From: Bacillus multifaciens | Lineage (GTDB): Bacteria > Bacillota > Bacilli > Bacillales > Bacillaceae_G | Reading direction: 5' to 3' | DNA length: 64,000 nt | Assembly (NCBI RefSeq): GCF_030756675.1 | Contig: NZ_JAVBXD010000006.1 | Location: 106,576 to 170,575, forward strand | In this document: piece after piece, positions 1-64,000 of the stretch | How the letters are laid out: each line of letters begins with the position of its first letter | Position numbering within the stretch: position 1 is the stretch's first letter | The notes under the pieces: generated by a model | The model's database searches: none | Seen by the model: only the letters and a program-made list of their open reading frames with translations | What the model was told of the DNA's origin: nothing | Made by a program: the position numbers and the translations under genes

Positions 1-56
1 TCTTTTGCGTGCTCTTGTATAGGGCGAATTGCCCGAAATGGTTTAATTGTTACCAC
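1..56 (-). CDS. DUF1015 family protein, N-terminal fragment at window edge
   Basis: Only the first 18 or so codons lie in the window. A GTG start follows a strong ribosome-binding site (AAGGAGGAG, 60-71 on the plus coordinates), and the peptide begins MVTIKPFRAIRPIQEHAK, which resembles the start of DUF1015 proteins. DUF1015 genes are known to follow serC and serA in Bacillus, which fits the position directly downstream of serA on the same strand. Molecular function is not established. The call rests on a short stretch plus context. Confidence 0.7.
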   Translation of the reverse strand, partial: MVTIKPFRAIRPIQEHAK

Positions 57-112
57 CAGAATCTCCTCCTTATTCGCATTTACAGGTAGTAAGCCCTCGA
101 AGCCCCTACACT

Positions 113-1285
113 TTATATAATCATTCGTACTGCTACGACACCTGCAATGTTTCTAATATTTTCCACAATATCTTCTTTAATAATATCATCTATACCATTA
201 TCAATATCAATCATTGTATAAGCAAAAGAGCCCTTACTACGGTTAATCATATCTGCAATATTTATATGATGATCTGCCAAGCGTGACGTAATTTGTCCAA
301 CCATGTTCGGAATATTTTGATGCGCAATTGTAATTCGGTTCTTACCGATATACGGCAGTTCTACATTTGGATAATTAACTGAATTGCGTATATTACCCGT
401 TTCTAAAAAGCTTCGCAATTGCCGCGCTGCCATAACCGCACAATTTTCTTCTGATTCGTATGTAGATGCCCCAAGATGCGGCGTTGCAATCACATTTTTC
501 ATTTGCAGCACACGCTCGTTTGGAAAATCTGTTATATAATGATTCACAGCCCCCGTATGAAGCGCTCGTTCTAACGCATCTTCGTCAACAAGCTCTCCGC
601 GAGAAAAATTTAAAATACGAACTCCTTTTTTCATTACTTGAAATGCTTGTTCATTTATGAAACCTCGCGTTTGTTCTAGCAACGGAACATGTAAAGTAAT
701 ATAATCGCATGTCGCAAAAACTTCTTCTAAACTAAATGCTCGCTCTACTTGTCTTGATAATCGCCAAGCTGTTTCAACCGAAACATATGGATCATAGCCA
801 ATGACGTCCATTCCTAACGATAAGGCATCATTTGCAACAAGAGCACCAATTGCACCTAGTCCAATGACTCCAAGACGCTTTCCGACAATTTCTGAACCAA
901 CATATTGCTTCTTCCCTTTCTCAACAAGTTGCGGCACTTCTTCACCTTGCAGCCCCTTTGTCCATACAATACCGTCAACAAGATTACGAGATGACATAAT
1001 TAAACTTGCAAGTACAAGTTCTTTTACAGCATTGGCATTAGCCCCAGGTGTATTAAAAACAACAATTCCTTTCTCTGTACACCGTTCCACTGGTATATTA
1101 TTTACACCTGCCCCCGCTCTTGCAATTGCTTTTAAATCACTTGAAAACTCCTCATGATGCAATGAATAGCTGCGCAATAAAATACCATCAGGGTTCTTGG
1201 CTGTTTCTCCTATTCTATATCTCTCCTTTGAGAATGTAACAATTCCTTTTTCGGCAATTTGATTCAACGTTTGAATATGAAACAT
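113..1285 (-). CDS. serA: D-3-phosphoglycerate dehydrogenase, short form with ACT domain
   Basis: Cytosolic enzyme of 390 aa that oxidises 3-phosphoglycerate to 3-phosphohydroxypyruvate with NAD+, the first step of serine synthesis. The Rossmann motif GLGAIG is at residues 142-147. The catalytic Arg lies in SRGELVD (about 229), and the His is in TPHLGAST (about 270). A C-terminal ACT-type domain fills about residues 315-390. The intervening domain of long SerA forms such as the 525-aa B. subtilis enzyme is missing, so this is the short type. The gene sits 12 bp after serC and before a DUF1015 gene, so the three are probably co-transcribed. The ACT domain suggests feedback control by serine; that is inferred from the family. 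Confidence 0.93.
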   Translation of the reverse strand: MFHIQTLNQIAEKGIVTFSKERYRIGETAKNPDGILLRSYSLHHEEFSSDLKAIARAGAGVNNIPVERCTEKGIVVFNTPGANANAVKELVLASLIMSSRNLVDGIVWTKGLQGEEVPQLVEKGKKQYVGSEIVGKRLGVIGLGAIGALVANDALSLGMDVIGYDPYVSVETAWRLSRQVERAFSLEEVFATCDYITLHVPLLEQTRGFINEQAFQVMKKGVRILNFSRGELVDEDALERALHTGAVNHYITDFPNERVLQMKNVIATPHLGASTYESEENCAVMAARQLRSFLETGNIRNSVNYPNVELPYIGKNRITIAHQNIPNMVGQITSRLADHHINIADMINRSKGSFAYTMIDIDNGIDDIIKEDIVENIRNIAGVVAVRMII

Positions 1286-1297
1286 TTTCTCATCCCC

Positions 1298-2383
1298 TTA
1301 TTTGTGTTTCTTTTCAAATGCATACATGAAATTCACAAGTTTTTGTACAGCCTCCACTGGCATTGCGTTATATATACTAGCACGCATGCCGCCAACTGAA
1401 CGATGCCCTTTTAATTCTTCAAAACCATGCTTTTTCGCTTCTTGAATAAACAACGTATTTCGTTCATTTGAAGAGGTTGTAAATGGAATATTCATTAAAG
1501 ATCGGTATGTAGTTTGTACTGGTGAAGTGAACACACTTGATTCATCTAAAAAGTTGTATAGAATAGCTGCTTTTTTGTAATTTCTTTTTTCGATTTCCTG
1601 CACGCCTCCTTGTGCTTTCAGCCACTGCAAAACTAGCTTTGTTACATAAATACTGAAAGTTGGCGGCGTATTATAAAGTGAATTATGTTTACTGTAAGTT
1701 TCATAGTTTAACATGGCCGGGCAAGAAGAATTCGCAGCACCAATTAAATCTTTACGAACGATGACAACCGTTAACCCTGCAGGCCCTAAATTTTTCTGTG
1801 CTCCAGCATAAATAAGACCAAATTTTGTTACATCATACTCTTCAGATAAAATATGAGAAGACATATCAGCAATGAGTGGGATCTCTCCTGTCTCAGGAAT
1901 ATTTACATAACGTGTACCTTCAATTGTATTATTCGTTGTAATATGCATATAATCTATTTCTTGAGGGAGAAGTGTACGATTGAATTCTGGAATAGATGTA
2001 AATCGGTCATGTTCAGAAGACGCTATAACCGAAACCGTTCCAATTTTTTCTGCTTCTTGGATTGCTTTTCTTGACCAGGATCCTGTATGTACATATGCCG
2101 CTTGTTTAAATCGGTGCATTAAATTAAGTGGAATCATGGAGAATTGTAAAGATGCGCCCCCTTGTATAAAAAGGACTTCATAATTTTCAGGGATATTCAT
2201 TAACTCGCATAATAAACTTTTCGTTTCGTCTATAATATCCTGAAAGACTGCAGATCTGTGACTCATTTCCATTATCGACATGCCTGTTCCCTGATAATTT
2301 AATAAATCTTTTTGTACTTGCTCTAAAACAGAAATAGGAAGTGTAGATGGTCCCGCTGAAAAATTGTATACTCGATGCATCAT
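1298..2383 (-). CDS. serC: Phosphoserine aminotransferase
   Basis: PLP-dependent enzyme of 361 aa that converts 3-phosphohydroxypyruvate and glutamate to phosphoserine and 2-oxoglutarate; it can also act in pyridoxal phosphate synthesis. The N-terminus YNFSAGPSTLP is diagnostic, and the PLP lysine is K197 in AGAQKNLGPAG. Length matches the family. It is the first gene of the serC-serA-DUF1015 group. Two adjacent ATGs are possible starts (2383 or 2380). The second has better spacing from the GAGGGG ribosome-binding site. A CodY-like sequence lies just upstream. Confidence 0.95.
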   Translation of the reverse strand: MMHRVYNFSAGPSTLPISVLEQVQKDLLNYQGTGMSIMEMSHRSAVFQDIIDETKSLLCELMNIPENYEVLFIQGGASLQFSMIPLNLMHRFKQAAYVHTGSWSRKAIQEAEKIGTVSVIASSEHDRFTSIPEFNRTLLPQEIDYMHITTNNTIEGTRYVNIPETGEIPLIADMSSHILSEEYDVTKFGLIYAGAQKNLGPAGLTVVIVRKDLIGAANSSCPAMLNYETYSKHNSLYNTPPTFSIYVTKLVLQWLKAQGGVQEIEKRNYKKAAILYNFLDESSVFTSPVQTTYRSLMNIPFTTSSNERNTLFIQEAKKHGFEELKGHRSVGGMRASIYNAMPVEAVQKLVNFMYAFEKKHK

Positions 2384-2419
2384 ATTCCCCTCTTTCTTTT
2401 TATAATTTATAAATTGTGA

Positions 2420-2434
2420 AATTTTCTGAATTAT
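2420..2434. promoter_or_regulatory. Candidate CodY-binding motif upstream of serC
   Basis: The 15-mer AATTTTCTGAATTAT matches 12 of 15 positions of the CodY consensus AATTTTCWGAAAATT and lies about 40 bp upstream of the serC start. CodY represses many amino-acid genes in Bacillus under nutrient-rich conditions. The assignment is by motif and position only. Confidence 0.4.
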
Positions 2435-2549
2435 AACTCATATAAAATAGCCGGTCAAATTGTTTTTCCCATTTTATTCTAAAAAGCATTGGAACCGTTC
2501 TCATGAGTGAGTTTTCATGAAGTTCTTCTTTACTTCCTTTTCGTATTGA

Positions 2550-2586
2550 AACAAAAAAGTGTTAAGCACGTCTGCTTAACACTTTG
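2550..2586 (-). terminator. Rho-independent terminator after the DUF378 gene
   Basis: A 12-bp perfect stem (AAAGTGTTAAGC with its complement, loop of 6) ends in a run of T on the minus strand and lies 20 bp after the stop of the DUF378 gene. Confidence 0.8.
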
Positions 2587-2605
2587 AATAATAATTGTAT
2601 AATTG

Positions 2606-2797
2606 CTAATTACTTGCAAAAAAACGATCATAAATTTGATATAGTGCAGAAATACCAATAAGCCAATAAACGGTATCAACAAGCGCTGGTACAGAACCAA
2701 AAATTTTTTCCACCAGATTAAAATCTAGCGCAACAAATAACCAATTTAAACCGCCAATAATCACCAGAATTGCTGTAAGGTAAGACAAAAATTTCAT
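2606..2797 (-). CDS. DUF378 small membrane protein
   Basis: A 63-aa protein with two predicted membrane segments (about residues 4-24 and 38-56) and the pattern IIGGLNWLFVALDFNLVE, typical of DUF378. Function is not known for the family. It has its own terminator, and its start is preceded by a GGGGGC-type ribosome-binding site (minus strand GAGGGGGCAATC), so it is probably a single-gene unit. Confidence 0.85.
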   Translation of the reverse strand: MKFLSYLTAILVIIGGLNWLFVALDFNLVEKIFGSVPALVDTVYWLIGISALYQIYDRFFASN

Positions 2798-2989
2798 TTT
2801 GATTGCCCCCTCGGTGAAAAATGGTGAAAGGCCTTTCGCTATATTATATGCATAGAATTCTTGAATTTGACCATTTTTATTTTTATTTTTTCGTTTTAAA
2901 CATATTATTTTATCTTAGCTTGATAGCGATGGGGTCCTGGCAGTTTTCAAATTAAAAATCCACGCAAACTATATGTATCCATTTTAATT

Positions 2990-3158
2990 TTTAGACATAT
3001 AAGTCGCTGCTATGCAGAATACAGCATGAACCGTACTCACTTTCTCTTTTTGTTTTAAACCTTGCATGTTGCAGAAAAAGGCCCTGACCGCTTCTATGCA
3101 TGGTCTGATGCTCTCGCCCGCTTAAAAAGAAAGAGAGTTTTTATGTCGATTTCTTAAT
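2990..3158 (+). repeat. Dispersed bcr1-like repeat, copy A
   Basis: Fills much of the 380-bp gap between the DUF378 and NETI genes. It shares a backbone with three other segments (19626-19780 in the same orientation; 29052-29225 and 41056-41238 inverted): GACATATAAGT..GCTGCTATGCAG at the left, GGCCCTGACCGCTTCTATG in the middle, GCTCTCGCCC, and TTTTATGTCGAT at the right. The ends form an imperfect inverted repeat (GACATA / TATGTC). Size and distribution agree with the bcr1 element of the B. cereus group; the name is from memory. Confidence 0.75.
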
Positions 3159-3181
3159 TTGTATTTATATAACGTTGCAAT

Positions 3182-3388
3182 TTATACTGTTTTTAACTTT
3201 CCTTCAAATATTATTTTTCGTCCACAAGGCTCTACAACCATTTTACCATCTCTTTTCACCTCATGGAAAATAGGCTCTTCCATACGGCGTGACGGTGTAT
3301 ATCCTTCCTTTTCCATTCTTTCGAGGCACTGTGCAATTGTTTCATCTTGTAATACTTCAAATTTCTTCTTTTTTAATTGCTTTGTCAT
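3182..3388 (-). CDS. NETI-motif protein
   Basis: A 68-aa basic protein with the motif [20 protein letters not shown] followed by RMEEPIF, which matches the small NETI family of Bacillus. The function of that family is not known. It follows 4 bp before the stop-side end of nothing else on its strand except the MFS gene upstream in transcription order (3393), so the two are likely co-transcribed. No signal peptide or membrane segment is visible. Confidence 0.75.
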
Positions 3389-3392
3389 TGTT

Positions 3393-4568
3393 TTACCTAC
3401 TTTCTGCTTTCCTTATCATTGTTTGACTTTTCATATATGCCACATAAACAATCGATATTACTGCCATAATGATCATAACGGCAAAGAAAAAACTTGTATA
3501 CTGTATTTTCTCTATAAATAGTCCACCTAATACAGGCCCAGTAATGCTTCCGATACTAAAAGCAATTCCGCACAAAATATTTCCTGCTGGTAATAAATGT
3601 TTAGATAATAAATCTGTCATATACCCGAGCCCAAGTGAAAAACATGATCCAATAACCATACCAGCAAGTAACATACATATAAATACAAGCCAATAATATT
3701 GATCGAAAATAGCTGCTAATAGAAAAATCACTGTACTGATGCTAAATGCCCATGTTAAAATACGTTCTCTTCCAAGGCGATCACTCAGCATACCAAGTGG
3801 TATTTGTGTAATAATTCCACCGATCGAAAATGCTGGTAATAAAAATGAAATTTGTTCAACCGACCAACCTTTCCTCATCGTATATACAGGCAAATTACTA
3901 TTAAGCATCCCTTCTAATACTCCGTATGCTAACGGTGCAAGTAACGCAATCCAACCCAAGATCCAAACTTGCTTATAGCGCTGCAAAGATGACTCACTTT
4001 CTTGATTCACTTCTCCTTGATCAGGAAATGCATTTTGTATTGGAATTAGCAATAACCAACCTATTAAGCAAAGAATAGTTGATACAATGAATGGAGTTGC
4101 AACACCGTATTGTACTGTACTCGCTAAATAAGGTCCTATTGCAAAACCGATACTGAAAAATGCTCCGTAAATTGAAACTTGTTTTCCTACTTTGTGCGGA
4201 CTAGCAGTTGTCGTAATCCACGTTTGTGTTCCAACATGAAGCATATGATCCCCTACCCCAACTAAAAAACGAAGAACAAACCATACCCAAAAAGAAGATG
4301 TTTGCGTAAACAAAAATAATGCTCCAACAACAATGAAGCCTCCAATTACAATAAGAGGTTTCATTCCAAATTTTTTCATCGGTTTCTCAAGCCAAGGTGA
4401 AATAACAAAAATACCAATATATAATGCCGTTGCATGAAGGCCATTAAAACTTGAGCTAATTCCCTCTTTCTCAAAAATCATTGCGATTGCTGGTAACAAC
4501 ATACCTTGCGAAAGCCCAGAAATCGCAACAATTCCAACCATAATCCAAAACGTATACTTTCTCCCCAT
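3393..4568 (-). CDS. MFS transporter, 12-TM drug/metabolite efflux type
   Basis: A polytopic protein of 391 aa with about 12 membrane segments, and the MFS loop motif between TM2 and TM3 in degenerate form ([12 protein letters not shown]). A second copy after TM8 reads [10 protein letters not shown]. Start chosen at ATG 4568 because GAGGGAG lies 9 bases upstream and the next residues ([11 protein letters not shown]) begin TM1; the frame stays open further up to 4646 without a good ribosome-binding site. Substrate unknown. The family suggests proton-driven export. The NETI gene follows after 4 bp. Confidence 0.85.
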
Positions 4569-4652
4569 TTTATTACGCTCCCTCGATAAACTCACATCCT
4601 TTATTATAGATGTTTTATCCGTAAATCGTATACTCTTAATTTCCACAAAAAT

Positions 4653-4680
4653 AAAGCTAGAAGTTCAGACTTCTAGCTTT
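4653..4680. terminator. Bidirectional hairpin terminator
   Basis: The 11-bp stem AAAGCTAGAAG with its complement (loop of 6) is flanked by A- and T-rich sequence. It overlaps the end of the 90-aa gene at 4680 and lies before the MFS gene. Confidence 0.65.
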
Positions 4681-4952
4681 CATCCTTCCCATACTTGAGC
4701 TTTTACATATGATTGCATATGATTTATATATGATTTTACCTTAGGGGCATAAAAGAACGGTTGTTGCACCACTACACCTTGTTGTGGATGTGAATAAGAA
4801 TATGTCACATAATATTTCGTTCCATATACTGGTGGGAATGTATGGAAATATAATTTTTGTATATGTGTATTCGTACCATTTAACAAAGGATGCATATACA
4901 CCGTCCTATGACGAATTGATAGATAAGCCGGTTCTGTATAAAAAATCACCAT
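4680..4952 (-). CDS. Conserved hypothetical protein, 90 aa
   Basis: Not recognised. A Tyr/His-rich protein (many YxxYxY patterns) with no membrane segment, signal peptide or cysteine. The ribosome-binding site AAAGGAGAAGG lies just before the ATG. It is bounded by its own terminator and by a divergent stretch before the hydrolase gene, so it is probably a single-gene unit. Composition resembles small spore-coat proteins, but this is only an impression. Confidence 0.6.
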   Translation of the reverse strand: MVIFYTEPAYLSIRHRTVYMHPLLNGTNTHIQKLYFHTFPPVYGTKYYVTYSYSHPQQGVVVQQPFFYAPKVKSYINHMQSYVKAQVWEG

Positions 4953-5020
4953 AACCTTCTCCTTTTCAAAACAATCCTATTACAGTATACGTTTGTTATG
5001 TGCAATAGGAAACAAGGCAA

Positions 5021-5917
5021 CTATCCTTTCAAAAATGCGATTACTTCATTTATAAACACGTCTAAACAATCAATAAATGGCGAATGCCCACAATCTTCTA
5101 ACATGACCAATTTTGCATTCGGTAAATGCTTTGCCAACTCTTCACCAACTACTTTTGGCACCACATAATCACGATCCCCTTGGAGAACTAATGTTGGCAC
5201 CTGAATGCGATTTACATCTCCGTTCCCAGGTACAATTCCGTTATGTTCATCAGAAATATTAAATGTTACAAGTCCATAATTCACATCAACAAAATTGCGC
5301 TGCGTCAACATATCATTCAGATATTTTTCATAACGATCTGCTCTAGGCTGATGATGCGTATAAATAAGTAAATTCCAGATATTACGATAGTACTTCTTAT
5401 CCTTTTGTTTTAAAGCTTCAACAACAGGTGCAATTTGAACAGGATCTTCCGCTATTTCTTCTTTTGTTGTTAACAGATTTGATACAATTGGTTGACCATT
5501 TATATCCTTCTTATATATTGGATATCCTTTCACACCTACCGATTCTACTAATATGAGTTTATTCACATTCGTCGGATAAGCTGCTGCAAACTGCATGGCA
5601 ACTCCTCCCCCCATCGACCATCCGACCAATGAGAAATTTTCAAGTTGCAGTTCATCCACAAACAACTTCACATCTTCTGCAAAATCATTCAATGAATCAA
5701 TCGGCTGATGATAAGTCGAAAAACCAAAACCACGTAAATCTAGAGCATAAATATGATAAGAATCTTGCAATTGTTCTATAACCAAATCCCAATGCTGCGA
5801 AGACGTCATATTCCCGTGAATAAGCACTACTCTTTCTGTTCCATTTCCCAATTCTTGATATGCAATTGTTTCTCCATTTGATAATGCTACTGATTTCATA
5901 ACGGCAGGTTTCATCAT
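5021..5917 (-). CDS. Alpha/beta-fold hydrolase
   Basis: A 298-aa cytosolic hydrolase. It shows the oxyanion-hole HGN (34-36), the nucleophile elbow GWSMGG with Ser101, an acid in LQGDRDYVVP (about 248), and the catalytic His in DCGHSPF (about 277). A cap region lies between about residues 130 and 230. The ribosome-binding site GAGGGGG precedes tandem ATGs. Similar proteins are esterases, haloperoxidase-like enzymes or 3-oxoadipate enol-lactonase-like enzymes, and the substrate cannot be read from the sequence. It is divergent from the marR gene. Confidence 0.85.
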   Translation of the reverse strand: MMKPAVMKSVALSNGETIAYQELGNGTERVVLIHGNMTSSQHWDLVIEQLQDSYHIYALDLRGFGFSTYHQPIDSLNDFAEDVKLFVDELQLENFSLVGWSMGGGVAMQFAAAYPTNVNKLILVESVGVKGYPIYKKDINGQPIVSNLLTTKEEIAEDPVQIAPVVEALKQKDKKYYRNIWNLLIYTHHQPRADRYEKYLNDMLTQRNFVDVNYGLVTFNISDEHNGIVPGNGDVNRIQVPTLVLQGDRDYVVPKVVGEELAKHLPNAKLVMLEDCGHSPFIDCLDVFINEVIAFLKG

Positions 5918-6050
5918 TCTGTTTCCCCCTCAAAATTATCAATAACACACATTTTTGAAAGACAGAAAATTCTAACTTAATCATATCATACAGAATATAT
6001 GTTCTCAATCTGAAAATGAAATTTTTTTCATAAGCATAACGATAGACTAC

Positions 6051-6097
6051 TAGACAATTCTGAAAAAAATAGATATAGTTAGCTAGGTAACTAATTA
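6051..6097 (+). promoter_or_regulatory. Promoter with overlapping MarR-type operator
   Basis: Sigma-A-like promoter: TAGACA (6051-6056), 17 bp, TATAGT (6074-6079). An imperfect palindrome, TTAGCTAGGTAACTAA within 6076-6097, overlaps the -10 element and initial transcribed region, just upstream of the marR start. This arrangement is typical of autorepression by MarR proteins. Confidence 0.6.
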
Positions 6098-6112
6098 GGA
6101 AAGGAAAAAAAT

Positions 6113-6529
6113 ATGGACGAAAAACAACACTTTTTTCACACTGTCAGCCAAACCGCTCGGAAATTTTCCAAGAGATTCAACGAACGTGTTTCTCCAACCG
6201 GTTTATATAGCGCGCAGTGGGCCGTTATCTTCAGGCTAAATCAATCCGGACCTTGTACACAAACAGAATTGTGTCAATACTTAAACGTTGAGTCTCCAAC
6301 AATGACCCGTACTTTAAAACGGATGGAATTAATGGGATGGATTACTCGAACTGAGGGGACAGATCGACGCGAGAAGCTCATTTCTTTATCAGAAACAGCA
6401 ATCGCAATGATACCGAGTTGGCAGGAAGAAGTAGACTCATTTGAAGAAAAAGCATTGCAAGATATTAGCGAGGAAGAGCTTCACCTTGCTTTTCATCTAC
6501 TACAAAAAGTAATTCGAAATCTTGATTAG
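6113..6529 (+). CDS. MarR family transcriptional regulator
   Basis: A 138-aa winged-helix protein. The recognition helix region reads LCQYLNVESPTMTRTLKRM (about 61-79), followed by the wing RTEGTDRREKLISLSE, which is the classic MarR signature DxRxxxLxLTxxG in shortened form. It is followed after 17 bp by an MFS exporter. Together with the palindrome over its promoter this suggests an autoregulated repressor that controls the exporter and responds to a small aromatic or toxic ligand. The ligand is unknown. Confidence 0.92.
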   Translation: MDEKQHFFHTVSQTARKFSKRFNERVSPTGLYSAQWAVIFRLNQSGPCTQTELCQYLNVESPTMTRTLKRMELMGWITRTEGTDRREKLISLSETAIAMIPSWQEEVDSFEEKALQDISEEELHLAFHLLQKVIRNLD

Positions 6530-6546
6530 AAATCGGAGGGATGACT

Positions 6547-7746
6547 ATGGAAAGTCAAAGACTTTGGACGAAAGACTTCATTGGAACATGTTTGAGTAGT
6601 CTATTTCTCTTTTTAACATTTTATATGCTCATAACAACCTTGCCTGTATATGTTATTGACGGATTAAAAGGAAAACCTGAAGAAATGGGTCTTGTCGCAA
6701 CAGTGTTTCTTATTTCTTCTGTAATCTGCCGACCATTTACAGGGAAATGGCTTGATGATTTAGGAAGGAAGAAAATTTTATTCATCTCCCTTTCGTTATT
6801 TTTAGCTGCAACAGTCATGTACTTTGGTGCACAAAGCTTATTTTTACTGCTTGCTCTTCGCTTCTTCCATGGCATCGGATTTGGAATGGCAACAACAGCT
6901 ACTGGTACAATCGTAACAGATGTAGCGCCGGCCCATAGGCGCGGTGAAGCACTTGGATATTACGGAGTATTTATGAGTTTACCGATGGTTATCGGTCCTT
7001 TTTTAGGTTTAACAATTATTTCTAAATTCTCATTTACTGGTCTATTTATACTTTGTTCTATATTTTCTATCCTTGCTTTTTTATGCGGACTATTTGTAAA
7101 TATCCCTGATAAAAAAACAGCTGTCACTAACGAAAAGAAACGTATGCAATGGAAGGATTTAATAGAGCCTTCAACAATCCCAATTGCTCTCACAGGTTGC
7201 ATACTTTCCTTTTCCTATAGCGGTATTCTTTCATTTATTCCCGTTTATACAAAAGAGCTTGGCATGGCAGAGATTGCAAGTTATTTCTTTGTTGTATACG
7301 CAATTGTAGTGGTTATTTCTAGGCCGTTTTCAGGAAGAATATTCGATCGATTCGGGGAAAATGTTCTTATTTATCCATCTATTATTATCTTTATGATTGG
7401 GATGTTCATTTTAAGCCAAGCACAAACGTCATTTTGGTTACTTGCTTCTGGCGTACTTATCGGTTTTGGATATGGAACCTTAATCCCGAGCTTCCAAACA
7501 ATTGCAGTTAGTGCCGCACCTAATCATCGACGCGGATCTGCAACAGCTACTTATTTCTCATTCTTCGATACAGGGATCGGTATTGGCTCTTTCATCTTAG
7601 GAATCGTTGCTGCACATTCAAGTTATCATCATATGTATTTTATTTCTTCGATTATCGTTGCATTTACATTACTGATTTACCATTTTCTTCATGGACGTAA
7701 ACAAAAGTTCAAAAAGCAAACAACAGAAGAAAAACTATCTGCTTAA
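6547..7746 (+). CDS. MFS transporter co-operonic with MarR
   Basis: A 12-TM protein of about 399 aa. The loop motif GKWLDDLGRKK lies between TM2 and TM3 (about 66-76), and the second half has GRIFDRFGE. Start placed at ATG 6547, which has GGAGGG six bases upstream; the earlier ATG at 6541 abuts the ribosome-binding site. Operon context with MarR suggests a drug or toxin efflux pump of the drug:H+ antiporter type. It ends in a clear terminator. Confidence 0.88.
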   Translation: MESQRLWTKDFIGTCLSSLFLFLTFYMLITTLPVYVIDGLKGKPEEMGLVATVFLISSVICRPFTGKWLDDLGRKKILFISLSLFLAATVMYFGAQSLFLLLALRFFHGIGFGMATTATGTIVTDVAPAHRRGEALGYYGVFMSLPMVIGPFLGLTIISKFSFTGLFILCSIFSILAFLCGLFVNIPDKKTAVTNEKKRMQWKDLIEPSTIPIALTGCILSFSYSGILSFIPVYTKELGMAEIASYFFVVYAIVVVISRPFSGRIFDRFGENVLIYPSIIIFMIGMFILSQAQTSFWLLASGVLIGFGYGTLIPSFQTIAVSAAPNHRRGSATATYFSFFDTGIGIGSFILGIVAAHSSYHHMYFISSIIVAFTLLIYHFLHGRKQKFKKQTTEEKLSA

Positions 7747-7756
7747 TCATATTAGA

Positions 7757-7790
7757 GAGAGTAAACTTCTGTGTTTACTCTCCTTTTTTT
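7757..7790 (+). terminator. Rho-independent terminator of the marR-MFS operon
   Basis: The 10-bp stem GAGAGTAAAC/GTTTACTCTC (loop of 6) is followed by a C and then eight T residues. It lies 11 bp after the transporter stop codon. Confidence 0.9.
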
Positions 7791-7841
7791 GCTTCTTTAT
7801 AAGCTTATCTCTTATAATAAAATAAGAAGGAGGCTTATATT

Positions 7842-9104
7842 ATGAGGTTTAAAAAATCGCCGCTTATTTTCATCATTTTAATTTTTGTATGTATATTGAC
7901 TGGAATAGGATTTACGTTATTCAATCCGAATAAAAGTTTTTCTTCAAAACAAACAGTGACGAAAAAAAACTGGTTACAAGACCCGTATCTTCGTTGGTCG
8001 TATTCACATATGCGCGAACTTGCTTCAACAAAAGTTGTCGCTAAAAATCCAAATTATATATCCTCACTCCCAACTAATTTGCAAAATCTAGATAATCTAA
8101 AAATCACAGATGAAAATGACAATAATACATCCATTCGAAAATTATTAGAAAAACATAAAACAGATGCATTCATTGTTTTACATGATGGGAAGCTTGTGTA
8201 TGAACGGTACTTTCATGGATATAAAGAATCTGAGCCACACGGTATGGCATCGGTAGCAAAAGTATTTACAGGGTTGCTCGTTAATACCCTTATTGAAGAA
8301 GGAAAGCTGCAGCCTAACGCAACTGCAGAAACTTATGTAAAAGAATTAAAAGGAACACCATTTGGAATAGCAACAATTCAACAACTATTAGATATGCAAG
8401 TTTCAGTAGAATATCCAACTCACGGTTTTAAACAAGCTGGATTAGATAATCAAGATGCACAATTATATTTAGCAAGCAATCTTCTTCCTCGCTGTAAAAA
8501 CTATAATGGACCTGTAACAATTTATGACATGTTGCTAGAAGGCAACAAAACCGCTGCTCCAGGAGAAACATTTTCATATAATAACGGTTCTGCTGAAACA
8601 CTAGCCTGGATCCTTCGGACTGTAACAGGAAAATCACTCGCAGATCAAGTAAGTGAACGGATTTGGTCACCAATTGGCGCAGAAGAAAATGCTTATTACG
8701 TTGTTGACAAAGCTGGAGTTGAACAGGCAAGTGCAGGATTAAATACCACCGCTCGAGACATGGCAAGATTCGGGAAAATGATAATGGACAATGGTGTATA
8801 TGACGGGAAAGAAGTTATTTCTTCTTCTATAATTGAAGAAGTTAAACATATACAAAAATACGAACTTCCAGTCGGCGATGGTGAGGAATATTCTTATCAT
8901 AATCAGTGGTGGATTTCACATAATGAACATAATGCTTTTGAAGTACTTGGCAGTTATGGACAAAGATTGTATATCGATCCAACTGCACATATGGTTATTG
9001 TTCATTTTTCTTCCAATGCGAATCATAATGGAGAAATACAATCCGCATATAGCAAAATGTATTTGCAAATCGCTGAATATTTACAGAAAGAGTCCTCTAA
9101 TTAA
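7842..9104 (+). CDS. Membrane-anchored serine hydrolase, beta-lactamase/PBP4* fold
   Basis: A 420-aa protein with an N-terminal signal anchor (about 7-27) and an extracytoplasmic class C beta-lactamase-like domain. The nucleophile motif SxxK is SVAK (Ser137, Lys140). The YxN motif is in FSYNNGS (about 244). The third motif region contains HNQWW in place of KTG. Family members include esterases, D-aminopeptidases and penicillin-binding-like hydrolases, so lactam resistance should not be assumed. The start follows GAAGGAGGC at a good distance. A promoter TTGCTT-18 bp-TATAAT lies at 7789-7818, with its -35 inside the upstream terminator T-tract. Confidence 0.87.
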   Translation: MRFKKSPLIFIILIFVCILTGIGFTLFNPNKSFSSKQTVTKKNWLQDPYLRWSYSHMRELASTKVVAKNPNYISSLPTNLQNLDNLKITDENDNNTSIRKLLEKHKTDAFIVLHDGKLVYERYFHGYKESEPHGMASVAKVFTGLLVNTLIEEGKLQPNATAETYVKELKGTPFGIATIQQLLDMQVSVEYPTHGFKQAGLDNQDAQLYLASNLLPRCKNYNGPVTIYDMLLEGNKTAAPGETFSYNNGSAETLAWILRTVTGKSLADQVSERIWSPIGAEENAYYVVDKAGVEQASAGLNTTARDMARFGKMIMDNGVYDGKEVISSSIIEEVKHIQKYELPVGDGEEYSYHNQWWISHNEHNAFEVLGSYGQRLYIDPTAHMVIVHFSSNANHNGEIQSAYSKMYLQIAEYLQKESSN

Positions 9105-9131
9105 GTTTAAATCCCTAAATTTTTGTTAAGA

Positions 9132-9157
9132 AAAGAGCTGTCTTATGACAGCTCTTT
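9132..9157. terminator. Hairpin terminator shared by convergent genes
   Basis: The 11-bp stem AAAGAGCTGTC/GACAGCTCTTT with loop TTAT lies after the serine hydrolase and overlaps the last codons of the convergent 122-aa gene. Confidence 0.75.
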
Positions 9158-9511
9158 CTCAATAATTGTAATTACATGTTTCCATTGTTCTTCTGAAAGA
9201 CATAACGGTTTTAATTGAAATACCATAAAACAGATATCTTCTATATAACGGACATTTTTTCGTAAAAATTCCCATTGGAGCAACTTAGGTACATACAAAT
9301 CTGCAACTTGTTCACTTTGTTCTACTAAAATATCCACTTCTCTTTCACAAATGCCTCTTATAAGATACTCTTCTCGCACTTTTTGTTTGACTTTAGTAAA
9401 TTGCTCGCTTTTCTCCTTTATACCAGATAAACACCTAAGATAAGAACAAAACAAATCATCTTCTCTTTTACATATACTCATAATTTTGTAAATCAGTTCT
9501 CTATTTTCCAT
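9143..9511 (-). CDS. Hypothetical protein, 122 aa, helical
   Basis: Not recognised. A charged, probably all-helical cytosolic protein (many Lys/Glu and Leu; cysteines at about 14, 22, 27, 55, 94 and 103). No signal or membrane segment. It ends at a terminator shared with the convergent hydrolase gene. It stands before a truncated flavodoxin-fold gene on the same strand, with 15 bp between them. Confidence 0.5.
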   Translation of the reverse strand: MENRELIYKIMSICKREDDLFCSYLRCLSGIKEKSEQFTKVKQKVREEYLIRGICEREVDILVEQSEQVADLYVPKLLQWEFLRKNVRYIEDICFMVFQLKPLCLSEEQWKHVITIIEKELS

Positions 9512-9526
9512 AATTCCGTTGCCTTT

Positions 9527-9718
9527 TCATACATTCTTTATAACCATTCCTCTCTCTTTTGACTCATCAAATGTCAGCACAGAACTAAAGTATTCTTTAT
9601 ACAAACCAAGAACAGTTACAGAATATCCCCTCTCTTTCAATCCTGTTTTTTCATGTTTCAAAATTGCAGCATTGAGGCTAGAAGGGTTTGGATGCGCATA
9701 TACAATTAATATGTTCAT
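9527..9718 (-). pseudogene. Truncated NAD(P)H dehydrogenase (quinone), flavodoxin-like fold
   Basis: The N-terminus MNILIVYAHPNPSSLNAAIL and the following segment (GYSVTVLGLYKE) match the first strand-helix-strand unit of the NQO/WrbA/MdaB-like flavodoxin fold family, whose members are usually about 170-200 aa. This reading frame ends after only 63 codons, after LTFDESKERG. The rest of the fold is absent downstream, so this is a deletion remnant. ATG 9718 is the natural start (upstream AAGGAAAG). Confidence 0.7.
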
Positions 9719-9730
9719 TGCAAACAGCAC

Positions 9731-10027
9731 TTTCCTTTAATTCCCTTTTGACTTTTTCTATGCTCACATGCTATTCTAATACATGTCAGAGGGCAAGCCT
9801 CTTTGACAAAACGACTGACACCTATTCGGCGATGGTGTCTTTTTTATTTTTTAGCCGAGAACGCCCATCTTTTGGGGCACATTTAATTTTTTAACACTAC
9901 ACACTCAGCACCATTTCCTTGTAAAAAGACTGCATAGCACAGTCTTTTTATCTACATAACGCTTATCGAATAGGATGAATTTTTAAATAAATACCACTAT
10001 AAAAAAGGGAGTGTAACTCCCTTTTTG
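9731..10027. other. Gene-free stretch with three terminator-like hairpins
   Basis: About 300 bp with no convincing ORF. It holds GACACC..GGTGTC followed by T residues on the plus strand (9817-9846), AAAAAGACTG..CAGTCTTTTT (9923-9949), and AAAAAGGGAG..CTCCCTTTTT (10002-10026). The last is the terminator of the S-box-controlled gene on the minus strand. The first two have no obvious gene to serve and may be remnants of lost genes or end a small RNA. Confidence 0.6.
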
Positions 10028-10279
10028 TTATTTTACTATATAATAAACTCCCTTATCATCTATACATTTATGTTGCTCTGCTAAAGTAATTTTCCCATCT
10101 AATTTTAGTTCATCTAGCAGTCGCAATAAATAAAATTGCTGCAGCATTTTCTTCGCAAATTCCCCTTCATGTTCAGTAGTAATATGTTGTTGAATATCCA
10201 ATAATGTAATCGGTTCTTCCTTCTCTTCCATATAATTATAAATTGCATTACGTAGTGTAATATATTTCTCGAGTGTCAC
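10028..10279 (-). CDS. Small protein of unknown function under S-box control
   Basis: Not recognised. About 83 aa, helical, with a pattern like a small winged-helix or MarR-like fragment (ITLLDIQQHITTEHEGEF, then LLRLLDELKLDGKITL and a short strand GVYYIVK). Start chosen at GTG 10279, because GAAGGGAG lies 10 bases upstream; the ATG at 10318 has no ribosome-binding site and sits against the riboswitch terminator. It lies alone between that riboswitch and its own terminator (10002-10026), so its transcription should rise when S-adenosylmethionine is low. That expectation is from the switch class. Confidence 0.65.
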   Translation of the reverse strand: MTLEKYITLRNAIYNYMEEKEEPITLLDIQQHITTEHEGEFAKKMLQQFYLLRLLDELKLDGKITLAEQHKCIDDKGVYYIVK

Positions 10280-10336
10280 AGTATGCTTGCTCCCTTCTTC
10301 TCGTTGTCCATTTTTCATTATCGGTTTTTTTACAAT

Positions 10337-10365
10337 AAAAAAACCTCTTCGATAAGAAGAAGCGG
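10337..10365 (-). terminator. Regulated terminator of the S-box leader
   Basis: On the minus strand the stem CCGCTTC/GAAGAGG (one G-A mismatch, loop of 8) is followed by seven T residues. The loop holds CTTCTTATC (10351-10359), which is perfectly complementary over nine bases to GATAAGAAG in the 3' side of the aptamer P1 stem (10379-10387). That pairing is the expected antiterminator. Confidence 0.85.
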
Positions 10366-10378
10366 ATTATATCTCTTC

Positions 10379-10476
10379 CTTCTTATCTGTCAGAACAAAA
10401 CTGTTCTGCTGGAATTAGCACCTGCATAGCGGTTGCTGGGTTTCATCGGGCCAGTCCCTCCACCTCTCTGGATAAG
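10379..10476 (-). promoter_or_regulatory. SAM-I (S-box) riboswitch aptamer
   Basis: The minus strand carries the S-box core in order: CTTATC, AGAGAGG.GGAGGGACTGGCC, GATGAAACCC, GCAACC, GGTGCTAATTCC and AGCAGAAC..GTTCTGACAGATAAG. These form the P1 to P4 arrangement of SAM-I. It binds S-adenosylmethionine and favours the downstream terminator. In Bacillus such leaders control methionine and sulfur genes; here the only downstream gene before a terminator is a small unknown protein. Confidence 0.95.
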
Positions 10477-10497
10477 AAAATATTCACTTTATCTATT

Positions 10498-10526
10498 ACT
10501 ATAATGAGTACAAACTAAAAAGTCAA
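10498..10526 (-). promoter_or_regulatory. Sigma-A promoter of the S-box transcript
   Basis: Minus strand TTGACT, 17 bp, TATAGT. The predicted start lies about 15 bases before the aptamer, as is usual for S-box leaders. Confidence 0.75.
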
Positions 10527-10572
10527 TTCTTATAAGAATAATCAGGATTTATTTTTATTCGTTAGCTTAATA

Positions 10573-11298
10573 TTAGCCATTCAATTGAAATAATATTATA
10601 GTAACAATGAAAAAATAAACTGAGTTGACGATTTCCCACACACCCACTTTTAAAACAGTTACTTTTTTACCATACAAAACGATAGCTCGAATACAACTTG
10701 GAATAAAGACAATGACAAACCATGGAGATACAATAAACGTACCAATTACAAGTAATACATGGTATCCCCATGAAATCCAACGATATGTTGGATTTTTCTT
10801 TTCTCGAATCATCGTTTTCACATAGAACGTACTTCCCATAAAGTATAAAAATGAAACAAGTGCGATCAGCCATGCTGTTTCATCAATTGTTTTCATCGTG
10901 AAGTAATAACTAATCATTCCACCAATACAAAAAACGATAATAGCACTAACGTCATTCAGTAATGCTCGTTCATTCTTTTGGCGAGCAAAAAAAATGTTTA
11001 TAAAAAATAATGGAAGCATATATATTGCAAAAAATAGAATTCTCCATTCGTATGTAAGTGGAACTATACCAAATAAAATAGCAAGACTAAAATATATGAG
11101 CGCCCAGTGTAAATAGCGCTTTTGTCGCATTTGTTTCATATACATTAGAAAGGGATATGTTGCTAAATAGACAAATAACCATGCTAAGAAAAGTGGTATG
11201 TGTTGCCAAGTCGCTTTGCCAATGAAAGCACTCAGTAAAAAAGGGATTAGGAGCATCGCCCATGCACCATGTTGCTTCGGAATTACTGGTTTTATCAT
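10573..11298 (-). CDS. YwiC-like membrane protein
   Basis: About 241 aa with roughly eight hydrophobic segments and the family-typical N-terminus IPKQHGAWAMLLIPF. Start set at ATG 11298, preceded by TAGAGGTG; an upstream in-frame extension has no homology-like sequence. YwiC in B. subtilis lies beside narK/fnr, but its function is not known. Here it stands alone, with a Fur-like sequence just upstream. Confidence 0.82.
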   Translation of the reverse strand: MIKPVIPKQHGAWAMLLIPFLLSAFIGKATWQHIPLFLAWLFVYLATYPFLMYMKQMRQKRYLHWALIYFSLAILFGIVPLTYEWRILFFAIYMLPLFFINIFFARQKNERALLNDVSAIIVFCIGGMISYYFTMKTIDETAWLIALVSFLYFMGSTFYVKTMIREKKNPTYRWISWGYHVLLVIGTFIVSPWFVIVFIPSCIRAIVLYGKKVTVLKVGVWEIVNSVYFFIVTIILFQLNG

Positions 11299-11315
11299 AT
11301 AGACACCTCTAAATC

Positions 11316-11334
11316 GAAAATGATTCTCAATATT
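11316..11334. promoter_or_regulatory. Candidate Fur-box-like sequence before ywiC-like gene
   Basis: The 19-mer GAAAATGATTCTCAATATT matches 14 of 19 positions of the classical Fur box GATAATGATAATCATTATC and lies about 20 bp upstream of the start codon. Prediction only; PerR or Zur boxes are similar. Confidence 0.35.
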
Positions 11335-11441
11335 CATTATAAATAATTTCATTCTTCGACTTTTGATGAAAATGTGTCTATAATTGAACAATTCCAGTTG
11401 CAACAACACACTGAAATCTTTTTACATTGTAAAATTTTTTC

Positions 11442-11906
11442 TTAAACCTTTTTACTCACTATCTCCTTCTCCCATTCACTTAAATAAGGTACATATCCAA
11501 GCTCGTTTGGTTCATTAGATAATAGAGAAATAAATTCCAGTTTGTTCCCATCGTAATCTAAAAAATACAAACTTGCTGCTGGCATCCAACTTTGAACAAT
11601 AGGCTCTTCATTCCCTTTTCCTTGACTTCCAATTACCTCTATTCCCCTATCTTCTAGCCAAGTTTTAGATCGCTTCAAAAAATCCAAGTCTACTCCAAAA
11701 GCAAAATGATTACGCTGAATCATAGCATCTTTTGACTTTTCCCATAATCCCAGCATTTGTTGTCTATCATTTCCTATCCAAAAAAAGGCCACTTTCCTTT
11801 CAGGTGATTTTCTTGCAAGTTTTAATCCAAGTTTATTTTGGTAGAAATCAATTGCCCTCTCTAAATCTCTTACATGTAAATGTGTTTCATAAATATTCTT
11901 TATCAT
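11442..11906 (-). CDS. VOC (glyoxalase/bleomycin resistance) family protein
   Basis: A 154-aa protein with two beta-alpha-beta-beta-beta modules of the vicinal oxygen chelate fold. It starts IYETHLHVRDLERAIDFYQN and ends the fold with LYFLDYDGNKLEFIS. Putative metal ligands are His in ETHLHV, His in NHFAFGV and Glu in KLEFIS. Substrate unknown; relatives include glyoxalase I-like, dioxygenase and thiol transferase (FosB-like) enzymes. Single-gene unit by context. Confidence 0.85.
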   Translation of the reverse strand: MIKNIYETHLHVRDLERAIDFYQNKLGLKLARKSPERKVAFFWIGNDRQQMLGLWEKSKDAMIQRNHFAFGVDLDFLKRSKTWLEDRGIEVIGSQGKGNEEPIVQSWMPAASLYFLDYDGNKLEFISLLSNEPNELGYVPYLSEWEKEIVSKKV

Positions 11907-12099
11907 ATTTTACATCCCCTTCTTGGTTATAGTGTAATACGTTACAACTATTATTAGTGAGAATTTTCTCCCTACGCTAATTCATTTCACTTTATTACCA
12001 TCAGTATATAAAAAATCTGATTCCGCCAACATCCCTCTGTTGTATGTACTTATATCTATCAATGTCATACCAAAGTATGACAGATTATCCAAATAAAGA

Positions 12100-12130
12100 A
12101 GACACCTCTTACAAGATGTAAGAAGTGTCT
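12100..12130 (-). terminator. Probable terminator downstream of the ECF operon
   Basis: The stem GACACcTCTTAC/GTAAGAaGTGTC (one mismatch) is followed on the minus strand by TTCTTTATTT. It lies about 105 bp past the last gene of the ECF operon, inside an otherwise featureless 330-bp gap (11907-12234). Confidence 0.55.
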
Positions 12131-12234
12131 CAAAAGGCAAACGAATATGTAAGTCGCGATCCTACTGTATATATGTATGACTTCCAATAAAAATTTATTC
12201 ATTATTTACGTACGAAAGAATTTATGGTATTTCC

Positions 12235-12921
12235 TTAATCTAAAATACCATACTTCCTCTTAAAACGTGTCAATATTTTAAGCCAAGATGTACTAAACAT
12301 CCATAAAAAAAAGACATTAGAAAGTGCATGCGCCAAATCAAAATAAAAGCTTGTAATATATGCTTTTATAAAAGTATCCCATGTTACGTCTTTCAAAAAG
12401 CCAATGAGGAACCATAAATTCATAATCCAGTTAAAAGCAAATCCTGCGATTAAGCCAAAGAGAACTCTTCCCCATAATGTTTTCATCATCCACGTATGCC
12501 GCAATAGCCCTGCCGAAAATCCCATCATACCCCAGCAAAACATTTGCCACGGTGTCCAAGGTCCTTGTCCTAAAAATATATTAGAAACAAGGGCAGCTGT
12601 TGCACCAATAAGGAAACCAGCCTCACCGCCAAATACAATGGCTGATACGATAATCACAAATGATGTTGGTTGTACACTTGGAATGATGGAAAACGGAACA
12701 CGGCTAATCGCGGCAATTGCCGCTAGTACAGCTACAAGTACAATTTCACGTGAAACAAACGCTTTTCTTTCAAAACGCACATAAAATGGGAGCATAATTA
12801 CAATTAAAAAGAAGAGACTGCACCATATGTAGTATTGATCTGTTACAAAAGAAGTAAATAAAAGTGTACTAATCAATACGAACAAAACGGCTAAAACGAT
12901 ACACGCATATCTTTTGGACAC
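12235..12921 (-). CDS. ECF transporter substrate-binding (S) component, CbrT-like
   Basis: A 228-aa integral membrane protein with about six to seven membrane segments. The conserved block SRVPFSIIPSVQPTSFVII, then FGGEAGFLIGATAALVSN and LGQGPWTPWQM, is characteristic of an S-component family that includes the cobalamin transporter CbrT, as far as I recall. It is the last gene of a five-gene operon and overlaps the ATPase gene by 31 bp. Together with EcfT and the fused EcfA it should form a complete uptake transporter. Substrate is inferred, most likely a corrinoid or other large cofactor, because DUF4430 proteins are encoded upstream. Start GTG at 12921 is tentative. Confidence 0.8.
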   Translation of the reverse strand: MSKRYACIVLAVLFVLISTLLFTSFVTDQYYIWCSLFFLIVIMLPFYVRFERKAFVSREIVLVAVLAAIAAISRVPFSIIPSVQPTSFVIIVSAIVFGGEAGFLIGATAALVSNIFLGQGPWTPWQMFCWGMMGFSAGLLRHTWMMKTLWGRVLFGLIAGFAFNWIMNLWFLIGFLKDVTWDTFIKAYITSFYFDLAHALSNVFFLWMFSTSWLKILTRFKRKYGILD

Positions 12922-14549
12922 GCCTCAAACACATCCTCCCACGTTAAAGCATACGGCAATTGTTTGCGAATAAACCGATTAATAGATGTTGTATAAAAAA
13001 AGTTCTCGCTAAAAAAACGTGCCGGCGTTTCTTCCATGATAATCTTCCCGTCAAATAACATCATACAGTTATCCACGTATTTTGCTGCAAATTCAATATC
13101 ATGCGTCGCCATAACAATTGTCGTTCCTTCTCTTTGTAATTGCTGAAACAAATTCCCCAGTTCTTCTTTCTTTCCTGGATCTAGTCCCTTTGTCGGTTCA
13201 TCTAATAATAATAGATTTGGCTTTGATAATAACACTGTACAAAGAGCAATTAATTGCTGTTCCCCGCCGCTACAATCATGCGGATGACGATTGCGAATAT
13301 GGAAGATTGAAAAATTCCGAAGTATTTCTTCTACTTTTTCATTTGCTTCCCCTTTATATAATTCTTCTGCACGGCTAAGCAACTCGTTCCAAACAGTATC
13401 ATGGGTAAAATGATAGTAAGGATACTGCGATACATAACCGATTTTTCGGAAGCGTTCTTTCGCTTCCACTTTATGAATGAGCTTTCCTTCCCAAACTACT
13501 TTTCCTCTGCGACACTTTTGCAATCCTGCTAAAAGCGCTAATAGCGTTGATTTTCCAGTACCATTTTTTCCAACAAGCGCTGTCCATTGTCCTTGTTTAA
13601 CATTCAACGCCAAATCCTGCAAAATGAATGGTCCATGCTTTTCATATTGAAATGAAACATGCTTTGCTTGTAGTAGTACATCCCTTTTTTCTAAATGCTG
13701 TAATGGTATGTCATACCGTAACTCATTTAAAATAGGATACATTTGTTTCTGTGCATCACGAACGGTAAACGGGACATGGTCAGCCTTACACTCTAAAAAC
13801 AATCGTGGAATTTGCGGAATATATGGACGAAATGCTTCTACTTTCCACATTTTTGGAATCACTTCTGTTGGTTTTCCATCATAAACAATCGTTCCTTCAT
13901 CCATAAAAACAATTCGATCAGCAAGAGGAATCACTTCGTCTAAACGATGTTCGCTCATAATAATTGTAATTCCTAATTCTTCATGAATTCGTTTCAATAA
14001 TCCTAAAAAGTCTTTTGCGGCAATTGGATCTAACTGTGCTGTCGGTTCATCTAATAACAACAATTTAGGTTGCAAAACAAGTATAGCAGCTAAATTTACA
14101 AGCTGCTTTTGCCCTCCAGATAACGTATGTACAGATTGATGCAACATATCTTGAAATCCTAAAAAGCTAATTAATTCAGCAATTCTTTTTTGAATGACAG
14201 TTGTTTCGTAGCCAACGTTTTCTAACGAAAAAGCAAGTTCTTGAATTACCGTATCCATCACAAGCTGATTTTCTGGATTTTGAAATACCATACCAATTTC
14301 CTGAGCTGATAATAAATCTGGTATTGATTGCAGGGATGCTCCATCATAATACATGTTTCCTTTTCGTGTACCAATTGGGAGAAGTTCTTTTTTGAAATGT
14401 TTTAATAGCGTCGTCTTTCCACAACCTGAGCGCCCTGCTAATACAACAAATTCTCCATGGGAAATCGATAAAGACACATTACATAAGGCAGCTGACTCTT
14501 CGTCTGTATATGTAAATGACAACTCTTTTATTTCTGCATGCGCCACCAT
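12891..14549 (-). CDS. ECF transporter ATPase, two fused ABC domains
   Basis: About 552 aa with two complete ABC domains in one chain. Domain 1 has Walker A GRSGCGKTT (about 42-50), signature LSGGQKQ and Walker B LLLLDEPTAQ. Domain 2 has Walker A GKNGTGKST (about 328), signature CSGGEQQ and Walker B LLLLDEPTKG. It replaces the separate EcfA and EcfA' subunits of group II ECF transporters. The start at ATG 14549 has AAGGGAG upstream. It overlaps ecfT upstream and the S component downstream, so translation is probably coupled. It powers uptake by the dedicated S component of this operon. Confidence 0.9.
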   Translation of the reverse strand: MVAHAEIKELSFTYTDEESAALCNVSLSISHGEFVVLAGRSGCGKTTLLKHFKKELLPIGTRKGNMYYDGASLQSIPDLLSAQEIGMVFQNPENQLVMDTVIQELAFSLENVGYETTVIQKRIAELISFLGFQDMLHQSVHTLSGGQKQLVNLAAILVLQPKLLLLDEPTAQLDPIAAKDFLGLLKRIHEELGITIIMSEHRLDEVIPLADRIVFMDEGTIVYDGKPTEVIPKMWKVEAFRPYIPQIPRLFLECKADHVPFTVRDAQKQMYPILNELRYDIPLQHLEKRDVLLQAKHVSFQYEKHGPFILQDLALNVKQGQWTALVGKNGTGKSTLLALLAGLQKCRRGKVVWEGKLIHKVEAKERFRKIGYVSQYPYYHFTHDTVWNELLSRAEELYKGEANEKVEEILRNFSIFHIRNRHPHDCSGGEQQLIALCTVLLSKPNLLLLDEPTKGLDPGKKEELGNLFQQLQREGTTIVMATHDIEFAAKYVDNCMMLFDGKIIMEETPARFFSENFFYTTSINRFIRKQLPYALTWEDVFEACPKDMRVSF

Positions 14550-15406
14550 AACCACTCCCTTCCTTCTATTAAAATTGGTAGACTGATATACATCAGAAAT
14601 GGAATGAAGACAATTACATCATTTCGCGCTAAAAAGAGCGATTCTACTTTTGGATAAATTGTTAAAATGCCATACCCCTTACTTACACCGAAAAGACAAC
14701 ATGCAAATAAAATGACGAACAAGCTAAGAATAAACCAATCTCTATGTCCCATACGATATCGAATATATGTACTTCGTTTTGTCACACCGAATCCACGCGC
14801 TTGCATCGAATCAGCCGTTTGCAGCGCTTCTTCTAATGAACAAACTAATAATACTTGTAAAAGCTTCATGCCATTACGTGCCCGGTCTTTCAAAGAACCT
14901 GCGTCCACTTGAACTCCCTTTGTTTTTTGTACAAGTGTAATATGAGTAAGACGCCTCATAAATAAAGGTACAAAGCGAACTGTAATCATCGTGAGCAATG
15001 CTACCTTCGGTGAAACACGAGAAAATAAATATAAAAACTTATGACTCGATATCATCTCATTATAAGAAGTAAACGTAAACATAATGACAGCCAATGATAA
15101 CGCCATTGTGTATCCATATGTTACAGCTTCTAAAGTAATTGGATTAAAACCAATATAAAATAAAATCGTACTGCCTCGATGCGTTAATAACGGATTGGCT
15201 ATCGTAATAATAAAAGCGAAAAATAGTGAACTAGGTAACATTTTTCGCAATTTCGCTCCATTACCTTGCGTAATATTTAATATAAGGATCATACAAATTG
15301 CACCAATTAAAAAAACAGGATGAAGACATACCATACATAGTACCATCACCCCTATATAATATAGAAAATTGATGAATGGATGCATTGAAGAAAATGCTAG
15401 TTTCAT
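14528..15406 (-). CDS. ECF transporter transmembrane (T) component
   Basis: A 292-aa membrane protein with about five to six membrane segments and the coupling-helix motifs of EcfT. The two Ala-Arg-Gly-type signatures appear as TKGVQVDAGSLKDRARNG and DSMQARGFGV (about 200-215). It links the ATPase to the S component. It follows the DUF4430 lipoprotein by 6 bp and overlaps the ATPase gene by about 22 bp. Confidence 0.9.
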   Translation of the reverse strand: MKLAFSSMHPFINFLYYIGVMVLCMVCLHPVFLIGAICMILILNITQGNGAKLRKMLPSSLFFAFIITIANPLLTHRGSTILFYIGFNPITLEAVTYGYTMALSLAVIMFTFTSYNEMISSHKFLYLFSRVSPKVALLTMITVRFVPLFMRRLTHITLVQKTKGVQVDAGSLKDRARNGMKLLQVLLVCSLEEALQTADSMQARGFGVTKRSTYIRYRMGHRDWFILSLFVILFACCLFGVSKGYGILTIYPKVESLFLARNDVIVFIPFLMYISLPILIEGREWLWWRMQK

Positions 15407-15412
15407 TACCCT

Positions 15413-16144
15413 TTACCGATCTTCTTTCCTATAATCTAATGAATAAAACCATTCAATTTTATCACCTTGTTTCACTTTATAGCTACCTGCACCCTTATTC
15501 ACAGCAACACCATTCACACGATACATCCATCCGCTCCCGGCACCTTTAGATTTCTCGTATAAATTATTAATACCTTGAACATATACACCGCTTCCGGAAC
15601 CTGTATAATCCATTTGAATTCCTTTTTTCTTCAATGTCCGGCCCAATACTTTAAAGACTGTATCTCCATCTTGAAGTTCTACTTCTGTTTCTCCCAAGAT
15701 TGTACCTTGATCATCTCGTACTGATAATGTAACTGTCTTTACTTCTGGTTTTGGCTTCGGTTGAGGTTCTGGGTTTGATTTCGGCTCAGGTTTCGGTTCA
15801 GGTGCAGGTACTGGATTTACTTGTGTTTGCTGTACATTTTCTTGTTTCTGTGTTTCTTTCGGTTCATTTACAACTTTAGATTGTTCTTTTTGATTTTGTG
15901 ATGGTTCCGCAGCTTTTTCTTCTTTTTGTTTCTCTTCTTGTTTCTGTTCTTCAGCTGGCTTTTGTTCTTGCTTACTATCTTCTTGTTTTTGCTCTTCCTG
16001 TTTTTTCTCTTCTTGCTTCTTCTCTTCTTTTTTCTCTATTTGCTTTCCAGCAACTTTTGCGTCGGTTTTCACTTCATTTTGACTACATCCCGTAATAAAG
16101 CTAAAGGAGAAAACTAACAATACAAGCCATTTCATCATGTTCAT
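15413..16144 (-). CDS. DUF4430 lipoprotein, probable ligand-binding partner of the ECF system
   Basis: About 243 aa. The signal peptide ends in the lipobox FITGC (mature Cys near residue 20), so it should be tethered to the outer face of the membrane. Then comes a roughly 100-residue low-complexity spacer rich in Lys, Glu, Gln and Pro (EEKKQEEKK and PEPKPEPK repeats), followed by a C-terminal DUF4430 domain (about 145-243; GDTVFKVLGRTLKKKG, GSGWMYRVNG, GDKIEWFYSLDY). DUF4430 is the beta domain also found in transcobalamin and intrinsic factor. The long spacer could let the domain cross the wall. Start ATG 16144 is preceded by AAAGGTG. It sits between the wall-anchored DUF4430 protein and ecfT. 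Confidence 0.85.
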   Translation of the reverse strand: MNMMKWLVLLVFSFSFITGCSQNEVKTDAKVAGKQIEKKEEKKQEEKKQEEQKQEDSKQEQKPAEEQKQEEKQKEEKAAEPSQNQKEQSKVVNEPKETQKQENVQQTQVNPVPAPEPKPEPKSNPEPQPKPKPEVKTVTLSVRDDQGTILGETEVELQDGDTVFKVLGRTLKKKGIQMDYTGSGSGVYVQGINNLYEKSKGAGSGWMYRVNGVAVNKGAGSYKVKQGDKIEWFYSLDYRKEDR

Positions 16145-16169
16145 CTTTCTCACACCTTTCATAATAAAA

Positions 16170-16193
16170 TTAGGAGCAAATATTTGCTCCTAA
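16170..16193. terminator. Intergenic hairpin inside the ECF operon
   Basis: A perfect 24-bp palindrome (TTAGGAGCAAAT and its complement) lies between the LPXTG gene and the lipoprotein gene, followed on the minus strand by TTTTATT. It may act as a partial terminator or processing site that makes the surface protein more abundant than the transporter. Confidence 0.5.
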
Positions 16194-16198
16194 TTTTG

Positions 16199-17842
16199 TC
16201 AAGCCGCTTTTCTTCTCCATAATACATATGCACCGGTCATACATAATACACCTAGCGCAGCTGATGTAGCAATGTCTCCACCTGACATACCTGTCTCTGG
16301 TAAGTAACGATTTTCTACTTTTGTATCTTTTTGTACAGATTGGTTTTCATCATTTACGGCAGAAGATTCACTTGTATTCTTTTGTGGTTCTTCTACTTTA
16401 GGCTGTTCATTTGTTGGTTGCTTTGACTCGTCAGTTGGATTATTCCCTTCATTTGTTGACGTTTTTGTCCAATCATAAACAGAGCCTTTACCCGTTAAAA
16501 AGTTCTTATATTGCACAAGTGCTAACATCGCTTGCTCCGTTGTCATGCCACTTTCTTCCGTATCAGCTGACAACCATTTAAACCCACCATTTTCTAATTG
16601 ATAGGATAATAGATTTTGCACCGCATTATAATTATTTTTTGTAAATGTAGCACTCGTTGGATCGATACCAGCTGCTGCAAGCCCAAGTATCGCTTGCGCT
16701 ACACTGTTAGCATTTTCTACACCACCAGATGAAAATCCACCTTTACCTGTTTGTGTACTAGCTAAATATTTCTTCGCTTTTTCTAACGCTTGTTTTACTT
16801 CTGCTTGATCTTGATATGGTGCTAATGCCACAAGAGCCATTCCTGTTACATCAGCATCACCTGGTTCCTCTAAATTCCCCATATACGCCCAGCTACCGTC
16901 TGTATGTTGTAATTTTAAAATAGCATTAATTAAGGCGTCACGATTCCATTTTGCATTCGCTGGCACTTCGTATTTTCTTGTATCTAACGCTATTAAACTA
17001 AAAATGTAATCTGTAATAGTTTCTGTTTTTTCAAAGTTATATAGCTTTGAAATTAAGTTATTATTAGCAATGTTTGTTGGATCTCCATTTACTGCTGTAA
17101 CTGCTAAAATGGTACGTGCTAATTCAGTAGAAGAAAATTTATTTTCTTTTTCATCAATACGTTCTACTAACGATTGTAAATAACTTGACTTTGTATCTTT
17201 AGAAACTTCTTGGCCTGATTGAGTAAGTCCAATCATGACCCAGTCACCATCGATACCATCTTTCATCATCTTTTGGGCAGTTTTTGTAATCGCTTCATCC
17301 ACTTTCTTTGTTACATCAACTTTTGTAGGTTCTTGTGGTTTTGGTACATCTGGCTTATCTGTATTTGGCTTTTCCGTATCAGGTTGTTTCTTACATGTAC
17401 CAAGTTTATCTAACACTTGTTGCAAAGTTTCTTGACTCATATTGTTCCAATTAACAACATAGCGATACGCAACAACATCTCCAGCATTTAATTTATAGCT
17501 ATCTGCCCCAACCATTGGTGATTGATTATTTACCTCATATGTCCAGCCGCTTGTTGCACCAGCCATTAATCCATCAATACCTTTAATATATACACCATAC
17601 TTTGTGTTTTCTGCCGTTACTTTATTACCCATTTCTTTTTGCAGTAAACTATAGGCTGTATCTCCATCTTGAATTGCAACTTCTTTTGGACATAGCATAA
17701 TTCCTTTTTGCGAATCTCCAACAATTGCTAACGTTGCTGTATTCCCTTCAGCAAACGTAATATGTACAGTATTTGCAAAAGACAAGACAACCAATGCAAC
17801 TGTCATAAATGACGTTACTAACCACTTTTTCATATTCGTCAT
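16199..17842 (-). CDS. LPXTG-anchored DUF4430 / helical-barrel protein, transcobalamin-like
   Basis: A 547-aa secreted protein. It has a signal peptide (about 1-31), a DUF4430 domain (about 38-132; GDTAYSLLQKEMGN, TSGWTYEVNN, GDVVAYRYVVNW), a Pro/Lys linker, and a prenyltransferase/squalene-cyclase-like alpha/alpha barrel domain (about 170-460; repeats such as LQHTDGSWAYMG, GKGGFSSGG and LENGGFKWLS). It ends in a Thr/Asn/Gln-rich wall spacer and a sortase signal, LPETG (about 517), with a hydrophobic tail and RRKAA. Eukaryotic transcobalamin and intrinsic factor combine the same two folds in opposite order. It is the first gene of the ECF operon. The likely role is capturing a cofactor at the cell wall and passing it to the lipoprotein and transporter; this is inference. 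Confidence 0.85.
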   Translation of the reverse strand: MTNMKKWLVTSFMTVALVVLSFANTVHITFAEGNTATLAIVGDSQKGIMLCPKEVAIQDGDTAYSLLQKEMGNKVTAENTKYGVYIKGIDGLMAGATSGWTYEVNNQSPMVGADSYKLNAGDVVAYRYVVNWNNMSQETLQQVLDKLGTCKKQPDTEKPNTDKPDVPKPQEPTKVDVTKKVDEAITKTAQKMMKDGIDGDWVMIGLTQSGQEVSKDTKSSYLQSLVERIDEKENKFSSTELARTILAVTAVNGDPTNIANNNLISKLYNFEKTETITDYIFSLIALDTRKYEVPANAKWNRDALINAILKLQHTDGSWAYMGNLEEPGDADVTGMALVALAPYQDQAEVKQALEKAKKYLASTQTGKGGFSSGGVENANSVAQAILGLAAAGIDPTSATFTKNNYNAVQNLLSYQLENGGFKWLSADTEESGMTTEQAMLALVQYKNFLTGKGSVYDWTKTSTNEGNNPTDESKQPTNEQPKVEEPQKNTSESSAVNDENQSVQKDTKVENRYLPETGMSGGDIATSAALGVLCMTGAYVLWRRKAA

Positions 17843-18232
17843 ACTGATGAATCATCCCCTCTCCTATAAATCACATAAAAAATACCCACAATGGCTGCTG
17901 CATAAACACGCAGCGAAACAAATATTCAATAAGCGCTTTACATTTCTGTTGCTTCCTTTATATATATTAGGAAACAATAATGTTTTACATCATAGATTTT
18001 ACGCTATTGCAAATCCATAATGTTACAAAATTCTGTACTATTTTACTATTTATATATTTTTTTGTCTATGATTTCTCATATTTCCTTCTAAAGATTAATA
18101 GAATTTTTATACGGCTACTTGTGGGTATTCCCCCTCATGATTGTAAGAAATCCGATAAAGATAGACCTCGTAACAACTCAATAAGGAATGAAAAACATTA
18201 ATACAAAATTCACTTTATCACCTTATTTTATA
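17843..18232. other. 390-bp gap upstream of the ECF operon
   Basis: AT-rich and without a convincing ORF. It must hold the promoter of the ECF operon. I found no cobalamin riboswitch core (no GCCACTG-type B12 box on either strand). A sequence TGTAAAGCGCTTAT (about 17932-17945) has the core of a CcpA cre site but poor ends. A short inverted pair GCTGCGTGTTTATGCAGC lies at about 17897-17914. Confidence 0.5.
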
Positions 18233-18721
18233 TCATAACTCATGATGAATTTCTTTTTCACATACAATTACACCATCTTCGTCAACATAAACATAATTTC
18301 CCGGAATCCAAGAAACTCCGCCAAAAGACACCGGAATATTTGTTTCTCCCTTCCCTTCTTTCACACTTCGCTTCGGCATCGTCGCAATCGCTAAAATACC
18401 GATTTCTATTTTCTGTAAATCGGCACAATCACGAACACATCCATAGATAATGATGCCGGATAAATTCCGCTGCCTTGCTATGTTTGCTAAATTATCACCA
18501 AGTAATGCGCAATTGGTTGAACCTTCTCCATCTACAACCAATACCGTTCCTTCTGGTACCATTTCTAGTGCTCTTTTTACGAGTACATTGTCATCTTTAA
18601 CTTTCACTGTCGCAATTTTCCCATGGAACTGCTTTTTCTTTCCATATGATTGAAATAATGGTTTACATACTCGTACTTCCCTTTCATTGTCATCATAAAG
18701 ATCACTCGTTCTCCACATCAT
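18233..18721 (-). CDS. RraA family protein
   Basis: A 162-aa protein with the RraA/HMG-aldolase core: the loop [20 protein letters not shown], then CVRDCADL, carrying the Arg-Asp pair that in aldolase members binds pyruvate and the metal. Family members act either as 4-hydroxy-4-methyl-2-oxoglutarate aldolases or as inhibitors of RNase E. Since Bacillus lacks a typical RNase E target, an aldolase or oxaloacetate decarboxylase activity is more likely, but unproven. A single-gene unit on the minus strand. Confidence 0.88.
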
Positions 18722-18745
18722 TTTCCCTCTTCTCTTTTCATAATT

Positions 18746-18893
18746 TATCCCGCATTAACGGGCAGTAATATTCCCACCTCAAAATTCGGCGAAAGCAAAG
18801 AAGTTAGGTGGGAGATAAACTGCCCGTAAAAGCCCGATTGGTTCAACTAATAATCAGTGGGGGATGAAGCCCCCCACTGATTAAAGTTTCACT
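18746..18893. repeat. Palindrome-rich intergenic repeat element
   Basis: About 150 bp with two strong hairpins. The outer one pairs ACGGGCAGT (18758-18766) with ACTGCCCGT (18819-18827) and has an inner TCCCACCT/AGGTGGGA stem. The second pairs AATCAGTGGGGG with its complement (18852-18882). I recall this sequence type as widely dispersed in B. cereus-group genomes, similar to the ends of IS200/IS605-type elements (palindrome-associated non-autonomous elements). Only one copy is in this window, so the repeat status rests on memory. Confidence 0.55.
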
Positions 18894-18988
18894 TTATGTT
18901 ACATATTCTTGTCCTTTCTTATTTTCCCTGTCTTATTTTGCAAAATTTTGTATACTGAATAGAAGAAATAAAAAAGGAAGTGTGTAAC

Positions 18989-19462
18989 ATGAGTAGTAAA
19001 ACAAATGCTTGTCGTTTATTAGATAAGCACAAAATCGTATATACAGTTCACAAATATGAATGGGATGAGGAAAACTTAGATGCGAAACATGTCGCCGAGC
19101 AAGTTCATTTACAATTAGAACAAGTCTTTAAAACGCTCGTCCTTCGCGGTGATAAATCTGGCGTAATTATGGCCTGTATCCCTTCACACAAAGAGCTCAA
19201 TTTAAAAGCGCTGGCATCTGCAAGTAAAAATAAAAAAGTTGAAATGGTTCCAATGAAAGAAATACTTGGATTAACAGGATACATACGCGGCGGTGTTTCA
19301 CCGCTTGGTGGAAAGAAAAATTATCCACTCTTTATTGATGAATCTGCTGCAAATCTAGACCCAATTAGTATTAGTGCTGGAAAAAGAGGATTGCAAATTT
19401 TCATGAACGGCGCTGACTTAATCAAAATTAGTGACGCAACACCTACCTCCATTACTTCATAA
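18989..19462 (+). CDS. ybaK: YbaK/EbsC aminoacyl-tRNA deacylase
   Basis: About 157 aa with the YbaK/ProX fold: FKTLVLRGDKSGVIMACIP carries the conserved Lys, and GYIRGGVSPLGGKK is the glycine-rich loop typical of YbaK. The enzyme removes cysteine mischarged on tRNA(Pro), which is made by prolyl-tRNA synthetase. Start at ATG 18989 with AAAGGAAG upstream. Promoter-like TTGCAA and TATACT sequences precede it. The gene ends in a clear terminator (19461-19496). Confidence 0.9.
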   Translation: MSSKTNACRLLDKHKIVYTVHKYEWDEENLDAKHVAEQVHLQLEQVFKTLVLRGDKSGVIMACIPSHKELNLKALASASKNKKVEMVPMKEILGLTGYIRGGVSPLGGKKNYPLFIDESAANLDPISISAGKRGLQIFMNGADLIKISDATPTSITS

Positions 19463-19500
19463 CAAAACCTGTCTCAATAGATGAGGCAGGTTTTGTTTAT
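19461..19500 (+). terminator. Rho-independent terminator of the YbaK gene
   Basis: The stem AACAAAACCTGtCTC/GAGgCAGGTTTTGTT starts at the stop codon and is followed by TATTTAATTT. Confidence 0.85.
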
Positions 19501-19625
19501 TTAATTTAAAGTTTAACACCTCTTGTTTTATAGAATTATTTCGTAACTACTCAGCTATACCTTTTAGAAATTTAGAAAAGGGTATGATTCTAGTGAAGAT
19601 GTGTCTCTCTATTACTTATAAATTC

Positions 19626-19780
19626 ATTTTTTGGCATACAGACTGCTGTCATGCAAACAAGGGCAGGGGCCTGCACTTATTGGCTGCTTTTTGCACGTGG
19701 CAGGAAAAGGCCCTGACCGCCCCTATGCATCGCCAGTACCTCTCGCCCATTTAAAAAAATGCTTTTCTGTCGGTTTTTCA
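19626..19780 (+). repeat. Dispersed bcr1-like repeat, copy B
   Basis: Same orientation as copy A (2990-3158), and the most diverged of the four. Shared blocks are GCATACAGACTGCTGTCATGCA at the left, GTGGCAGGAAAAGGCCCTGACCGC, CTCTCGCCC, and TGTCGGTTTTT at the right end. It occupies the gap between ybaK and the hisS promoter. Confidence 0.7.
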
Positions 19781-19822
19781 TAAAGTAACTGAGTCGTTAC
19801 ATTATTTCTAAATAAAAAAAGT

Positions 19823-19851
19823 TTGATAATTCAAATTTTAAGTAGTATACT
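19823..19851 (+). promoter_or_regulatory. Sigma-A promoter of the hisS leader transcript
   Basis: TTGATA, 17 bp, TATACT. The predicted start is near 19858, about 20 bases before the leader-peptide start codon. Confidence 0.8.
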
Positions 19852-19879
19852 ACTTAAAACGCTATAGGAGAGATTGCTT

Positions 19880-19924
19880 ATGTTTAGAATAGATTGTTCT
19901 TTCCAACTTTATCATCATACATAA
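19880..19924 (+). CDS. His-rich leader peptide of hisS (14 aa)
   Basis: The frame encodes MFRIDCSFQLYHHT. AGGAG lies nine bases upstream of the ATG, which is an ideal ribosome-binding site. Two consecutive His codons (CAT CAT, 19913-19918) stand just before the stop, immediately before a set of mutually exclusive hairpins and the hisS gene. This is the layout of a ribosome-mediated transcription attenuator like the his and trp leaders of enteric bacteria. Function as a sensor is inferred. Confidence 0.7.
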   Translation: MFRIDCSFQLYHHT

Positions 19925-19935
19925 AGCCTTGTATC

Positions 19936-20033
19936 CGAAGAATTTTTTCTTCGTGGGTACAGGGTTATTCCTGATTACCCACGAAGCGATTATAAAGCTA
20001 TGTGGGTATTTTCATACCCACATAGCTTTTTTT
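19936..20033 (+). promoter_or_regulatory. Four-segment transcription attenuator before hisS
   Basis: Segments: 0 = CGAAGAA (19936-19942); 1 = CTTCGTGGGTA, preceded by TT (19947-19959); 2 = TACCCACGAAG (19976-19986); 3 = AAAGCTATGTGGGTAT (19994-20009); 4 = its complement (20014-20029), followed by T residues. Pairing 3:4 is a strong terminator of 16 bp. Pairing 1:2 has 11 bp plus AGG/CCT. The alternatives 0:1 (7 bp) and 2:3 (TACCCAC/GTGGGTA, 7 bp) exclude them. A ribosome stalled at the His codons leaves segment 0 free, so 0:1 and 2:3 form and the terminator is lost. A ribosome that reaches the stop covers segment 0, so 1:2 and 3:4 form. No T-box core is present. Confidence 0.75.
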
Positions 20034-20055
20034 ATTTCAAAAAGGAGTGATAAGC

Positions 20056-21354
20056 ATGAACTTACAAAATGTAAAAGGTACAAAAGATTATCTACCAGAA
20101 GAGCAAATGCTGCGTAATACCATTAAACGGACTTGTGAAGAAATATTTGAGACTTATGGCTGCAAACCACTAGAAACACCTATTTTGAACATGTATGATT
20201 TGATGGCTTATAAATACGGTGGAGGATCTGAAATTTTAAAGGAGATGTACACGCTTCAAGATCAAGGGAATCGCGAGCTTGCACTGCGTTATGATTTAAC
20301 CATTCCCTTTGCAAAGGTTGTCGCTATGAATCCAGAAATTCGCCTTCCTTTTAAACGTTATGAAATTGGGAAAGTATTTCGAAACGGCCCTATTAAACAA
20401 GGAAGATTTCGAGAGTTTGTACAGTGTGATGTAGATATTGTTGGCGTTGAATCCGTCTTAGCTGAAGCAGAATTAATGGTAATGGCTCTTGACATTTTTA
20501 ACAAATTGAACTTAGACGTAACCATTCAATATAATAATCGAAAACTATTAACAGGGTTGTTACAAGCAATTCAAATCCCTGAATCACGAGTACAAGATGT
20601 TATTTTATCTGTAGATAAACTTGAGAAAATTGGTATCGATGGTGTAAGAAAAGATTTAATAAACCGAGAGATACAAAGCGAAACGATTGATGTGTTATGT
20701 AAGACATTAGAAACATGTATGTCTATGCCACTTTCTGAATTTAATAAAGTGTTTCCTAACCTTCTTGTTAAAGAGGGAGTTGCTGAACTTCAAGAACTTC
20801 AGCAATACTTAGGTGCACTAGGAATTCAATCTAATACAATGTTCTCCCCCTTTCTTGCACGAGGGCTCACAATGTATACCGGAACAATTTATGAAGTTTT
20901 TTTAACTGATGGCAGTATTACGTCTAGCATTGGTAGCGGTGGACGCTATGATTATATTATTGGTGCATTTCGAAATGATAAAAAATCTTATCCGACAGTT
21001 GGAATTTCGTTTGGTTTAGACGTCATTTATACTGCGCTTATCCAAAAAGAACAGGCCTCCTCTTCTATCGATCTCTTTATCATTCCACTTGGAACACAGG
21101 CAAGATGTCTAAAAATTGCTCATACATTGCGAACAAATGAAAATTTAAAGATAGAACTTGAACTGGCAGATCGTAAACTAAAACGAGCCCTTAACTATGC
21201 AAACAAAGAAAACATTCCGTATGTACTTATTGTCGGTGAAGAAGAAATAAATAATGAATTAGCTGTTTTACGAAACATGAAGGAAGGCACGGAACAAACG
21301 ATTCCCCTTGCTTCTATTGAAAATGGAACTTTCAAACAATACTTATGTCGTTAA
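20056..21354 (+). CDS. hisS: Histidyl-tRNA synthetase
   Basis: Class II synthetase of about 432 aa that charges tRNA(His). The N-terminus has VKGTKDYLPEEQ, and motif 2 is in the region YEIGKVFRNGPIKQGRFREF. The histidine-specific motifs are ARGLTMYTGTIYEVF and SIGSGGRYDYIIG. The C-terminal anticodon-binding domain (about 330-432) includes ELADRKLKRALNYANK and IPYVLIVGEEE. The presence of the C-terminal domain and intact motifs argues for a real synthetase rather than HisZ. RGLTMYTG differs from the usual RGLDYYTG, so it is a divergent form, perhaps the second copy in the genome. Start ATG 20056 has AAAGGAG eight bases upstream. Controlled by the leader at 19880-20033. Confidence 0.88.
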   Translation: MNLQNVKGTKDYLPEEQMLRNTIKRTCEEIFETYGCKPLETPILNMYDLMAYKYGGGSEILKEMYTLQDQGNRELALRYDLTIPFAKVVAMNPEIRLPFKRYEIGKVFRNGPIKQGRFREFVQCDVDIVGVESVLAEAELMVMALDIFNKLNLDVTIQYNNRKLLTGLLQAIQIPESRVQDVILSVDKLEKIGIDGVRKDLINREIQSETIDVLCKTLETCMSMPLSEFNKVFPNLLVKEGVAELQELQQYLGALGIQSNTMFSPFLARGLTMYTGTIYEVFLTDGSITSSIGSGGRYDYIIGAFRNDKKSYPTVGISFGLDVIYTALIQKEQASSSIDLFIIPLGTQARCLKIAHTLRTNENLKIELELADRKLKRALNYANKENIPYVLIVGEEEINNELAVLRNMKEGTEQTIPLASIENGTFKQYLCR

Positions 21355-21423
21355 GTAAATCAATCTAGCTAATTTTTAATTTGAAAACTGTATTATATAT
21401 TTGTTGCAACTAAATCATAAAAA

Positions 21424-21459
21424 GAGAAACGTACACTGTTGCTACGTTTCTCCTTTTAT
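21424..21459 (+). terminator. Rho-independent terminator after hisS
   Basis: The 10-bp stem GAGAAACGTA/TACGTTTCTC is followed by CTTTTATG, 70 bp after the hisS stop. Confidence 0.75.
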
Positions 21460-21507
21460 GACATAGGCTATATATAGGATAAAATTTAATTTCGCATTCA
21501 TTTTTTA

Positions 21508-22104
21508 TTAAAGCTTATTCAACAATAGATTTAAATCTTGCTTTGTTTTCGTCGTTAACGTCTTTAGCTTCTTTAAATCTTGTTTTTGTTTTCCCATTTC
21601 AACAATGAGTGGATATAAATTTTGCTCAATTGTTTTATAATCAGATGCATGCTTTGCTTCAACTTCTTTCTCAACTACATCCCATTTATCAACAAGTTGC
21701 TTGCCAAGTTTATTTACAGTTTCTTGCTTTGGAGTTGCTTTCAATTGCTTGTCTACTTCTTCTATTACTTGTACAACTTCTTTTACTCCGCTCTTCATGC
21801 TAACATTTTGCTTTCCATTTGTTGATTTTGTTTCATTTGTTCCGTTTTTCTCACTTTTGGTTTGGTCTGCATTTGTTGATTTCGTTTCAGCTTTCCCATC
21901 TGCACTTGTTGTTTTCGAATCCTTTTCATCATTTTTACTCGTATTTGTTTGTTCCGCACTTGTTGTTTTCGCTTCTTCTTGTGCGTTTGTTTGTTCCTTT
22001 TTACTTTGATTTGCTTGATCTTTTTCTGTTGAGGTACCGCAAGCTGTAATGGAGAGCATCGCTCCAATTGCCAAAGAAGCAATCGATATTTTTTTCAATT
22101 TCAT
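21508..22104 (-). CDS. Lipoprotein of unknown function
   Basis: About 198 aa. The signal peptide ends in the lipobox SITAC (mature Cys at about 23). A Lys/Thr/Asn/Glu-rich low-complexity region follows (about 25-100), then a helical C-terminal domain (about 105-198; GVKEVVQVIEEVDKQLKATP and a KTKQDLNLLLNKL end). No recognised domain. Start ATG 22104 has TAGGAGG upstream; the frame remains open above it without support. Probably exported and membrane-tethered. Confidence 0.75.
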   Translation of the reverse strand: MKLKKISIASLAIGAMLSITACGTSTEKDQANQSKKEQTNAQEEAKTTSAEQTNTSKNDEKDSKTTSADGKAETKSTNADQTKSEKNGTNETKSTNGKQNVSMKSGVKEVVQVIEEVDKQLKATPKQETVNKLGKQLVDKWDVVEKEVEAKHASDYKTIEQNLYPLIVEMGKQKQDLKKLKTLTTKTKQDLNLLLNKL

Positions 22105-22292
22105 AATAAGCCTCCTAAAATTACAATTTCGCCTCCCAAATAGGTTTCTATATGCTTCCAAAAATCCCTTTTTTATAATTATAAAAAATACAAATTTCTC
22201 AATAAAACCTTTCAATCGCATGAATCAATTACCCGTTCACCTCGCTGTTTCTATACCCGTACCATCTCAATTTTCCAATAGCAATAAATAAT

Positions 22293-22320
22293 AAATCCTC
22301 TGTATAGTAACAGAGGATTT
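22293..22320 (-). terminator. Terminator of the ABC transporter operon
   Basis: The 11-bp stem AAATCCTCTGT with its complement is followed on the minus strand by TTATTATTT. It lies 6 bp after the permease stop. Confidence 0.75.
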
Positions 22321-22325
22321 ACGTT

Positions 22326-23981
22326 TTACTTAATATTTGCTAGAATACGTTCAGCACCAAGTTGTAAACTACGAGACACAATAACATTTACAATAGTAAA
22401 AATAACTAGGATACTGAAAAACATCCCCCACATTCCAACTCCTAATGAGAAAAATAACGCACATGCTCCCCCAACAGTAAGACCGACTAATAATATATTC
22501 ACAAAAAAGTTCCAAAGCGTAGTATAACGACTTTTAAACATTTTTTGTTCGGAATCCCAATGAATATCAGCTGTTTGCGCATCCCAGCGTGTGCCAATTA
22601 AATTGTTTAACCATAACCCATTTGCACAAAGTAAGAACCAAAGTAAGATAAATACTGGTGACACACCGCCTACAATCATAAGCACTAGACCAAAGACCGC
22701 TAAAATAGTAGTATTAATGAGCCAAGCTGTAAATACTTTCGCAAAGAAAATTCCTTCTGCCTTAACTGGTAAATACCGATTGATAAACCACGTACGACCT
22801 TCCCTTGAAAAAGATGTTGTCGCAATAACGTTGGACCCCATCAAAAACATACCTGCACAAAAAGCAAGACCAAGCGCAAGACCTGTTGTTTCACTATCAT
22901 TTATAAATTTATTTATCCAAACCAAGCTCCCGTCTTGCACAAAAATAACAAAGAAAAACATAATTGGCATCACGAAAGTTTGCACAATACAATTAATAAA
23001 AAATTGTGGCGTACGAGTCAAAATACGAAACTCTTTTTTCACATATGCTTTCCAATGTGAATTTTGTACGGTAGCTTTATTAAAATTCGCAGAAGAAATC
23101 ACTTCTTTTTTCGCAGTACTATTTGAAATTCCAATAACTCCTTTTAAATATGTGCGTTCTGCAACATAGAAAAACAATACATAAAATGCTAACGAAATCG
23201 CAGCGAAAAGAAGTAAATAGAAAATTCCTTTCCACGAAGTACTTTCTGTTAATGCTATTGCCCCAAAATATGTTGTCGGAAAATAGTTTGTCATTTCAAA
23301 TAGAAATGAAGACTGATTATTTGTAAGAAAGTCTGCTGCTGATCGCCCAGAAGCAGCACTTCTATTTTTCCATTGTATAAATATATTAATACCGACAATT
23401 AGCAATAAAGTAAATAACCCCATAAACATATTACTTCGATCTTTATTTTTTGCGATATTTGTATAACGCATAATGATTGTCATAAGAAGTGAAGCAAGAA
23501 CTAACGGAATAATTGGGAAAAATGCGTAAACAATTAAAAAGTAAACATAATATGTAATAAATGCACCACTTTGTAATCCATACACAATGAAAATAGGAAA
23601 TAAAATAAACGAAGCCATTACATATTGTGTAATTAAAACGGTAATAAACTTCGCAGTAATAATGTGGGCTGGCTTAAGTGGTAGTGGTAATAACATTTCA
23701 ACGTCACCGCTATAGTAAAACACTGTTAAAATTGTTGTAATACTAAACACAAATACCCAGATGCTGCCAACAGCTAATCCCATGCCAAGTAGTACGTTTT
23801 CCTGATTAACTTGTTTTAATACGCCATACATACCATTCGCAAGTGGACCTATAAATAAAAATCCAACAAAGAAAAGACCTAATAATGAAAGTAAAGATGA
23901 AACACGCTTCTTCTTATCAGTTACCATATCAGCATAGTTCATCTTTAATAATATTTTTGTTAACATCCAAATTTTATTCAT
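22326..23981 (-). CDS. ABC transporter permease, large ABC-2-like type
   Basis: A 551-aa membrane protein with about 12 or more hydrophobic segments, grouped in two halves around a hydrophilic middle (about 280-330). It is the partner of the ATPase gene just upstream, with an 8-bp overlap. The architecture fits two-gene export systems of Bacillus with one ATPase and one very long permease. Substrate not readable. It begins MNKIWMLTKILLKMNYADM, typical of this permease class. Confidence 0.8.
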   Translation of the reverse strand: MNKIWMLTKILLKMNYADMVTDKKKRVSSLLSLLGLFFVGFLFIGPLANGMYGVLKQVNQENVLLGMGLAVGSIWVFVFSITTILTVFYYSGDVEMLLPLPLKPAHIITAKFITVLITQYVMASFILFPIFIVYGLQSGAFITYYVYFLIVYAFFPIIPLVLASLLMTIIMRYTNIAKNKDRSNMFMGLFTLLLIVGINIFIQWKNRSAASGRSAADFLTNNQSSFLFEMTNYFPTTYFGAIALTESTSWKGIFYLLLFAAISLAFYVLFFYVAERTYLKGVIGISNSTAKKEVISSANFNKATVQNSHWKAYVKKEFRILTRTPQFFINCIVQTFVMPIMFFFVIFVQDGSLVWINKFINDSETTGLALGLAFCAGMFLMGSNVIATTSFSREGRTWFINRYLPVKAEGIFFAKVFTAWLINTTILAVFGLVLMIVGGVSPVFILLWFLLCANGLWLNNLIGTRWDAQTADIHWDSEQKMFKSRYTTLWNFFVNILLVGLTVGGACALFFSLGVGMWGMFFSILVIFTIVNVIVSRSLQLGAERILANIK

Positions 23982-24699
23982 TTTCTGTCATCTCCAAGAA
24001 CATTTTTTCAAGAGATTCATTAGATTCAAAGTGCTCTCGTATTTCTGCTAAATTCCCTTGAAATTGAAGTGTTCCTTTATTAATAATCGCAACTTGATCA
24101 CATAATTTTTCGGCAACTTCTAACACATGTGTTGAAAAGAACACCGTTTTTCCTTTATCAGCATGTTCACGCATCATTTGTTTTAGTATAAATGCCGATT
24201 TTGGATCTAATCCAGTCATTGGTTCGTCTAAAATCCAGACATCTGGATCATGCAAAAGAACTCCAATAATAATAATTTTTTGGCGCATTCCGTGTGAATA
24301 ACTTTGAATTTGATCAGATAATGCTTCGTACAAACTAAAACGTTCTGCTAGTGTTCGGATCTTTTCTTGACGTACATCTTTCGGAACATCATACATATCC
24401 GCCATAAAGTTTAAATACTCAATGCCTTTTAATCGTAAAAACATATCAGGACTGTCAGGAACATACCCAAATAACTTTTTCGCTTCAAGCGGCTCTTTCG
24501 CAATGTCTTTTCCATTTACAGAAATCGTCCCACTATCAAGAGAGTGAATACCTGTTATCATCTTAATTGTCGTTGATTTCCCTGCGCCATTGGGGCCTAA
24601 AAAGCCAAATATCTCTCCGCTTGGCACTGTTAAATTTAAGTCTTTTACTGCAAATTTACTACCACTATAGCTCTTTGATACATTAATAATTTCAATCAT
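23974..24699 (-). CDS. ABC transporter ATP-binding protein
   Basis: A 241-aa ATPase with Walker A GPNGAGKST (about 35-43), signature SHGMRQK (YSHGM type, about 135) and Walker B VWILDEPMTGLDPK (about 155), followed by the switch His in STHVLE. The YSHGM signature is typical of ABC-2 exporters such as YtrB/EcsA-like ATPases. First gene of a two-gene operon; the start codon follows AGAAGGGC. Confidence 0.9.
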   Translation of the reverse strand: MIEIINVSKSYSGSKFAVKDLNLTVPSGEIFGFLGPNGAGKSTTIKMITGIHSLDSGTISVNGKDIAKEPLEAKKLFGYVPDSPDMFLRLKGIEYLNFMADMYDVPKDVRQEKIRTLAERFSLYEALSDQIQSYSHGMRQKIIIIGVLLHDPDVWILDEPMTGLDPKSAFILKQMMREHADKGKTVFFSTHVLEVAEKLCDQVAIINKGTLQFQGNLAEIREHFESNESLEKMFLEMTENE

Positions 24700-24823
24700 T
24701 CATATCCAGCCCTTCTCTTATTTTCCAATAATTACATTTAAATTATAACATAGTATGTTTCTGTATTTTATAACTTTTTAGAATTATCGAACACAACATC
24801 TCTTTATCTCACATTAACGAAAA

Positions 24824-24847
24824 TAAGACCTCCTACTGAAGGTCTTA
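24824..24847. terminator. Short hairpin terminator
   Basis: The 8-bp stem TAAGACCT/AGGTCTTA between the 64-aa gene and the ABC operon is followed on the minus strand by TTTTCG. Confidence 0.5.
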
Positions 24848-24873
24848 CTTTCTTTCTACTACCCTATGTTTCC

Positions 24874-25068
24874 TTATCCATAAAAATATATATATGAAGC
24901 TACCCCAACTGCTAAAACAACCCCTAAAAGTAGATAAATAATTGAAAGTCTCGTAAGATTTCCTTTCGTTGAAGTTCCGTAATTTTCTTCCTCACTTTTC
25001 CCAACCATTATCGTCCCCATCACTGTCACTGCTACTATGATTAATACTCCTAATATCCATGCTAACAT
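24874..25068 (-). CDS. Small membrane protein, 64 aa
   Basis: Two predicted membrane segments (about 3-22 and 42-62) joined by a polar loop with SEEENYGTSTKGNLTR. No recognised domain; it resembles small YtzI-type proteins of Bacillus only in length and topology. The ribosome-binding site GGGAGGG precedes the ATG. Confidence 0.6.
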   Translation of the reverse strand: MLAWILGVLIIVAVTVMGTIMVGKSEEENYGTSTKGNLTRLSIIYLLLGVVLAVGVASYIYFYG

Positions 25069-25183
25069 TTCCCCATCCCTCCCTATATTTCTAATTTTAC
25101 GTTATTTACACTATCTATAATGTGGATATCTTTGTAATTATTTCAACAATTTTCAAATTAATTATAAAATAAAGAAAATAAAA

Positions 25184-25216
25184 AAGGTAGAGATTCTAAA
25201 AAGCAATCTCTACCTT
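25184..25216 (-). terminator. Terminator of the tyrosine phosphatase gene
   Basis: The 12-bp stem AAGGTAGAGATT with its complement, followed by TTTTTTATTTTC on the minus strand, lies 6 bp after the stop. Confidence 0.85.
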
Positions 25217-25221
25217 CTATC

Positions 25222-26250
25222 TTATTTTTCTTCTAATAATAAATTGCGTAAATTATCTATCTGTTCTTTCGAAAGTCCAATTCCTTTTTCAGCATATTGC
25301 CAGGCAGAACCATATACATTGTGAATTTCATCAAATGCCGCTTGCAAATATTCAACTCTCGCTTCAAACATCGCACTTAAAATTTCAATACTTGTTTCAT
25401 CCTTAAGCTGTGCTCCTAAAAAGACCATCATTTTCTCATTCAACTGTTCGCGAAATCCGTTACTCAATAAATAATCCTGCATGACCGTTTCTTCTGGCAC
25501 ACCTAATAACAGTAATAATAAAGCAGATGCAAAACCAGTTCGATCCTTTCCTGCTGTACAATGGTTTAAAAGTGGTAAGTTGTTTGCGTCTTGTATAAGT
25601 TCTAAAAATGTCACAAATGCTTCATTGCCAGTTACGAAATCTCGGTTCATCTTCACTAAATATTCTCCTGGCTTGCCGAGCATTGATAAATCTCCTATAT
25701 GGAAAAATTCATTAATATTTAAATCTTTCGCTAAATCTTGCATAACTGGTAAGGAAACTTGACGAACATCTTGTATCTCAGGGTTTGGTTTATGTTGCAC
25801 TTCGAAATCTGTGCGATAATCGCAGACAGTTTTCAATCCCAAATTATGTATATAACGAATATCTTCTTCTGTTAGTCCTGCTAATTCTTCAGAACGGTAC
25901 AATTTCCCCCATTTCACCACACGGCCATCTTTCGCTTCATACCCGCCTAAATCACGAAAGTTAAACGCACCTTGTAGTGGTAAGCGGCGCTCGGCTACTG
26001 TAATTCGCTCTCCTTTATTCGTGACCAATCGAAAATAAACACGCTCTGCTGGATTCGGATCTTCAATTGTAACTGATGAAGCATCTGTTACAATCGTTAA
26101 TAATTGTCCATTTTCTTCAATACTCTCCGGAGATGTACTCCAATACACCTGCACTGATTCTTCTAAAGTACCCCATTTTATAGATAAAGTGTTATCGTTT
26201 TCTCGCTCTACTGTTACATCTAAACCTGTTTGTTTCATGTTCGTTTCCAT
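25222..26250 (-). CDS. Tyrosine-protein phosphatase, DSP-like (Y_phosphatase3 family)
   Basis: A 342-aa protein. An N-terminal beta-sandwich-like region (about 1-85) precedes FNFRDLGGYEAKDG, the family hallmark. The catalytic P-loop is HCTAGKDRTG (about 229-238) with nucleophile Cys and the invariant Arg. A helical tail follows. Related proteins such as Listeria LipA and Mycobacterium PtpB dephosphorylate phosphotyrosine and phosphoinositides and some are virulence factors. No signal peptide is visible here, so a cytosolic location is likely. Single-gene unit with its own terminator. Confidence 0.88.
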   Translation of the reverse strand: METNMKQTGLDVTVERENDNTLSIKWGTLEESVQVYWSTSPESIEENGQLLTIVTDASSVTIEDPNPAERVYFRLVTNKGERITVAERRLPLQGAFNFRDLGGYEAKDGRVVKWGKLYRSEELAGLTEEDIRYIHNLGLKTVCDYRTDFEVQHKPNPEIQDVRQVSLPVMQDLAKDLNINEFFHIGDLSMLGKPGEYLVKMNRDFVTGNEAFVTFLELIQDANNLPLLNHCTAGKDRTGFASALLLLLLGVPEETVMQDYLLSNGFREQLNEKMMVFLGAQLKDETSIEILSAMFEARVEYLQAAFDEIHNVYGSAWQYAEKGIGLSKEQIDNLRNLLLEEK

Positions 26251-26346
26251 TCATTCACCTATCACTTTCTCTATCTTTTCTAACCCCTATTTTATACTAC
26301 ATCAATGTAACGCGTCTTACATATTTCATGACATTTTGCAATCAAT

Positions 26347-27191
26347 TTATAAATACAGAGAAAACATTTCTTGTATATCTGTAAAAGATGTACAAGGCAT
26401 TCCTCGAAAGACATAGGCGATTTGTTCATTCCCCAAATCTTGATATACAACTGTACCTCTTTGTGGATGCACATAGTATTCACAGTTTTCGACTTTTTGC
26501 GGGAGCTATAATTTCTTATCCATGAGGATACAGGGTGATAGCAATAATTTGTATGCCGACATGCCCATAGTGTATATAACTGCTCTTTGGCATCCCAATA
26601 TACATACTGCGTTTCGTTCTCACCAAAACCAACAGACTCTAATTCCCATGAATAAGGAACTAGAAGCGGTAATGCTTCAAATTTCTTTTCTTCAGGAGAA
26701 CACCATACGGAGCAACGACTAATTTCGCCTCCACCCTTTTCTGTTTGAGCCTGAAAGCTTAGTTGATGAAATGGTAATTTTATTTGTTGTTTTGCTTTCT
26801 CTAATTCAAGTGGCTGTAACCCATATAAAAATTCCTCCATCTCATGCTGCTGAATAACTCCATTATCAATAGAAATTTCAATTTGTGTTTTCCACTTAGA
26901 AGTGACATAACTATCGCACCCTTTATAATTTACCCCACGCCAATATGTAAGTTTATTATATTGAAAACACACGCCCTGTGCGTGATACAGACAACTATCT
27001 GGAAAAGTCGGTTCCATAATATCCAGAAAAAACTGTTTCACTCGAAATATTCCTGTAGGAGTAATCACCTGAAACCAAAGTGATTCCCATTTTTCACTCT
27101 CCTGCCGCTGCGATATGTGTTCTACATGCCAGTCTGGAAATAATATTTCCGGATATAACGGAATCATTTTTTTAAATGCTTGTTTTATCAT
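26347..27191 (-). pseudogene. Hypothetical gene with a C-terminal frameshift
   Basis: The first frame codes from ATG 27191 for about 225 plausible residues (for example PLLVPYSWELESVGFGENE) up to about 26510. Beyond that the same frame continues with a basic, Cys-rich sequence that does not look native. A different frame reads PQKVENCEYYVHPQRGTVVYQ, then IAYVFRGMPCTSFTDIQEMF, ending in a stop at 26347-26349; this fits the upstream protein in composition. A one-base shift near 26505-26515 therefore probably split one gene of about 280 codons. Function not recognised. Confidence 0.6.
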
Positions 27192-27240
27192 CCAATTCCC
27201 CCTTGATTGAGTTCTTCTATACTTCGAGAGGGAACCTCAT

Positions 27241-27993
27241 TTACCCTTTTCTAATCACTCTAGTGTATTTCTCTATCTTTCCTAACTGTATACAGTTGTT
27301 GTAAGAAAACACTTGCTTCATAACATCATTCATTTCGTCAGTGCTCCCTACATAATATGAAGCACCAATTTCTTTTAAAATATATAATGCTTTTTCATGA
27401 AGCATTGTCCCGTATCGTTTTCCACGCATATTCGGAACAATACCGAGATAAAATAATCTTCCTTCTTCTACCGTACCTGGCTCTATATGCGGCAAAATAA
27501 CACCTACTGGATCTTCTCCCTGAAGAGCGACTAAACAATGTTCATTCCATCTACCGCCAATTTCTGTTTGAAAAGCATATAATAATTGGTCTATAGATAA
27601 CGATTCTTTCATATTTAAAGAATCCTGCATAGATTCTAGCCAAATTGTTTTAAATGTGTCTTCGCCTACTTCATCTATTGTTTTCAGTGTAAACGGAACT
27701 TCCACATCTGTAACATCAGATAAATCCTTCAGTACCATCACACAACTTTTTTGATGCTGAAATTGCAAACGCTGAAACACCTCTTCATAATGTGTAAAAT
27801 TTGGACTTTTTGATGAAATAACGAAATGTAAATGTAAAATTCCTTTATCCGTTGCTTTTCCCATCCAATATTGCACAATTTCTGTAACTTGTTCCTTTGT
27901 GTAGGAAACTGTATTATTTTCTTCAATTGTAATATAATGCGGTTCTCCTACTAATACTTTAAAATCACGTTCCATATTAACAAATTGATTCAT
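27241..27993 (-). CDS. GNAT family N-acetyltransferase
   Basis: A 250-aa protein. The C-terminal half carries the GNAT acetyl-CoA site: LFYLGIVPNMRGKRYGTMLHEKAL (motif A, R/Q-x-x-G-x-G/A, here RGKRYG, about 200-205), preceded by GVILPHIEPG. The N-terminal half (about 1-110) is an additional domain. Substrate unknown. It lies 50 bp before the frameshifted gene on the same strand. Confidence 0.8.
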   Translation of the reverse strand: MNQFVNMERDFKVLVGEPHYITIEENNTVSYTKEQVTEIVQYWMGKATDKGILHLHFVISSKSPNFTHYEEVFQRLQFQHQKSCVMVLKDLSDVTDVEVPFTLKTIDEVGEDTFKTIWLESMQDSLNMKESLSIDQLLYAFQTEIGGRWNEHCLVALQGEDPVGVILPHIEPGTVEEGRLFYLGIVPNMRGKRYGTMLHEKALYILKEIGASYYVGSTDEMNDVMKQVFSYNNCIQLGKIEKYTRVIRKG

Positions 27994-28168
27994 TCTTTAA
28001 CCTCTTTCTGTATATTTTTTAAAATAACTTGTTTTCGATTGCATGAGCAGGAGTTTTTATGAATATGTAGAATACTAGAAATTTGATGTTTTTATCAAGA
28101 AAGGATACATTACCTTTCATTAGTAATTTTTAATCATATCGATAAAGCTAAAATGAGGGGGAGCATCA

Positions 28169-29008
28169 TTGAATACCATTATGCTGCAGCAATTGTTAGA
28201 AACGATTCAAAAAAACGGATATTTATTACCTCAAAATATCGATTTAAATCAATTAAGCATACATATGCTAGAGCATATTGGAACGTTAGACAGCTATTTA
28301 CGAGATCAATTGATTTACTCTACCTTTTCTTACCTCATTTCACGTGATTATTTTCCTGGAGCTCAATTAGAAAAATTACTTATCCTAACTTTAGAAGAAC
28401 AATATTTATATTGCGGCATCACTTCTAATGATAATGATAGCGTCTTTACGCGTTCTTTCACAACATTATTAATCGCATTAATATTATGCGCAGATAATAA
28501 AACAAATTTTTTACCACCAGAAATGATTATTATCGTCAAAGAAAAATTAGTAGATTATATGAACCAAGAAATTGATTTAAGAGGATATGTACACCCTCAC
28601 GGCTGGGCGCATAGTGTTGCTCATGCAGCCGATACTTTTGATGCCTTGATTCATAATCCAAAACTGCCGCAGCAATATTACGAAGAACTAACTCATTGTC
28701 TTTTAAATAAAATATTCGTTTATTCTATAGTGTATCATTTTGATGAAGATGAGCGTATTATTACCCCTCTTCTTTCCATGATATCAAAAGGTTTCTCACA
28801 AAAGCAGTTTTTTGAGATTATCCGTATCAAATTAAACTTGCTCCCGCAATATAAAGCAAGACTTCCAGTCAATGATTTTTGTAATCTATGTACAAATATA
28901 AAAACGTTCCTACGCAGTTTATATTTTAGAACTGTATCTAATATTCAATTTAGTAATATAACATCTCAAGCAGAAATAATGTTAAAAGAGTTGCCAGCAT
29001 TCTATTAA
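28169..29008 (+). CDS. DUF2785 domain protein
   Basis: A 279-aa protein matching DUF2785 by the central motif DLRGYVHPHGWAHSVAHAAD, followed by a helical region and a YFDEDER-like segment (VYHFDEDERI). The conserved His residues suggest a metal or phosphate site, but function is unknown. TTG start at 28169 with GAGGGGG eight bases upstream; the next ATG is five codons later. Confidence 0.85.
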   Translation: MNTIMLQQLLETIQKNGYLLPQNIDLNQLSIHMLEHIGTLDSYLRDQLIYSTFSYLISRDYFPGAQLEKLLILTLEEQYLYCGITSNDNDSVFTRSFTTLLIALILCADNKTNFLPPEMIIIVKEKLVDYMNQEIDLRGYVHPHGWAHSVAHAADTFDALIHNPKLPQQYYEELTHCLLNKIFVYSIVYHFDEDERIITPLLSMISKGFSQKQFFEIIRIKLNLLPQYKARLPVNDFCNLCTNIKTFLRSLYFRTVSNIQFSNITSQAEIMLKELPAFY

Positions 29009-29051
29009 GATATATTGGGAAACAATGATTGTGGCAACTATATAAATACGA

Positions 29052-29225
29052 ATTAAAAAACCGACATAAAACCATCTTTTTATAGGTGGGCGAGAGCATC
29101 TGTCCATGCATAGAATCGGTCAGTGCCTTTTCCTGCCACATGCGAAGTGAAAACAAAGGGAGAAAGCGAGTGGAAGCTCCTTTTTTTCTGCATAGCAGCA
29201 ATCTATATGTCGGAAAATCAAAATG
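29052..29225 (-). repeat. Dispersed bcr1-like repeat, copy C
   Basis: Inverted relative to copies A and B. Its reverse complement runs from CCGACATATAGATTGCTGCT through GTGGCAGGAAAAGGCACTGA, TATGCATGG and GATGCTCTCGCCC to TTTTATGTCGG. The terminal pair CCGACATA (29061-29068) and TATGTCGG is an inverted repeat. It fills the 370-bp gap between DUF2785 and the Nudix gene. Confidence 0.8.
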
Positions 29226-29375
29226 AATTCATATATACAAAATACACAGGAAAAAACACTATTTTAAAAAGAGCCGATCATTCTGTTCCCATTTTAGAAT
29301 AGTTTAGATTAACTCCATACGAAACATACTTACAACTTGACGTATGTAATATAAATAAAAAGGATTGGTGTCTAT

Positions 29376-29831
29376 ATGGGATATATCGAAGAAATGCGTA
29401 AATTAGTTGGAAATCGTCCACTCATTTTAGTAGGTTCACATGTAATTATATTAAACAAAAATAACGAAGTACTTCTTCAACTTCGCAGCGATTACAACTG
29501 CTGGGGTATAATTGGCGGCGCACTTGAATGCGGTGAAACGTTAGAAGAGGCCGCTAAGCGAGAAGTCTATGAAGAAACAGGGTTAATCGTGAAACAATTA
29601 GAACCATTTCAAAATTTTTCTGGGAAAGAATTTTTTAATACATACCCTAATGGAGATCAAGTTTATGGTGTTCTCGTTACATATATTTGTCGTGATTTTG
29701 AAGGAACATTACGAATCGATCACACTGAATCAAAAGAGTTACGATTCTTTCCTATCCAAGATCTCCCTACAAATATTGGATCAGTACATAAATTAATTTT
29801 AGATACATTTTTAAAGAACAATATAGATTAA
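29376..29831 (+). CDS. Nudix hydrolase
   Basis: A 151-aa protein with a full Nudix box (about residues 49-71): GGALECGETLEEAAKREVYE followed by ETG, matching GX5EX7REUXEEXGU. It hydrolyses a nucleoside diphosphate linked to another moiety; the exact substrate is not readable. An AAAAAGGA ribosome-binding site precedes the ATG. It overlaps by 4 bp the end of the convergent trpS remnant. Confidence 0.9.
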   Translation: MGYIEEMRKLVGNRPLILVGSHVIILNKNNEVLLQLRSDYNCWGIIGGALECGETLEEAAKREVYEETGLIVKQLEPFQNFSGKEFFNTYPNGDQVYGVLVTYICRDFEGTLRIDHTESKELRFFPIQDLPTNIGSVHKLILDTFLKNNID

Positions 29832-30281
29832 CAACCAATTCGTTTTTTTATTTCCGCTAAATTCACCCTAGCAATTACCCTGGCCCGCTCTACTCCTTTT
29901 TCTATCGCTTCTTGAAGTAAATGCGTCTCATTCATATACATTTCATATTTCTTTCTTGGCTCTTCTAACTCACGATTGATGACGCGGAATAACTCTTTTT
30001 TTACATCCCCCCAGCCGATACCTGTTGCGTATCGCTTTTTCATGATTGCAACTTCCTCAGCTGTGGCAAATTCTTTATACAACATAAATAATGTTTCAAG
30101 TTCCTTCGGTTCATTAGATAAAGAAGAAGCTGTTTTGATTTTAAAAATGAGTTTTTTCAGCTTTTCTGGTTCTTCAAATAACAGAATGACATTTCCATAG
30201 CTTTTACTCATTTTTCGTCCATCGGGACCTGGTATAATTGCTCCTTCTTCTTGAATGATATACTCAGGCAATACAAAGATT
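29828..30281 (-). pseudogene. Partial trpS duplicate (C-terminal part only)
   Basis: The 147-codon frame from PEYIIQEEGAIIPGPDGRKM to AEIKKRIGC is nearly identical to the last 150 codons of the complete trpS at 31330-32316, including the KMSKS loop. The similarity stops abruptly near 30281, and the catalytic N-terminal half, including the HIGH-like motif, is missing. No T-box or ribosome-binding site is present. It is a remnant of a segmental duplication, 1.5 kb from the intact copy and in the same orientation. Confidence 0.85.
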
Positions 30282-30429
30282 TCACCGAACGTGCCTATAC
30301 TTTTAATTATAAATTACTATATATTAAACTTCTTTCTATTATTAGCAAATAATCCCTTAAAACCCAACAATTTATTTGTTATACTGAATAATGTAATAAA
30401 TTCATGTTAGTTTTTGAGGAGGACATATT

Positions 30430-30732
30430 TTGAAAGACACTGTAAAAATATTAAAATGGGTGAGCGGTGGTTTGGAAGCCCTATTAGGAATACCTGTGCT
30501 AGGTGGAGCAATTATTGTTTCTTTACTCTGGCTACCACTTCTCTTCATGTTAGCATTACATATCATTACTTTAGTATTAGCTAAAAAGAGTGGAATAAAC
30601 GCTAACGGTAATGTTTTAGGAATTGTAACATCTTGTATTGCCTGGATTCCATTTGTCGGGATGATTATGCACATTTTATCGGCTATCTTCATTATGATGG
30701 ACGCAGCTCGTAAAGAAGAAACTTCAATTTAA
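30430..30732 (+). CDS. Small membrane protein, 100 aa
   Basis: Three hydrophobic segments (about 12-32, 35-53 and 66-92) with few charged residues. TTG start at 30430, with GAGGAGG seven bases upstream. No recognised domain; the GIVTSCIAWIPFVGMIMHIL pattern occurs in small DUF4190-like or YyzM-like membrane proteins, but I cannot assign it. It lies between the two copies of trpS sequence. Confidence 0.65.
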   Translation: MKDTVKILKWVSGGLEALLGIPVLGGAIIVSLLWLPLLFMLALHIITLVLAKKSGINANGNVLGIVTSCIAWIPFVGMIMHILSAIFIMMDAARKEETSI

Positions 30733-30840
30733 CATTCATCAAAAAGGTAGTGTTAAATGTATTTTATCTTATTCACAAAAGCTCCTCTCACATGAGAGGG
30801 CTTTTTACTCTATTCATTAAGTCTCGTGAAAAAGTTTCTT

Positions 30841-31116
30841 CTAAGTATCTAAATGCAGAAACTTCTTCTTTTTCATTTCTCTTACATAAATTGATTCCTC
30901 ACGTATCGATAGTTCTAATAATACCAATCCTGATATATTTCTATACTCTCTTCTAAAATTCATTTGATCTTTTTCGCTAGGAAGTTTACTAAGAAATAGT
31001 CCAACAGGAACATGTGTTAAAAATTTATTATTTTTATCAATAAATTTAATATCTATGTTGTCATCAATTTCCCAAATGTGAAACAAGAAATTTTTATCTA
31101 GCTGAGCATAAGCCAA
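30841..31116 (-). CDS. Hypothetical protein, possibly a gene remnant
   Basis: Not recognised. 91 codons of charged sequence (DKNNKFLTHVPVGLFLSKLP, REYRNISGLVLLELSIREES). The start is weak (no ribosome-binding site), and protein-like sequence in other frames lies just upstream (31125-31321), so this may be the end of a decayed longer gene. Confidence 0.35.
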   Translation of the reverse strand: MAYAQLDKNFLFHIWEIDDNIDIKFIDKNNKFLTHVPVGLFLSKLPSEKDQMNFRREYRNISGLVLLELSIREESIYVREMKKKKFLHLDT

Positions 31117-31124
31117 TTGTTTTT

Positions 31125-31329
31125 GTTTATGTAACCTGTTGAATTTGGTTTGCTACGAAGACAATAACACCCTTCGTCTAATTCTATCAGCTCAACTTGT
31201 GCCAATATACTTCTTCCCCCTTGCAAACACGTTTCTTACCATTTGTTCTAACCTGAAATGCTCACTTGGGTGCAGTTCATAAACGTCCTTCACACATAAA
31301 TGAAACAAATCTATTGGGTGGTTTTTACA
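31125..31329 (-). pseudogene. Decayed coding remnants upstream of the 91-aa frame
   Basis: On the minus strand one frame reads HPIDLFHLCVKDVYELHPSE and HFRLEQMVRNVFARGKKYI before a stop at 31192-31194. A shifted frame then reads AQVELIELDEGCYCLRSKPN and STGYINKNNW. Both look protein-like but neither has a start. They suggest a disrupted gene between trpS and the 91-aa frame. Family unknown. Confidence 0.3.
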
Positions 31330-32316
31330 TTAACACCCAATCCGTTTTTTTATTTCTGCTAAATTCACCCTCGCAATTGCCCTTGCCCTCTCTACTCCTT
31401 TTTCTATTGCTTCTTGAAGTAAATACGGCTCATTCATATACATCTCATATTTCTTTCTTGGCTCTTCTAACTCACGATTGATGACGCGGAATAACTCTTT
31501 TTTCACATCCCCCCAGCCGATACCTGTTGCGTATTGCTCTTTCATGATTGCGACTTCCTCAGCTATCGCAAATTCTTTATACAACATAAATAATGTTTCA
31601 AGTTCTTTCGGTTCACTTGGTAAGGAAGAATCTGTTTTGATTTTAAAAATCAGTTTTTTCAGCTTTTCTGGTTCTTCAAATAACGGAATGACATTTCCAT
31701 AGCTTTTACTCATTTTTCGTCCATCGAGGCCGGGCACAATCGCTCCTTCTTCTTGTATGATATACTCAGGTAATACAAAGATTCCTCCAAATGTGTTATT
31801 AAAATACGAAGCAATATCCCTAGCAATTTCTACATGCTGAATTTGATCTTTTCCAACTGGAACATAGTTTGATTGGAATAACAAAATATCAGCAGCCATT
31901 AAAATAGGATACGTATATAATCCCATGTTTACACCAGTATCTACATCTACTCCTGCTTCTAAATTTTGTTCAACCTTTGCTTTATATGCATGAGCACGGT
32001 TCATTAAGCCTTTCGGAGTAAGGCAAGCTAAAATCCAGTATAACTCTAAGATCTCTGGTACATCTGATTGGCGATAAAAGATTACATGCTCATCTAACCC
32101 TAATGATAACCACGTTGCCGCTACTTCTTTCGTATATTCACGAAATTTCTTTGGATCTTGTACGGCATTCAAGGCATGATAATCGGCAATAAAATATAAC
32201 GCCTCTCCTTCTCTTTGTTTTGAAAGCTGCAAGGCTGGTTTAATTGCTCCAATATAGTTTCCGAGATGCGGATGTCCAGTTGGTTTAATTCCTGTTAACA
32301 TAACTTTTTTATTCAC
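31330..32316 (-). CDS. trpS: Tryptophanyl-tRNA synthetase
   Basis: Class I synthetase of 328 aa, which charges tRNA(Trp). The HIGH-like motif is PTGHPHLGNY (12-21), and the KMSKS loop is GRKMSKSYGN (about 196). Length matches the family. It is preceded by a T-box leader, so its transcription should respond to uncharged tRNA(Trp). A partial duplicate of its 3' half lies 1.5 kb downstream. Confidence 0.95.
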   Translation of the reverse strand: MNKKVMLTGIKPTGHPHLGNYIGAIKPALQLSKQREGEALYFIADYHALNAVQDPKKFREYTKEVAATWLSLGLDEHVIFYRQSDVPEILELYWILACLTPKGLMNRAHAYKAKVEQNLEAGVDVDTGVNMGLYTYPILMAADILLFQSNYVPVGKDQIQHVEIARDIASYFNNTFGGIFVLPEYIIQEEGAIVPGLDGRKMSKSYGNVIPLFEEPEKLKKLIFKIKTDSSLPSEPKELETLFMLYKEFAIAEEVAIMKEQYATGIGWGDVKKELFRVINRELEEPRKKYEMYMNEPYLLQEAIEKGVERARAIARVNLAEIKKRIGC

Positions 32317-32335
32317 AACTACTCCTCCTTTTACA

Positions 32336-32585
32336 AATAAAAAAGCCCCTCAATCCTAAAAAGGACGAGGGACTCCCGTGGTACCACCTTTATTAGCTAC
32401 AATTTCATAGCTCTCTTTATGATTCGAGTAACGTCGAAACAACCGTCAAAGCCTACTCAATTCAGCTTGCAGCTCCAGAGCCCATTCCACATTTTTCCCT
32501 TACTGATTCCCACCAACCATCAGTTCTCTGTGAAGTTCCAAATATGTACTCTTCTCTTTCATCGCTTTTTCTTTAATTTTTCCTT
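32336..32585 (-). promoter_or_regulatory. T-box leader of trpS
   Basis: The minus strand holds the T-box sequence GGTGGTACCACGGGA (plus 32374-32388), which pairs with the tRNA acceptor end. The terminator CCCTCgTCCTtttt..AGGAttGAGGG is followed by T residues (32336-32368). An upstream stem I region includes GATGGTTGGTGG, where TGG is the likely Trp specifier. A -10 element TATAAT (32586-32591) marks the promoter. Confidence 0.92.
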
Positions 32586-32710
32586 ATTATACCATGATGT
32601 TTTTTTAGATAAAAGGGAACTTTCTGTCTTATCAAGCAGGAATTTTCCTTTTTTTAGCTAATTACATATAAGTTTACGAAAAAGATTCATTCAACTATGG
32701 AGGATTTATT

Positions 32711-33865
32711 ATGGTGAAATATATTTCAATTTTGGGATCAACTGGTTCGATTGGGACATCTGCTTTAGATGTAGTCGCTGCTCACCCAGAACATTTTCAA
32801 ATTATTGGTTTAACTGCAAATGAAAATATTGATATGCTAGAACAACAAATCCAAACATTTCAGCCACGAATTGTCAGCGTTGGTACGAAAGAATTAGCAA
32901 ATACATTGCGCTCACGTATTTCTACTAGAACAAAAATTGTATACGGAGAAGACGGCTTAATTGAAGTTGCTACGCACCCTGATAGTAATCTTGTCTTAAC
33001 TTCCGTCGTTGGTGTAGCAGGACTGCTTCCAACAATCGAGGCCTTAAAAGCGAAAAAAGACATCGCTATCGCTAATAAAGAAACATTAGTGGCAGCCGGT
33101 CATATTGTTACAGAATTAGCAAAGAAAAATGATTGCCGCCTTATTCCCGTAGATAGTGAGCATTCTGCTATTTTCCAATGCCTAAATGGTGAAAATAATA
33201 AAGAAATTGAAAAGTTAATTGTAACAGCCTCTGGCGGTGCATTTAGAGATAAAACACGTGAAGAAATGAAACTTCTCAAAGCGAAAGATGCGCTAAAACA
33301 TCCAAACTGGCTAATGGGAGCAAAATTAACAATTGATTGTGCAACATTACTAAATAAAGGATTTGAAGTAATGGAAGCACGTTGGTTATTTGACGTTCCC
33401 TATGACAAAATCGATGTTATGATTCATAAAGAAAGCATTATTCACTCTCTTGTAGAGTTTGTAGATGGCTCTATTATGGCTCAGCTTGGGGCATCTGATA
33501 TGCGTATGCCGATTCAATATGCATTCCACTATCCATCACGTTTAGCATCTTCTTTTAAAAAATTAAATTTATTAGAGGTTGGTAGCTTGCATTTTGAAAA
33601 ACCTGATTTAGAGAAATTCCCTTGCCTACACTATGCTTATGAATCTGGGAAAATCGGGGGGACAACTCCAGCTGTATTAAATGCTGCGAATGAAATTGCG
33701 AATGCATTATATTTACAAGATAAAATTTCATTTTTTGACATTGAAAACACAATCTATTCTGCCCTAGAAGCTCATCATAATACTGCGAATCCTACATTAG
33801 AAGAAGTATTAGCAGCTGATCAATGGGCACGTCGATATGCCAATCAATTACTTGTGAAAATGTAA
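32711..33865 (+). CDS. dxr: 1-deoxy-D-xylulose 5-phosphate reductoisomerase
   Basis: A 384-aa NADPH enzyme of the MEP isoprenoid pathway (DXP to MEP). The nucleotide motif [13 protein letters not shown] is at 9-21. The metal/substrate site is [13 protein letters not shown] (about 145-157), with [32 protein letters not shown] and the flexible-loop and C-terminal helices following. It stands alone, outside the usual uppS-cdsA-dxr-rasP operon, so it may be a second paralogue; genomes of this group are known to carry two. It ends in a strong terminator. Confidence 0.93.
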
Positions 33866-33877
33866 AATAATGATACG

Positions 33878-33911
33878 AAAGCGTGAGAATTTTATATTCT
33901 CACGCTTTTCA
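33878..33911 (+). terminator. Rho-independent terminator of dxr
   Basis: The 13-bp stem AAAGCGTGAGAAT with its complement, loop of 5, lies 13 bp after the stop, followed by TTTTC. Confidence 0.85.
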
Positions 33912-33928
33912 GAAAAGGAGGACTTTAT

Positions 33929-34381
33929 ATGATTCGAAAACTATCAGCTTCTTCTATTGAAGAAGCTGCGGAAATTTTAGAAGTTCAAATTCCCGCATAT
34001 AAAATTGAAGCACAGTACCTTCAAAACAATTCAATTCCGCGATTGTATGACACAATTACTGATATTCAAAATTGTAAAGAAATCTTTTATGGATATTTCA
34101 ATGATAATACGTTAGCTGGGTTTATTTCGTTTCTATATGAGGATGCTATTGTTGATATACATCGCCTCGTTGTTTCTCCTACATATTTTCATAGAGGAAT
34201 TGCAACTGCACTACTGCAACACCTTTTTCAACTACATGAAGAAACAACAAACTATATTGTACAAACTGGTAAAAAAAACACGCCTGCTCTTTCTTTATAT
34301 AAGAAACATAATTTTATAGAAACAAAAGAAATTACATTACCAGACGGTCTCGTTCTTGTACAACTAAAAAAGCTAAAATAG
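33929..34381 (+). CDS. GNAT family N-acetyltransferase
   Basis: A 150-aa protein with the acetyl-CoA motif VVSPTYFHRGIATALLQHLF (RGIATAL, about 90-96) and a C-terminal ALSLYKKHNFIE block typical of GNATs. Substrate unknown. Ribosome-binding site AAAAGGAGG precedes the ATG. Probably its own unit, after the dxr terminator. Confidence 0.88.
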   Translation: MIRKLSASSIEEAAEILEVQIPAYKIEAQYLQNNSIPRLYDTITDIQNCKEIFYGYFNDNTLAGFISFLYEDAIVDIHRLVVSPTYFHRGIATALLQHLFQLHEETTNYIVQTGKKNTPALSLYKKHNFIETKEITLPDGLVLVQLKKLK

Positions 34382-34420
34382 ATTGATTAACTTGGATAAA
34401 TATGTTAATTTTATTTGTAT

Positions 34421-34600
34421 ATAACCTTTTGCTGAATCCAAATTTTGGAGCGGGGGAACCATTTCTGTGGCATATGCCACTTGGGGCGAATCTTTTTAGT
34501 AGGGATACTCTCACATTCCGAGTCCGACAGCTAACCTCGTAAGCTCATTGAGAGAGGAAGGTGCTTTTTACTTATGCTACAAAGCATTCCTCCTTAACTC
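34421..34600 (+). promoter_or_regulatory. c-di-AMP riboswitch (ydaO/yuaA)
   Basis: The ydaO/yuaA core appears in order: TTGGAGCGGGGGAACCA (34445-34461), TTGGGGCGAATC (34481-34492), GGGATACTCTCA, TCCGAGTCCGACAGCTAACC and TCGTAAGC, ending near 34560. A large hairpin, GAGGAA-(GG)-TGCTTT with its complement (34554-34592), follows as a likely expression platform, although its T-run is weak. It should sense cyclic di-AMP, a signal for potassium and wall homeostasis. The first gene downstream is a 47-codon ORF. Confidence 0.9.
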
Positions 34601-34658
34601 TAACAGTATGTTTCTTGTGTACTTCAAATATATTGTTAGATAAAAGGAGATGATTTTC

Positions 34659-34802
34659 ATGTTACGTATATCCGACCATGAAAAGAAAACAATGGAGCAA
34701 AGAGTAAAATTAGAACAACAACGTCCGTATTATACAGCTAAAACAGCAAGTTGCATTCAACATAAATATGTTATGCAGCATATTGTTCAGTGTAAAAAGT
34801 AA
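34659..34802 (+). CDS. 47-aa protein downstream of the c-di-AMP riboswitch
   Basis: Not recognised. The ATG has AAAGGAG nine bases upstream and the frame ends against a long terminator (34804-34847). The peptide is basic (MLRISDHEKKTMEQRVKLEQ at the start, two Cys at about 32 and 45, and an amphipathic C-terminus). No signal peptide or membrane segment. The genes usually linked to this riboswitch (potassium transporters, wall hydrolases) are absent. It is either an unknown small protein or the remnant of a larger gene. Confidence 0.6.
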   Translation: MLRISDHEKKTMEQRVKLEQQRPYYTAKTASCIQHKYVMQHIVQCKK

Positions 34803-34803
34803 G

Positions 34804-34847
34804 AAAATAGCGGAAGCATTGCATAACTGCAAAGCTTCCGCTATTTT
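34804..34847. terminator. Strong bidirectional terminator
   Basis: The stem AAAATAGCGGAAGC with its complement, extended by an inner TTGCA/TGCAA stem. It serves the 47-aa gene on the plus strand and overlaps the stop of the convergent CGNR gene. Confidence 0.85.
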
Positions 34848-35395
34848 ATATAACTTGAACTCGCTTTTCTCTTTGCTCGGTGCCTTTTTACTTTTGCAAT
34901 TGTTCCGCAAGCTCGTCCCCCTTCTCCTTCAGCATACATACCGCACCAACGTTTACTACTGTTACGGGATTGATCGTAAAATACCCATTTACAATCTGGA
35001 CAAGCTTTCAATCTTCCCCACTGTTTGTTTGTAATCGCAGAAATAATAATCCGCAATAAAAATGTATATAAATTTTCCTCATCAATTGCTTTATATGTAA
35101 TGACGTCCGCTTCATCCAGCGTCATTACTTGCAATGGATATTTTTCAAACAATGGTTTTAACGGCTTTTGTTGTTCCATTGCCTCACGAATTGTATCTCG
35201 AAAAAATTTTACTTCTTCTAGTGAGCCAAAAGGCAACTCTTCATTCCACTGCTCCATCATAAACTGATATATATCTTCTTCCGATTCTAAACAATCAACT
35301 GGTTCTCTCGTTTCATTTGGAATTCTCCATGTATTTAAAAAGGCTCTTATACTTTCTAACATCTCTGGCGCAATTTGGTTGTTACTCAAAATCAC
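34841..35395 (-). CDS. CGNR zinc-finger transcriptional regulator (ABATE domain)
   Basis: About 184 aa. The N-terminal ABATE-like domain (about 1-125) is followed by a C-terminal CGNR zinc finger: LKACPDCKWVFYDQSRNSSK, then RWCGMYAEGEGGRACGTIAK (Cys-X2-Cys..CG..CG) and a basic tail. Such proteins are DNA-binding regulators. GTG 35395 is preferred because GGAAAG precedes it and the divergent promoter overlaps the longer reading frame (open to 35443). It is divergent from an MFS gene, with a repeated AAGGTTAAC sequence between the two, so it probably controls that transporter and itself. Confidence 0.82.
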   Translation of the reverse strand: MILSNNQIAPEMLESIRAFLNTWRIPNETREPVDCLESEEDIYQFMMEQWNEELPFGSLEEVKFFRDTIREAMEQQKPLKPLFEKYPLQVMTLDEADVITYKAIDEENLYTFLLRIIISAITNKQWGRLKACPDCKWVFYDQSRNSSKRWCGMYAEGEGGRACGTIAKVKRHRAKRKASSSYIK

Positions 35396-35411
35396 CACCG
35401 ACTTTCCATAG

Positions 35412-35484
35412 TTTACTTTATTTCGTATTTTCAGTATAATCATAACATAAAAAGGTTAACCACTAAAATAAATAGAAGGTTAAC
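35412..35484 (+). promoter_or_regulatory. Promoter of the MFS gene with two AAGGTTAAC repeats
   Basis: TTTACT (35412-35417), 17 bp, TATAAT (35435-35440). Downstream of the -10 box stand two direct AAGGTTAAC repeats (35452-35460 and 35476-35484), each with a GTTAAC palindrome, 24 bp apart. Their place after the start site fits an operator at which a repressor blocks transcription. Confidence 0.6.
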
Positions 35485-35500
35485 AGAAAGGGTGAAAACT

Positions 35501-36688
35501 TTGAAGTCTTTTTCATTACCTATTCGTTTTGTATTATTTTCGTCTTTTTTTATGACACTTGGTCATTTTGCTGTAATGGCTTTTTTAGCTATCTATTTAT
35601 CTAATTCTTTACATTTCTCTGCTATGCAAGTTGGTACCATATTAACAGCCCTTACAATTACCTCTCGTATATTTCCGTTATGTACTGGAATACTTGCCGA
35701 TCGGATTGGCTATATTACTATGATGATAATTGGAATGATTTTACGAGGTATCGGTTTTCTTTCATTAGGGATATTTTCTGGATTTCATGCCATTATGCTT
35801 GCAACTATATTCATTGGATTTGGAACAGCTTTCTATGAACCTTCTGCACGTGCTGTCTTTGGCTCTCAACCAGCACATATAAGAAAAGATACCTTTACAT
35901 ACCTAAACCTCTTTCTAAACGGTGGAGCCATTATTGGACCAATCGCAGGGAGTATATTGCTTCAATGGAATCCTTTGTATCCATTTATATTTACTGGATC
36001 ACTCATGTTAGTTTTAGCATTCCTATTCTTTCTTCTTAGATCTCACTTTCATGTTACTGTGTACGAAACACAACTTTTAACAGGATTAAAAGCAGCTGGA
36101 CAAGACAAAACCTTTTTATCTTTTTCACTTATCATGGTATTTTTTTATACGATGTTTACACAGCTTACGGTTGCATTACCACTTCATATGAATAACATAA
36201 GCCACGATCAAAACTTAGTAGGACTCGTCATTACAGTAAACGCAATTACAGGTTTTTTATTTATGATTGTATTTAAATATCTCTTCCAAAAATATCATGC
36301 GCTGTCTCTTGTAAAGTATGGAGTGTTACTAATGGGGCTATCTTTTCTTCTCATCCCATTTTCTTTTCATCCATATTGGCTGCTAGTATGTGTCATTTTA
36401 TTTACGATTGGAGAAACACTTGTATTACCGAATGCCGATATTGCGGTAGCAAACTTTAGCAACGAACAATACACAGCAACCTATTTTGGTTTCTTCCAGC
36501 TATCACTTGCCTTAGGCTTTACGATTGGAAACTATACAGGAACTTTTTTTACGAAGTATTGGCAAGATATGAATCTTCCTTGGATTCTTTTTGGTCTTTT
36601 AGGCATTGTTGGATTTTCACTTCTTCATTTTTTATATCGAACTGTTAAAACGAATGAAAATCTATTGCATATAAAACAGAGTATATAA
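35501..36688 (+). CDS. MFS transporter divergent from CGNR regulator
   Basis: About 395 aa with 12 membrane segments. The TM2-TM3 loop motif is GILADRIGYI, and the fifth-helix region GGAIIGPIAGSILL is typical of drug-type antiporters. TTG start at 35501 with AAAGGGTG six bases upstream; the longer frame from 35375 would include the promoter. Context with a divergent CGNR regulator suggests inducible efflux of a toxic compound. Confidence 0.85.
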   Translation: MKSFSLPIRFVLFSSFFMTLGHFAVMAFLAIYLSNSLHFSAMQVGTILTALTITSRIFPLCTGILADRIGYITMMIIGMILRGIGFLSLGIFSGFHAIMLATIFIGFGTAFYEPSARAVFGSQPAHIRKDTFTYLNLFLNGGAIIGPIAGSILLQWNPLYPFIFTGSLMLVLAFLFFLLRSHFHVTVYETQLLTGLKAAGQDKTFLSFSLIMVFFYTMFTQLTVALPLHMNNISHDQNLVGLVITVNAITGFLFMIVFKYLFQKYHALSLVKYGVLLMGLSFLLIPFSFHPYWLLVCVILFTIGETLVLPNADIAVANFSNEQYTATYFGFFQLSLALGFTIGNYTGTFFTKYWQDMNLPWILFGLLGIVGFSLLHFLYRTVKTNENLLHIKQSI

Positions 36689-36689
36689 G

Positions 36690-36908
36690 TATGATCATGT
36701 TATTTCTTACTCACTTGTTAAAGGATCTTGGAGGCCATTAGAAGGAGCGCAACCTTTTAACGGTACTACAGGTGAAATATGCGTTGGCACTGAATATAAA
36801 ATGGAATTTAAGTGCTTGTATGAGAAAATTGAAGAAGTGTTAAGTATTATCAAAAGCATTCATCCTTATGAAGAACCTGTAATAAATGTATTGCCATTAT
36901 TGTTCTGA
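36690..36908 (+). pseudogene. N-terminally truncated Nif3/YqfO-like (PII-like insert) protein
   Basis: The frame without a start codon reads YDHVISYSLVKGSWRPLEGA, then QPFNGTTGEICVGTEYKMEF and SIHPYEEPVINVLPLLF. It matches the C-terminal two thirds of the small single-domain YqfO/CutA-like proteins (about 100 aa; hallmark G-x-PLEGA-x-PFxG and HPYEEP). The first 30 or so residues are missing, and the sequence joins directly to the end of the MFS gene. A deletion remnant. Confidence 0.75.
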
Positions 36909-36957
36909 GCGAAACATGATAAAATCCATTCAAACTAACACGAAATTTATAAAAGAA

Positions 36958-36985
36958 AAGGCGAAGCTGCTCAGCTTCGCCTTCT
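36958..36985. terminator. Bidirectional terminator
   Basis: The stem AAGGCGAAGCTG with its complement and a 2-base loop, between the remnant and the convergent phosphatase gene. Confidence 0.75.
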
Positions 36986-37002
36986 TTAAGTAATAGTCAA
37001 AA

Positions 37003-37575
37003 TCATACTGCCCATAATCTCTTTATATCAATTAATTGCTCACCATTAAATTTCATCTTGTAGACATCTGGTTTTGATGTCTCCATTAAAAATTCATATC
37101 CATATTGACTATCATAATATTCCATCATTAAAGTCATAACAAGTCCATGAGTTCCAATTACAATTTTATGCCCTTTAAAATCTGTTAATATTTCCTTCAA
37201 TACTGCCACAGCACGGTTCTGACAATCTGCTTTTGATTCCCCGCCACGTAATGAATAATGCGGACTCGAAAACATCTCCTTTACAAGTGGATACAATTCC
37301 TTATCTGACATTATCGTGTCATCACTTGTAAACATACATTCTCTAAGATTTTCGTCTATTAAAATTTCTTTCTCATAAAAATGAGCTAACTCCTCAATTG
37401 TCAACATTGCTCTGCTATATGGGCTGGAAATGAATGTGTCTACTCCTTCACCTTTCAATAATTCAGTTACTCTATTTGCATCAAGCTTCCCCTTCTCAGT
37501 CAATCCACGCGTTCGTTCGTTACCTTCTGTTTTAGGCGATTCACCATGTCTTACCATATAAATGTATGTATACAT
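37003..37575 (-). CDS. Histidine phosphatase family protein (phosphoglycerate mutase-like)
   Basis: A 190-aa protein with the catalytic RHG motif in MVRHGES (residues 9-11), Arg in SSPYSRAM (about 54), the acid Glu in ILIDENLRE (about 80), and the second His in IGTHGLVM (about 149). Family members are phosphatases or mutases; substrate unknown. Start codon preceded by GGAGG. Confidence 0.9.
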   Translation of the reverse strand: MYTYIYMVRHGESPKTEGNERTRGLTEKGKLDANRVTELLKGEGVDTFISSPYSRAMLTIEELAHFYEKEILIDENLRECMFTSDDTIMSDKELYPLVKEMFSSPHYSLRGGESKADCQNRAVAVLKEILTDFKGHKIVIGTHGLVMTLMMEYYDSQYGYEFLMETSKPDVYKMKFNGEQLIDIKRLWAV

Positions 37576-37679
37576 ACTTTCCTCCTGAAATTACTTTGAT
37601 TTTATATTACAATTAACATTGCTACACAAACTTAGTATGTAACCTCGTAGAACCTTACGCGGCGATTAATATTACAATT

Positions 37680-38396
37680 TTAGAATCTTTTTTTCTTTGC
37701 CTTTATTATTAAAAAACTTGGTCGTTTCAATAACTTCTCATAAGATGATGGGTGATTTTTTCTTAATTCTTCTGTAGGGATCGGTTCAATCATTTTTTCA
37801 ATCTCGAAGTGATGAAGTGTATCATTTATAATATCTTGCAACGGCCGACGGTAAAAATACATGTCAACATATTTACCGCTTTTCTTCCATCTATCGTGAA
37901 GAAATTCACGGTTAAAGTATTGTTTATTCTCTGATAAATGAATATCCATTGTTGGATGATGAACGGAGAACAAAAAGGTTCCATTTGGCTTTAATATTCT
38001 CGCAAATTCAGCAAATGTGTGGTTCCAATCAGCAATATAGTGAAGAGCTAACGAACTAACAATACAATCGTATGTACTGTCTGCAAAAGGTAACGTATTT
38101 TCAAAATCTAGTTGATAAACCTCTGCTTTCTCCCCTATTCTTCTTTTTGTAGCCGCAACCATCTCACTACTAACATCAATCGCGGTCACTTTTGCTGCCC
38201 TATTTAGAAACTGTTCTGTATACCATCCTGCGGCACAACCCGCATCGAGTATATTCATTCCTTTCATATCACTAGGAAACTGACCCATCATAGCCGGACG
38301 TTCATAATCTGTATTATACGGACTCTCATAATCAACACTATGTTCATAATGACTAGCTAATATATCGTATGCATCAATAATTTGCTGTTTATTCAT
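37680..38396 (-). CDS. Class I SAM-dependent methyltransferase
   Basis: A 238-aa protein with the SAM-binding motif I NILDAGCAAGWYTEQF (about 48-63), an acidic motif II end in VTAIDVSSEM and a post-motif CIVSSLALHYIADW. The C-terminal part resembles the Methyltransf_11/UbiE-like family. Substrate unknown. ATG start with AAAGGAAG upstream. Confidence 0.9.
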   Translation of the reverse strand: MNKQQIIDAYDILASHYEHSVDYESPYNTDYERPAMMGQFPSDMKGMNILDAGCAAGWYTEQFLNRAAKVTAIDVSSEMVAATKRRIGEKAEVYQLDFENTLPFADSTYDCIVSSLALHYIADWNHTFAEFARILKPNGTFLFSVHHPTMDIHLSENKQYFNREFLHDRWKKSGKYVDMYFYRRPLQDIINDTLHHFEIEKMIEPIPTEELRKNHPSSYEKLLKRPSFLIIKAKKKRF

Positions 38397-38529
38397 ACTC
38401 TATCTTCCTTTCATTTTTGAAGACGTAACTTTCATTCCAACAAAGTTCATATAATTAAAACCATTAACCCAAAACACTCTAGTCTTTAAAAAGACCCACT
38501 AAAAAATCCTCAAATATGCAGAAGAAAAG

Positions 38530-38886
38530 CTATTCTTTTACAGAACTTTTCATTATCTTCCGTTTAAAAAGGCAAAAAAGTAACCATATCAGCAACAAAG
38601 TCCAAACTAGAATATATATATGCCCACCAAGTGTATAAAACGTCCAGCTTTCTCCTTGAGAAAAAGACAACTTAAAATGATCCCATTCATTTCCCTCTCT
38701 TGCAATACTGTTCAAAGCAGAGAACACTGGAACAAACAAAATACAACAAATATTGATGATACTGCCTATCATACTGGTGCGTTGTTTCTTTTTCTGGGAG
38801 AAGTAAACACAAGAAAGGCTGAATGCGATTAATAAGCAACCATAATAAATTGCCCAAAACCAACCAGGTAAAGAAGAAAATATCAC
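38530..38886 (-). CDS. Hypothetical membrane protein, 118 aa
   Basis: Three predicted membrane segments (about 6-26, 38-58 and 88-108), with a KRKIMKSSVKE tail. GTG start with AAAGGTGG upstream. No family recognised. Single gene between the methyltransferase and the CNNM gene. Confidence 0.6.
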   Translation of the reverse strand: MIFSSLPGWFWAIYYGCLLIAFSLSCVYFSQKKKQRTSMIGSIINICCILFVPVFSALNSIAREGNEWDHFKLSFSQGESWTFYTLGGHIYILVWTLLLIWLLFCLFKRKIMKSSVKE

Positions 38887-39008
38887 ATGAATCCACCTTT
38901 CGTTTGTAAAGATGCATTTTACATTTTAACATAATTCTGAATAATCATGAATATAAAAATGTAAAATATTGGTCTTCATTTTCACATGAATATAAGAAGA
39001 AGCAGCAA

Positions 39009-40331
39009 CTATACAGTTGCTGCTTCCTCTTGTTGTACATCCATTTTACGAATTTCAATACGCTTAATTTGATGTGCATCTTTTTCTAAAACTTTAAATT
39101 CATATCCTTCTGTTTCAACAAATTGTCCTTCTTGAATTTCGTGATTTTGTGTCATCACCCAACCGCCGATTGTATCAACTTCTACTTCATCAATGTGTAA
39201 TCCAAATAAATCTTGAATCTCACTAATCAATACTTTTCCGTCAACAATTTTATGATGCTCGTCAACATGATGAATTGGGGGATGCTCATCTTCATCATAT
39301 TCATCACGAATTTCGCCAACAATTTCTTCTAATATATCTTCAAGCGTCACAATTCCCGCTGTCCCGCCATATTCATCGTATAACACAGCCATTGGAATCC
39401 TCTTCTTTTGCATTTGTAGAAGCAAATCATGGATTGGAATTGTCTCCATTACTTCAATAATAGGACGCATAAATGTTTTAATAGATTGTAGGTCTTCTTT
39501 ATCGTTTTTCATATAGCGAATAAAGAAATCTTTTACGTTCACCATACCGATAATATCATCTTTATCTTCTCCAAAGATTGGGTAACGTGTATACTTTTCA
39601 CTTCCGATAACTTTCATATGATCTTCTACTGAATCTTCAAGATAGAAACCAACGATTTCTGTGCGCGGCACCATAATCTCTTTTGCAATACGATTATCAA
39701 ACTCAAAAATATTGTTTACATATTTATACTCCGCTTGATTAATTTCCCCATTTTCATAGCTCTCTGAAAGAATTAAACGTAATTCCTCCTCCGAATGAGC
39801 TACTTCATGCTCAGAAGCTGGTTTTAATCCGAATAAACCAGTTACAAGACGCGCTGATTTATTTAACATCCAAATAAACGGGAACATAATTTTGTAAAAC
39901 ATAATAAGCGGTGCTGCAAACATCATTGTAATTGTTTCTGCTTTTTGAATTGCTAATGTTTTCGGTGCTAGCTCACCTACAACAACATGTAAAAAGGTAA
40001 CCGTTGCAAATGCAAGAATATACGATATTGAATTCGCAACTGTTTCTGGAAAATGTAGATCTTGAAATAACGGCTGTAATAAACGATGAACAGTAGGCTC
40101 TCCAAGCGATCCGAGAGCAAGAGCTGTGATGGTTATCCCTAACTGACACGCCGATAAATATTCATCTAAATTTGCTGTTACCTTTTTGGCTGCTAATGAA
40201 CCTCGTTTACCTTCTGCAACAAGTTGGTCAATACGGCTTGGACGTACCTTTACCATAGCAAACTCTGCTGCCACGAAAAATCCAGTAAATGCGATTAAAA
40301 TCGCAATCATAACTAAATTAAATATTTCCAA
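39009..40331 (-). CDS. CNNM/CorC (hemolysin C) family membrane protein
   Basis: A 440-aa protein with an N-terminal CNNM (DUF21) domain with about four membrane segments (1-190), a CBS pair (about 205-330; MVPRTEIVGFYLEDS and YGGTAGIVTLEDILEE) and a C-terminal CorC_HlyC domain (about 345-430). Relatives in B. subtilis (YhdP, YqhB, YrkA) are linked to magnesium efflux or metal homeostasis; older annotations say hemolysin. TTG start with AAGGGGG upstream. The ribosome-binding site falls in the 3' arm of a hairpin CTTAGTT/AACTAAG, so translation may be structure-controlled. A short terminator hairpin overlaps its end (38999-39027). Confidence 0.9.
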   Translation of the reverse strand: MEIFNLVMIAILIAFTGFFVAAEFAMVKVRPSRIDQLVAEGKRGSLAAKKVTANLDEYLSACQLGITITALALGSLGEPTVHRLLQPLFQDLHFPETVANSISYILAFATVTFLHVVVGELAPKTLAIQKAETITMMFAAPLIMFYKIMFPFIWMLNKSARLVTGLFGLKPASEHEVAHSEEELRLILSESYENGEINQAEYKYVNNIFEFDNRIAKEIMVPRTEIVGFYLEDSVEDHMKVIGSEKYTRYPIFGEDKDDIIGMVNVKDFFIRYMKNDKEDLQSIKTFMRPIIEVMETIPIHDLLLQMQKKRIPMAVLYDEYGGTAGIVTLEDILEEIVGEIRDEYDEDEHPPIHHVDEHHKIVDGKVLISEIQDLFGLHIDEVEVDTIGGWVMTQNHEIQEGQFVETEGYEFKVLEKDAHQIKRIEIRKMDVQQEEAATV

Positions 40332-40455
40332 AGAATCCCCCTTAGTTCAAAAACTAAGGTGTCCACCTCCTGTATGAATAATTGCTTTCTTTTACTCTCT
40401 AAATTTAGAAAATAAAGCGCTATACAGAAATTAAAAGGGTGGATAGCTCTACCTA

Positions 40456-40863
40456 CTATAATAGTAAGATAAGAGATTGTATTAAAGCTGTCGTTTGAGT
40501 TGATAAATGTTTCGTTAGTTTTTCGCGTTGTGAATCTGTTAACCCATCTAATAACGGTTTTAATTCTACTAATTCCGTCTCCAAACGGTGGATACGCTCT
40601 GTTACATCATTTACTTGTTCCGAAACGTTTTCATTTACACCGAGCAGCTTTTTTTTCTCCTCGATCCTATCCTTAATTTCAGAAAGCGGTATATGCATTT
40701 CTTTACATCTCTCAATAAAACGTAATGTTTCAATTGCTGTTTCGTCGTAGTAGCGATAATTTGATTGAGATCGCTCCGCTTTCAAAATACCTAGATTCGT
40801 ATAATAATCAATCGTTCGTTTCGAAACATGAGCCATGTGAGCCAACTGTCCGATTCGGTACAC
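40456..40863 (-). CDS. MerR family transcriptional regulator
   Basis: About 135 aa. The N-terminal MerR helix-turn-helix and wing (RIGQLAHMAHVSKRTIDYYT, about 3-22, then NYRYYDE) is followed by a dimerisation helix rich in Glu and Leu. No Cys cluster for metals is present, so a small-molecule or protein signal is likely. GTG 40863 is preferred as start since family proteins begin just before YRIGQLA and GGAGGGAAGG lies upstream. It precedes the CNNM gene on the same strand by 125 bp and could regulate it. Confidence 0.85.
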   Translation of the reverse strand: MYRIGQLAHMAHVSKRTIDYYTNLGILKAERSQSNYRYYDETAIETLRFIERCKEMHIPLSEIKDRIEEKKKLLGVNENVSEQVNDVTERIHRLETELVELKPLLDGLTDSQREKLTKHLSTQTTALIQSLILLL

Positions 40864-40994
40864 CTTCCCAACGACCTTCCCTCCCCAATATATGTTACAA
40901 ACAATCATACAATACATAAACTGTACAGTCAAACGTTACAGTTGGAGATAACAATTTATAAAAATATTAAGATTCACTTTCTTCCGCACAAAAA

Positions 40995-41042
40995 GTAAAA
41001 GAAGCTACAAATCTACATGCCGTAGAATAGCTTCTTTTACTT
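40995..41042 (-). terminator. Long hairpin terminator
   Basis: The stem GTAAAAGAAGCTA with its complement encloses an inner CTAC/GTAG stem. It lies downstream of the cysteine hydrolase gene and copy D of the repeat on the minus strand. Confidence 0.65.
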
Positions 41043-41055
41043 ACTACATATAGCC

Positions 41056-41238
41056 AAATTAAAAACCGACATAAAAACCTCTTTCTTTTTAGGGGAGGAC
41101 GAGAGCATCTGGCTGTGCATAGAAGTGGTCAGAGCCTTTTCCTGCCACATGCGATGTTTTAAAACAAAGGGAGCAAGCGAGTACAAGTCGTGTTGCGGTC
41201 TGCATAACAGCAACTTATATGTCGAAAAATTAAAATTG
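41056..41238 (-). repeat. Dispersed bcr1-like repeat, copy D
   Basis: Same orientation as copy C and about 75 percent similar by eye. It starts with AAAAACCGACATAAAAACCT and has GACGAGAGCATCTGGC, CCTTTTCCTGCCACATGCGA and ACAAAGGGAGCAAGCGAGTA, with TATGTCGAAAAA at the other end. It reaches the 3' end of the neighbouring cysteine hydrolase gene. Confidence 0.8.
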
Positions 41239-41796
41239 ATTTATATACATTTTATTTGATAAAAACTCTTTTGTTTCTCTGACGTTCGCAAACATATTAT
41301 CTAAAGCGCTTATGAATGCCGCATGGACATGTTTAGCCTCAATCAGTTCATTGTTAAATACAAGATTTTTTGTCGTACAAGCATCTGCAATTACTGTACA
41401 TCTAAATTCTAAATCACTAGCAGCTCGAACTGTTGTATCAATACACATATGCGTCATCATTCCGCATATCACCAAGTGATCAATTCCCTCTTGCTGAAGT
41501 AATTCGAGTAATTTTGTTTTTAGAAAACTGTTTGGATAATTTTTTTGTACAACAAATTCATTTTTAAACGGTGCTACACGAGGATGAATTTTTACACCTT
41601 CTGTATTCGGAAGAAAAAAAGTAGCCCCTTCTTTTACTGAAATATGTTGCACATGAAATACAGGTAGGTTCGTTTTTCTAAAAAAATCTAACACTTTTCT
41701 TGCATTTTCAACCGCTCTTATTGGTTCATGTAATTCACATCTGCCACCTGGAAAGTAATCATTTTGAATATCAATTAATACAAGTCCTGTTTTCAT
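41230..41796 (-). CDS. Isochorismatase-like cysteine hydrolase
   Basis: A 188-aa protein with the family triad: Asp in LVLIDIQNDY (about 8), Lys in the QKNYPNSFLKT region (about 84), and nucleophile Cys in HMCIDTTVRAASD (about 117). The preceding VICGMMTHMC block with its cis-peptide region is diagnostic. Members hydrolyse amides such as nicotinamide or act on isochorismate; substrate unknown. Ribosome-binding site TTGGAGGGC. It is divergent from an Lrp regulator, so it may be a target of it. Confidence 0.87.
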   Translation of the reverse strand: MKTGLVLIDIQNDYFPGGRCELHEPIRAVENARKVLDFFRKTNLPVFHVQHISVKEGATFFLPNTEGVKIHPRVAPFKNEFVVQKNYPNSFLKTKLLELLQQEGIDHLVICGMMTHMCIDTTVRAASDLEFRCTVIADACTTKNLVFNNELIEAKHVHAAFISALDNMFANVRETKEFLSNKMYINQF

Positions 41797-41921
41797 TATT
41801 AGCCCTCCAATATTTTGAAAATTAAGTTATAATCTAATTATAGAGCTTTATCGAGTTAGCTATAACATTCCCATGAAAGACTTTAACGTCACATGATTTC
41901 ACCATGAAAGGGTTTAGAAAC

Positions 41922-42347
41922 ATGATTGATTCAACAGATTTGAAAATTCTTGATTTACTCAAGACCAATTCACGAATGCAGTGGAAAGATATTGGAAAAA
42001 GCGTTCATATGACAGGACAGGCCGCCTGCAACCGTATTCGAAAAATGGAGGATGCAGGAGTAATAAAAGCGTATACCATTTTAGTAGATCATTTGAAATT
42101 AGGCATGCAGTACACTGCTTTCATCACAGTTTTTATGAAGACAAATGAACACTCTACATTCACATCATTTATAACAAAAGAAGATTCCATCGTAGAAGCT
42201 CATAAAATTAGCGGTGAAGGATGTTATTTCCTCAAGGTACAAATAGACTCCCAAGAAAACTTACATAACTTATTAAACGAAATTTTAAGGTTTGGTAACT
42301 ACCGGTTAAACTTATCCATTCACCAAATAAAAGAAAACCCTTTATAG
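41922..42347 (+). CDS. Lrp/AsnC family regulator
   Basis: About 141 aa. The N-terminal helix-turn-helix reads DLKILDLLKTNSRMQWKDIG and SVHMTGQAACNRIRKMEDAG. The C-terminal RAM (ligand-binding) domain is about 65-141. Start at ATG 41922, supported by GAAAGGGT upstream; an in-frame ATG at 41904 is possible. It is followed by a 16-codon uORF and an EamA transporter on the same strand, so it probably controls that transporter in response to an amino acid. It is divergent from the cysteine hydrolase. Confidence 0.88.
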   Translation: MIDSTDLKILDLLKTNSRMQWKDIGKSVHMTGQAACNRIRKMEDAGVIKAYTILVDHLKLGMQYTAFITVFMKTNEHSTFTSFITKEDSIVEAHKISGEGCYFLKVQIDSQENLHNLLNEILRFGNYRLNLSIHQIKENPL

Positions 42348-42361
42348 AAAGGAGAATCGCG

Positions 42362-42412
42362 ATGTATTACAACAACTTATTCGAAAATGATCAACCAGTC
42401 ATCCGTCTCTAA
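42362..42412 (+). CDS. 16-aa upstream ORF before the EamA gene (leader peptide candidate)
   Basis: AAAGGAG lies seven bases before the ATG, a near-perfect ribosome-binding site, 14 bp after the lrp stop. The peptide is MYYNNLFENDQPVIRL. The stop codon falls inside a small hairpin, and the following 60 bases contain competing hairpins, one of which covers the ribosome-binding site of the EamA gene. The layout resembles translational attenuators. Alternatively, it is the remnant of a lost gene. Confidence 0.55.
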   Translation: MYYNNLFENDQPVIRL

Positions 42413-42471
42413 GACGGGCATAATAATATTGCTTCGTCTTAAGGATACGTATTCCTAAAAATAGACGGAGG
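42403..42471 (+). promoter_or_regulatory. Translational attenuator-like structure before EamA gene
   Basis: Segments: A = CCGTCT (42403-42408), B = TAAGACGG (42410-42417), C = CTTCGTCTTA (42432-42441), D = AGACGGAG(G) (42463-42471, containing the GGAGG ribosome-binding site). A:B gives 6 bp. C:D gives 8 continuous pairs and buries the ribosome-binding site. B:C gives 7 pairs plus two wobbles and frees it. A ribosome held at the end of the uORF would cover A and favour B:C. Predicted by eye. Confidence 0.5.
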
Positions 42472-42481
42472 TCATATAATT

Positions 42482-43414
42482 ATGAAACATTCATTACTCG
42501 GTGCATTTTGTTTATCGCTTGCTGCAAGCATCTGGGGAGGCATGTACGTTGTTAGTAAATACGTACTAGAGTTTATTCCCCCACTTACGCTTGTTTGGTT
42601 ACGCTTCGTCATCGCTTTTGCGATTTTGTTTATCATTTTAAAAATCACGCAGCGAAAACAGAAAGCAAAGATTCCAATCACGAAAAAGGATTGGTTATTA
42701 TTTGCTTGGATCGGATTTATCGGTTATTTTGTTTCCATTACATTTCAATTCATTGGAACAAAATTATCCGATGCTCATACAGGATCCTTAGTGACATCTG
42801 CAACACCAGCCTTTATGATCATTTTTGCAAGAATAATAGTAAAAGAGCGTATTACCATTCGCAAATTCATTTCCGTACTCCTAGCAACAATAGGTGTTAT
42901 CATCGTTATCGGATGGGATATAAAAGTTGGAACGTATTTCACCGGAACTATCATCTTAGTAGGGGCTGCTATTACGTGGGCATTATTATCGATTTATGTC
43001 AAAATTGCCTCGCAACGTTTTTCATCCTTAATCATTACAACGTATGCAATATTGTTTGCGATTTTGTTTATTACACCTTGTATGATATGGGACTTACAAA
43101 CATACCGCATACAAAACCTTAACGCATTGATAATCTTAGGAGTTTTCTACCTAGGCATCATTTCAACTGCTGGTGCATTTTTTCTGTGGAACAAAGGTAT
43201 GGAGTTAATGGATGCAGGCATTGGCTCACTCTTTTTCTTCTTTCAACCTCTTGTTGGATCATTTCTTGGATGGTTACTACTGGATGAAGAGTTGAAAATT
43301 ACGTTTTTTATTGGAGCTATGCTCATTGTAGTGAGTGTTCTTATTGTTACAATTGATAAAAGAGAGACATCTTCACACAATAAATGTGCAATTCTATATA
43401 CCAATGATAAATAG
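42482..43414 (+). CDS. EamA/DMT family transporter
   Basis: A 310-aa protein with ten membrane segments in two EamA repeats (about 8-140 and 152-290; the second contains LLSIYVKIASQRFSS and the conserved GSLFFFFQPLVGSFLGWLLL end). Members export amino acids or metabolites. Ribosome-binding site GGAGG is ten bases upstream. Gene order lrp-uORF-EamA suggests amino-acid-responsive control at transcription and perhaps translation. It ends in a clear terminator (43419-43453). Confidence 0.9.
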   Translation: MKHSLLGAFCLSLAASIWGGMYVVSKYVLEFIPPLTLVWLRFVIAFAILFIILKITQRKQKAKIPITKKDWLLFAWIGFIGYFVSITFQFIGTKLSDAHTGSLVTSATPAFMIIFARIIVKERITIRKFISVLLATIGVIIVIGWDIKVGTYFTGTIILVGAAITWALLSIYVKIASQRFSSLIITTYAILFAILFITPCMIWDLQTYRIQNLNALIILGVFYLGIISTAGAFFLWNKGMELMDAGIGSLFFFFQPLVGSFLGWLLLDEELKITFFIGAMLIVVSVLIVTIDKRETSSHNKCAILYTNDK

Positions 43415-43418
43415 AGAA

Positions 43419-43453
43419 AACAAGGGTGGTGTAAATGCCATCCTTGTTTTTTT
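43419..43453 (+). terminator. Rho-independent terminator of the lrp-EamA unit
   Basis: The stem AACAAGGgTGG/CCAtCCTTGTT is followed by seven T residues. Confidence 0.88.
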
Positions 43454-43471
43454 CATAGCTTATTTTATTCG

Positions 43472-43930
43472 TTACATCTCTACTGGGCTATAATAGTCTA
43501 ACACATTATTACCTATTCCTACTTCTGAAAAAATAACATGTGTAACTGTTTCAGCAAATTTTGAAACATCATCGATAAACGCTTCTACTTCTTGAAAGCT
43601 TCGAACAGAAATTTTCACTATATAATTAGTAGGCCCTGCTACGCGATAACAAAAAACAGCCCTCGGATAATTTTTCATGTATGCTCTAAACCTTTCACAC
43701 TGTCCATTTTTTGTTTTCACTTCTAATACAGCATGAATGTTAAAACCTAACTTATCATAATTAATTTTTGTCGTATACCCTTCAATAATCCCCTCATCCT
43801 CTAACTTCCGTACTCTTTCAGCCACGGAAGGCGCAGACAAATTAACTTTTTTAGATAGTTCACGAATGGAAAGACGAGAATTTTGATTTAAACATTGTAA
43901 GATTTGCGCATCAATTACATCTATTTTCAT
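43472..43930 (-). CDS. Lrp/AsnC family regulator (second)
   Basis: About 152 aa. The helix-turn-helix reads DAQILQCLNQNSRLSIRELS and KVNLSAPSVAERVRKLEDEG, with a C-terminal RAM domain (about 70-145). Start at ATG 43930, with GAGAGGGAC seven bases upstream. It is convergent with the EamA unit and divergent from the DUF1272 gene. Its sequence differs clearly from the Lrp at 41922, so they are not recent duplicates. Confidence 0.88.
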   Translation of the reverse strand: MKIDVIDAQILQCLNQNSRLSIRELSKKVNLSAPSVAERVRKLEDEGIIEGYTTKINYDKLGFNIHAVLEVKTKNGQCERFRAYMKNYPRAVFCYRVAGPTNYIVKISVRSFQEVEAFIDDVSKFAETVTHVIFSEVGIGNNVLDYYSPVEM

Positions 43931-44068
43931 TTGTAATGTCCCTCTCATAAATTCGTTTTAAACACAAAGAAAAGTCTTAAAATGCATTATTAACAGAAAG
44001 GAAAATAACTCTATCTCATATTATCATATACTTATAAAACTTATTTCACTATGTAAGGAGAAAATCCC

Positions 44069-44242
44069 ATGACACTAGAAATGAAAACGAACTGTCAAAC
44101 TTGTAATACTGCTCTTCAAGGAGATTCAGAAGCATATATATGCGTATATGAATGTACCTTTTGCTCACCTTGTACAGAAAGTACAAATCACGTCTGTCCA
44201 AATTGTGGTGGTGAATTAGTCCGAAGACCGAAAAAGAAATAA
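44069..44242 (+). CDS. DUF1272 small zinc-binding protein
   Basis: A 57-aa protein with four Cys-x2-Cys-type pairs (NCQTCNTAL, CTFCSPCTE, VCPNCGGEL) and the central block AYICVYECTFC, typical of DUF1272, which is predicted to bind zinc. Function unknown. TAAGGAG lies upstream of the ATG. It is divergent from the second Lrp gene and may be its target. A terminator (AAAGCGCAAA/TTTGCGCTTT, 44258-44288) follows. Confidence 0.85.
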   Translation: MTLEMKTNCQTCNTALQGDSEAYICVYECTFCSPCTESTNHVCPNCGGELVRRPKKK

Positions 44243-44257
44243 CGGTTTTACGTATTA

Positions 44258-44292
44258 AAAGCGCAAAGTCTTATAAATTTTGCGCTTTACTT
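44258..44292. terminator. Terminator after the DUF1272 gene
   Basis: A 10-11-bp stem followed by ACTTTTTCTTTT, 15 bp after the stop. Also faces the convergent SGNH gene. Confidence 0.8.
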
Positions 44293-44302
44293 TTTCTTTT
44301 CT

Positions 44303-44884
44303 TCACCACTTAATTTCTTTTATCTTTTCAATGATTACTTCTGCTAAATATTCATATCCATGTACTCCAAAGTGTAGTCCATCCTGTTTTTCATTCTCTA
44401 AAAGAAGCTTATAATTTGGTAGCTGGATGAAAGATGTATACAAATCGAGGAAATCGCTACCAGTTCGAGCTGCTACATCTGAGACAACCTCTGCATATTG
44501 TTTTAAAACAGCATTTGTTCTTGCATATTGCCTTTCCTCATCAATTGGAGCTGGGCTAATTAATAATACTTTGTATGGTGAAATTCGTTCCACAATTTCT
44601 AGTAAATTCCCTCTATATTCTTGTAATGGTATTTGTTTATGAAATGCAGCATCATTCGCACCAAAAAATACAATTACAAAACTAGGTTGATGAGATAATA
44701 CATCTTCTTCAAGTCTTTTAAGTGCATCATTCGTGTTATTACCTGGGATACCCGCATTCAAAATCTCCCATTCAGGGAAAGCGTTTTGCAATCTAGGCGT
44801 TAACCGCAATGCCTTATTCTCAAACATTTCTCCTGCTGTTATACTATCTCCAAAACAAATTAACCTTTTCACATTCTCCACCAA
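44303..44884 (-). CDS. SGNH/GDSL hydrolase
   Basis: A 193-aa esterase-like protein with block I CFGDSITAG (nucleophile Ser, about 12), block II Gly in NAGIPGNNT, block III FFGANDA (Asn) and block V DGLHFGVHGY (Asp and His, about 170-175). All four catalytic blocks are intact. No signal peptide, so probably cytosolic. Substrate unknown. The start is uncertain between TTG 44884 and GTG 44872. Confidence 0.88.
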   Translation of the reverse strand: MVENVKRLICFGDSITAGEMFENKALRLTPRLQNAFPEWEILNAGIPGNNTNDALKRLEEDVLSHQPSFVIVFFGANDAAFHKQIPLQEYRGNLLEIVERISPYKVLLISPAPIDEERQYARTNAVLKQYAEVVSDVAARTGSDFLDLYTSFIQLPNYKLLLENEKQDGLHFGVHGYEYLAEVIIEKIKEIKW

Positions 44885-44918
44885 CCATTTCTATTTATAA
44901 CCTATCTTTGTAATGATA

Positions 44919-45743
44919 TTATTTATGAAGTAACTTTCCTTCAAGTGCCTCAATATACCTCTTCGCTGATTTCTGAACAGCTTCATTTGCACTTCCCTTC
45001 ACAATTCCATGAAACGCATTATACAACCGATTAAACTTCAAGTTGTTTACTTTCTCTGCCATTTCTTTCACTTTCCATGCAGGTAATGGAATGAGATTCG
45101 GATAACTGTACATAAAGCTTACCCATCTTGAATCAGCAACGACTTGAATAATATCTCCAGTTAATAGAACTCCTCTTCCTTCATCCCCACTTTTCCAATG
45201 TAAAACAGAACCACCGCTAAAATGTCCACCTAATCGATACAGCGTAAGTTTCTCAGAAAGTTGTAATGATTCTCCAGACCAAAATATGATACGCTCACTT
45301 GGACGTATTACCCATTCCTTATCATCTTCATGAATGTAAATAGGAACATCAAATCGCTCTGCCCATTCTACTTGTGTAGAATAATAATGCGGGTGTGATA
45401 AAGCAATTCCATGAATTCCCCCTAGTTCATTTATTCTTTCTACAGTCTCTTCATCAATATATGTAACACAATCCCATAACAAATTATATGAATCTGTTTG
45501 AACTAAATAAGCATTTTGACCAATTGCAAACTTCGGTTTTGTTGTGATGCTATATAAATTTTCTTCTTCTTTTACAATCTCATTCTTATACGTTTTGCTT
45601 TGCTGTAGACTGTCTAACGTTGTCCATGTTTGCCCCATCGGATTTACATATTGACGCTCTTCATTACAAATTAGACAGTTTATGGGTGGTTCATCATTAA
45701 GTGGGTATTGTACACCACATGTGATACAAACATAATGATTCAT
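44919..45743 (-). CDS. MBL-fold metallo-hydrolase with N-terminal zinc-binding segment
   Basis: About 274 aa. The first 35 residues contain two Cys pairs (CITCGVQY and NCLICNEE), a rubredoxin- or zinc-ribbon-like unit. The rest is a metallo-beta-lactamase fold: SHPHYYST stands where HxHxDH is usual (the Asp-His pair is replaced), GGHFSGGSVLHW has the next His, and LLTGDIIQV has the metal Asp. The altered first motif makes canonical two-metal catalysis uncertain. Start at ATG 45743 with GGAGAG upstream. Follows the DinB gene by 20 bp, probably one operon. Confidence 0.82.
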   Translation of the reverse strand: MNHYVCITCGVQYPLNDEPPINCLICNEERQYVNPMGQTWTTLDSLQQSKTYKNEIVKEEENLYSITTKPKFAIGQNAYLVQTDSYNLLWDCVTYIDEETVERINELGGIHGIALSHPHYYSTQVEWAERFDVPIYIHEDDKEWVIRPSERIIFWSGESLQLSEKLTLYRLGGHFSGGSVLHWKSGDEGRGVLLTGDIIQVVADSRWVSFMYSYPNLIPLPAWKVKEMAEKVNNLKFNRLYNAFHGIVKGSANEAVQKSAKRYIEALEGKLLHK

Positions 45744-45763
45744 CTTTATTTCTCTCCTTTTCA

Positions 45764-46216
45764 TTAGCTAGAGATATCATAATCAATGTGTAGTCCAGTT
45801 AAGTACACACTTACTATCCCTTGATGTGTACATTCAAAATGAACCAGCCAATTGAAACATTTTTCGATATTAGGATCATTCATTTCTTCCCAAACCACAG
45901 TTCTTTCCCACTCGATTTGCTCCGAAGTCAACAGTTTGTAACCATTTTCTAATTCACTATAATATGCTTTCAACTTATCGAGATTTACAGCCATTTCTGA
46001 ATCCATCCGTTTTTCTCGCCATGATGGCCCTCTTTTATTCACCATCGCACGCAGATAAATTTCACGTGCATCTGCAATATGGCGAAGCACCTCCCCTAAT
46101 GTTTTCATATATTCATATGGCCGAAAAGAAAGATCTTCTGAACTTAAGTGATTCAATAAACCATTAGTAAGATTAGAATAATACTCCCAATATTCAACAA
46201 TTGATGTTTGAGCCAT
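45764..46216 (-). CDS. DinB family protein
   Basis: About 150 aa, four-helix DinB/YfiT fold. Putative metal His residues are in LGEVLRHIADAREIYL (about 45) and in the C-terminal HFECTHQGIVSVYL pair. Family members include bacillithiol transferases and uncharacterised stress proteins. Start at ATG 46216, as AAGGGGG precedes it. Upstream of the MBL gene in the same direction. Confidence 0.82.
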   Translation of the reverse strand: MAQTSIVEYWEYYSNLTNGLLNHLSSEDLSFRPYEYMKTLGEVLRHIADAREIYLRAMVNKRGPSWREKRMDSEMAVNLDKLKAYYSELENGYKLLTSEQIEWERTVVWEEMNDPNIEKCFNWLVHFECTHQGIVSVYLTGLHIDYDISS

Positions 46217-46383
46217 AACCATCCCCCTTGCAAACATTCGTTCTTTTTACAGAATATCACAGGATAAACTTTCGAATCAATATTTTGTTATTATTGGGAA
46301 ATAAATGAATATTTAATTTATTATTTTGTTTGTTATACAAAAATAACATTTATCATAAACTATCTTGTAATACACTACAGAAA

Positions 46384-46397
46384 GAAAGCGCTTAACA
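46384..46397. promoter_or_regulatory. Candidate cre (CcpA) site before brnQ
   Basis: GAAAGCGCTTAACA has the intact AAGCGCTT core of cre sites, with imperfect ends. It lies about 185 bp upstream of brnQ. Weak evidence. Confidence 0.3.
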
Positions 46398-46445
46398 AGT
46401 GAAATTAATTAAATTTTCTATACAATGAAAATGATAGAAAAAATA

Positions 46446-46460
46446 AATTTACGAAAAATT
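46446..46460. promoter_or_regulatory. Candidate CodY box before brnQ
   Basis: AATTTACGAAAAATT matches 12 of 15 positions of the CodY consensus. It stands just before TTGCAT-16 bp-TATTAT (about 46472-46499), a possible promoter. BrnQ genes are classic CodY targets in Bacillus. A second weaker match, AATTTTCTATACAAT, is at about 46412-46426. Confidence 0.5.
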
Positions 46461-46579
46461 CATTTTTGTCTTGCATAATAATTTATTTTTGTTATTATCG
46501 TAGTAATTCGACAAAAATTGACTTTGCAATGTATTTGTTGTACAAAAAATTCAAAATATTTAAATTTGGAGGTTTTTTC

Positions 46580-47947
46580 GTGTCAAAAAATGTGCAAACA
46601 TCACATGTTTTTGTGATTGGGCTTATGCTCTTTGCCCTTTTCTTTGGAGCAGGTAATTTAATTTTCCCTGCTATGTTAGGACAAACAGCAGGAAGTAACG
46701 TATGGGTTGCTACCGCTGGATTTTTAATTACAGGAGTTGGTGTACCACTACTTGGTGTAATAGCATTTGGTGTTTCTGGTAGCGATGACTTACAAGCAAT
46801 GGCAAGTCGCGTACATCCATTGTTTGCGAGTGTATATACATTTATTCTGTATTTAGCAATTGGCCCTCTTTTCGCTTTACCGAGAGCAGGAAGCGTGTCA
46901 TTTGAAATAGGTGTAAAACCATTCGTAGGAGAAAATAGCGGTCATTTACCTTTAATTATTTTCACTATTCTATTTTTCGGCATTACTTGTTTACTCTCTT
47001 TAAATCCAACAAAGATTGTTGATGTTGTCGGAAAGTTTTTAACTCCGATTAAATTATCATTTATCGGTATTTTAGTTGTTACTGCTGTCATTAAGCCAAT
47101 TGGTGAGATTCAAGCACCAACACAAGAATTTGTTACAAACTCTTTCTTCAAAGGCTTTCAGCAAGGCTATTTAACAATGGATACTCTCGCAGCTTTCGTA
47201 TTTGGTATTATCATTATTAATGCCATCAAAGCAAAAGGTGTAAGTGACAAAAAAGTGGTTATCAATGTTTGTATAAAAGCATCGCTTATTGCCGCAGTCG
47301 TATTAATTTCTGTTTACACTGCACTTGCATTTATGGGAGCTTCTAGTGTTTCTAAATTAGGGCATTTAGAAAATGGTGGAGAAGTTTTATCAAAAGTAGC
47401 AAATTACTACTTCGGTTCTTTAGGAAATTTATTATTAGGAATGATGATCACTGTAGCTTGTTTAACGACAAGTGTTGGGCTTACTACAGCATGTTCATCC
47501 TATTTCCATAAAGTATTTCCACAAATCTCATATAAAACATTTGCTGTTATTTTAGCTACTTTCAGCGCTGTTATTGCAAACCTTGGTTTAACAGAGCTGA
47601 TTACCATATCAGTACCTGTATTAACAGCGATTTATCCTTTAGCGATCGTGCTAATTTTCTTAACGTTTTTACACCGATTCTTTAAAGGAAGATCAGAAGT
47701 ATATCAAATGAGTTTGCTGTTCACTTTTATTGTCAGTCTCTTTGATGGACTAAATACTGCAAATCTAAAAGTTGAAGCAATCAATTCTTTATTCTCTCGC
47801 CTATTACCTTTATATGATGCAGGACTCGGATGGATTATGCCTGCACTTATCGGAGCCGTATTAGGCTATGGTATTAGTTTATTACGAGGGAAAAATACTT
47901 CTAGTGTAGATACAACTCATGATCTTGCACGTAAAAAAACCTCCTAA
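46580..47947 (+). CDS. brnQ: Branched-chain amino acid transport protein BrnQ
   Basis: About 455 aa with 12 membrane segments. The N-terminal FVIGLMLFALFFGAGNLIFP motif is diagnostic for the LIVCS/BrnQ family, which imports Leu, Ile and Val with Na+ or H+. GTG start at 46580 with GGAGG seven bases upstream; the open frame extends to 46466 without support. Upstream CodY-like sequences suggest repression in rich medium. Ends in a strong terminator (47936-47971). Confidence 0.93.
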   Translation: MSKNVQTSHVFVIGLMLFALFFGAGNLIFPAMLGQTAGSNVWVATAGFLITGVGVPLLGVIAFGVSGSDDLQAMASRVHPLFASVYTFILYLAIGPLFALPRAGSVSFEIGVKPFVGENSGHLPLIIFTILFFGITCLLSLNPTKIVDVVGKFLTPIKLSFIGILVVTAVIKPIGEIQAPTQEFVTNSFFKGFQQGYLTMDTLAAFVFGIIIINAIKAKGVSDKKVVINVCIKASLIAAVVLISVYTALAFMGASSVSKLGHLENGGEVLSKVANYYFGSLGNLLLGMMITVACLTTSVGLTTACSSYFHKVFPQISYKTFAVILATFSAVIANLGLTELITISVPVLTAIYPLAIVLIFLTFLHRFFKGRSEVYQMSLLFTFIVSLFDGLNTANLKVEAINSLFSRLLPLYDAGLGWIMPALIGAVLGYGISLLRGKNTSSVDTTHDLARKKTS

Positions 47948-47972
47948 ACTGAACAAGTTTAGGAGGTTTTTC
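47936..47972. terminator. Bidirectional terminator after brnQ
   Basis: The 15-bp stem AAAACCTCCTAAACT with its complement, loop of 5, followed by T residues. It also serves the convergent DUF4129 gene. Confidence 0.88.
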
Positions 47973-47976
47973 ATTT

Positions 47977-48681
47977 TCAATTTTCTTCTGTCCACTTTTT
48001 CACTTTCTCTACCTCTTCACTTGAAACATCACGATTTCCGTAGCGTACATCTTCGTAGATTGAAACAATATCTTTACTTTTCCGTACACGAAATAGCCAT
48101 TGTTGAATGGTTTCAAAAGCACGTCGGTGTTCATTTTGTGGTAATGTTCGCTCCCACTGTACAACAGCGGCTCTAATTTTATTTTCTGGTAAAGAAGAGA
48201 AAGTTTGCTGAATTGTAGCCTCCTCACCTTGCGGCTCACTACTCATCTTTACAATTTCCGCTTCACTTTCTCCTCTCTTTCTCTTCAAACGATATAATAC
48301 AATTATAACAATTACGATTGTCATAACTGAAAGAATGAGGAACAATTGCTGATTAGGGAAGGATTTACTGTTAGCAGGAGATACTACTCTTCTTTTTTCC
48401 ACTTCACTATTATCTTGTTCCATCAACGCCCCTTCGCCTTTTTTGCTATTTGCTAGTGTTTGTTTCCGTTTTCCTTTTTCAGGAGGAATCATTTCTTCTT
48501 TCTTCTTATGTGTTTCAGGAACCTCCCATCCATCCGTAAGCGGCCACTCTTGTTTCAACAATCCTTTCAAAATCGTTTGCGTATAAAGTGCCCCGCTTGA
48601 TATAAACATAGCAAGTAATAAACAAATACTAACTAATAGTATCTGAAATACAAAACGCTTTCGTTTATATATCATATTCAT
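47977..48681 (-). CDS. DUF4129 membrane protein
   Basis: About 234 aa. A membrane segment near the N-terminus (about 10-32), an extracytoplasmic Lys/Glu/Gly-rich segment, a second membrane segment (about 115-135; FLILSVMTIVIVIIVLYRLK) and a cytoplasmic C-terminal DUF4129 domain (about 165-234; AAVVQWERTLPQNEHRRAFE, TIQQWLFRVRKS). Start near 48681 with GGGAGG upstream. The domain is normally fused to, or next to, a membrane transglutaminase, which is missing here. Last gene of the MoxR-DUF58-DUF4129 cluster. Confidence 0.75.
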   Translation of the reverse strand: MNMIYKRKRFVFQILLVSICLLLAMFISSGALYTQTILKGLLKQEWPLTDGWEVPETHKKKEEMIPPEKGKRKQTLANSKKGEGALMEQDNSEVEKRRVVSPANSKSFPNQQLFLILSVMTIVIVIIVLYRLKRKRGESEAEIVKMSSEPQGEEATIQQTFSSLPENKIRAAVVQWERTLPQNEHRRAFETIQQWLFRVRKSKDIVSIYEDVRYGNRDVSSEEVEKVKKWTEEN

Positions 48682-48732
48682 GTGTCCTCCCGGTTCTATA
48701 ACCGTAAAAACTTTTGATTTCCCCACGCTATT

Positions 48733-49833
48733 TTATTTCACCACTTGCAGCCATCTTCCATGTTTTTCAGGTGGATTCCCAATTATAATCGGAATCGCTC
48801 CAGCTTCTTGCTGGCGAAAACCTGTTTGATAAAAAAAGGAAGAAGATAACGGAACATCTCGATCTGTTAAGGACGATAATAATTGTAATGTTTTGTGCAA
48901 TTGTTTTCGGTATTTACCAGACGTTATATGGACAATTCCGTTTTCGCACATACTATTCACCCATAGTTCAAATGAACAATCTTGCGCTATTAGTTCCCGG
49001 CAAACACCCGCTGTTACTTCGATTAAATACTCTATATCAGTACGCAATGTATAGCCCGTTGAACCTAATACATTTAAATAAACCGCATACCGATCACCTT
49101 GCGTATATTCATACTTTTTTGCACTTAATACACCTGTTTTTGCAGTTGCTCCCCAATGGATAGCACGAAATGATTCCTGTTCATATGCCTTTACGCCAAT
49201 AATCTTCGTTTCATCATAAAGAGGCGAAACAGCTGCAGTTCGAAATCCGTGTTTCCAGCTGTTTGTTTCCGGAATATTTACTTTGACAATGCGAGGATAA
49301 ATACGAAAACACGGCATTTGTTGTTTCCGGATCGGGATGTGAATTGTAATGAGATGAAATGGATCAGACAAAATGATTTCAGCTTCTTGCCAGCTATGTA
49401 GTCCTCTTTGCTGCGCTGATACATGTAATTCTATGTCTAACGTTTCCTGCTTTTTCAGCTGCAAAGGAATACGATACGAATGAACAGATTGCTCTAATTC
49501 TCCTTCTGACCATACCCATTTCATCTGTTCATCTGAGCGAAAACGAAAAGCAACTTCAAAAATCGGCAGTTTTGTTGGATTTACAATGCGTACACGGCAA
49601 TGTCCAGTCTCATCGATAAAAAGGCGTTCGTGTTGTTGTGTTATTTCACAATATATTTGTGAAGCCTTCCGAACATACCAATGAGCAAAACTAACCATAA
49701 GCAAATAGAAGAATGCAAGTACAAACAGTAAGAAATTTTGCACAAATAGCCACATGAGTATGGTAATAAAAGCGACTATCCCTGCAACATACGTTTCCAC
49801 AAACGGACGTTTAATTGTTAATTTCTCTTTCAT
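48733..49833 (-). CDS. DUF58 domain protein
   Basis: A 366-aa protein with two N-terminal membrane segments (about 14-50), a beta-rich middle (about 60-190) and the DUF58 hallmark KAYEQESFRAIHWGATAKTG (about 222-241), followed by a von Willebrand A-like region. DUF58 proteins work with MoxR ATPases, possibly as chaperone partners in cell-envelope assembly. Overlaps the MoxR gene by 4 bp (ATGA), so translation is coupled. Confidence 0.88.
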   Translation of the reverse strand: MKEKLTIKRPFVETYVAGIVAFITILMWLFVQNFLLFVLAFFYLLMVSFAHWYVRKASQIYCEITQQHERLFIDETGHCRVRIVNPTKLPIFEVAFRFRSDEQMKWVWSEGELEQSVHSYRIPLQLKKQETLDIELHVSAQQRGLHSWQEAEIILSDPFHLITIHIPIRKQQMPCFRIYPRIVKVNIPETNSWKHGFRTAAVSPLYDETKIIGVKAYEQESFRAIHWGATAKTGVLSAKKYEYTQGDRYAVYLNVLGSTGYTLRTDIEYLIEVTAGVCRELIAQDCSFELWVNSMCENGIVHITSGKYRKQLHKTLQLLSSLTDRDVPLSSSFFYQTGFRQQEAGAIPIIIGNPPEKHGRWLQVVK

Positions 49834-50759
49834 ACATTCTCCACTGGAACAGCTACTTGCTCCAAAATCTCTTTCATTACATGTGCTTTCGTTGTTTTCA
49901 TATCTCCTTCAATGCTAAGAGTTAATCGGTGAGCACATACTGGCTCTGCTAAAGTATAAAAATCATCTGGTGTACAAAATTCTCTTCCCTTTAATAGTGC
50001 CCGGGCCTGTGCTGCTTTCATGAAAGCTAATGAACCACGCGGACTTACTCCGATTTCAACGAGTTCATGCTGACGTGTCTTTTCCACAATATCTAATAAG
50101 TAATCTTCCACTTCTTCATGAATTTCAACCTGCTTCGCTTGTTCTTGCAAAGATAAAATATCTTCAAGAGACACAACACTTTGTAAGCTGCGCATCGGGT
50201 CTTGCTGGCGGAAACGACGTAACATCTCCTTTTCATGTACTCGATTTGGGTACCCTTGCCTGATCGTTAATAAAAAACGATCTAACTGCGCATCCGGAAG
50301 TGGAAAAGTACCGGCAGACTCTAATGGATTTTGCGTAGCAAGTACAATAAACGGCTGCGGCAACACATGGGTTTCTCCGGCAATGGTAACTGTACGCTCC
50401 TCCATTACTTCTAATAGAGCTGACTGTGTACGCGGAACAGCGCGATTAATTTCATCGACTAGCACGATATTCGCAAAAATCGGGCCCATCCTTGTTTTAA
50501 AGTCCGATTCTTTCATGTCGAAATACTCTAAGCCTACTACATCTCCCGGCAATGTATCTGATGTAAATTGTACTCGTTGAAATTTGCCATCTATACTTTT
50601 CGCAAGGCTTTTTGCTAATGATGTCTTCCCCGTTCCTGGAACATCTTCTAATAAAACATGTCCATTTGCTACTAACGCAATCATCGCTAAATCAATAACC
50701 TCTTCTTTTCCTACGATTACTTGCGAGACATTCCCTCGAATTCTTTCTAAAATTGACAT
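49830..50759 (-). CDS. MoxR family AAA+ ATPase
   Basis: A 309-aa protein with Walker A GTGKTS (about 42-47), Walker B IVLVDEINRAVPRTQSAL (about 105-122), sensor 1 FIVLATQNPLES and a C-terminal lid domain with sensor 2 (ISPRGS-type VSPRGSLAF, about 240). MoxR proteins are molecular chaperone ATPases. First gene of the cluster; AAAGGAGG precedes the ATG. Partners DUF58 and DUF4129 follow. Confidence 0.93.
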   Translation of the reverse strand: MSILERIRGNVSQVIVGKEEVIDLAMIALVANGHVLLEDVPGTGKTSLAKSLAKSIDGKFQRVQFTSDTLPGDVVGLEYFDMKESDFKTRMGPIFANIVLVDEINRAVPRTQSALLEVMEERTVTIAGETHVLPQPFIVLATQNPLESAGTFPLPDAQLDRFLLTIRQGYPNRVHEKEMLRRFRQQDPMRSLQSVVSLEDILSLQEQAKQVEIHEEVEDYLLDIVEKTRQHELVEIGVSPRGSLAFMKAAQARALLKGREFCTPDDFYTLAEPVCAHRLTLSIEGDMKTTKAHVMKEILEQVAVPVENV

Positions 50760-50967
50760 ACTCTTCTCATCCTCCTTTTTTATTTTTTGTTTTTTCTGAT
50801 ATTTATTTGTAGTATATCAGAATTCATATATTTACCGTTTATTTTTTGAGACTTTTTGTAAATAAAAGTTTTTTTTTACATATAATACTTGTAAAAAAAT
50901 ACATGTTGTAAACCCTAATCAAAAACGAAAGTTCTAAAAAAATTCACAATTTATCCCAAAAAAAGAT

Positions 50968-50996
50968 TTGCAAAAATAATTTAAATACTGTATATT
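50968..50996 (+). promoter_or_regulatory. Sigma-A promoter of thrS
   Basis: TTGCAA, 17 bp, TATATT. It lies about 35 bp before the first T-box unit, in the AT-rich gap after the divergent MoxR gene. Confidence 0.75.
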
Positions 50997-51030
50997 ATGA
51001 ATCAACATACTAATGCTATAAAAAAGCAAC

Positions 51031-51274
51031 GAAAAGGACACGAGATATTCTTACGGTTTTACAGAGAAGGAAGAGTTGCTGAGATCTTCCTAAACGCAGA
51101 AGAATATACTTACCACCTTGGAGCTGTATTGGGGAATTATAGTATCCAATACCGTAGACGCTACGTTACAGCGCACGGAGCCATCGACACTTTTTTTAGT
51201 ACGATGGGAATCTGGGTGGAACCACGGGTATTAACGCACTCGTCCCTGTTTTAGGGATGAGTGCGTTTTTTATT
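51031..51274 (+). promoter_or_regulatory. T-box leader 1 of thrS
   Basis: Contains the T-box core GGGTGGAACCACGG (about 51215-51228) and a terminator AACGCACTCgTCCCT..AGGGAtGAGTGCGTT followed by T residues (51233-51272). ACC triplets at 51112-51117 are candidate Thr specifiers. It senses uncharged tRNA(Thr). A second, nearly identical unit follows. A 79-codon frame across it is not a gene. Confidence 0.93.
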
Positions 51275-51303
51275 TTTCTCAATTCCATATAATAATTAGC
51301 TAT

Positions 51304-51547
51304 GAAAAGGACACGAGGTATTCTTACGGTTTTACAGAGAAGGAAGAGTTGCTGAGATCTTCCTAAACGCAGAAGAATATACTTACCACCTTGGAGCTGT
51401 ATTGGGGAAACATAGTATCCAATACCGTAGACGCTACGTTACAGCGCATGGAGCCATCGACGCTTTTTTAAAGTGCGATGGGAATCTGGGTGGAACCACG
51501 GGTATATACGCACTCGTCCCTATTTTAGGGATGAGTGCGTTTTTTTA
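51304..51547 (+). promoter_or_regulatory. T-box leader 2 of thrS
   Basis: A near-exact tandem duplicate of the first unit, shifted by 273 bp, with its own T-box core (about 51489-51501) and terminator (51508-51546). Differences cluster in the loop before the T-box core (TTTTTTTAGTACG in unit 1, TTTTTTAAAGTGCG in unit 2). Two units in series should tighten control and need two tRNA-binding events for readthrough. Confidence 0.93.
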
Positions 51548-51570
51548 TATTATGAAATGGAGTGATAATG

Positions 51571-53493
51571 ATGAGTAACAAAATGATTCAAATTCGTTTT
51601 CCAAATGGTCGTGAACAGGAGTATATGAAAGGAACTACATTAGAATCAATCGCAGAATCGATTAGTCCTGGGTTAAAAAAGAAAGCTATTGCCGGAAAAG
51701 TGAATCAGCAACTATTTGATTTACGTAGAGGCATACAGGAAGATGCAGAAATTGAGATTCTAACTTTAGAATCAAAAGAAGGTTTAGATGTACTACGTCA
51801 TACAGCAGCCCACATATTAGCACAAGCCGTTAAAAGAATACACGGTCACATCAACTTAGGCGTTGGTCCTGTTATTGAAAATGGCTTTTACTATGATATG
51901 GATCTTCCAAATAGTATTGCAGTTGAAGAATTAGTTCAAATTGAACAAGAGATGCAAAACATTATTGATGAAAATTTAGAAATTCAACGAATCGAAGTAA
52001 GCCGCGATGAAGCAAAACAAATATTTGAGGAGCTCGGTGATCATTTAAAATTAGAGCTATTACAGGACATTCCTGCTGATCAAAACATAACTCTTTACAA
52101 ACAAGGTGAATTTTTAGACTTATGTCGCGGACCACATCTACCGTCTACTGGCTTTATGAAAGCTTTTAAATTAACAAATGTTTCAGGAGCATATTGGCGC
52201 GGTGACAGTAATAACCAAGTTCTTCAAAGAATATATGGGGTTGCCTTCCCTTCTAAAAAAGAATTAGATGAGTATGTAATCTTTTTAGAAGAAGCCGCAA
52301 AACGCAATCATCGTAAATTAGGCAATGAATTAGAATTATTTATGTTCTCTGAAGAAGCACCAGGAATGCCATTTTATTTACCAAAAGGACAAATTATCCG
52401 AAATGAAATGGAAGCTTTTTTAAGAGGGATTCAACAAAAGCGTAATTATCAAGAAGTCCGTACTCCTTTAATGATGAATCAAAGGCTATGGGAAAACTCC
52501 GGTCATTGGGACCATTATAAAGAGAATATGTATTTCACAGAAGTTGATCATGGAAAATTTGCCTTAAAGCCAATGAACTGCCCTGGCCACATGTTGATGT
52601 TTAGAAATAAGCTGCATTCTTATCGTGATTTACCAGTTCGAATGGCTGAATTTGGGCAAGTCCATCGCCATGAATTTAGCGGCGCTCTTAATGGACTCCT
52701 CAGAGTTCGTACATTCTGTCAAGATGATGCCCATATTTTTGTAACACCTGAACAAATTGAAAATGAAATAAAAGAAGTCATTGATTTAATCGATTATGTA
52801 TATCGTATATTCGGTTTTGAATATGAAGTTGAGCTCTCTACAAGACCAGAGAATTCAATGGGAGACGACGAGTTATGGAATAAGGCGGAAGGTGCCCTGC
52901 AAAATGTATTAGAAGAACTCAATTTCCGCTATAAAGTGAATGAAGGTGACGGAGCATTTTACGGTCCGAAAATTGACTTCCATATTAAAGACGCTTTAAA
53001 TAGAAGTCATCAATGCGCAACTGTACAGCTTGACTTCCAAATGCCGGAAAAATTCAACTTAAGCTATATTAATGAAAAAAATGAAAAGCAACGTCCTGTT
53101 GTCATTCACCGTGCTGTGTTTGGTTCAATCGATCGATTCTTCGGTATCTTAATCGAACATTTTGCCGGAGCATTCCCAACATGGTTAGCTCCCGTACAAG
53201 CGAAAATCATTCCTGTATCTGCCGAAGTACATGAACAATACGCAAGAGAAATAGAAGAAAAGTTAAAAGATGCTGGTGTACGAGTAGAACTTGATCTTCG
53301 TAATGAAAAACTCGGTTATAAAATGCGAGAAGCACAAGTTCAAAAAATCCCATATGTCCTTGTCGTTGGTGATCAAGAAGCCGAGCGTAACGAAGTAAAT
53401 ATTCGAAAATATGGAGAACAACAATCTAAAGCTATACGATTTGACAAATTCTTTGCAAATATTCAGCAGGAAATTCAAAATAGAAGTTTATAA
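51571..53493 (+). CDS. thrS: Threonyl-tRNA synthetase
   Basis: About 640 aa, full length for the family. The N-terminal TGS domain (about 1-62) and the second additional domain (about 65-240) carry the editing site HTAAHILAQAVKR. The class II core has motif 1, motif 2 (MNCPGHMLMF with zinc Cys; RVRTFCQDDAHIF) and motif 3 (HRAVFGSIDRFFGILIEHFAG). A C-terminal anticodon domain (about 540-640) follows. Start among GTG 51562, ATG 51568 and ATG 51571; the last has the best spacing from TGGAG. Regulated by two T-boxes, as in B. subtilis thrZ, which has three. A second thrS elsewhere is likely but not in view. Confidence 0.95.
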   Translation: MSNKMIQIRFPNGREQEYMKGTTLESIAESISPGLKKKAIAGKVNQQLFDLRRGIQEDAEIEILTLESKEGLDVLRHTAAHILAQAVKRIHGHINLGVGPVIENGFYYDMDLPNSIAVEELVQIEQEMQNIIDENLEIQRIEVSRDEAKQIFEELGDHLKLELLQDIPADQNITLYKQGEFLDLCRGPHLPSTGFMKAFKLTNVSGAYWRGDSNNQVLQRIYGVAFPSKKELDEYVIFLEEAAKRNHRKLGNELELFMFSEEAPGMPFYLPKGQIIRNEMEAFLRGIQQKRNYQEVRTPLMMNQRLWENSGHWDHYKENMYFTEVDHGKFALKPMNCPGHMLMFRNKLHSYRDLPVRMAEFGQVHRHEFSGALNGLLRVRTFCQDDAHIFVTPEQIENEIKEVIDLIDYVYRIFGFEYEVELSTRPENSMGDDELWNKAEGALQNVLEELNFRYKVNEGDGAFYGPKIDFHIKDALNRSHQCATVQLDFQMPEKFNLSYINEKNEKQRPVVIHRAVFGSIDRFFGILIEHFAGAFPTWLAPVQAKIIPVSAEVHEQYAREIEEKLKDAGVRVELDLRNEKLGYKMREAQVQKIPYVLVVGDQEAERNEVNIRKYGEQQSKAIRFDKFFANIQQEIQNRSL

Positions 53494-53497
53494 CATA

Positions 53498-53554
53498 AAA
53501 GAAAACGCAAGAAAGCCAAAAAACATAATTTGAGCTTCCTTGTGTTTTCTTTTA
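53498..53554. terminator. Terminator between thrS and the convergent kinase gene
   Basis: The long imperfect stem AAAAGAAAACgCAAG..GCTTCCTTGtGTTTTCTTTT, followed by T-rich sequence. Confidence 0.75.
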
Positions 53555-53570
53555 TTTGCACCAATTATTT

Positions 53571-54095
53571 TTAACTATTAATATATGTAATCACTTCATT
53601 TATATAACAATCTAAAGGTTGTCCAGAATCAACAACCAAATAATGAGCATCAGATGGCTTTTTACTATTTTCAACCCATTTCCTAAATAATTCTTCAGAT
53701 TCTACATGCTGTATTTGACTAATCATTCGCTTCCGGTTTTTTAACCTGTTATCAATTTCCTGCATATCATTCAAATAACATTCCACATATTTGTATTTTG
53801 CATAATGTTTCTTAGACACAGCTGTCCCCTTTTCCACCATTTCTACATACAAACAAGGACTATCAAGTATCACATCATGCCCTTGTGACAGATGAAAATC
53901 TATTAACGCCCACTCAATATCATACAAAATTTTACCAGCAAGCCTTGTATCAATATCATCTACCCCAAAAGATTCTAGCAGTGCCGTTTTTACAATATCA
54001 TGATCTATTATAATAGCACCTGTCATTTTTGCTATTTCCCTAGACAAAGTTGACTTACCCGAACCTGGAAAACCTGACATTTGAAGAAAAAACAT
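53571..54095 (-). CDS. P-loop AAA/kinase-like protein
   Basis: A 174-aa protein with Walker A GFPGSGKSTLSRE (about 8-20), an Asp in IIDHDIVK (about 35) and DVILDSPCLY (Walker B-like, about 76). It matches the AAA_33/adenylylsulfate kinase-like group of small nucleotide or metabolite kinases. Substrate unknown. Confidence 0.85.
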   Translation of the reverse strand: MFFLQMSGFPGSGKSTLSREIAKMTGAIIIDHDIVKTALLESFGVDDIDTRLAGKILYDIEWALIDFHLSQGHDVILDSPCLYVEMVEKGTAVSKKHYAKYKYVECYLNDMQEIDNRLKNRKRMISQIQHVESEELFRKWVENSKKPSDAHYLVVDSGQPLDCYINEVITYINS

Positions 54096-54180
54096 AAGAA
54101 TACACCTACCATATACTTTAGTCTTATATCGTTCAACTCTACTTATTAGCGTAAACTACTTTCATTCATAATCAAGTAAA

Positions 54181-54636
54181 TTAGAAATATTCTTTCATTA
54201 ATTCCTTCATCCATATTGGAGAACGAGTATCTTCTCTTGAATCAAACTCTGATACATAAGGTTTAATATCTAGAACTGGTGTCTTATTATTCGCATCTAG
54301 TCCTTTAACAATCATTACATTATCCTCAATTGATAGTATCTCAACAGTAGAAATCCCAATAGGATTCGGACGATACTTTGTTCTTTGTGCAAAACATCCT
54401 TTTTCATCTAAAGACTCTATCCCTCTTGGTTTTCTAATCCAAGACTGCGTTTTTTCCTTAAATTGATCCATATAAAAAATAACGATTGCATGTGAATATT
54501 CTTCTAATCCAACTAGCCCATCTTTATATTCTGGATGAATTATGATTGTTGAAACAACCCCTCCCCACCGTTCATATACCTTTTCATCAATAGTTGATGC
54601 TACTCCACCTATAGAGGACATATTTATTAAATTCAA
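54181..54636 (-). CDS. TrmO-like (TsaA/UPF0066) tRNA methyltransferase
   Basis: A 151-aa SAM-dependent protein with the TsaA fold: GLVGLEEYSHAIVIFYMDQF (about 39-58) and RTKYRPNPIGISTVEILSIE (about 84-103) are the hallmark, ending in LDIKPYVSEFDS. TrmO N6-methylates N6-threonylcarbamoyladenosine at position 37 of some tRNAs; close paralogues may have other substrates. TTG start with GAAGGAAC upstream. Confidence 0.82.
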   Translation of the reverse strand: MNLINMSSIGGVASTIDEKVYERWGGVVSTIIIHPEYKDGLVGLEEYSHAIVIFYMDQFKEKTQSWIRKPRGIESLDEKGCFAQRTKYRPNPIGISTVEILSIEDNVMIVKGLDANNKTPVLDIKPYVSEFDSREDTRSPIWMKELMKEYF

Positions 54637-55042
54637 TTTTAGTTCCTTCTTTCTTTACATGGTGTACACTTATTAGCAGTAAATAAAAATATCTTCTTGA
54701 TTTTGAATTCTAACTGTTCAGTTAAAATAATGTTTTAGACTAAACATCATTGGTTTAATTGTTTTTATCTATTCTTATGTTTCAAATTTAATAAAATAAA
54801 GATGTAGACTGATGACTAAATTTCATTTTATACAAAGATTTTTTGTTAAAATAAAGTATTAGACTACATAATCAATGTACAACTTATATATGAGAGCTAG
54901 AGAATGTACAAGAGAACTTATTGAATATCTAAATAAAAAAGGAATAGACAGGAAAAATATTCAATTTATATGCCAAAGTAGTAATAATGAACCAAATTTT
55001 ACCTAACGCTCTTTTAATCGAAGATGCATATTTTAGAGTGCA
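54637..55042. other. Gene-poor stretch with a short ORF and repeated TAGACTR motif
   Basis: About 400 bp, strongly AT-rich. It has three TAGACTA/G motifs (54736-54742, 54805-54811, 54860-54866), all in plus orientation, and a 43-codon plus-strand ORF (54875-55006; MYNLYMRARECTRELIEYLN and KKGIDRKN) without a ribosome-binding site, which looks like a fragment of a longer protein. Nothing else seen. Confidence 0.4.
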
Positions 55043-55510
55043 TTAAACCTTTTTACTGATAATATGTTCAATTTCTTTTGGCGTCTCTTTAAGTTTTTTT
55101 AAGTATTCATTAAGAAACATTGGCAATATAGTGATACTATCAATTTCATCGATTTTAAACCATCTGAACTTTAATACTGAATTAGATTCATGTTCATAAC
55201 CTTCAAAACTTCTTTGTTCGTAAATTGATGTGTCTGTTGAGACTTCAATTAGGTAATAAAATTCAATTCCTTGTTCCTTTTTATTCTCATACTCAAAAAA
55301 GTTTTCAGCTACCCATAATAGTTTTATGATATTAATTTCCACATCTAATTCTTCTTTGTATTCTCTTCTTAAGGCTTCCATAGTAGTTTCGAAATCTACA
55401 CCATTAAACTCTACAGCCCCTCCTGGTAAAATCCAGAAGTCGTCCATCTTATGTAAAAGTACATGTTCATTATGTATTAATACACCAGAGGTTCTAATGT
55501 TTGTTCTCAC
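55043..55510 (-). CDS. Nudix hydrolase
   Basis: A 155-aa protein with a Nudix box: GGAVEFNGVDFETTMEALRR, followed by EYKEEL (about 34-59), one residue longer than the consensus between the Gly and the Glu helix. DDFWILPGGAVEF is typical of MutT/ADP-ribose-type members. GTG start with AAAGGATG upstream. Three TAGACTR motifs in minus orientation lie upstream at 55587-55634. Confidence 0.88.
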   Translation of the reverse strand: MRTNIRTSGVLIHNEHVLLHKMDDFWILPGGAVEFNGVDFETTMEALRREYKEELDVEINIIKLLWVAENFFEYENKKEQGIEFYYLIEVSTDTSIYEQRSFEGYEHESNSVLKFRWFKIDEIDSITILPMFLNEYLKKLKETPKEIEHIISKKV

Positions 55511-55586
55511 AAAAACACATCCTTTCTCACTTAAATCAAATATTAATACATCAAAAACTTCCTATAGTTAAATAAAAATATCCGTT

Positions 55587-55634
55587 CAGTCTACAACTAT
55601 TTTTTAGTAATCTAATACTTTTTTCTATAGTCTA
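55587..55634 (-). promoter_or_regulatory. Three phased TAGAyTR motifs upstream of the Nudix gene
   Basis: Minus-strand TAGACTG, TAGATTA and TAGACTA (plus 55587-55593, 55608-55614 and 55628-55634) are spaced 20-21 bp apart, two helical turns. They resemble a protein-binding array. The same motif occurs three times, inverted, beyond the 3' end of the gene. Confidence 0.35.
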
Positions 55635-55671
55635 AAACATTTTTTTAATGGGACACTAACACCTATATTCC

Positions 55672-56550
55672 TCATCTTCTTACAACCCCAAAAGTAATTT
55701 TCATACTCGGAGCATAGTTTAAAGATGAATTAATGTTAAATACCTCAGAAAATCGTAGTTCTGCTTTATACTGTTCATATGCCTCATTAAATGTAGCCCC
55801 TCGATTTATTAAACGTTCAATAAATTCTTCTCTTTCAGCGGGAGCTATACCTAGTCCTTCTTCTTTGAGAGAATCATATAATCTCTGCTTATCTGTTTGG
55901 TTTACGTTAGAGTCGAGAAAATTAACTTTATCGCTAACTCGGCAATCAATATTTTTTACACCTAATTTACTTAAGTATGTCGGTAATTTAATCCCAATGT
56001 TTCCATCTTTTCCACTTCGTTTTGCATCTTCTTCAAACAGTTTCTGAAGAAAACCAAGCTGCATAATTTCTGATTGATCGTATTCACTAAGATGATACGA
56101 AGACATATTAGAGATCCAATGCGGCTCAAAACATATAATATTCCCTTCATTAACAACTGAATGTATCATTTTCTGCAACATTTTTATTGGATCAGTCATA
56201 TGCAGTAGAAAAGCATGACAAACTGCTATATCATACTTACTCTCTAATTCAATTTCAGTAACATCAGCCACTATAAATTCAGCTTCATATGGAAGGGTTT
56301 GAAACAACTTCTTTGCATCATTAATCAATTTCTGCCCTTTATCAATACCTGTATATCTTGAACCTATCGGTAACAATGGTAATAACTTAAGCCCTAAATA
56401 GCCATACCCACAACCATAGTCAACGATATGTACAGGCTTAGAAATCTTCCAAACTGAATTCACTAAAAATCCTAAATAGTCATCGTTATAATATAAATCT
56501 CTTGTATTTTTCAAATAATCCAACTTTTCATCCCAATAATATTCTTCCAA
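55672..56550 (-). CDS. Class I SAM-dependent methyltransferase
   Basis: A 292-aa protein. Motif I VHIVDYGCGYGYLGLKLLPL (about 37-56), motif II YTGIDKGQKL, and VCHAFLLHMTDP for motif IV. An extra C-terminal region (about 190-292) contains REEFIERLINRG. Resembles Methyltransf_23/25-type enzymes. TTG start with GGGAG upstream. Followed by the Nudix gene, preceded by the HAD gene. Substrate unknown. Confidence 0.87.
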   Translation of the reverse strand: MEEYYWDEKLDYLKNTRDLYYNDDYLGFLVNSVWKISKPVHIVDYGCGYGYLGLKLLPLLPIGSRYTGIDKGQKLINDAKKLFQTLPYEAEFIVADVTEIELESKYDIAVCHAFLLHMTDPIKMLQKMIHSVVNEGNIICFEPHWISNMSSYHLSEYDQSEIMQLGFLQKLFEEDAKRSGKDGNIGIKLPTYLSKLGVKNIDCRVSDKVNFLDSNVNQTDKQRLYDSLKEEGLGIAPAEREEFIERLINRGATFNEAYEQYKAELRFSEVFNINSSLNYAPSMKITFGVVRR

Positions 56551-56586
56551 ATTAACACGCTCCCTTCTTTACATTGAATTAGTAAT

Positions 56587-57297
56587 TTAGTTACTCCCTA
56601 GCAATATATCACTTATTTCCGTCACATCTGATACGATTGCAATTGGAATATGTGCGGTGGCTTTGGAAATACCCTTTTTGTTTATCCAAATAGCATCCAT
56701 TCCAGCATCTATTGGTCCAACTACGTCATGGATCCATGAATCACCAATAAAAAGAGTCTCCTCTGGTTTTTTGCCAAAGCGTTCCAATACCATCGAATAG
56801 ATTTTTGAATCTGGCTTTCTATAACCTAATTGTTCTGCGTGGAATATTGTGTCGCTACTAAATACTTTTGACAATCCCATTTGGATAATTTTTAATTGAG
56901 GGTCATATAATCCATTGCTGACTATTCCAAGGTTATAATGTGTTTTTAACTCATTTAATAAGCTTGTAATTGAATTATTTATACCAATGCAAGCCATACC
57001 TGTTTTAAAAAACAGTGCATCAATCTCATCAATAACTTCTACATCAGGTGACATGTTAAAATGAGCAAAAGCATGATTCCACCTAGCTCTTCTAAATTCA
57101 ACTGGGGTTAGTTCCCGGTTCTTAAAACGTTCCAATAAAGAAGTAGGAATATGCAAATTTTTTTCAAGGAATATAGATGCATCAAGGTTTTTTGTTATTG
57201 GATGCATTTCAAGAGTCTTAATTAGCCCCGCATGAAACCAAGTGGAATTAAGAAGTGTATCGTCCAAATCGAATAAGAGTAAACTATACTTATTCAA
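56587..57297 (-). CDS. HAD family hydrolase, YjjG-like
   Basis: About 236 aa. HAD motif I LLLFDLDDTLLNS (nucleophile and acid Asp, about 6-14), motif II SNG in LGIVSNGLYD (about 126), motif III Lys in YRKPDSKIY (about 155) and motif IV LFIGDSWIHDVVGPIDAG (about 173-190). This is a cytosolic phosphatase, and YjjG-type members act on pyrimidine nucleotides. TTG at 57297 is preferred as start because AGGGGGAG lies just before it; ATG 57312 is also open. Confidence 0.9.
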   Translation of the reverse strand: MNKYSLLLFDLDDTLLNSTWFHAGLIKTLEMHPITKNLDASIFLEKNLHIPTSLLERFKNRELTPVEFRRARWNHAFAHFNMSPDVEVIDEIDALFFKTGMACIGINNSITSLLNELKTHYNLGIVSNGLYDPQLKIIQMGLSKVFSSDTIFHAEQLGYRKPDSKIYSMVLERFGKKPEETLFIGDSWIHDVVGPIDAGMDAIWINKKGISKATAHIPIAIVSDVTEISDILLGSN

Positions 57298-57409
57298 ATC
57301 TCTCCCCCTCATATCATGTTATTTTCCGCAGTAATAATATTCCAATTCAAGAAAAATCTTTTATATTTTCCTTCTATTATACTACACATACTAATCTCAA
57401 AAGCATAAA

Positions 57410-57438
57410 AAAAACACCTCCAAATAAAGGAGGCGTTT
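57410..57438 (-). terminator. Terminator of the hyp operon
   Basis: AAACGCCTCC/GGAGGTGTTT stem (one wobble) followed by eight T residues on the minus strand, at the hypE stop codon. Confidence 0.88.
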
Positions 57439-57440
57439 AC

Positions 57441-58442
57441 TTAGCAAATACGTGGGAACATAGTACCCGTTAATCGATTCAACATTCGTTTAGAGCCAAT
57501 GGGAGTTTCCAAAAGTAACTGTCCTTTTCCTTTGCCAGTAATGCTGCCAATGATGGTAGCATCTTTTCCTTCGGGACAGGATTTTAAAATATCAATTACT
57601 TTTTCTTTTTGACTGTCTGCAACGATAAAAATAGCTTTCCCTTCATTTGCAAGATAGAGAGGATCGAAGCCTAGAATATCACAGGCACCATGTACCTCTT
57701 GTTTAATCGGCAGCAACCGTTCCTTAATTGTCATCGTAATTTGAAAATCTTCAGCAATTTCTACAAGTGTTGTCGCAAGACCACCTCTTGTTGGGTCTCG
57801 CATAATGCGAACCGTCCCGCATTGCTGAAGTACGCTATCAATCATTCTATTTAGTGAGGCGCAATCGCTTAAGGTAGGAGCTGTTATTCCCAAATCTCCT
57901 CTTGCTGTTAAGACTGCAATGCCGTGATCACCAATCGTTCCTGAAATGATAATCGCATCACCTTCTTCAAAGGCAAGGCTGCAACCCTTATTTTGTTCAT
58001 ACACGCCAATTCCAGTGGTGTTAATATACACACCGTCGGCACTTCCCTTTTCAACTACCTTCGTGTCACCAGCAACAATCGTAACACCCGTTTTTTTCGC
58101 TTCATTCGCCATATCTATTACGATTTTCTTCAAATCAGAAATTGGAAAGCCTTCTTCAATGACAAAGCCGCACGTAAGATAAAGCGGCTTTGCACCGCTC
58201 ACAGCTAAATCATTAATCGTACCAGCAACAGCTAATTTTCCAATCGAACCGCCTGGAAAGAAAATTGGTTTAATGACAAAGGAATCCGTTGTGACAGCAA
58301 TGTTTCCAGTCGGGATATGTAAGGATGCCGCATCAAACAATGCTGTATCCTTCTTACCAAATGCAGCTACAAATACATCACGAATGAGACGATGCGTTAA
58401 TTCTCCGCCATCTCCGTGCGCCAAGTTGATGAACGTTTCCAT
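57441..58442 (-). CDS. hypE: Hydrogenase maturation protein HypE
   Basis: A 333-aa protein, PurM/AIR synthase-like fold. It starts with LAHGDGGELTHRLI and ends MFPRIC, the invariant C-terminal Cys that carries the carbamoyl and then cyano group. It dehydrates thiocarbamate from HypF to thiocyanate, giving the CN ligands of the NiFe site. The start overlaps the hypD stop (TAATG), so translation is coupled. Last gene of the operon. Confidence 0.97.
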   Translation of the reverse strand: METFINLAHGDGGELTHRLIRDVFVAAFGKKDTALFDAASLHIPTGNIAVTTDSFVIKPIFFPGGSIGKLAVAGTINDLAVSGAKPLYLTCGFVIEEGFPISDLKKIVIDMANEAKKTGVTIVAGDTKVVEKGSADGVYINTTGIGVYEQNKGCSLAFEEGDAIIISGTIGDHGIAVLTARGDLGITAPTLSDCASLNRMIDSVLQQCGTVRIMRDPTRGGLATTLVEIAEDFQITMTIKERLLPIKQEVHGACDILGFDPLYLANEGKAIFIVADSQKEKVIDILKSCPEGKDATIIGSITGKGKGQLLLETPIGSKRMLNRLTGTMFPRIC

Positions 58443-59554
58443 TACAAACTCTCCCTCATATATTGATAATAGGCAGCGCAGCTACCTTCTGCCGATACCA
58501 TGCATGGACCGATTGGATTTAATGGTTGACATGCTTTTCCAAATAAACGGCAGTCACTCGGTGAAATCACACCTCTTATGACTTCCCCGCAACGGCATTT
58601 TGTTTTCCGCGGTTCTCCTACTTCCACTTTAAACCGCTTTTTTGCATTATACAAATCATATTCTTTCTTTAAATCTAACCCGCTATTTGAAATAACACCG
58701 ATGCCACGCCATGATTCATCACAAGTCGTTAAATATGTTTCCATCCATTGTTTAGCAACTTTATTTCCGCTGTTGCTTACAACCGATGAATAATTATTTT
58801 CAATAGCAATCTTTTCTTGCAATGCTAAATCAATGAGTTTATAAATGGTAGAAAGTAATTCAGCCGTTTCAAATCCTGCGATGCTACCTGACATATTATA
58901 CTCTTCAACTAAATAGTTATACGACGATTCCCCTAACACAATAGACACATGCCCTGGAAGGATAAAGCCATCGAGTTGTACATCTCCTGCTTCTAGTAAA
59001 TAGCGCAGAACAGGTTCCACCAATTTCGTAGTCATCCAAATAGAAAAATTTGTAATCCCCTTCTTCTTTGCTTCCCCAACCATTAGTGTAAGAATCGGAA
59101 TGGTTGTTTCAAACCCAACACCTAAAAAAATGACTTCTTTATCCGGATTTTCTTCTGCGATTGCAAGCGTATCAATCGGAGAATAGACAACCCGAATATC
59201 ACTCCCAGCAATTTTTTTATCTAACAAGGTTTTGTTCGACCCAGGAACGCGCATCATATCACCAAATGTGCAAATGATACGATTATCTCCATCGCTAAGC
59301 GCAATCATTGCATCAATAGACTTTTGATCCGTAACACAGACCGGACACCCCGGACCAGATATTAAATTCACATCAGCCTTTAGGCATTGCTTTACTCCTG
59401 TTCTAGCAAGGGCCATCGTATGAGAACCGCATACTTCCATGAAAGCTGGTTTTCGTCCAAACTTTTTTTGAAATTCTTTCGCTTTTTCAAGAACTGCTTC
59501 CACAAGTGGCATACATATATCTGGGTCATTCGACTGTTTCAGAATTTCGAGCAT
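58442..59554 (-). CDS. hypD: Hydrogenase maturation protein HypD
   Basis: A 370-aa Fe-S scaffold protein. MEVCGSHTMALAR (about 40-52), SGPGCPVCVT (about 86-95), the GVGFETTIP region and the C-terminal Cys-rich cluster site (TKCRCGEVIRGVISPSDCRL, KACQPLNPIGPCMVSAEGSC). With HypC it builds the Fe(CN)2CO unit. Overlaps hypC by 29 bp and hypE by 3 bp. Confidence 0.97.
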   Translation of the reverse strand: MLEILKQSNDPDICMPLVEAVLEKAKEFQKKFGRKPAFMEVCGSHTMALARTGVKQCLKADVNLISGPGCPVCVTDQKSIDAMIALSDGDNRIICTFGDMMRVPGSNKTLLDKKIAGSDIRVVYSPIDTLAIAEENPDKEVIFLGVGFETTIPILTLMVGEAKKKGITNFSIWMTTKLVEPVLRYLLEAGDVQLDGFILPGHVSIVLGESSYNYLVEEYNMSGSIAGFETAELLSTIYKLIDLALQEKIAIENNYSSVVSNSGNKVAKQWMETYLTTCDESWRGIGVISNSGLDLKKEYDLYNAKKRFKVEVGEPRKTKCRCGEVIRGVISPSDCRLFGKACQPLNPIGPCMVSAEGSCAAYYQYMRESL

Positions 59555-59762
59555 CGATCAACTTCCTCCATTCCAACACACTATCTTTTGCATATTGTTC
59601 GTCGACAATACTCATCGCTTGACCTGCATGAACAATAACAAAATCTCCTTCTTCTACTTCGGGAATAAAAATAATACCAACAGTCGTTTGTGATCCCATC
59701 ACATCAACTACCGCCGTATATTCTTTTTTTTCCACAACCTTCGCTGGTACTCCTACACACAT
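59526..59762 (-). CDS. hypC: Hydrogenase maturation chaperone HypC
   Basis: A 78-aa protein starting MCVGVPAKVV; Cys2, exposed after Met removal, binds the iron centre. The DFVIVHAGQAMSIVDEQYA block is typical. It works with HypD to carry the Fe unit and guides it to the hydrogenase large subunit. Overlaps hypF by 10 bp and hypD by 29 bp. Confidence 0.95.
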   Translation of the reverse strand: MCVGVPAKVVEKKEYTAVVDVMGSQTTVGIIFIPEVEEGDFVIVHAGQAMSIVDEQYAKDSVLEWRKLIDARNSETVE

Positions 59763-62032
59763 GACTTATCCTCCTTTTTTGCCGCTGCAACAGCCAATTG
59801 ACCGTACGATAAACCACCATCATTACAAGGAACTTGTTCTGGAACATAGACGGTAAACTCTCGTTTCGTTAATTCTTCTCGTAATCGTTTACGTAAATAA
59901 CGGTTATGTAAACTACCACCGCCTAATACGACGACTTTGCTTCGCTCAGGTTGTGTACTAGCTATCCTTTCTATTGCGGTAAGAATAGACTGGACAACCG
60001 TTTCATGAAAACGACCGCTAATATTTCCTGCCTCTTCACCTGCTAAAACGTCACACACAATTTCTTTAATCATTGCTTTCATTTGAATTGTAACAAACTC
60101 GTCTTCTATGTATTCATACGAATATGGCTCATGCACGCATGTTTCATCCACTAATTCCGAGAGCAATATCGCTGCCTCTCCGTCATAGCTCGCAATTTTC
60201 GTAATCCCGCATAGCGCGCTAACTGCATCAAACAAGCGACCGCATGTACCAGCTTGAATAATATTTATATGGTTTTCTATCATTTTCTTTATAATATGAA
60301 TCTCTTTCTCTTTATCTGGAAATAGAAGGATTGCTAAGCTTTCTCCTTCTTCCCCAAGCAGGAATAGCAGCATAGCGACCGCATTTCGCCACGGTTCACG
60401 AATACACACTTCCCCGCCAGGAAGAGGTGTATATTGCAAATGAGCAAGTCTTTCCACACTGTTGGCATCCCCATAAAAAATTTCGAATCCCCAAATGTTT
60501 CCGTCAAGTCCGTATCCGGTTCCATCAAGGATAATCCCATAGACTTTTCCTGTAAGATGGTGTTCCTCCATACATGCGGCCATATGGGCATGATGATGCT
60601 GCACTTCGATTTTTGTATGAAATCCTTCAATAAACTGTCTCGTTACATAACCTGGATGCATATCGATAACGGCAATGTCCTGCTTTATATCCATCCATTT
60701 CATTAAATGGTTATACTCCTGCCAGTAATGATTCATTGTTTCCATATTTTCTAAATCACCAATGTGCGGTCCGAGAAAGATTTGCTCATTTCTTCCAATT
60801 GTAAAAGTTGTTTTCTGTTGTCCACCAAAAGCAACCATTCCATTTGCATCATAACTTGCCGCAAAAGGATCAGGGACATACCCCCTAGCTCTTCGAAAAA
60901 AATCGAAACGATCGTCATTTACTTGCACAACTGAATCATCAACAGGATGAAGGATGTCTCGATCATGAACGAGAAAATAATCAGCAATTCCGTTTAGATA
61001 CGTAAGCGCTTCGTTATCTTTATAGAGAATCGGCATTCCAGAAGGATTGGCACTCGTCATGACAAAGCAACCATTTTCATTATGCTTAAACAACAAGTGA
61101 TGAAGCGGTGTATACGGAAGCATCACACCAACTGTTGTCATATTCGGCGCTACATTTCCTGCAAGCTTTCCTTCTTTTTTCTTTACAACTACAATCGGTG
61201 CCTCTGGATTTTTCAACAAGTTCTTCTCCGCTTCATTCACATAAGCGAAAGCATCAATTGCAAGAAGAGAAGCCGCCATTACCGCAAGAGGACGTGCTGG
61301 ACGATTTTTTCGTTCTCGCAGCAGCGCCACAGCCCGTTCATTTGTTGCATCACAGCAAAGATGATAGCCTCCGAGTCCCTTTATTGCTAGTATATGTCCC
61401 GCTTGTATCAACTTCACAGCCTGTTGAATCGGTTGCTTCGTTTCAAGCTTATGTCCATGTTGATCCAAAAGTGTAACTTTCGGACCACATACAGGACAAG
61501 CAATGGGCTGAGCATGATGGCGCCGATTCGTTGGATCTTCATATTCTCTTTGGCAATCAGAGCACATCGCAAAATCCTTCATCGTCGTGTATGAACGGTC
61601 ATAGGGCAATTCTTCAATAATGGTATATCGCGGTCCACACTGTGTACAATTGATAAACGGATATTCATAACGGAAATTTTCCTTATCATTCATCTCTTGT
61701 AAACAATCATCACATACTGCAGAATCGATTGGAATGACAAGCGAAGATGTTCCAGAGCGCTTGCTATCAATAATGATAAAGTCGGTTGCACCAATTGGCT
61801 CTGCATCTACTATGGTTATATTGCTAATATGCGAAAGACGAGGCGCTTTACTTTGCAAATCTAACAAAAACTGCTGTACATTCGTCTTCGTTCCTTCAGC
61901 TGTAATTTTTACGCCGTCCATATTATTTTGTACCGTTCCTGCTAGATGATATGTATGGGCAAGCTGGTATACAAACGGCCGAAATCCAACCCCTTGTACC
62001 CGTCCGCGGATGCTAACGTTTACTGCGTGCAT
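59753..62032 (-). CDS. hypF: Carbamoyltransferase HypF
   Basis: A 759-aa protein. Acylphosphatase domain (about 1-90; GRVQGVGFRPFVYQLA), two zinc fingers (about 108-185; CDDC..CTQCG, CSDC..CPVCG), a YrdC-like domain (about 205-380; IKGLGGYHLCCDATN) and a Kae1-like domain (about 395-750; HHHAHMAACMEEH and GGGSLHNRYL). It uses carbamoyl phosphate and ATP to load the HypE cysteine. All domains are complete. Overlaps hypC and hypB slightly. Confidence 0.97.
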   Translation of the reverse strand: MHAVNVSIRGRVQGVGFRPFVYQLAHTYHLAGTVQNNMDGVKITAEGTKTNVQQFLLDLQSKAPRLSHISNITIVDAEPIGATDFIIIDSKRSGTSSLVIPIDSAVCDDCLQEMNDKENFRYEYPFINCTQCGPRYTIIEELPYDRSYTTMKDFAMCSDCQREYEDPTNRRHHAQPIACPVCGPKVTLLDQHGHKLETKQPIQQAVKLIQAGHILAIKGLGGYHLCCDATNERAVALLRERKNRPARPLAVMAASLLAIDAFAYVNEAEKNLLKNPEAPIVVVKKKEGKLAGNVAPNMTTVGVMLPYTPLHHLLFKHNENGCFVMTSANPSGMPILYKDNEALTYLNGIADYFLVHDRDILHPVDDSVVQVNDDRFDFFRRARGYVPDPFAASYDANGMVAFGGQQKTTFTIGRNEQIFLGPHIGDLENMETMNHYWQEYNHLMKWMDIKQDIAVIDMHPGYVTRQFIEGFHTKIEVQHHHAHMAACMEEHHLTGKVYGIILDGTGYGLDGNIWGFEIFYGDANSVERLAHLQYTPLPGGEVCIREPWRNAVAMLLFLLGEEGESLAILLFPDKEKEIHIIKKMIENHINIIQAGTCGRLFDAVSALCGITKIASYDGEAAILLSELVDETCVHEPYSYEYIEDEFVTIQMKAMIKEIVCDVLAGEEAGNISGRFHETVVQSILTAIERIASTQPERSKVVVLGGGSLHNRYLRKRLREELTKREFTVYVPEQVPCNDGGLSYGQLAVAAAKKEDKSCV

Positions 62033-62679
62033 TTTTTATACGCCTCATGAATCCATTCATACCACTCTTCCAGTCCGATTTCTGATCTTGCTGAAAGAGG
62101 AATAAGCGTTGAATTTGGGTTAATCTCCATTAAATCCTTCTTCGCTTCCTCCACATTAAAATCAAGATAAGGAAGTAAATCAATTTTGTTCAGAAGAACT
62201 AGCTCAGTACGCATAAACATTTGCGGATATTTGGGAATCTTATCATTTCCCTCAGGTACACTAAGAACCGCAACTTTATGATTCTGTCCCAAATCATATC
62301 CAGATGGACAGACAAGATTACCTACATTCTCAATAAATAATACATCAATCTCATCTAAATCCAGTTCGCCAAGGCTCGCTACAACCATTCGTGCATCTAA
62401 ATGGCAGCCGCCATATGTGTTAATTTGGACCGCCTTCGCTCCCATTGCGCGGATACGATCAGCATCTCGCTCCGTTGCCAAGTCTCCTTCAATAACAGCA
62501 ATACGATAGGATCCAGATAACGCCTTTACCGTCTCCTCTAACAACGTCGTTTTACCAGCTCCAGGAGAACTCATTAAATTAATCACAAGTGTATTTGTTT
62601 TTTCAAAAAGATCACGGTTAAATTCAGCCGCTTTATTATTGTTTGTTAATACATCTGTTCGTAACGTTATATTCATCAA
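62020..62679 (-). CDS. hypB: Hydrogenase nickel incorporation GTPase HypB
   Basis: A 219-aa protein with G1 SSPGAGKTT (about 37-45), the metal-binding region INTYGGCHLDARMV (Cys and His, about 97-105), G3 FIENVGNLVCPSGYDLG and G4 LLNKIDLLP. The N-terminal His-rich nickel store and the CxxCGC motif of some HypB proteins are missing, so it is the short form that relies on the internal metal site. It delivers nickel with HypA, whose gene overlaps by 4 bp. Confidence 0.96.
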   Translation of the reverse strand: MMNITLRTDVLTNNNKAAEFNRDLFEKTNTLVINLMSSPGAGKTTLLEETVKALSGSYRIAVIEGDLATERDADRIRAMGAKAVQINTYGGCHLDARMVVASLGELDLDEIDVLFIENVGNLVCPSGYDLGQNHKVAVLSVPEGNDKIPKYPQMFMRTELVLLNKIDLLPYLDFNVEEAKKDLMEINPNSTLIPLSARSEIGLEEWYEWIHEAYKKCTQ

Positions 62680-63032
62680 TCATCGTTCCCCTCATAAGAT
62701 AAAATTTGAAATGTTTCCCCCGCTAATATCTTGCCAGATGGAATGTTGCAGTTCGGGCACAATGCGATTTTCTGAGTAGGATGATATATCAAACCACATA
62801 TAACGCATTCTGCCTTCGCTTCCTCTGTATGAATAATTAATTGTGCTGCGCCGCTAAATAGATGCAGATTTTGATCACGAAAAATTTCGAAGGCCATCTG
62901 CAATGCCTCTGGCATTGCATTGCTAATTTCCCCTACAATTAATTCAATTTTCTTTATTTGTACAATATTTCTTTTTGCTGCATCCTCTTGCACAAGCTGC
63001 AAAATATCTCCCATCAATGACATTTCATGCAT
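62676..63032 (-). CDS. hypA: Hydrogenase nickel chaperone HypA
   Basis: About 118 aa, starting MHEMSLMGDI; the N-terminal amine, His2 and Glu3 form the nickel site. The zinc site is CVICGLIYHPTQKIALCPNC (about 70-90). Start at ATG 63032 because the N-terminal Met-His is required in the family; AAAGGTGAT lies upstream. Overlaps hypB (ATGA). Confidence 0.95.
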   Translation of the reverse strand: MHEMSLMGDILQLVQEDAAKRNIVQIKKIELIVGEISNAMPEALQMAFEIFRDQNLHLFSGAAQLIIHTEEAKAECVICGLIYHPTQKIALCPNCNIPSGKILAGETFQILSYEGNDD

Positions 63033-63037
63033 CACGA

Positions 63038-63466
63038 TCACCTTTTACTGTTGTCTGTAAAACCAACAACATACATTTGGTCCTTCCTTTTTATCTGTAA
63101 CCTTTGGACAGATAACTCTCCGCCCAGCGTTTTAAAATCGTAGTCCTTGTCACAAATCGGACATGTCGCCATATGATCATACATACGAACTTGAATGAGA
63201 TTGGAGCAAAGCGAACAAATACCGCTAATCGCATGAAGCTTTTCTTCATGTGAGAAAACGATAATCGATTTGCCAGAAGCAAAGCGAATTTCCGGGCCAA
63301 TACCCATTTCATCAACTTTCATCACAGGTACCCATGTAATTCCAAGTGCTCGATCTGCCGCTTCTTCCACTTTTTCTAAATCATCCTTTAAAAAAGGCTC
63401 ATACACATATTTCACGGTTTGAAATATGCTTCCTGTCACCTCTTTTAAGAAATCAAGACGATTCAT
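63038..63466 (-). CDS. Zinc-ribbon/rubredoxin-like hydrogenase accessory protein, unknown
   Basis: About 142 aa. Not recognised by name. The C-terminal half holds CSLCSNLIQVRMYDHMATCP followed by ICDKDYDFKTLGGELS, a Cys-X2-Cys-X14-Cys-X2-Cys unit that resembles a rubredoxin knuckle or a Rieske-type fold in which His ligands are replaced by Cys. It sits between the maturation endopeptidase and hypA and overlaps the former. Start at ATG 63466 (GGAG nine bases upstream). A hydrogenase accessory or electron-transfer role is suggested by context only. Confidence 0.65.
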   Translation of the reverse strand: MNRLDFLKEVTGSIFQTVKYVYEPFLKDDLEKVEEAADRALGITWVPVMKVDEMGIGPEIRFASGKSIIVFSHEEKLHAISGICSLCSNLIQVRMYDHMATCPICDKDYDFKTLGGELSVQRLQIKRKDQMYVVGFTDNSKR

Positions 63467-63906
63467 GATACATGTCTCCAACGGTTTACTTGATGCATAA
63501 CTGCTTCCGCTAAGTCTCCTAGTTTTGCCTGGTTCGTTTCCGTTAGTTCTACACCAAGCTCTAATGAAGTGGGCTGCATGCCAAACATTATAATCTTTTT
63601 CGGATAGCGCTCTCTGAATTTCGCTGCAAATAGAACTTCCTGAAAACCCATTTGATGAACAGACATCTTTATACCAAAATAAGCAGGAATTTCGTCTCCT
63701 TCTAATGAAAGAATGGTTCCCCCTTCTACACCTGCATTAATCGCATCAATAATAATAAGATTTTCTGCTTCCTCAACCGGACCTAGCAGCTTCATCCCAT
63801 CCGTTAATCCCTCTATAATCTCAACTTGCATATCATCCTTATACGCTTCTTCAAGAAGCGGCAACAAATGAATACCAACACCCTCATCTGTAAAGAGGGT
63901 GTTGCC
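63463..63906 (-). pseudogene. [NiFe]-hydrogenase maturation endopeptidase, 5' end lost
   Basis: The frame is open from GNTLFTDEGVGIHLLPLLEE to the end and shows the M52 (HyaD/HybD/HupD) fold, including the three nickel-binding residues: Glu in TDEGVG, Asp in IIIDAINAGVEGG and His in MSVHQMGFQEV. The first six or so residues, usually the initiator Met and ILVLGVG, are missing. The frame runs into unrelated sequence and a stop at 63925-63927. The only in-frame start candidates are TTG codons after the active-site Glu (63867 and the one before). Probably broken by an insertion or rearrangement whose edge is near 63907. The enzyme would cleave the C-terminus of the large subunit. Confidence 0.72.
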
Positions 63907-64000
63907 ATGCTGTTGAAAAACAATCTAGTCAATAGACAAAAACTAAAAATTTCGATACACTCTCCTCGTGAATGAAATGAAGCGAGGAGAGTTTTTATGT
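63907..64000 (+). other. Junction with unrelated sequence: promoter, hairpin and possible start codon
   Basis: The sequence no longer codes for the endopeptidase. On the plus strand there is TAGACA-17 bp-TACACT (63933-63961), then a perfect 10-bp inverted repeat ACTCTCCTCG (63959-63968) and CGAGGAGAGT (83-92 of the 63900 block), which contains a GAGGAGAG ribosome-binding site. ATG follows at 63997-63999. This could be the left edge of an insertion sequence with a hairpin-protected transposase start, or a terminator. The window ends here. Confidence 0.45.

What the first reader, a model, noticed from the sequence alone, without database searches (positions are those of the whole stretch)
19823..20056. 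Leader-peptide transcription attenuator in front of hisS, not a T-box
Seen directly: a sigma-A promoter, a 14-codon ORF with an ideal ribosome-binding site and tandem His codons, then five segments that pair as 0:1 / 1:2 / 2:3 / 3:4, with 3:4 a strong terminator 20 bp before hisS. The geometry is that of enteric his/trp attenuators. The stalled ribosome frees segment 0, which sequesters 1 and lets 2:3 form. Known: Firmicute aminoacyl-tRNA synthetase genes are usually under T-box control, and ribosome-mediated attenuation of a synthetase gene would be unusual in Bacillus. Inferred: the gene senses His-tRNA(His) charging through translation of the peptide.
Basis: partly seen in the sequence, partly recalled or inferred. 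Interest (0 to 1): 0.88.

Follow-up and report, generated by a model that had tools for sequence, protein, structure and literature searches.

The report
Histidine leader-peptide switch before hisS
A short histidine-rich leader peptide and a set of competing RNA hairpins sit in front of a second-type histidyl-tRNA synthetase gene and very probably switch it on when histidine-charged tRNA runs low; the element is real and well conserved, but its existence was already predicted in print in 2010.

Summary
In detail: promoter-like site, Shine-Dalgarno, 14-codon ORF MFRIDCSFQLYHHT (19880-19924), five RNA segments A-E (19925-20029) that pair A:B, B:C, C:D, D:E, D:E being a terminator, then a histidyl-tRNA synthetase gene (20056-21354). 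No T-box is found at the site; trpS and a thrS in the same window have T-boxes. The reading as a ribosome-mediated attenuator is well supported by comparison. A short ORF with tandem His codons lies before 98 of 106 distinct relatives of this gene (shuffles: 260 of 5300). The four neighbouring pairings co-vary. The main caveat is the window itself: at equilibrium a ribosome on the stop codon moves the fold only if it reaches about 16 nt downstream. Naville and Gautheret (2010, PMC2965389) already predicted a His leader peptide before hisS* of bacilli, and Ashniev et al. (2022, PMC9413887) before the B. cereus-group his operon. What this work adds: breadth across Bacillota, covariation of the alternative stems, a five-segment layout in which no translation should mean read-through, the same leader before transporter and hisZ-hisG genes, and an archaeal-side placement of this synthetase.

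The parts
19823..19851 (+). promoter-like site TTGATA-17-TATACT
   Evidence: such a site at this distance in 51 of 96 relatives' leaders vs 3 of 96 control stretches
19866..19872 (+). Shine-Dalgarno AGGAGAG of the leader ORF
   Evidence: sequence; SD-like 4-mer before 85 of 98 leader ORFs
19880..19924 (+). leader peptide ORF MFRIDCSFQLYHHT, stop TAA
   Evidence: orthologous His ORF in 98 of 106 distinct regions, the window included
19913..19918 (+). tandem His codons CAT CAT (sensor codons)
20014..20033 (+). segment E and U-run of the intrinsic terminator
   Evidence: 16-pair stem 19994-20029 followed by T-run
20056..21354 (+). hisS*, histidine--tRNA ligase of the NF009085 (PRK12420) type, 432 aa
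   Evidence: 726.6 bits, cut-off 540 (scanned from codon 4); 17 of the 19 solved-structure sequences listed are His-tRNA ligases, those of the best scores among them

Best explanation
This is a ribosome-mediated transcription attenuator that senses charging of tRNA-His. A transcript starts near 19858 (inferred). A ribosome translates the 14-codon leader. When His-tRNA is scarce it waits at the His codons; its front edge then ends at about 19924-19927, so segment A is free, A pairs with B, C is left to pair with D, the D:E terminator cannot form, and hisS* is transcribed. When His-tRNA is plentiful the ribosome reaches the stop codon at 19922 and covers the first part of A; B then pairs with C as soon as C is made, D is left free to pair with E, and transcription stops before hisS*. 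Shown here: the anatomy, the conservation of His codons and their spacing to the stop codon, and the covariation of the four stems. Inferred: ribosome stalling, termination and the response to histidine; none was measured.
For: Tandem His codons in a short ORF before 98 of 106 distinct hisS* regions, HHH in 93 of 106; dinucleotide shuffles give 260 of 5300 and 10 of 5300; reverse strand 3 of 106. Of the 8 misses, L117 and L156 have such an ORF further upstream, L203-L206 and L214 have interrupted runs (VHQH, HYYH, YHFH), and L208 has a single His codon (read by eye). The His run ends 0-4 codons, in 86 of 98 one or two, before the stop. Swap test with 16 hand-segmented leaders: native A:B, B:C, C:D, D:E beat all 5000 permutations each; of six non-neighbouring pairings five do not stand out, C:E does (11 of 5000). 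Pair counts on 17 leaders: covariation score and percentage paired above all 500 shuffles for A:B+C:D and for B:C+D:E, and far above slid registers. Of the 21 Brevibacillus-order leaders, pairing of D falls in 18 when the front edge moves from the first His to the stop codon; in 14 the minimum-energy fold goes from A:B+C:D to B:C. Of ten other five-segment leaders it falls in eight, not in the window or L012. In the window C:D falls from 8.9 pairs to 0.2 when the edge passes from 19936 to 19938. Two other synthetase genes of the window have T-boxes, this one none.
Against: With a front edge 10-14 nt past the first base of the stop codon, the window's equilibrium fold still keeps C:D (8.9-9.7 pairs); the switch needs about 16 nt or the kinetic argument that B:C (about 14 pairs at that point) forms before D is made (D pairing 0.68 vs 0.67). 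Even with A free, RNA ending just past C prefers B:C (11.2 vs 4.5 pairs), so order of folding matters. Over all 108 leaders folded (duplicates included), the first-His state raised D pairing in only 47. In the 69 that are neither of the window's class nor of the Paenibacillus class it did so in 15: these Bacillaceae-type leaders seem to have no segment C (66 aligned) and how they work is unclear. L196, L197 and L199 show no fall at the stop codon; L191, L193 and L194 keep C:D in the stop-state minimum-energy fold. Within the five Paenibacillus-type leaders alone the swap test does not support C:D (945 of 5000) or D:E (5000 of 5000: these segments hardly vary). In some searches the count of further pair types is not above shuffles (443 and 78 of 500 reach it). 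Only two His codons in the window. No expression data.
Confidence: 0.9

Rival explanations
1. A T-box riboswitch that binds uncharged tRNA-His directly, degenerate enough to be missed.
For: T-boxes are the usual control of Firmicute synthetase genes; trpS and thrS in this window have them.
Against: No RF00230 match at the site at the gathering score or with E up to 5; a conserved His ORF is not part of a T-box. In relatives the T-box goes with the other gene: in 5 of 10 genomes (G278, G440, G025, G132, G001) the capped listing shows a T-box 68-239 nt before the canonical hisS1; for the other 5 (G002, G003, G300, G407, G602) the part listed shows none there.
Confidence: 0.02
2. The same RNA switch, but the leader ribosome reports general translation slow-down or an antibiotic rather than histidine.
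For: Five-segment layout gives read-through without translation; other Firmicute leader ORFs act this way (recalled: erm-type leaders). Some genes behind such leaders have no known tie to histidine: a Na+/H+ antiporter-family transporter, an alpha/beta hydrolase, an unknown protein.
Against: Tandem His codons are what is conserved (98 of 106); hisS*, a hisZ-like gene with hisG, and an amino acid permease stand behind such leaders.
Confidence: 0.05
3. The terminator is constitutive (or yields a small RNA) and the ORF encodes a small protein with its own function.
For: Terminated leaders can act as small RNAs; Gln two codons before the His run is conserved in 85 of 98.
Against: The upstream gene has its own terminator-like hairpin at 19463-19495; the peptide outside Q-L/F/Q-HHH is variable; alternative stems co-vary, which a constitutive terminator would not need.
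Confidence: 0.03

Closest known systems
Histidine leader peptide of hisS* and hisZ in bacilli (Naville and Gautheret 2010, PMC2965389; section 10 read, other passages)
   Same: Same kind of gene (the Bacillus hisS paralog) and element: short ORF with a stretch of His codons plus premature terminator, predicted to be a leader-peptide attenuator.
   Different: The section I read states the prediction and a sequence clustering; segment architecture, covariation and default state are added here. It calls the paralog a recent duplication specific to bacilli; the tree here does not support that. Its figure and supplement were not seen, nor whether this genome is in its list.
RNA attenuators of his operons in the B. 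cereus group, Peptostreptococcaceae and Erysipelotrichales (Ashniev et al. 2022, PMC9413887; abstract, section 8 and passages)
   Same: Leader peptide with 3-5 His codons, attenuator, terminator and antiterminator hairpins.
   Different: Controls the biosynthesis operon, not the synthetase; hisS is not mentioned in the main text (0 occurrences).
Enteric his and trp attenuators; Rfam RF00514 His_leader
   Same: Works alike (recalled): tandem cognate codons, stalled ribosome, mutually exclusive terminator and antiterminator.
   Different: No RF00514 match; five segments, so that no translation favours read-through.
Auxiliary TrpRS gene under ribosome-mediated attenuation (Vecchione and Sello 2010; title seen in a reference list, paper not read; host Streptomyces recalled)
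   Same: A second, auxiliary synthetase gene under a leader-peptide attenuator.
   Different: Trp, Actinobacteria, and an antibiotic-resistant enzyme; nothing here shows inhibitor resistance of hisS*.
Leu-rich attenuator peptide of ilv-leu in Staphylococcus aureus (PMC5794164; passages)
   Same: Amino-acid-specific leader peptide in a Firmicute, with reporter evidence.
   Different: Leucine, biosynthesis operon.

Membership tests
Ribosome-mediated (leader-peptide) transcription attenuator | Short translated ORF with tandem codons for the cognate amino acid | tested here: met
   98 of 106 distinct regions with HH, shuffles 260 of 5300; SD-like site before 85 of 98. Translation itself not measured.
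Ribosome-mediated (leader-peptide) transcription attenuator | Intrinsic terminator before the gene and a mutually exclusive antiterminator | tested here: met
   D:E and C:D share segment D; both co-vary across the 16- and 17-leader sets, not within the five Paenibacillus-type leaders alone
Ribosome-mediated (leader-peptide) transcription attenuator | Ribosome position at the codons versus the stop codon selects the fold | tested here: inconclusive
   D pairing falls in 18 of 21 Brevibacillus-order leaders; in the window only with a front edge about 16 nt past the stop codon's first base, or kinetically
Ribosome-mediated (leader-peptide) transcription attenuator | Expression rises on limitation of the amino acid and depends on the codons | not testable with these tools
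   needs a reporter
T-box riboswitch (RF00230) | Match to the T-box covariance model | tested here: not met
   three T-boxes elsewhere in the window show that the search works
Rfam His_leader (RF00514) | Match to the proteobacterial His leader model | tested here: not met
   no match even at E up to 5
Histidine--tRNA ligase NF009085 (PRK12420) | Score above the curated cut-off | tested here: met
   726.6 bits, cut-off 540

The most novel reading that the evidence does not exclude
A portable histidine switch: a five-segment, default-on leader-peptide attenuator, carried across Bacillota, drives an anciently distinct, archaeal-side second HisRS as an inducible back-up (possibly inhibitor-resistant) enzyme beside a T-box-controlled housekeeping HisRS, and the same switch also controls histidine biosynthesis, transporters and at least one gene of unknown function.
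Probability: 0.4. Interest if true: 0.62.

Novelty: already known. Interest (0 to 1): 0.42.

Why it matters
It shows that ribosome-sensed and tRNA-sensed control of histidyl-tRNA charging can coexist: in two relatives (G278, G001) the canonical HisRS gene has a T-box and the second one a His leader peptide. That makes it possible to ask in a laboratory Bacillus why a cell keeps two synthetases on two different sensors. The broad set of leaders also gives a Gram-positive attenuator family with enough covariation to build an RNA family model; no family of the Rfam copy searched reaches its gathering score on the window's leader.

Tried and rejected
T-box and any Rfam family: rejected (the best sub-threshold hit, RF04312 trpB motif, 36 bits against a gathering score of 59, covers 19950-20037, segments B to E; I did not pursue it).

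Equilibrium folding of the leaders with one fixed ribosome edge was too blunt: 47 of 108 went the expected way. It separated five-segment leaders from Bacillaceae-type leaders, of which 66 distinct ones were aligned and show no conserved segment C. In several Paenibacillus leaders the script took segment C for D (e.g. L020, L207, L210, L212, L213), so their values mean nothing.

A first tree contained five wrong-strand ORFs (L001, L015, L032, L033, L069), picked by my script; it was discarded and rebuilt. L017 was left out of both because the frame picked was only 42 aa. The AU test (p 0.005 against hisS* plus hisS1 as one clade) was set after seeing the first tree, and most rows are the nearest hits to hisS*, so it argues only against a recent duplication.

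Plasmid and phage collections: no match to the leader. The minus-strand match of model R1 at 19991-20089 (32.8 bits) overlaps the near-palindromic terminator and I take it as an artefact. The GC-rich stretch upstream of the promoter does not fold better than shuffles. Literature searches for experiments on this leader or for hisS2; none found in this open-access library, which lacks most subscription papers.

Selection in counts: of the 80 loci I looked for a leader before 16 (15 had one; L025 had none) and not before the other 64, mostly archaea and other phyla. L025 is not among the 106. Of 113 regions 7 were dropped as same-sequence duplicates. The 17 leaders of A1 and the 16 were chosen by me for diversity; segments were drawn from each leader's own fold, which favours the native pairing. 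One search is a hand alignment of helix cores from 10-12 leaders per helix. Of 50 loci found with model R1 I examined 19: 14 have a His-rich leader ORF; L237 is a T-box terminator before hisS1, L262-L264 are weak matches without one, and L261 has the RNA without a His ORF.

Full report
1. What is there. The sequence between the gene ending at 19462 and hisS at 20056 carries a promoter-like site (19823-19851), a Shine-Dalgarno sequence (19866-19872), an ORF of 14 codons, MFRIDCSFQLYHHT (19880-19924), and five segments A-E (19925-20029) that can pair A:B, B:C, C:D, D:E. D:E is a 16-pair terminator-like hairpin followed by a T-run. Native duplex energies in the window are -21.9, -23.7, -12.4 and -24.3 kcal/mol. 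The leader folds far better than shuffles (z -7.8). No Rfam family reaches its gathering score here, while T-boxes are found elsewhere in the window: before trpS at 31330-32316 (-) and, as a tandem, before a thrS at 51562-53493 (gene names are mine from the translations).

2. The gene. The product (scanned from codon 4) scores 726.6 bits against NF009085, histidine--tRNA ligase (cut-off 540), and 364.6 against TIGR00442 hisS (cut-off 286.75), and stays below the cut-off of the hisZ models listed. I call it hisS* after PMC2965389. In a tree of 50 proteins hisS* of Bacillota (11 rows) joins HisRS of Woesearchaeota, Micrarchaeota and one unnamed archaeon (union of 20 rows, 100/99), apart from Bacillota hisS1 and hisZ; an AU test gives p 0.005 against hisS* and hisS1 as one clade (caveats under Tried and rejected). 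It is therefore unlikely to be the recent Bacillus-specific duplicate described in 2010. Genomes carrying it above the cut-off: 59 of 397 of one order, 21 of 39 of the Brevibacillus order, 2 of 19 of the family of G278, 32 of 398 of the class; the sets overlap.

3. Conservation of the peptide. In 106 distinct regions (113 before removing duplicates) a 6-32 codon ORF with HH in its last ten codons occurs in 98, with HHH in 93; dinucleotide shuffles give 260 of 5300 and 10 of 5300, the reverse strand 3 of 106. Among the 98, 96 start with ATG, the run ends 0-4 codons before the stop (one or two in 86), and Gln stands two codons before the run in 85. Of the eight misses L156 and L117 have such ORFs further upstream, L203-L206 and L214 have interrupted runs, and L208 has one His codon (by eye). 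L025, a Clostridia MAG outside the 106, has none.

4. Covariation. I sort the leaders by eye into three classes. The window's class (five segments) occurs in Brevibacillus, one Paenibacillus (L017), Geosporobacter, a Sporomusaceae MAG and relatives in the family of G278; a Paenibacillus class has the same layout with other sequences; the third, Bacillaceae-type class lacks segment C. In 16 leaders of the first two classes the four neighbouring pairings are each better than every one of 5000 permutations of partners; five of six non-neighbouring ones do not stand out, and C:E does (11 of 5000). The 11 non-Paenibacillus-type leaders alone also give 0 of 5000 for all four (there B:E is the non-neighbouring pairing that stands out, 87 of 5000); the 5 Paenibacillus-type ones give 91, 35, 945 and 5000 of 5000, so C:D and D:E are not supported within that small set. 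On 17 aligned leaders the structures A:B+C:D and B:C+D:E have covariation scores 0.254 and 0.227 against shuffle means of 0.177 and 0.125, none of 500 shuffles reaching them; pairs with two-sided change are reached by 16 and 1 of 500 shuffles, and further pair types by 443 and 78, so that last measure is silent. In the hand alignment, positions with two-sided changes are 8 of 8 (A:B outer), 2 of 7 (B:C core), 5 of 7 (C:D) and 7 of 8 (D:E base).

5. Mechanism. Moving the ribosome's front edge from the first His codon to the stop codon lowers the pairing of D in 18 of 21 Brevibacillus-order leaders (not L196, L197, L199) and in 8 of 10 other five-segment leaders (not the window or L012). In 14 of those 21 the minimum-energy fold goes from A:B+C:D to B:C. 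For the window the change is sharp but late: C:D is 8.9 pairs with the front edge at 19936 and 0.2 at 19938, while the stop codon begins at 19922. A 3' reach of about 13 nt, which I recall from toeprints, would not suffice at equilibrium; but with RNA ending just past C, B:C already has about 14 pairs in that state, so folding order can do it. Without a ribosome the window folds A:B+C:D (17.5 and 9.8 pairs), and D is paired upstream with probability 0.5 or more in 19 of the 21 Brevibacillus-order leaders, i.e. read-through. That differs from the trp model as I recall it.

6. Regulon. A covariance model of the class (R1) finds matches in 18 of 19 genomes of one family and 23 of 39 of the Brevibacillus order at E up to 0.01, a good part of them hisS* leaders already known. 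Of 50 loci I examined 19; 14 have a His-rich leader ORF. Such leaders stand before a hisZ-like gene followed by hisG (L221; hisG 189.4 bits, cut-off 75.75; the hisZ-like gene is below its cut-off), an amino acid permease (L088/L217; Pfam AA_permease_2), a Na+/H+ antiporter-family transporter (L089/L233; I recall it as YuiF-like), and an unidentified gene of about 150 aa (L216; no Pfam or NCBIfam hit at the limits used). In L235 the next listed gene of 100 aa or more is an alpha/beta hydrolase.

7. Two sensors. In 5 of 10 genomes (G278, G440, G025, G132, G001) a T-box lies 68-239 nt before the other, canonical hisS1; for the other 5 the capped T-box listing shows none there. G278 and G001 also carry hisS* with a His leader ORF (L087, L004); G440, G025 and G132 have no hisS* at E up to 1e-100. 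So both sensors are seen together in two genomes.

8. What is known. Naville and Gautheret 2010 (PMC2965389; section 10 read) predict a His leader peptide upstream of hisS* and hisZ in bacilli. Ashniev et al. 2022 (PMC9413887; abstract, section 8 and passages) predict His-leader attenuators of his operons in six B. cereus-group species and others. Kaiser et al. 2018 (PMC5794164; passages) give reporter evidence for a Leu-rich attenuator peptide in S. aureus. The finding is therefore a sound rediscovery. I found no experimental test of the hisS* leader.

9. Verdict. The open points are the late switch in the window's own leader, the leaders without segment C, and the conserved Gln before the His run.

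Noticed in passing
66 distinct leaders (L003-L006, L008-L011, L014, most of L118-L176, L201, L202): Bacillaceae-type hisS* leaders have the His ORF and a terminator but no conserved segment C. Their A:B hairpin contains the ORF's own stop codon with compensating changes (UAGCC/GGCUA, UAACC/GGUUA, UAGUC/GACUA). The most notable other alternative is AAUCGCA (inside B) with UGCGGUU (E), 89% paired. How stalling acts there is unexplained; in 69 leaders outside the two five-segment classes D pairing was higher with the ribosome at the first His in only 15.
   Followed up: partly
leader ORFs of 98 loci; window 19904-19906 (CAA, here three codons before the His pair): Gln (CAA in 80, CAG in 5) stands two codons before the His run in 85 of 98 leaders, usually followed by Leu, Phe or Gln; perhaps a stalling aid or an unstructured-RNA need.
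   Followed up: partly
window 19910-19912; L204-L206, L208: Tyr codons (TAT, one base from CAT) stand where others have His: YHH in the window, HYYH in L204-L206, FYYH in L208 (by eye). Tyr and His tRNAs share the queuosine modification (recalled).
   Followed up: no
window 51020-51524 and 51562-53493: Tandem T-boxes before a thrS gene; trpS at 31330-32316 (-) has a single T-box at 32358-32571 (-).
   Followed up: no
window about 19640-19735: A GC-rich stretch in an AT-rich intergenic region upstream of the leader promoter; no Rfam hit at the gathering score, no excess folding (z -0.65, minus strand).
   Followed up: partly
L177, L178, L215, L216: A strong His leader attenuator of the window's class stands before an unidentified gene of about 150 aa (L216 scanned: no Pfam or NCBIfam hit).
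   Followed up: partly
L261 (G411): A Brevibacillus-order genome has the B-E part of the leader (57.7 bits) but no His ORF seen in front and no hisS* at E up to 1e-100; perhaps a relic after gene loss.
   Followed up: no
G393 (L174, L175): One genome holds two hisS* loci, each with its own His leader, and in both the synthetase match is split into two reading frames; described only.
   Followed up: no
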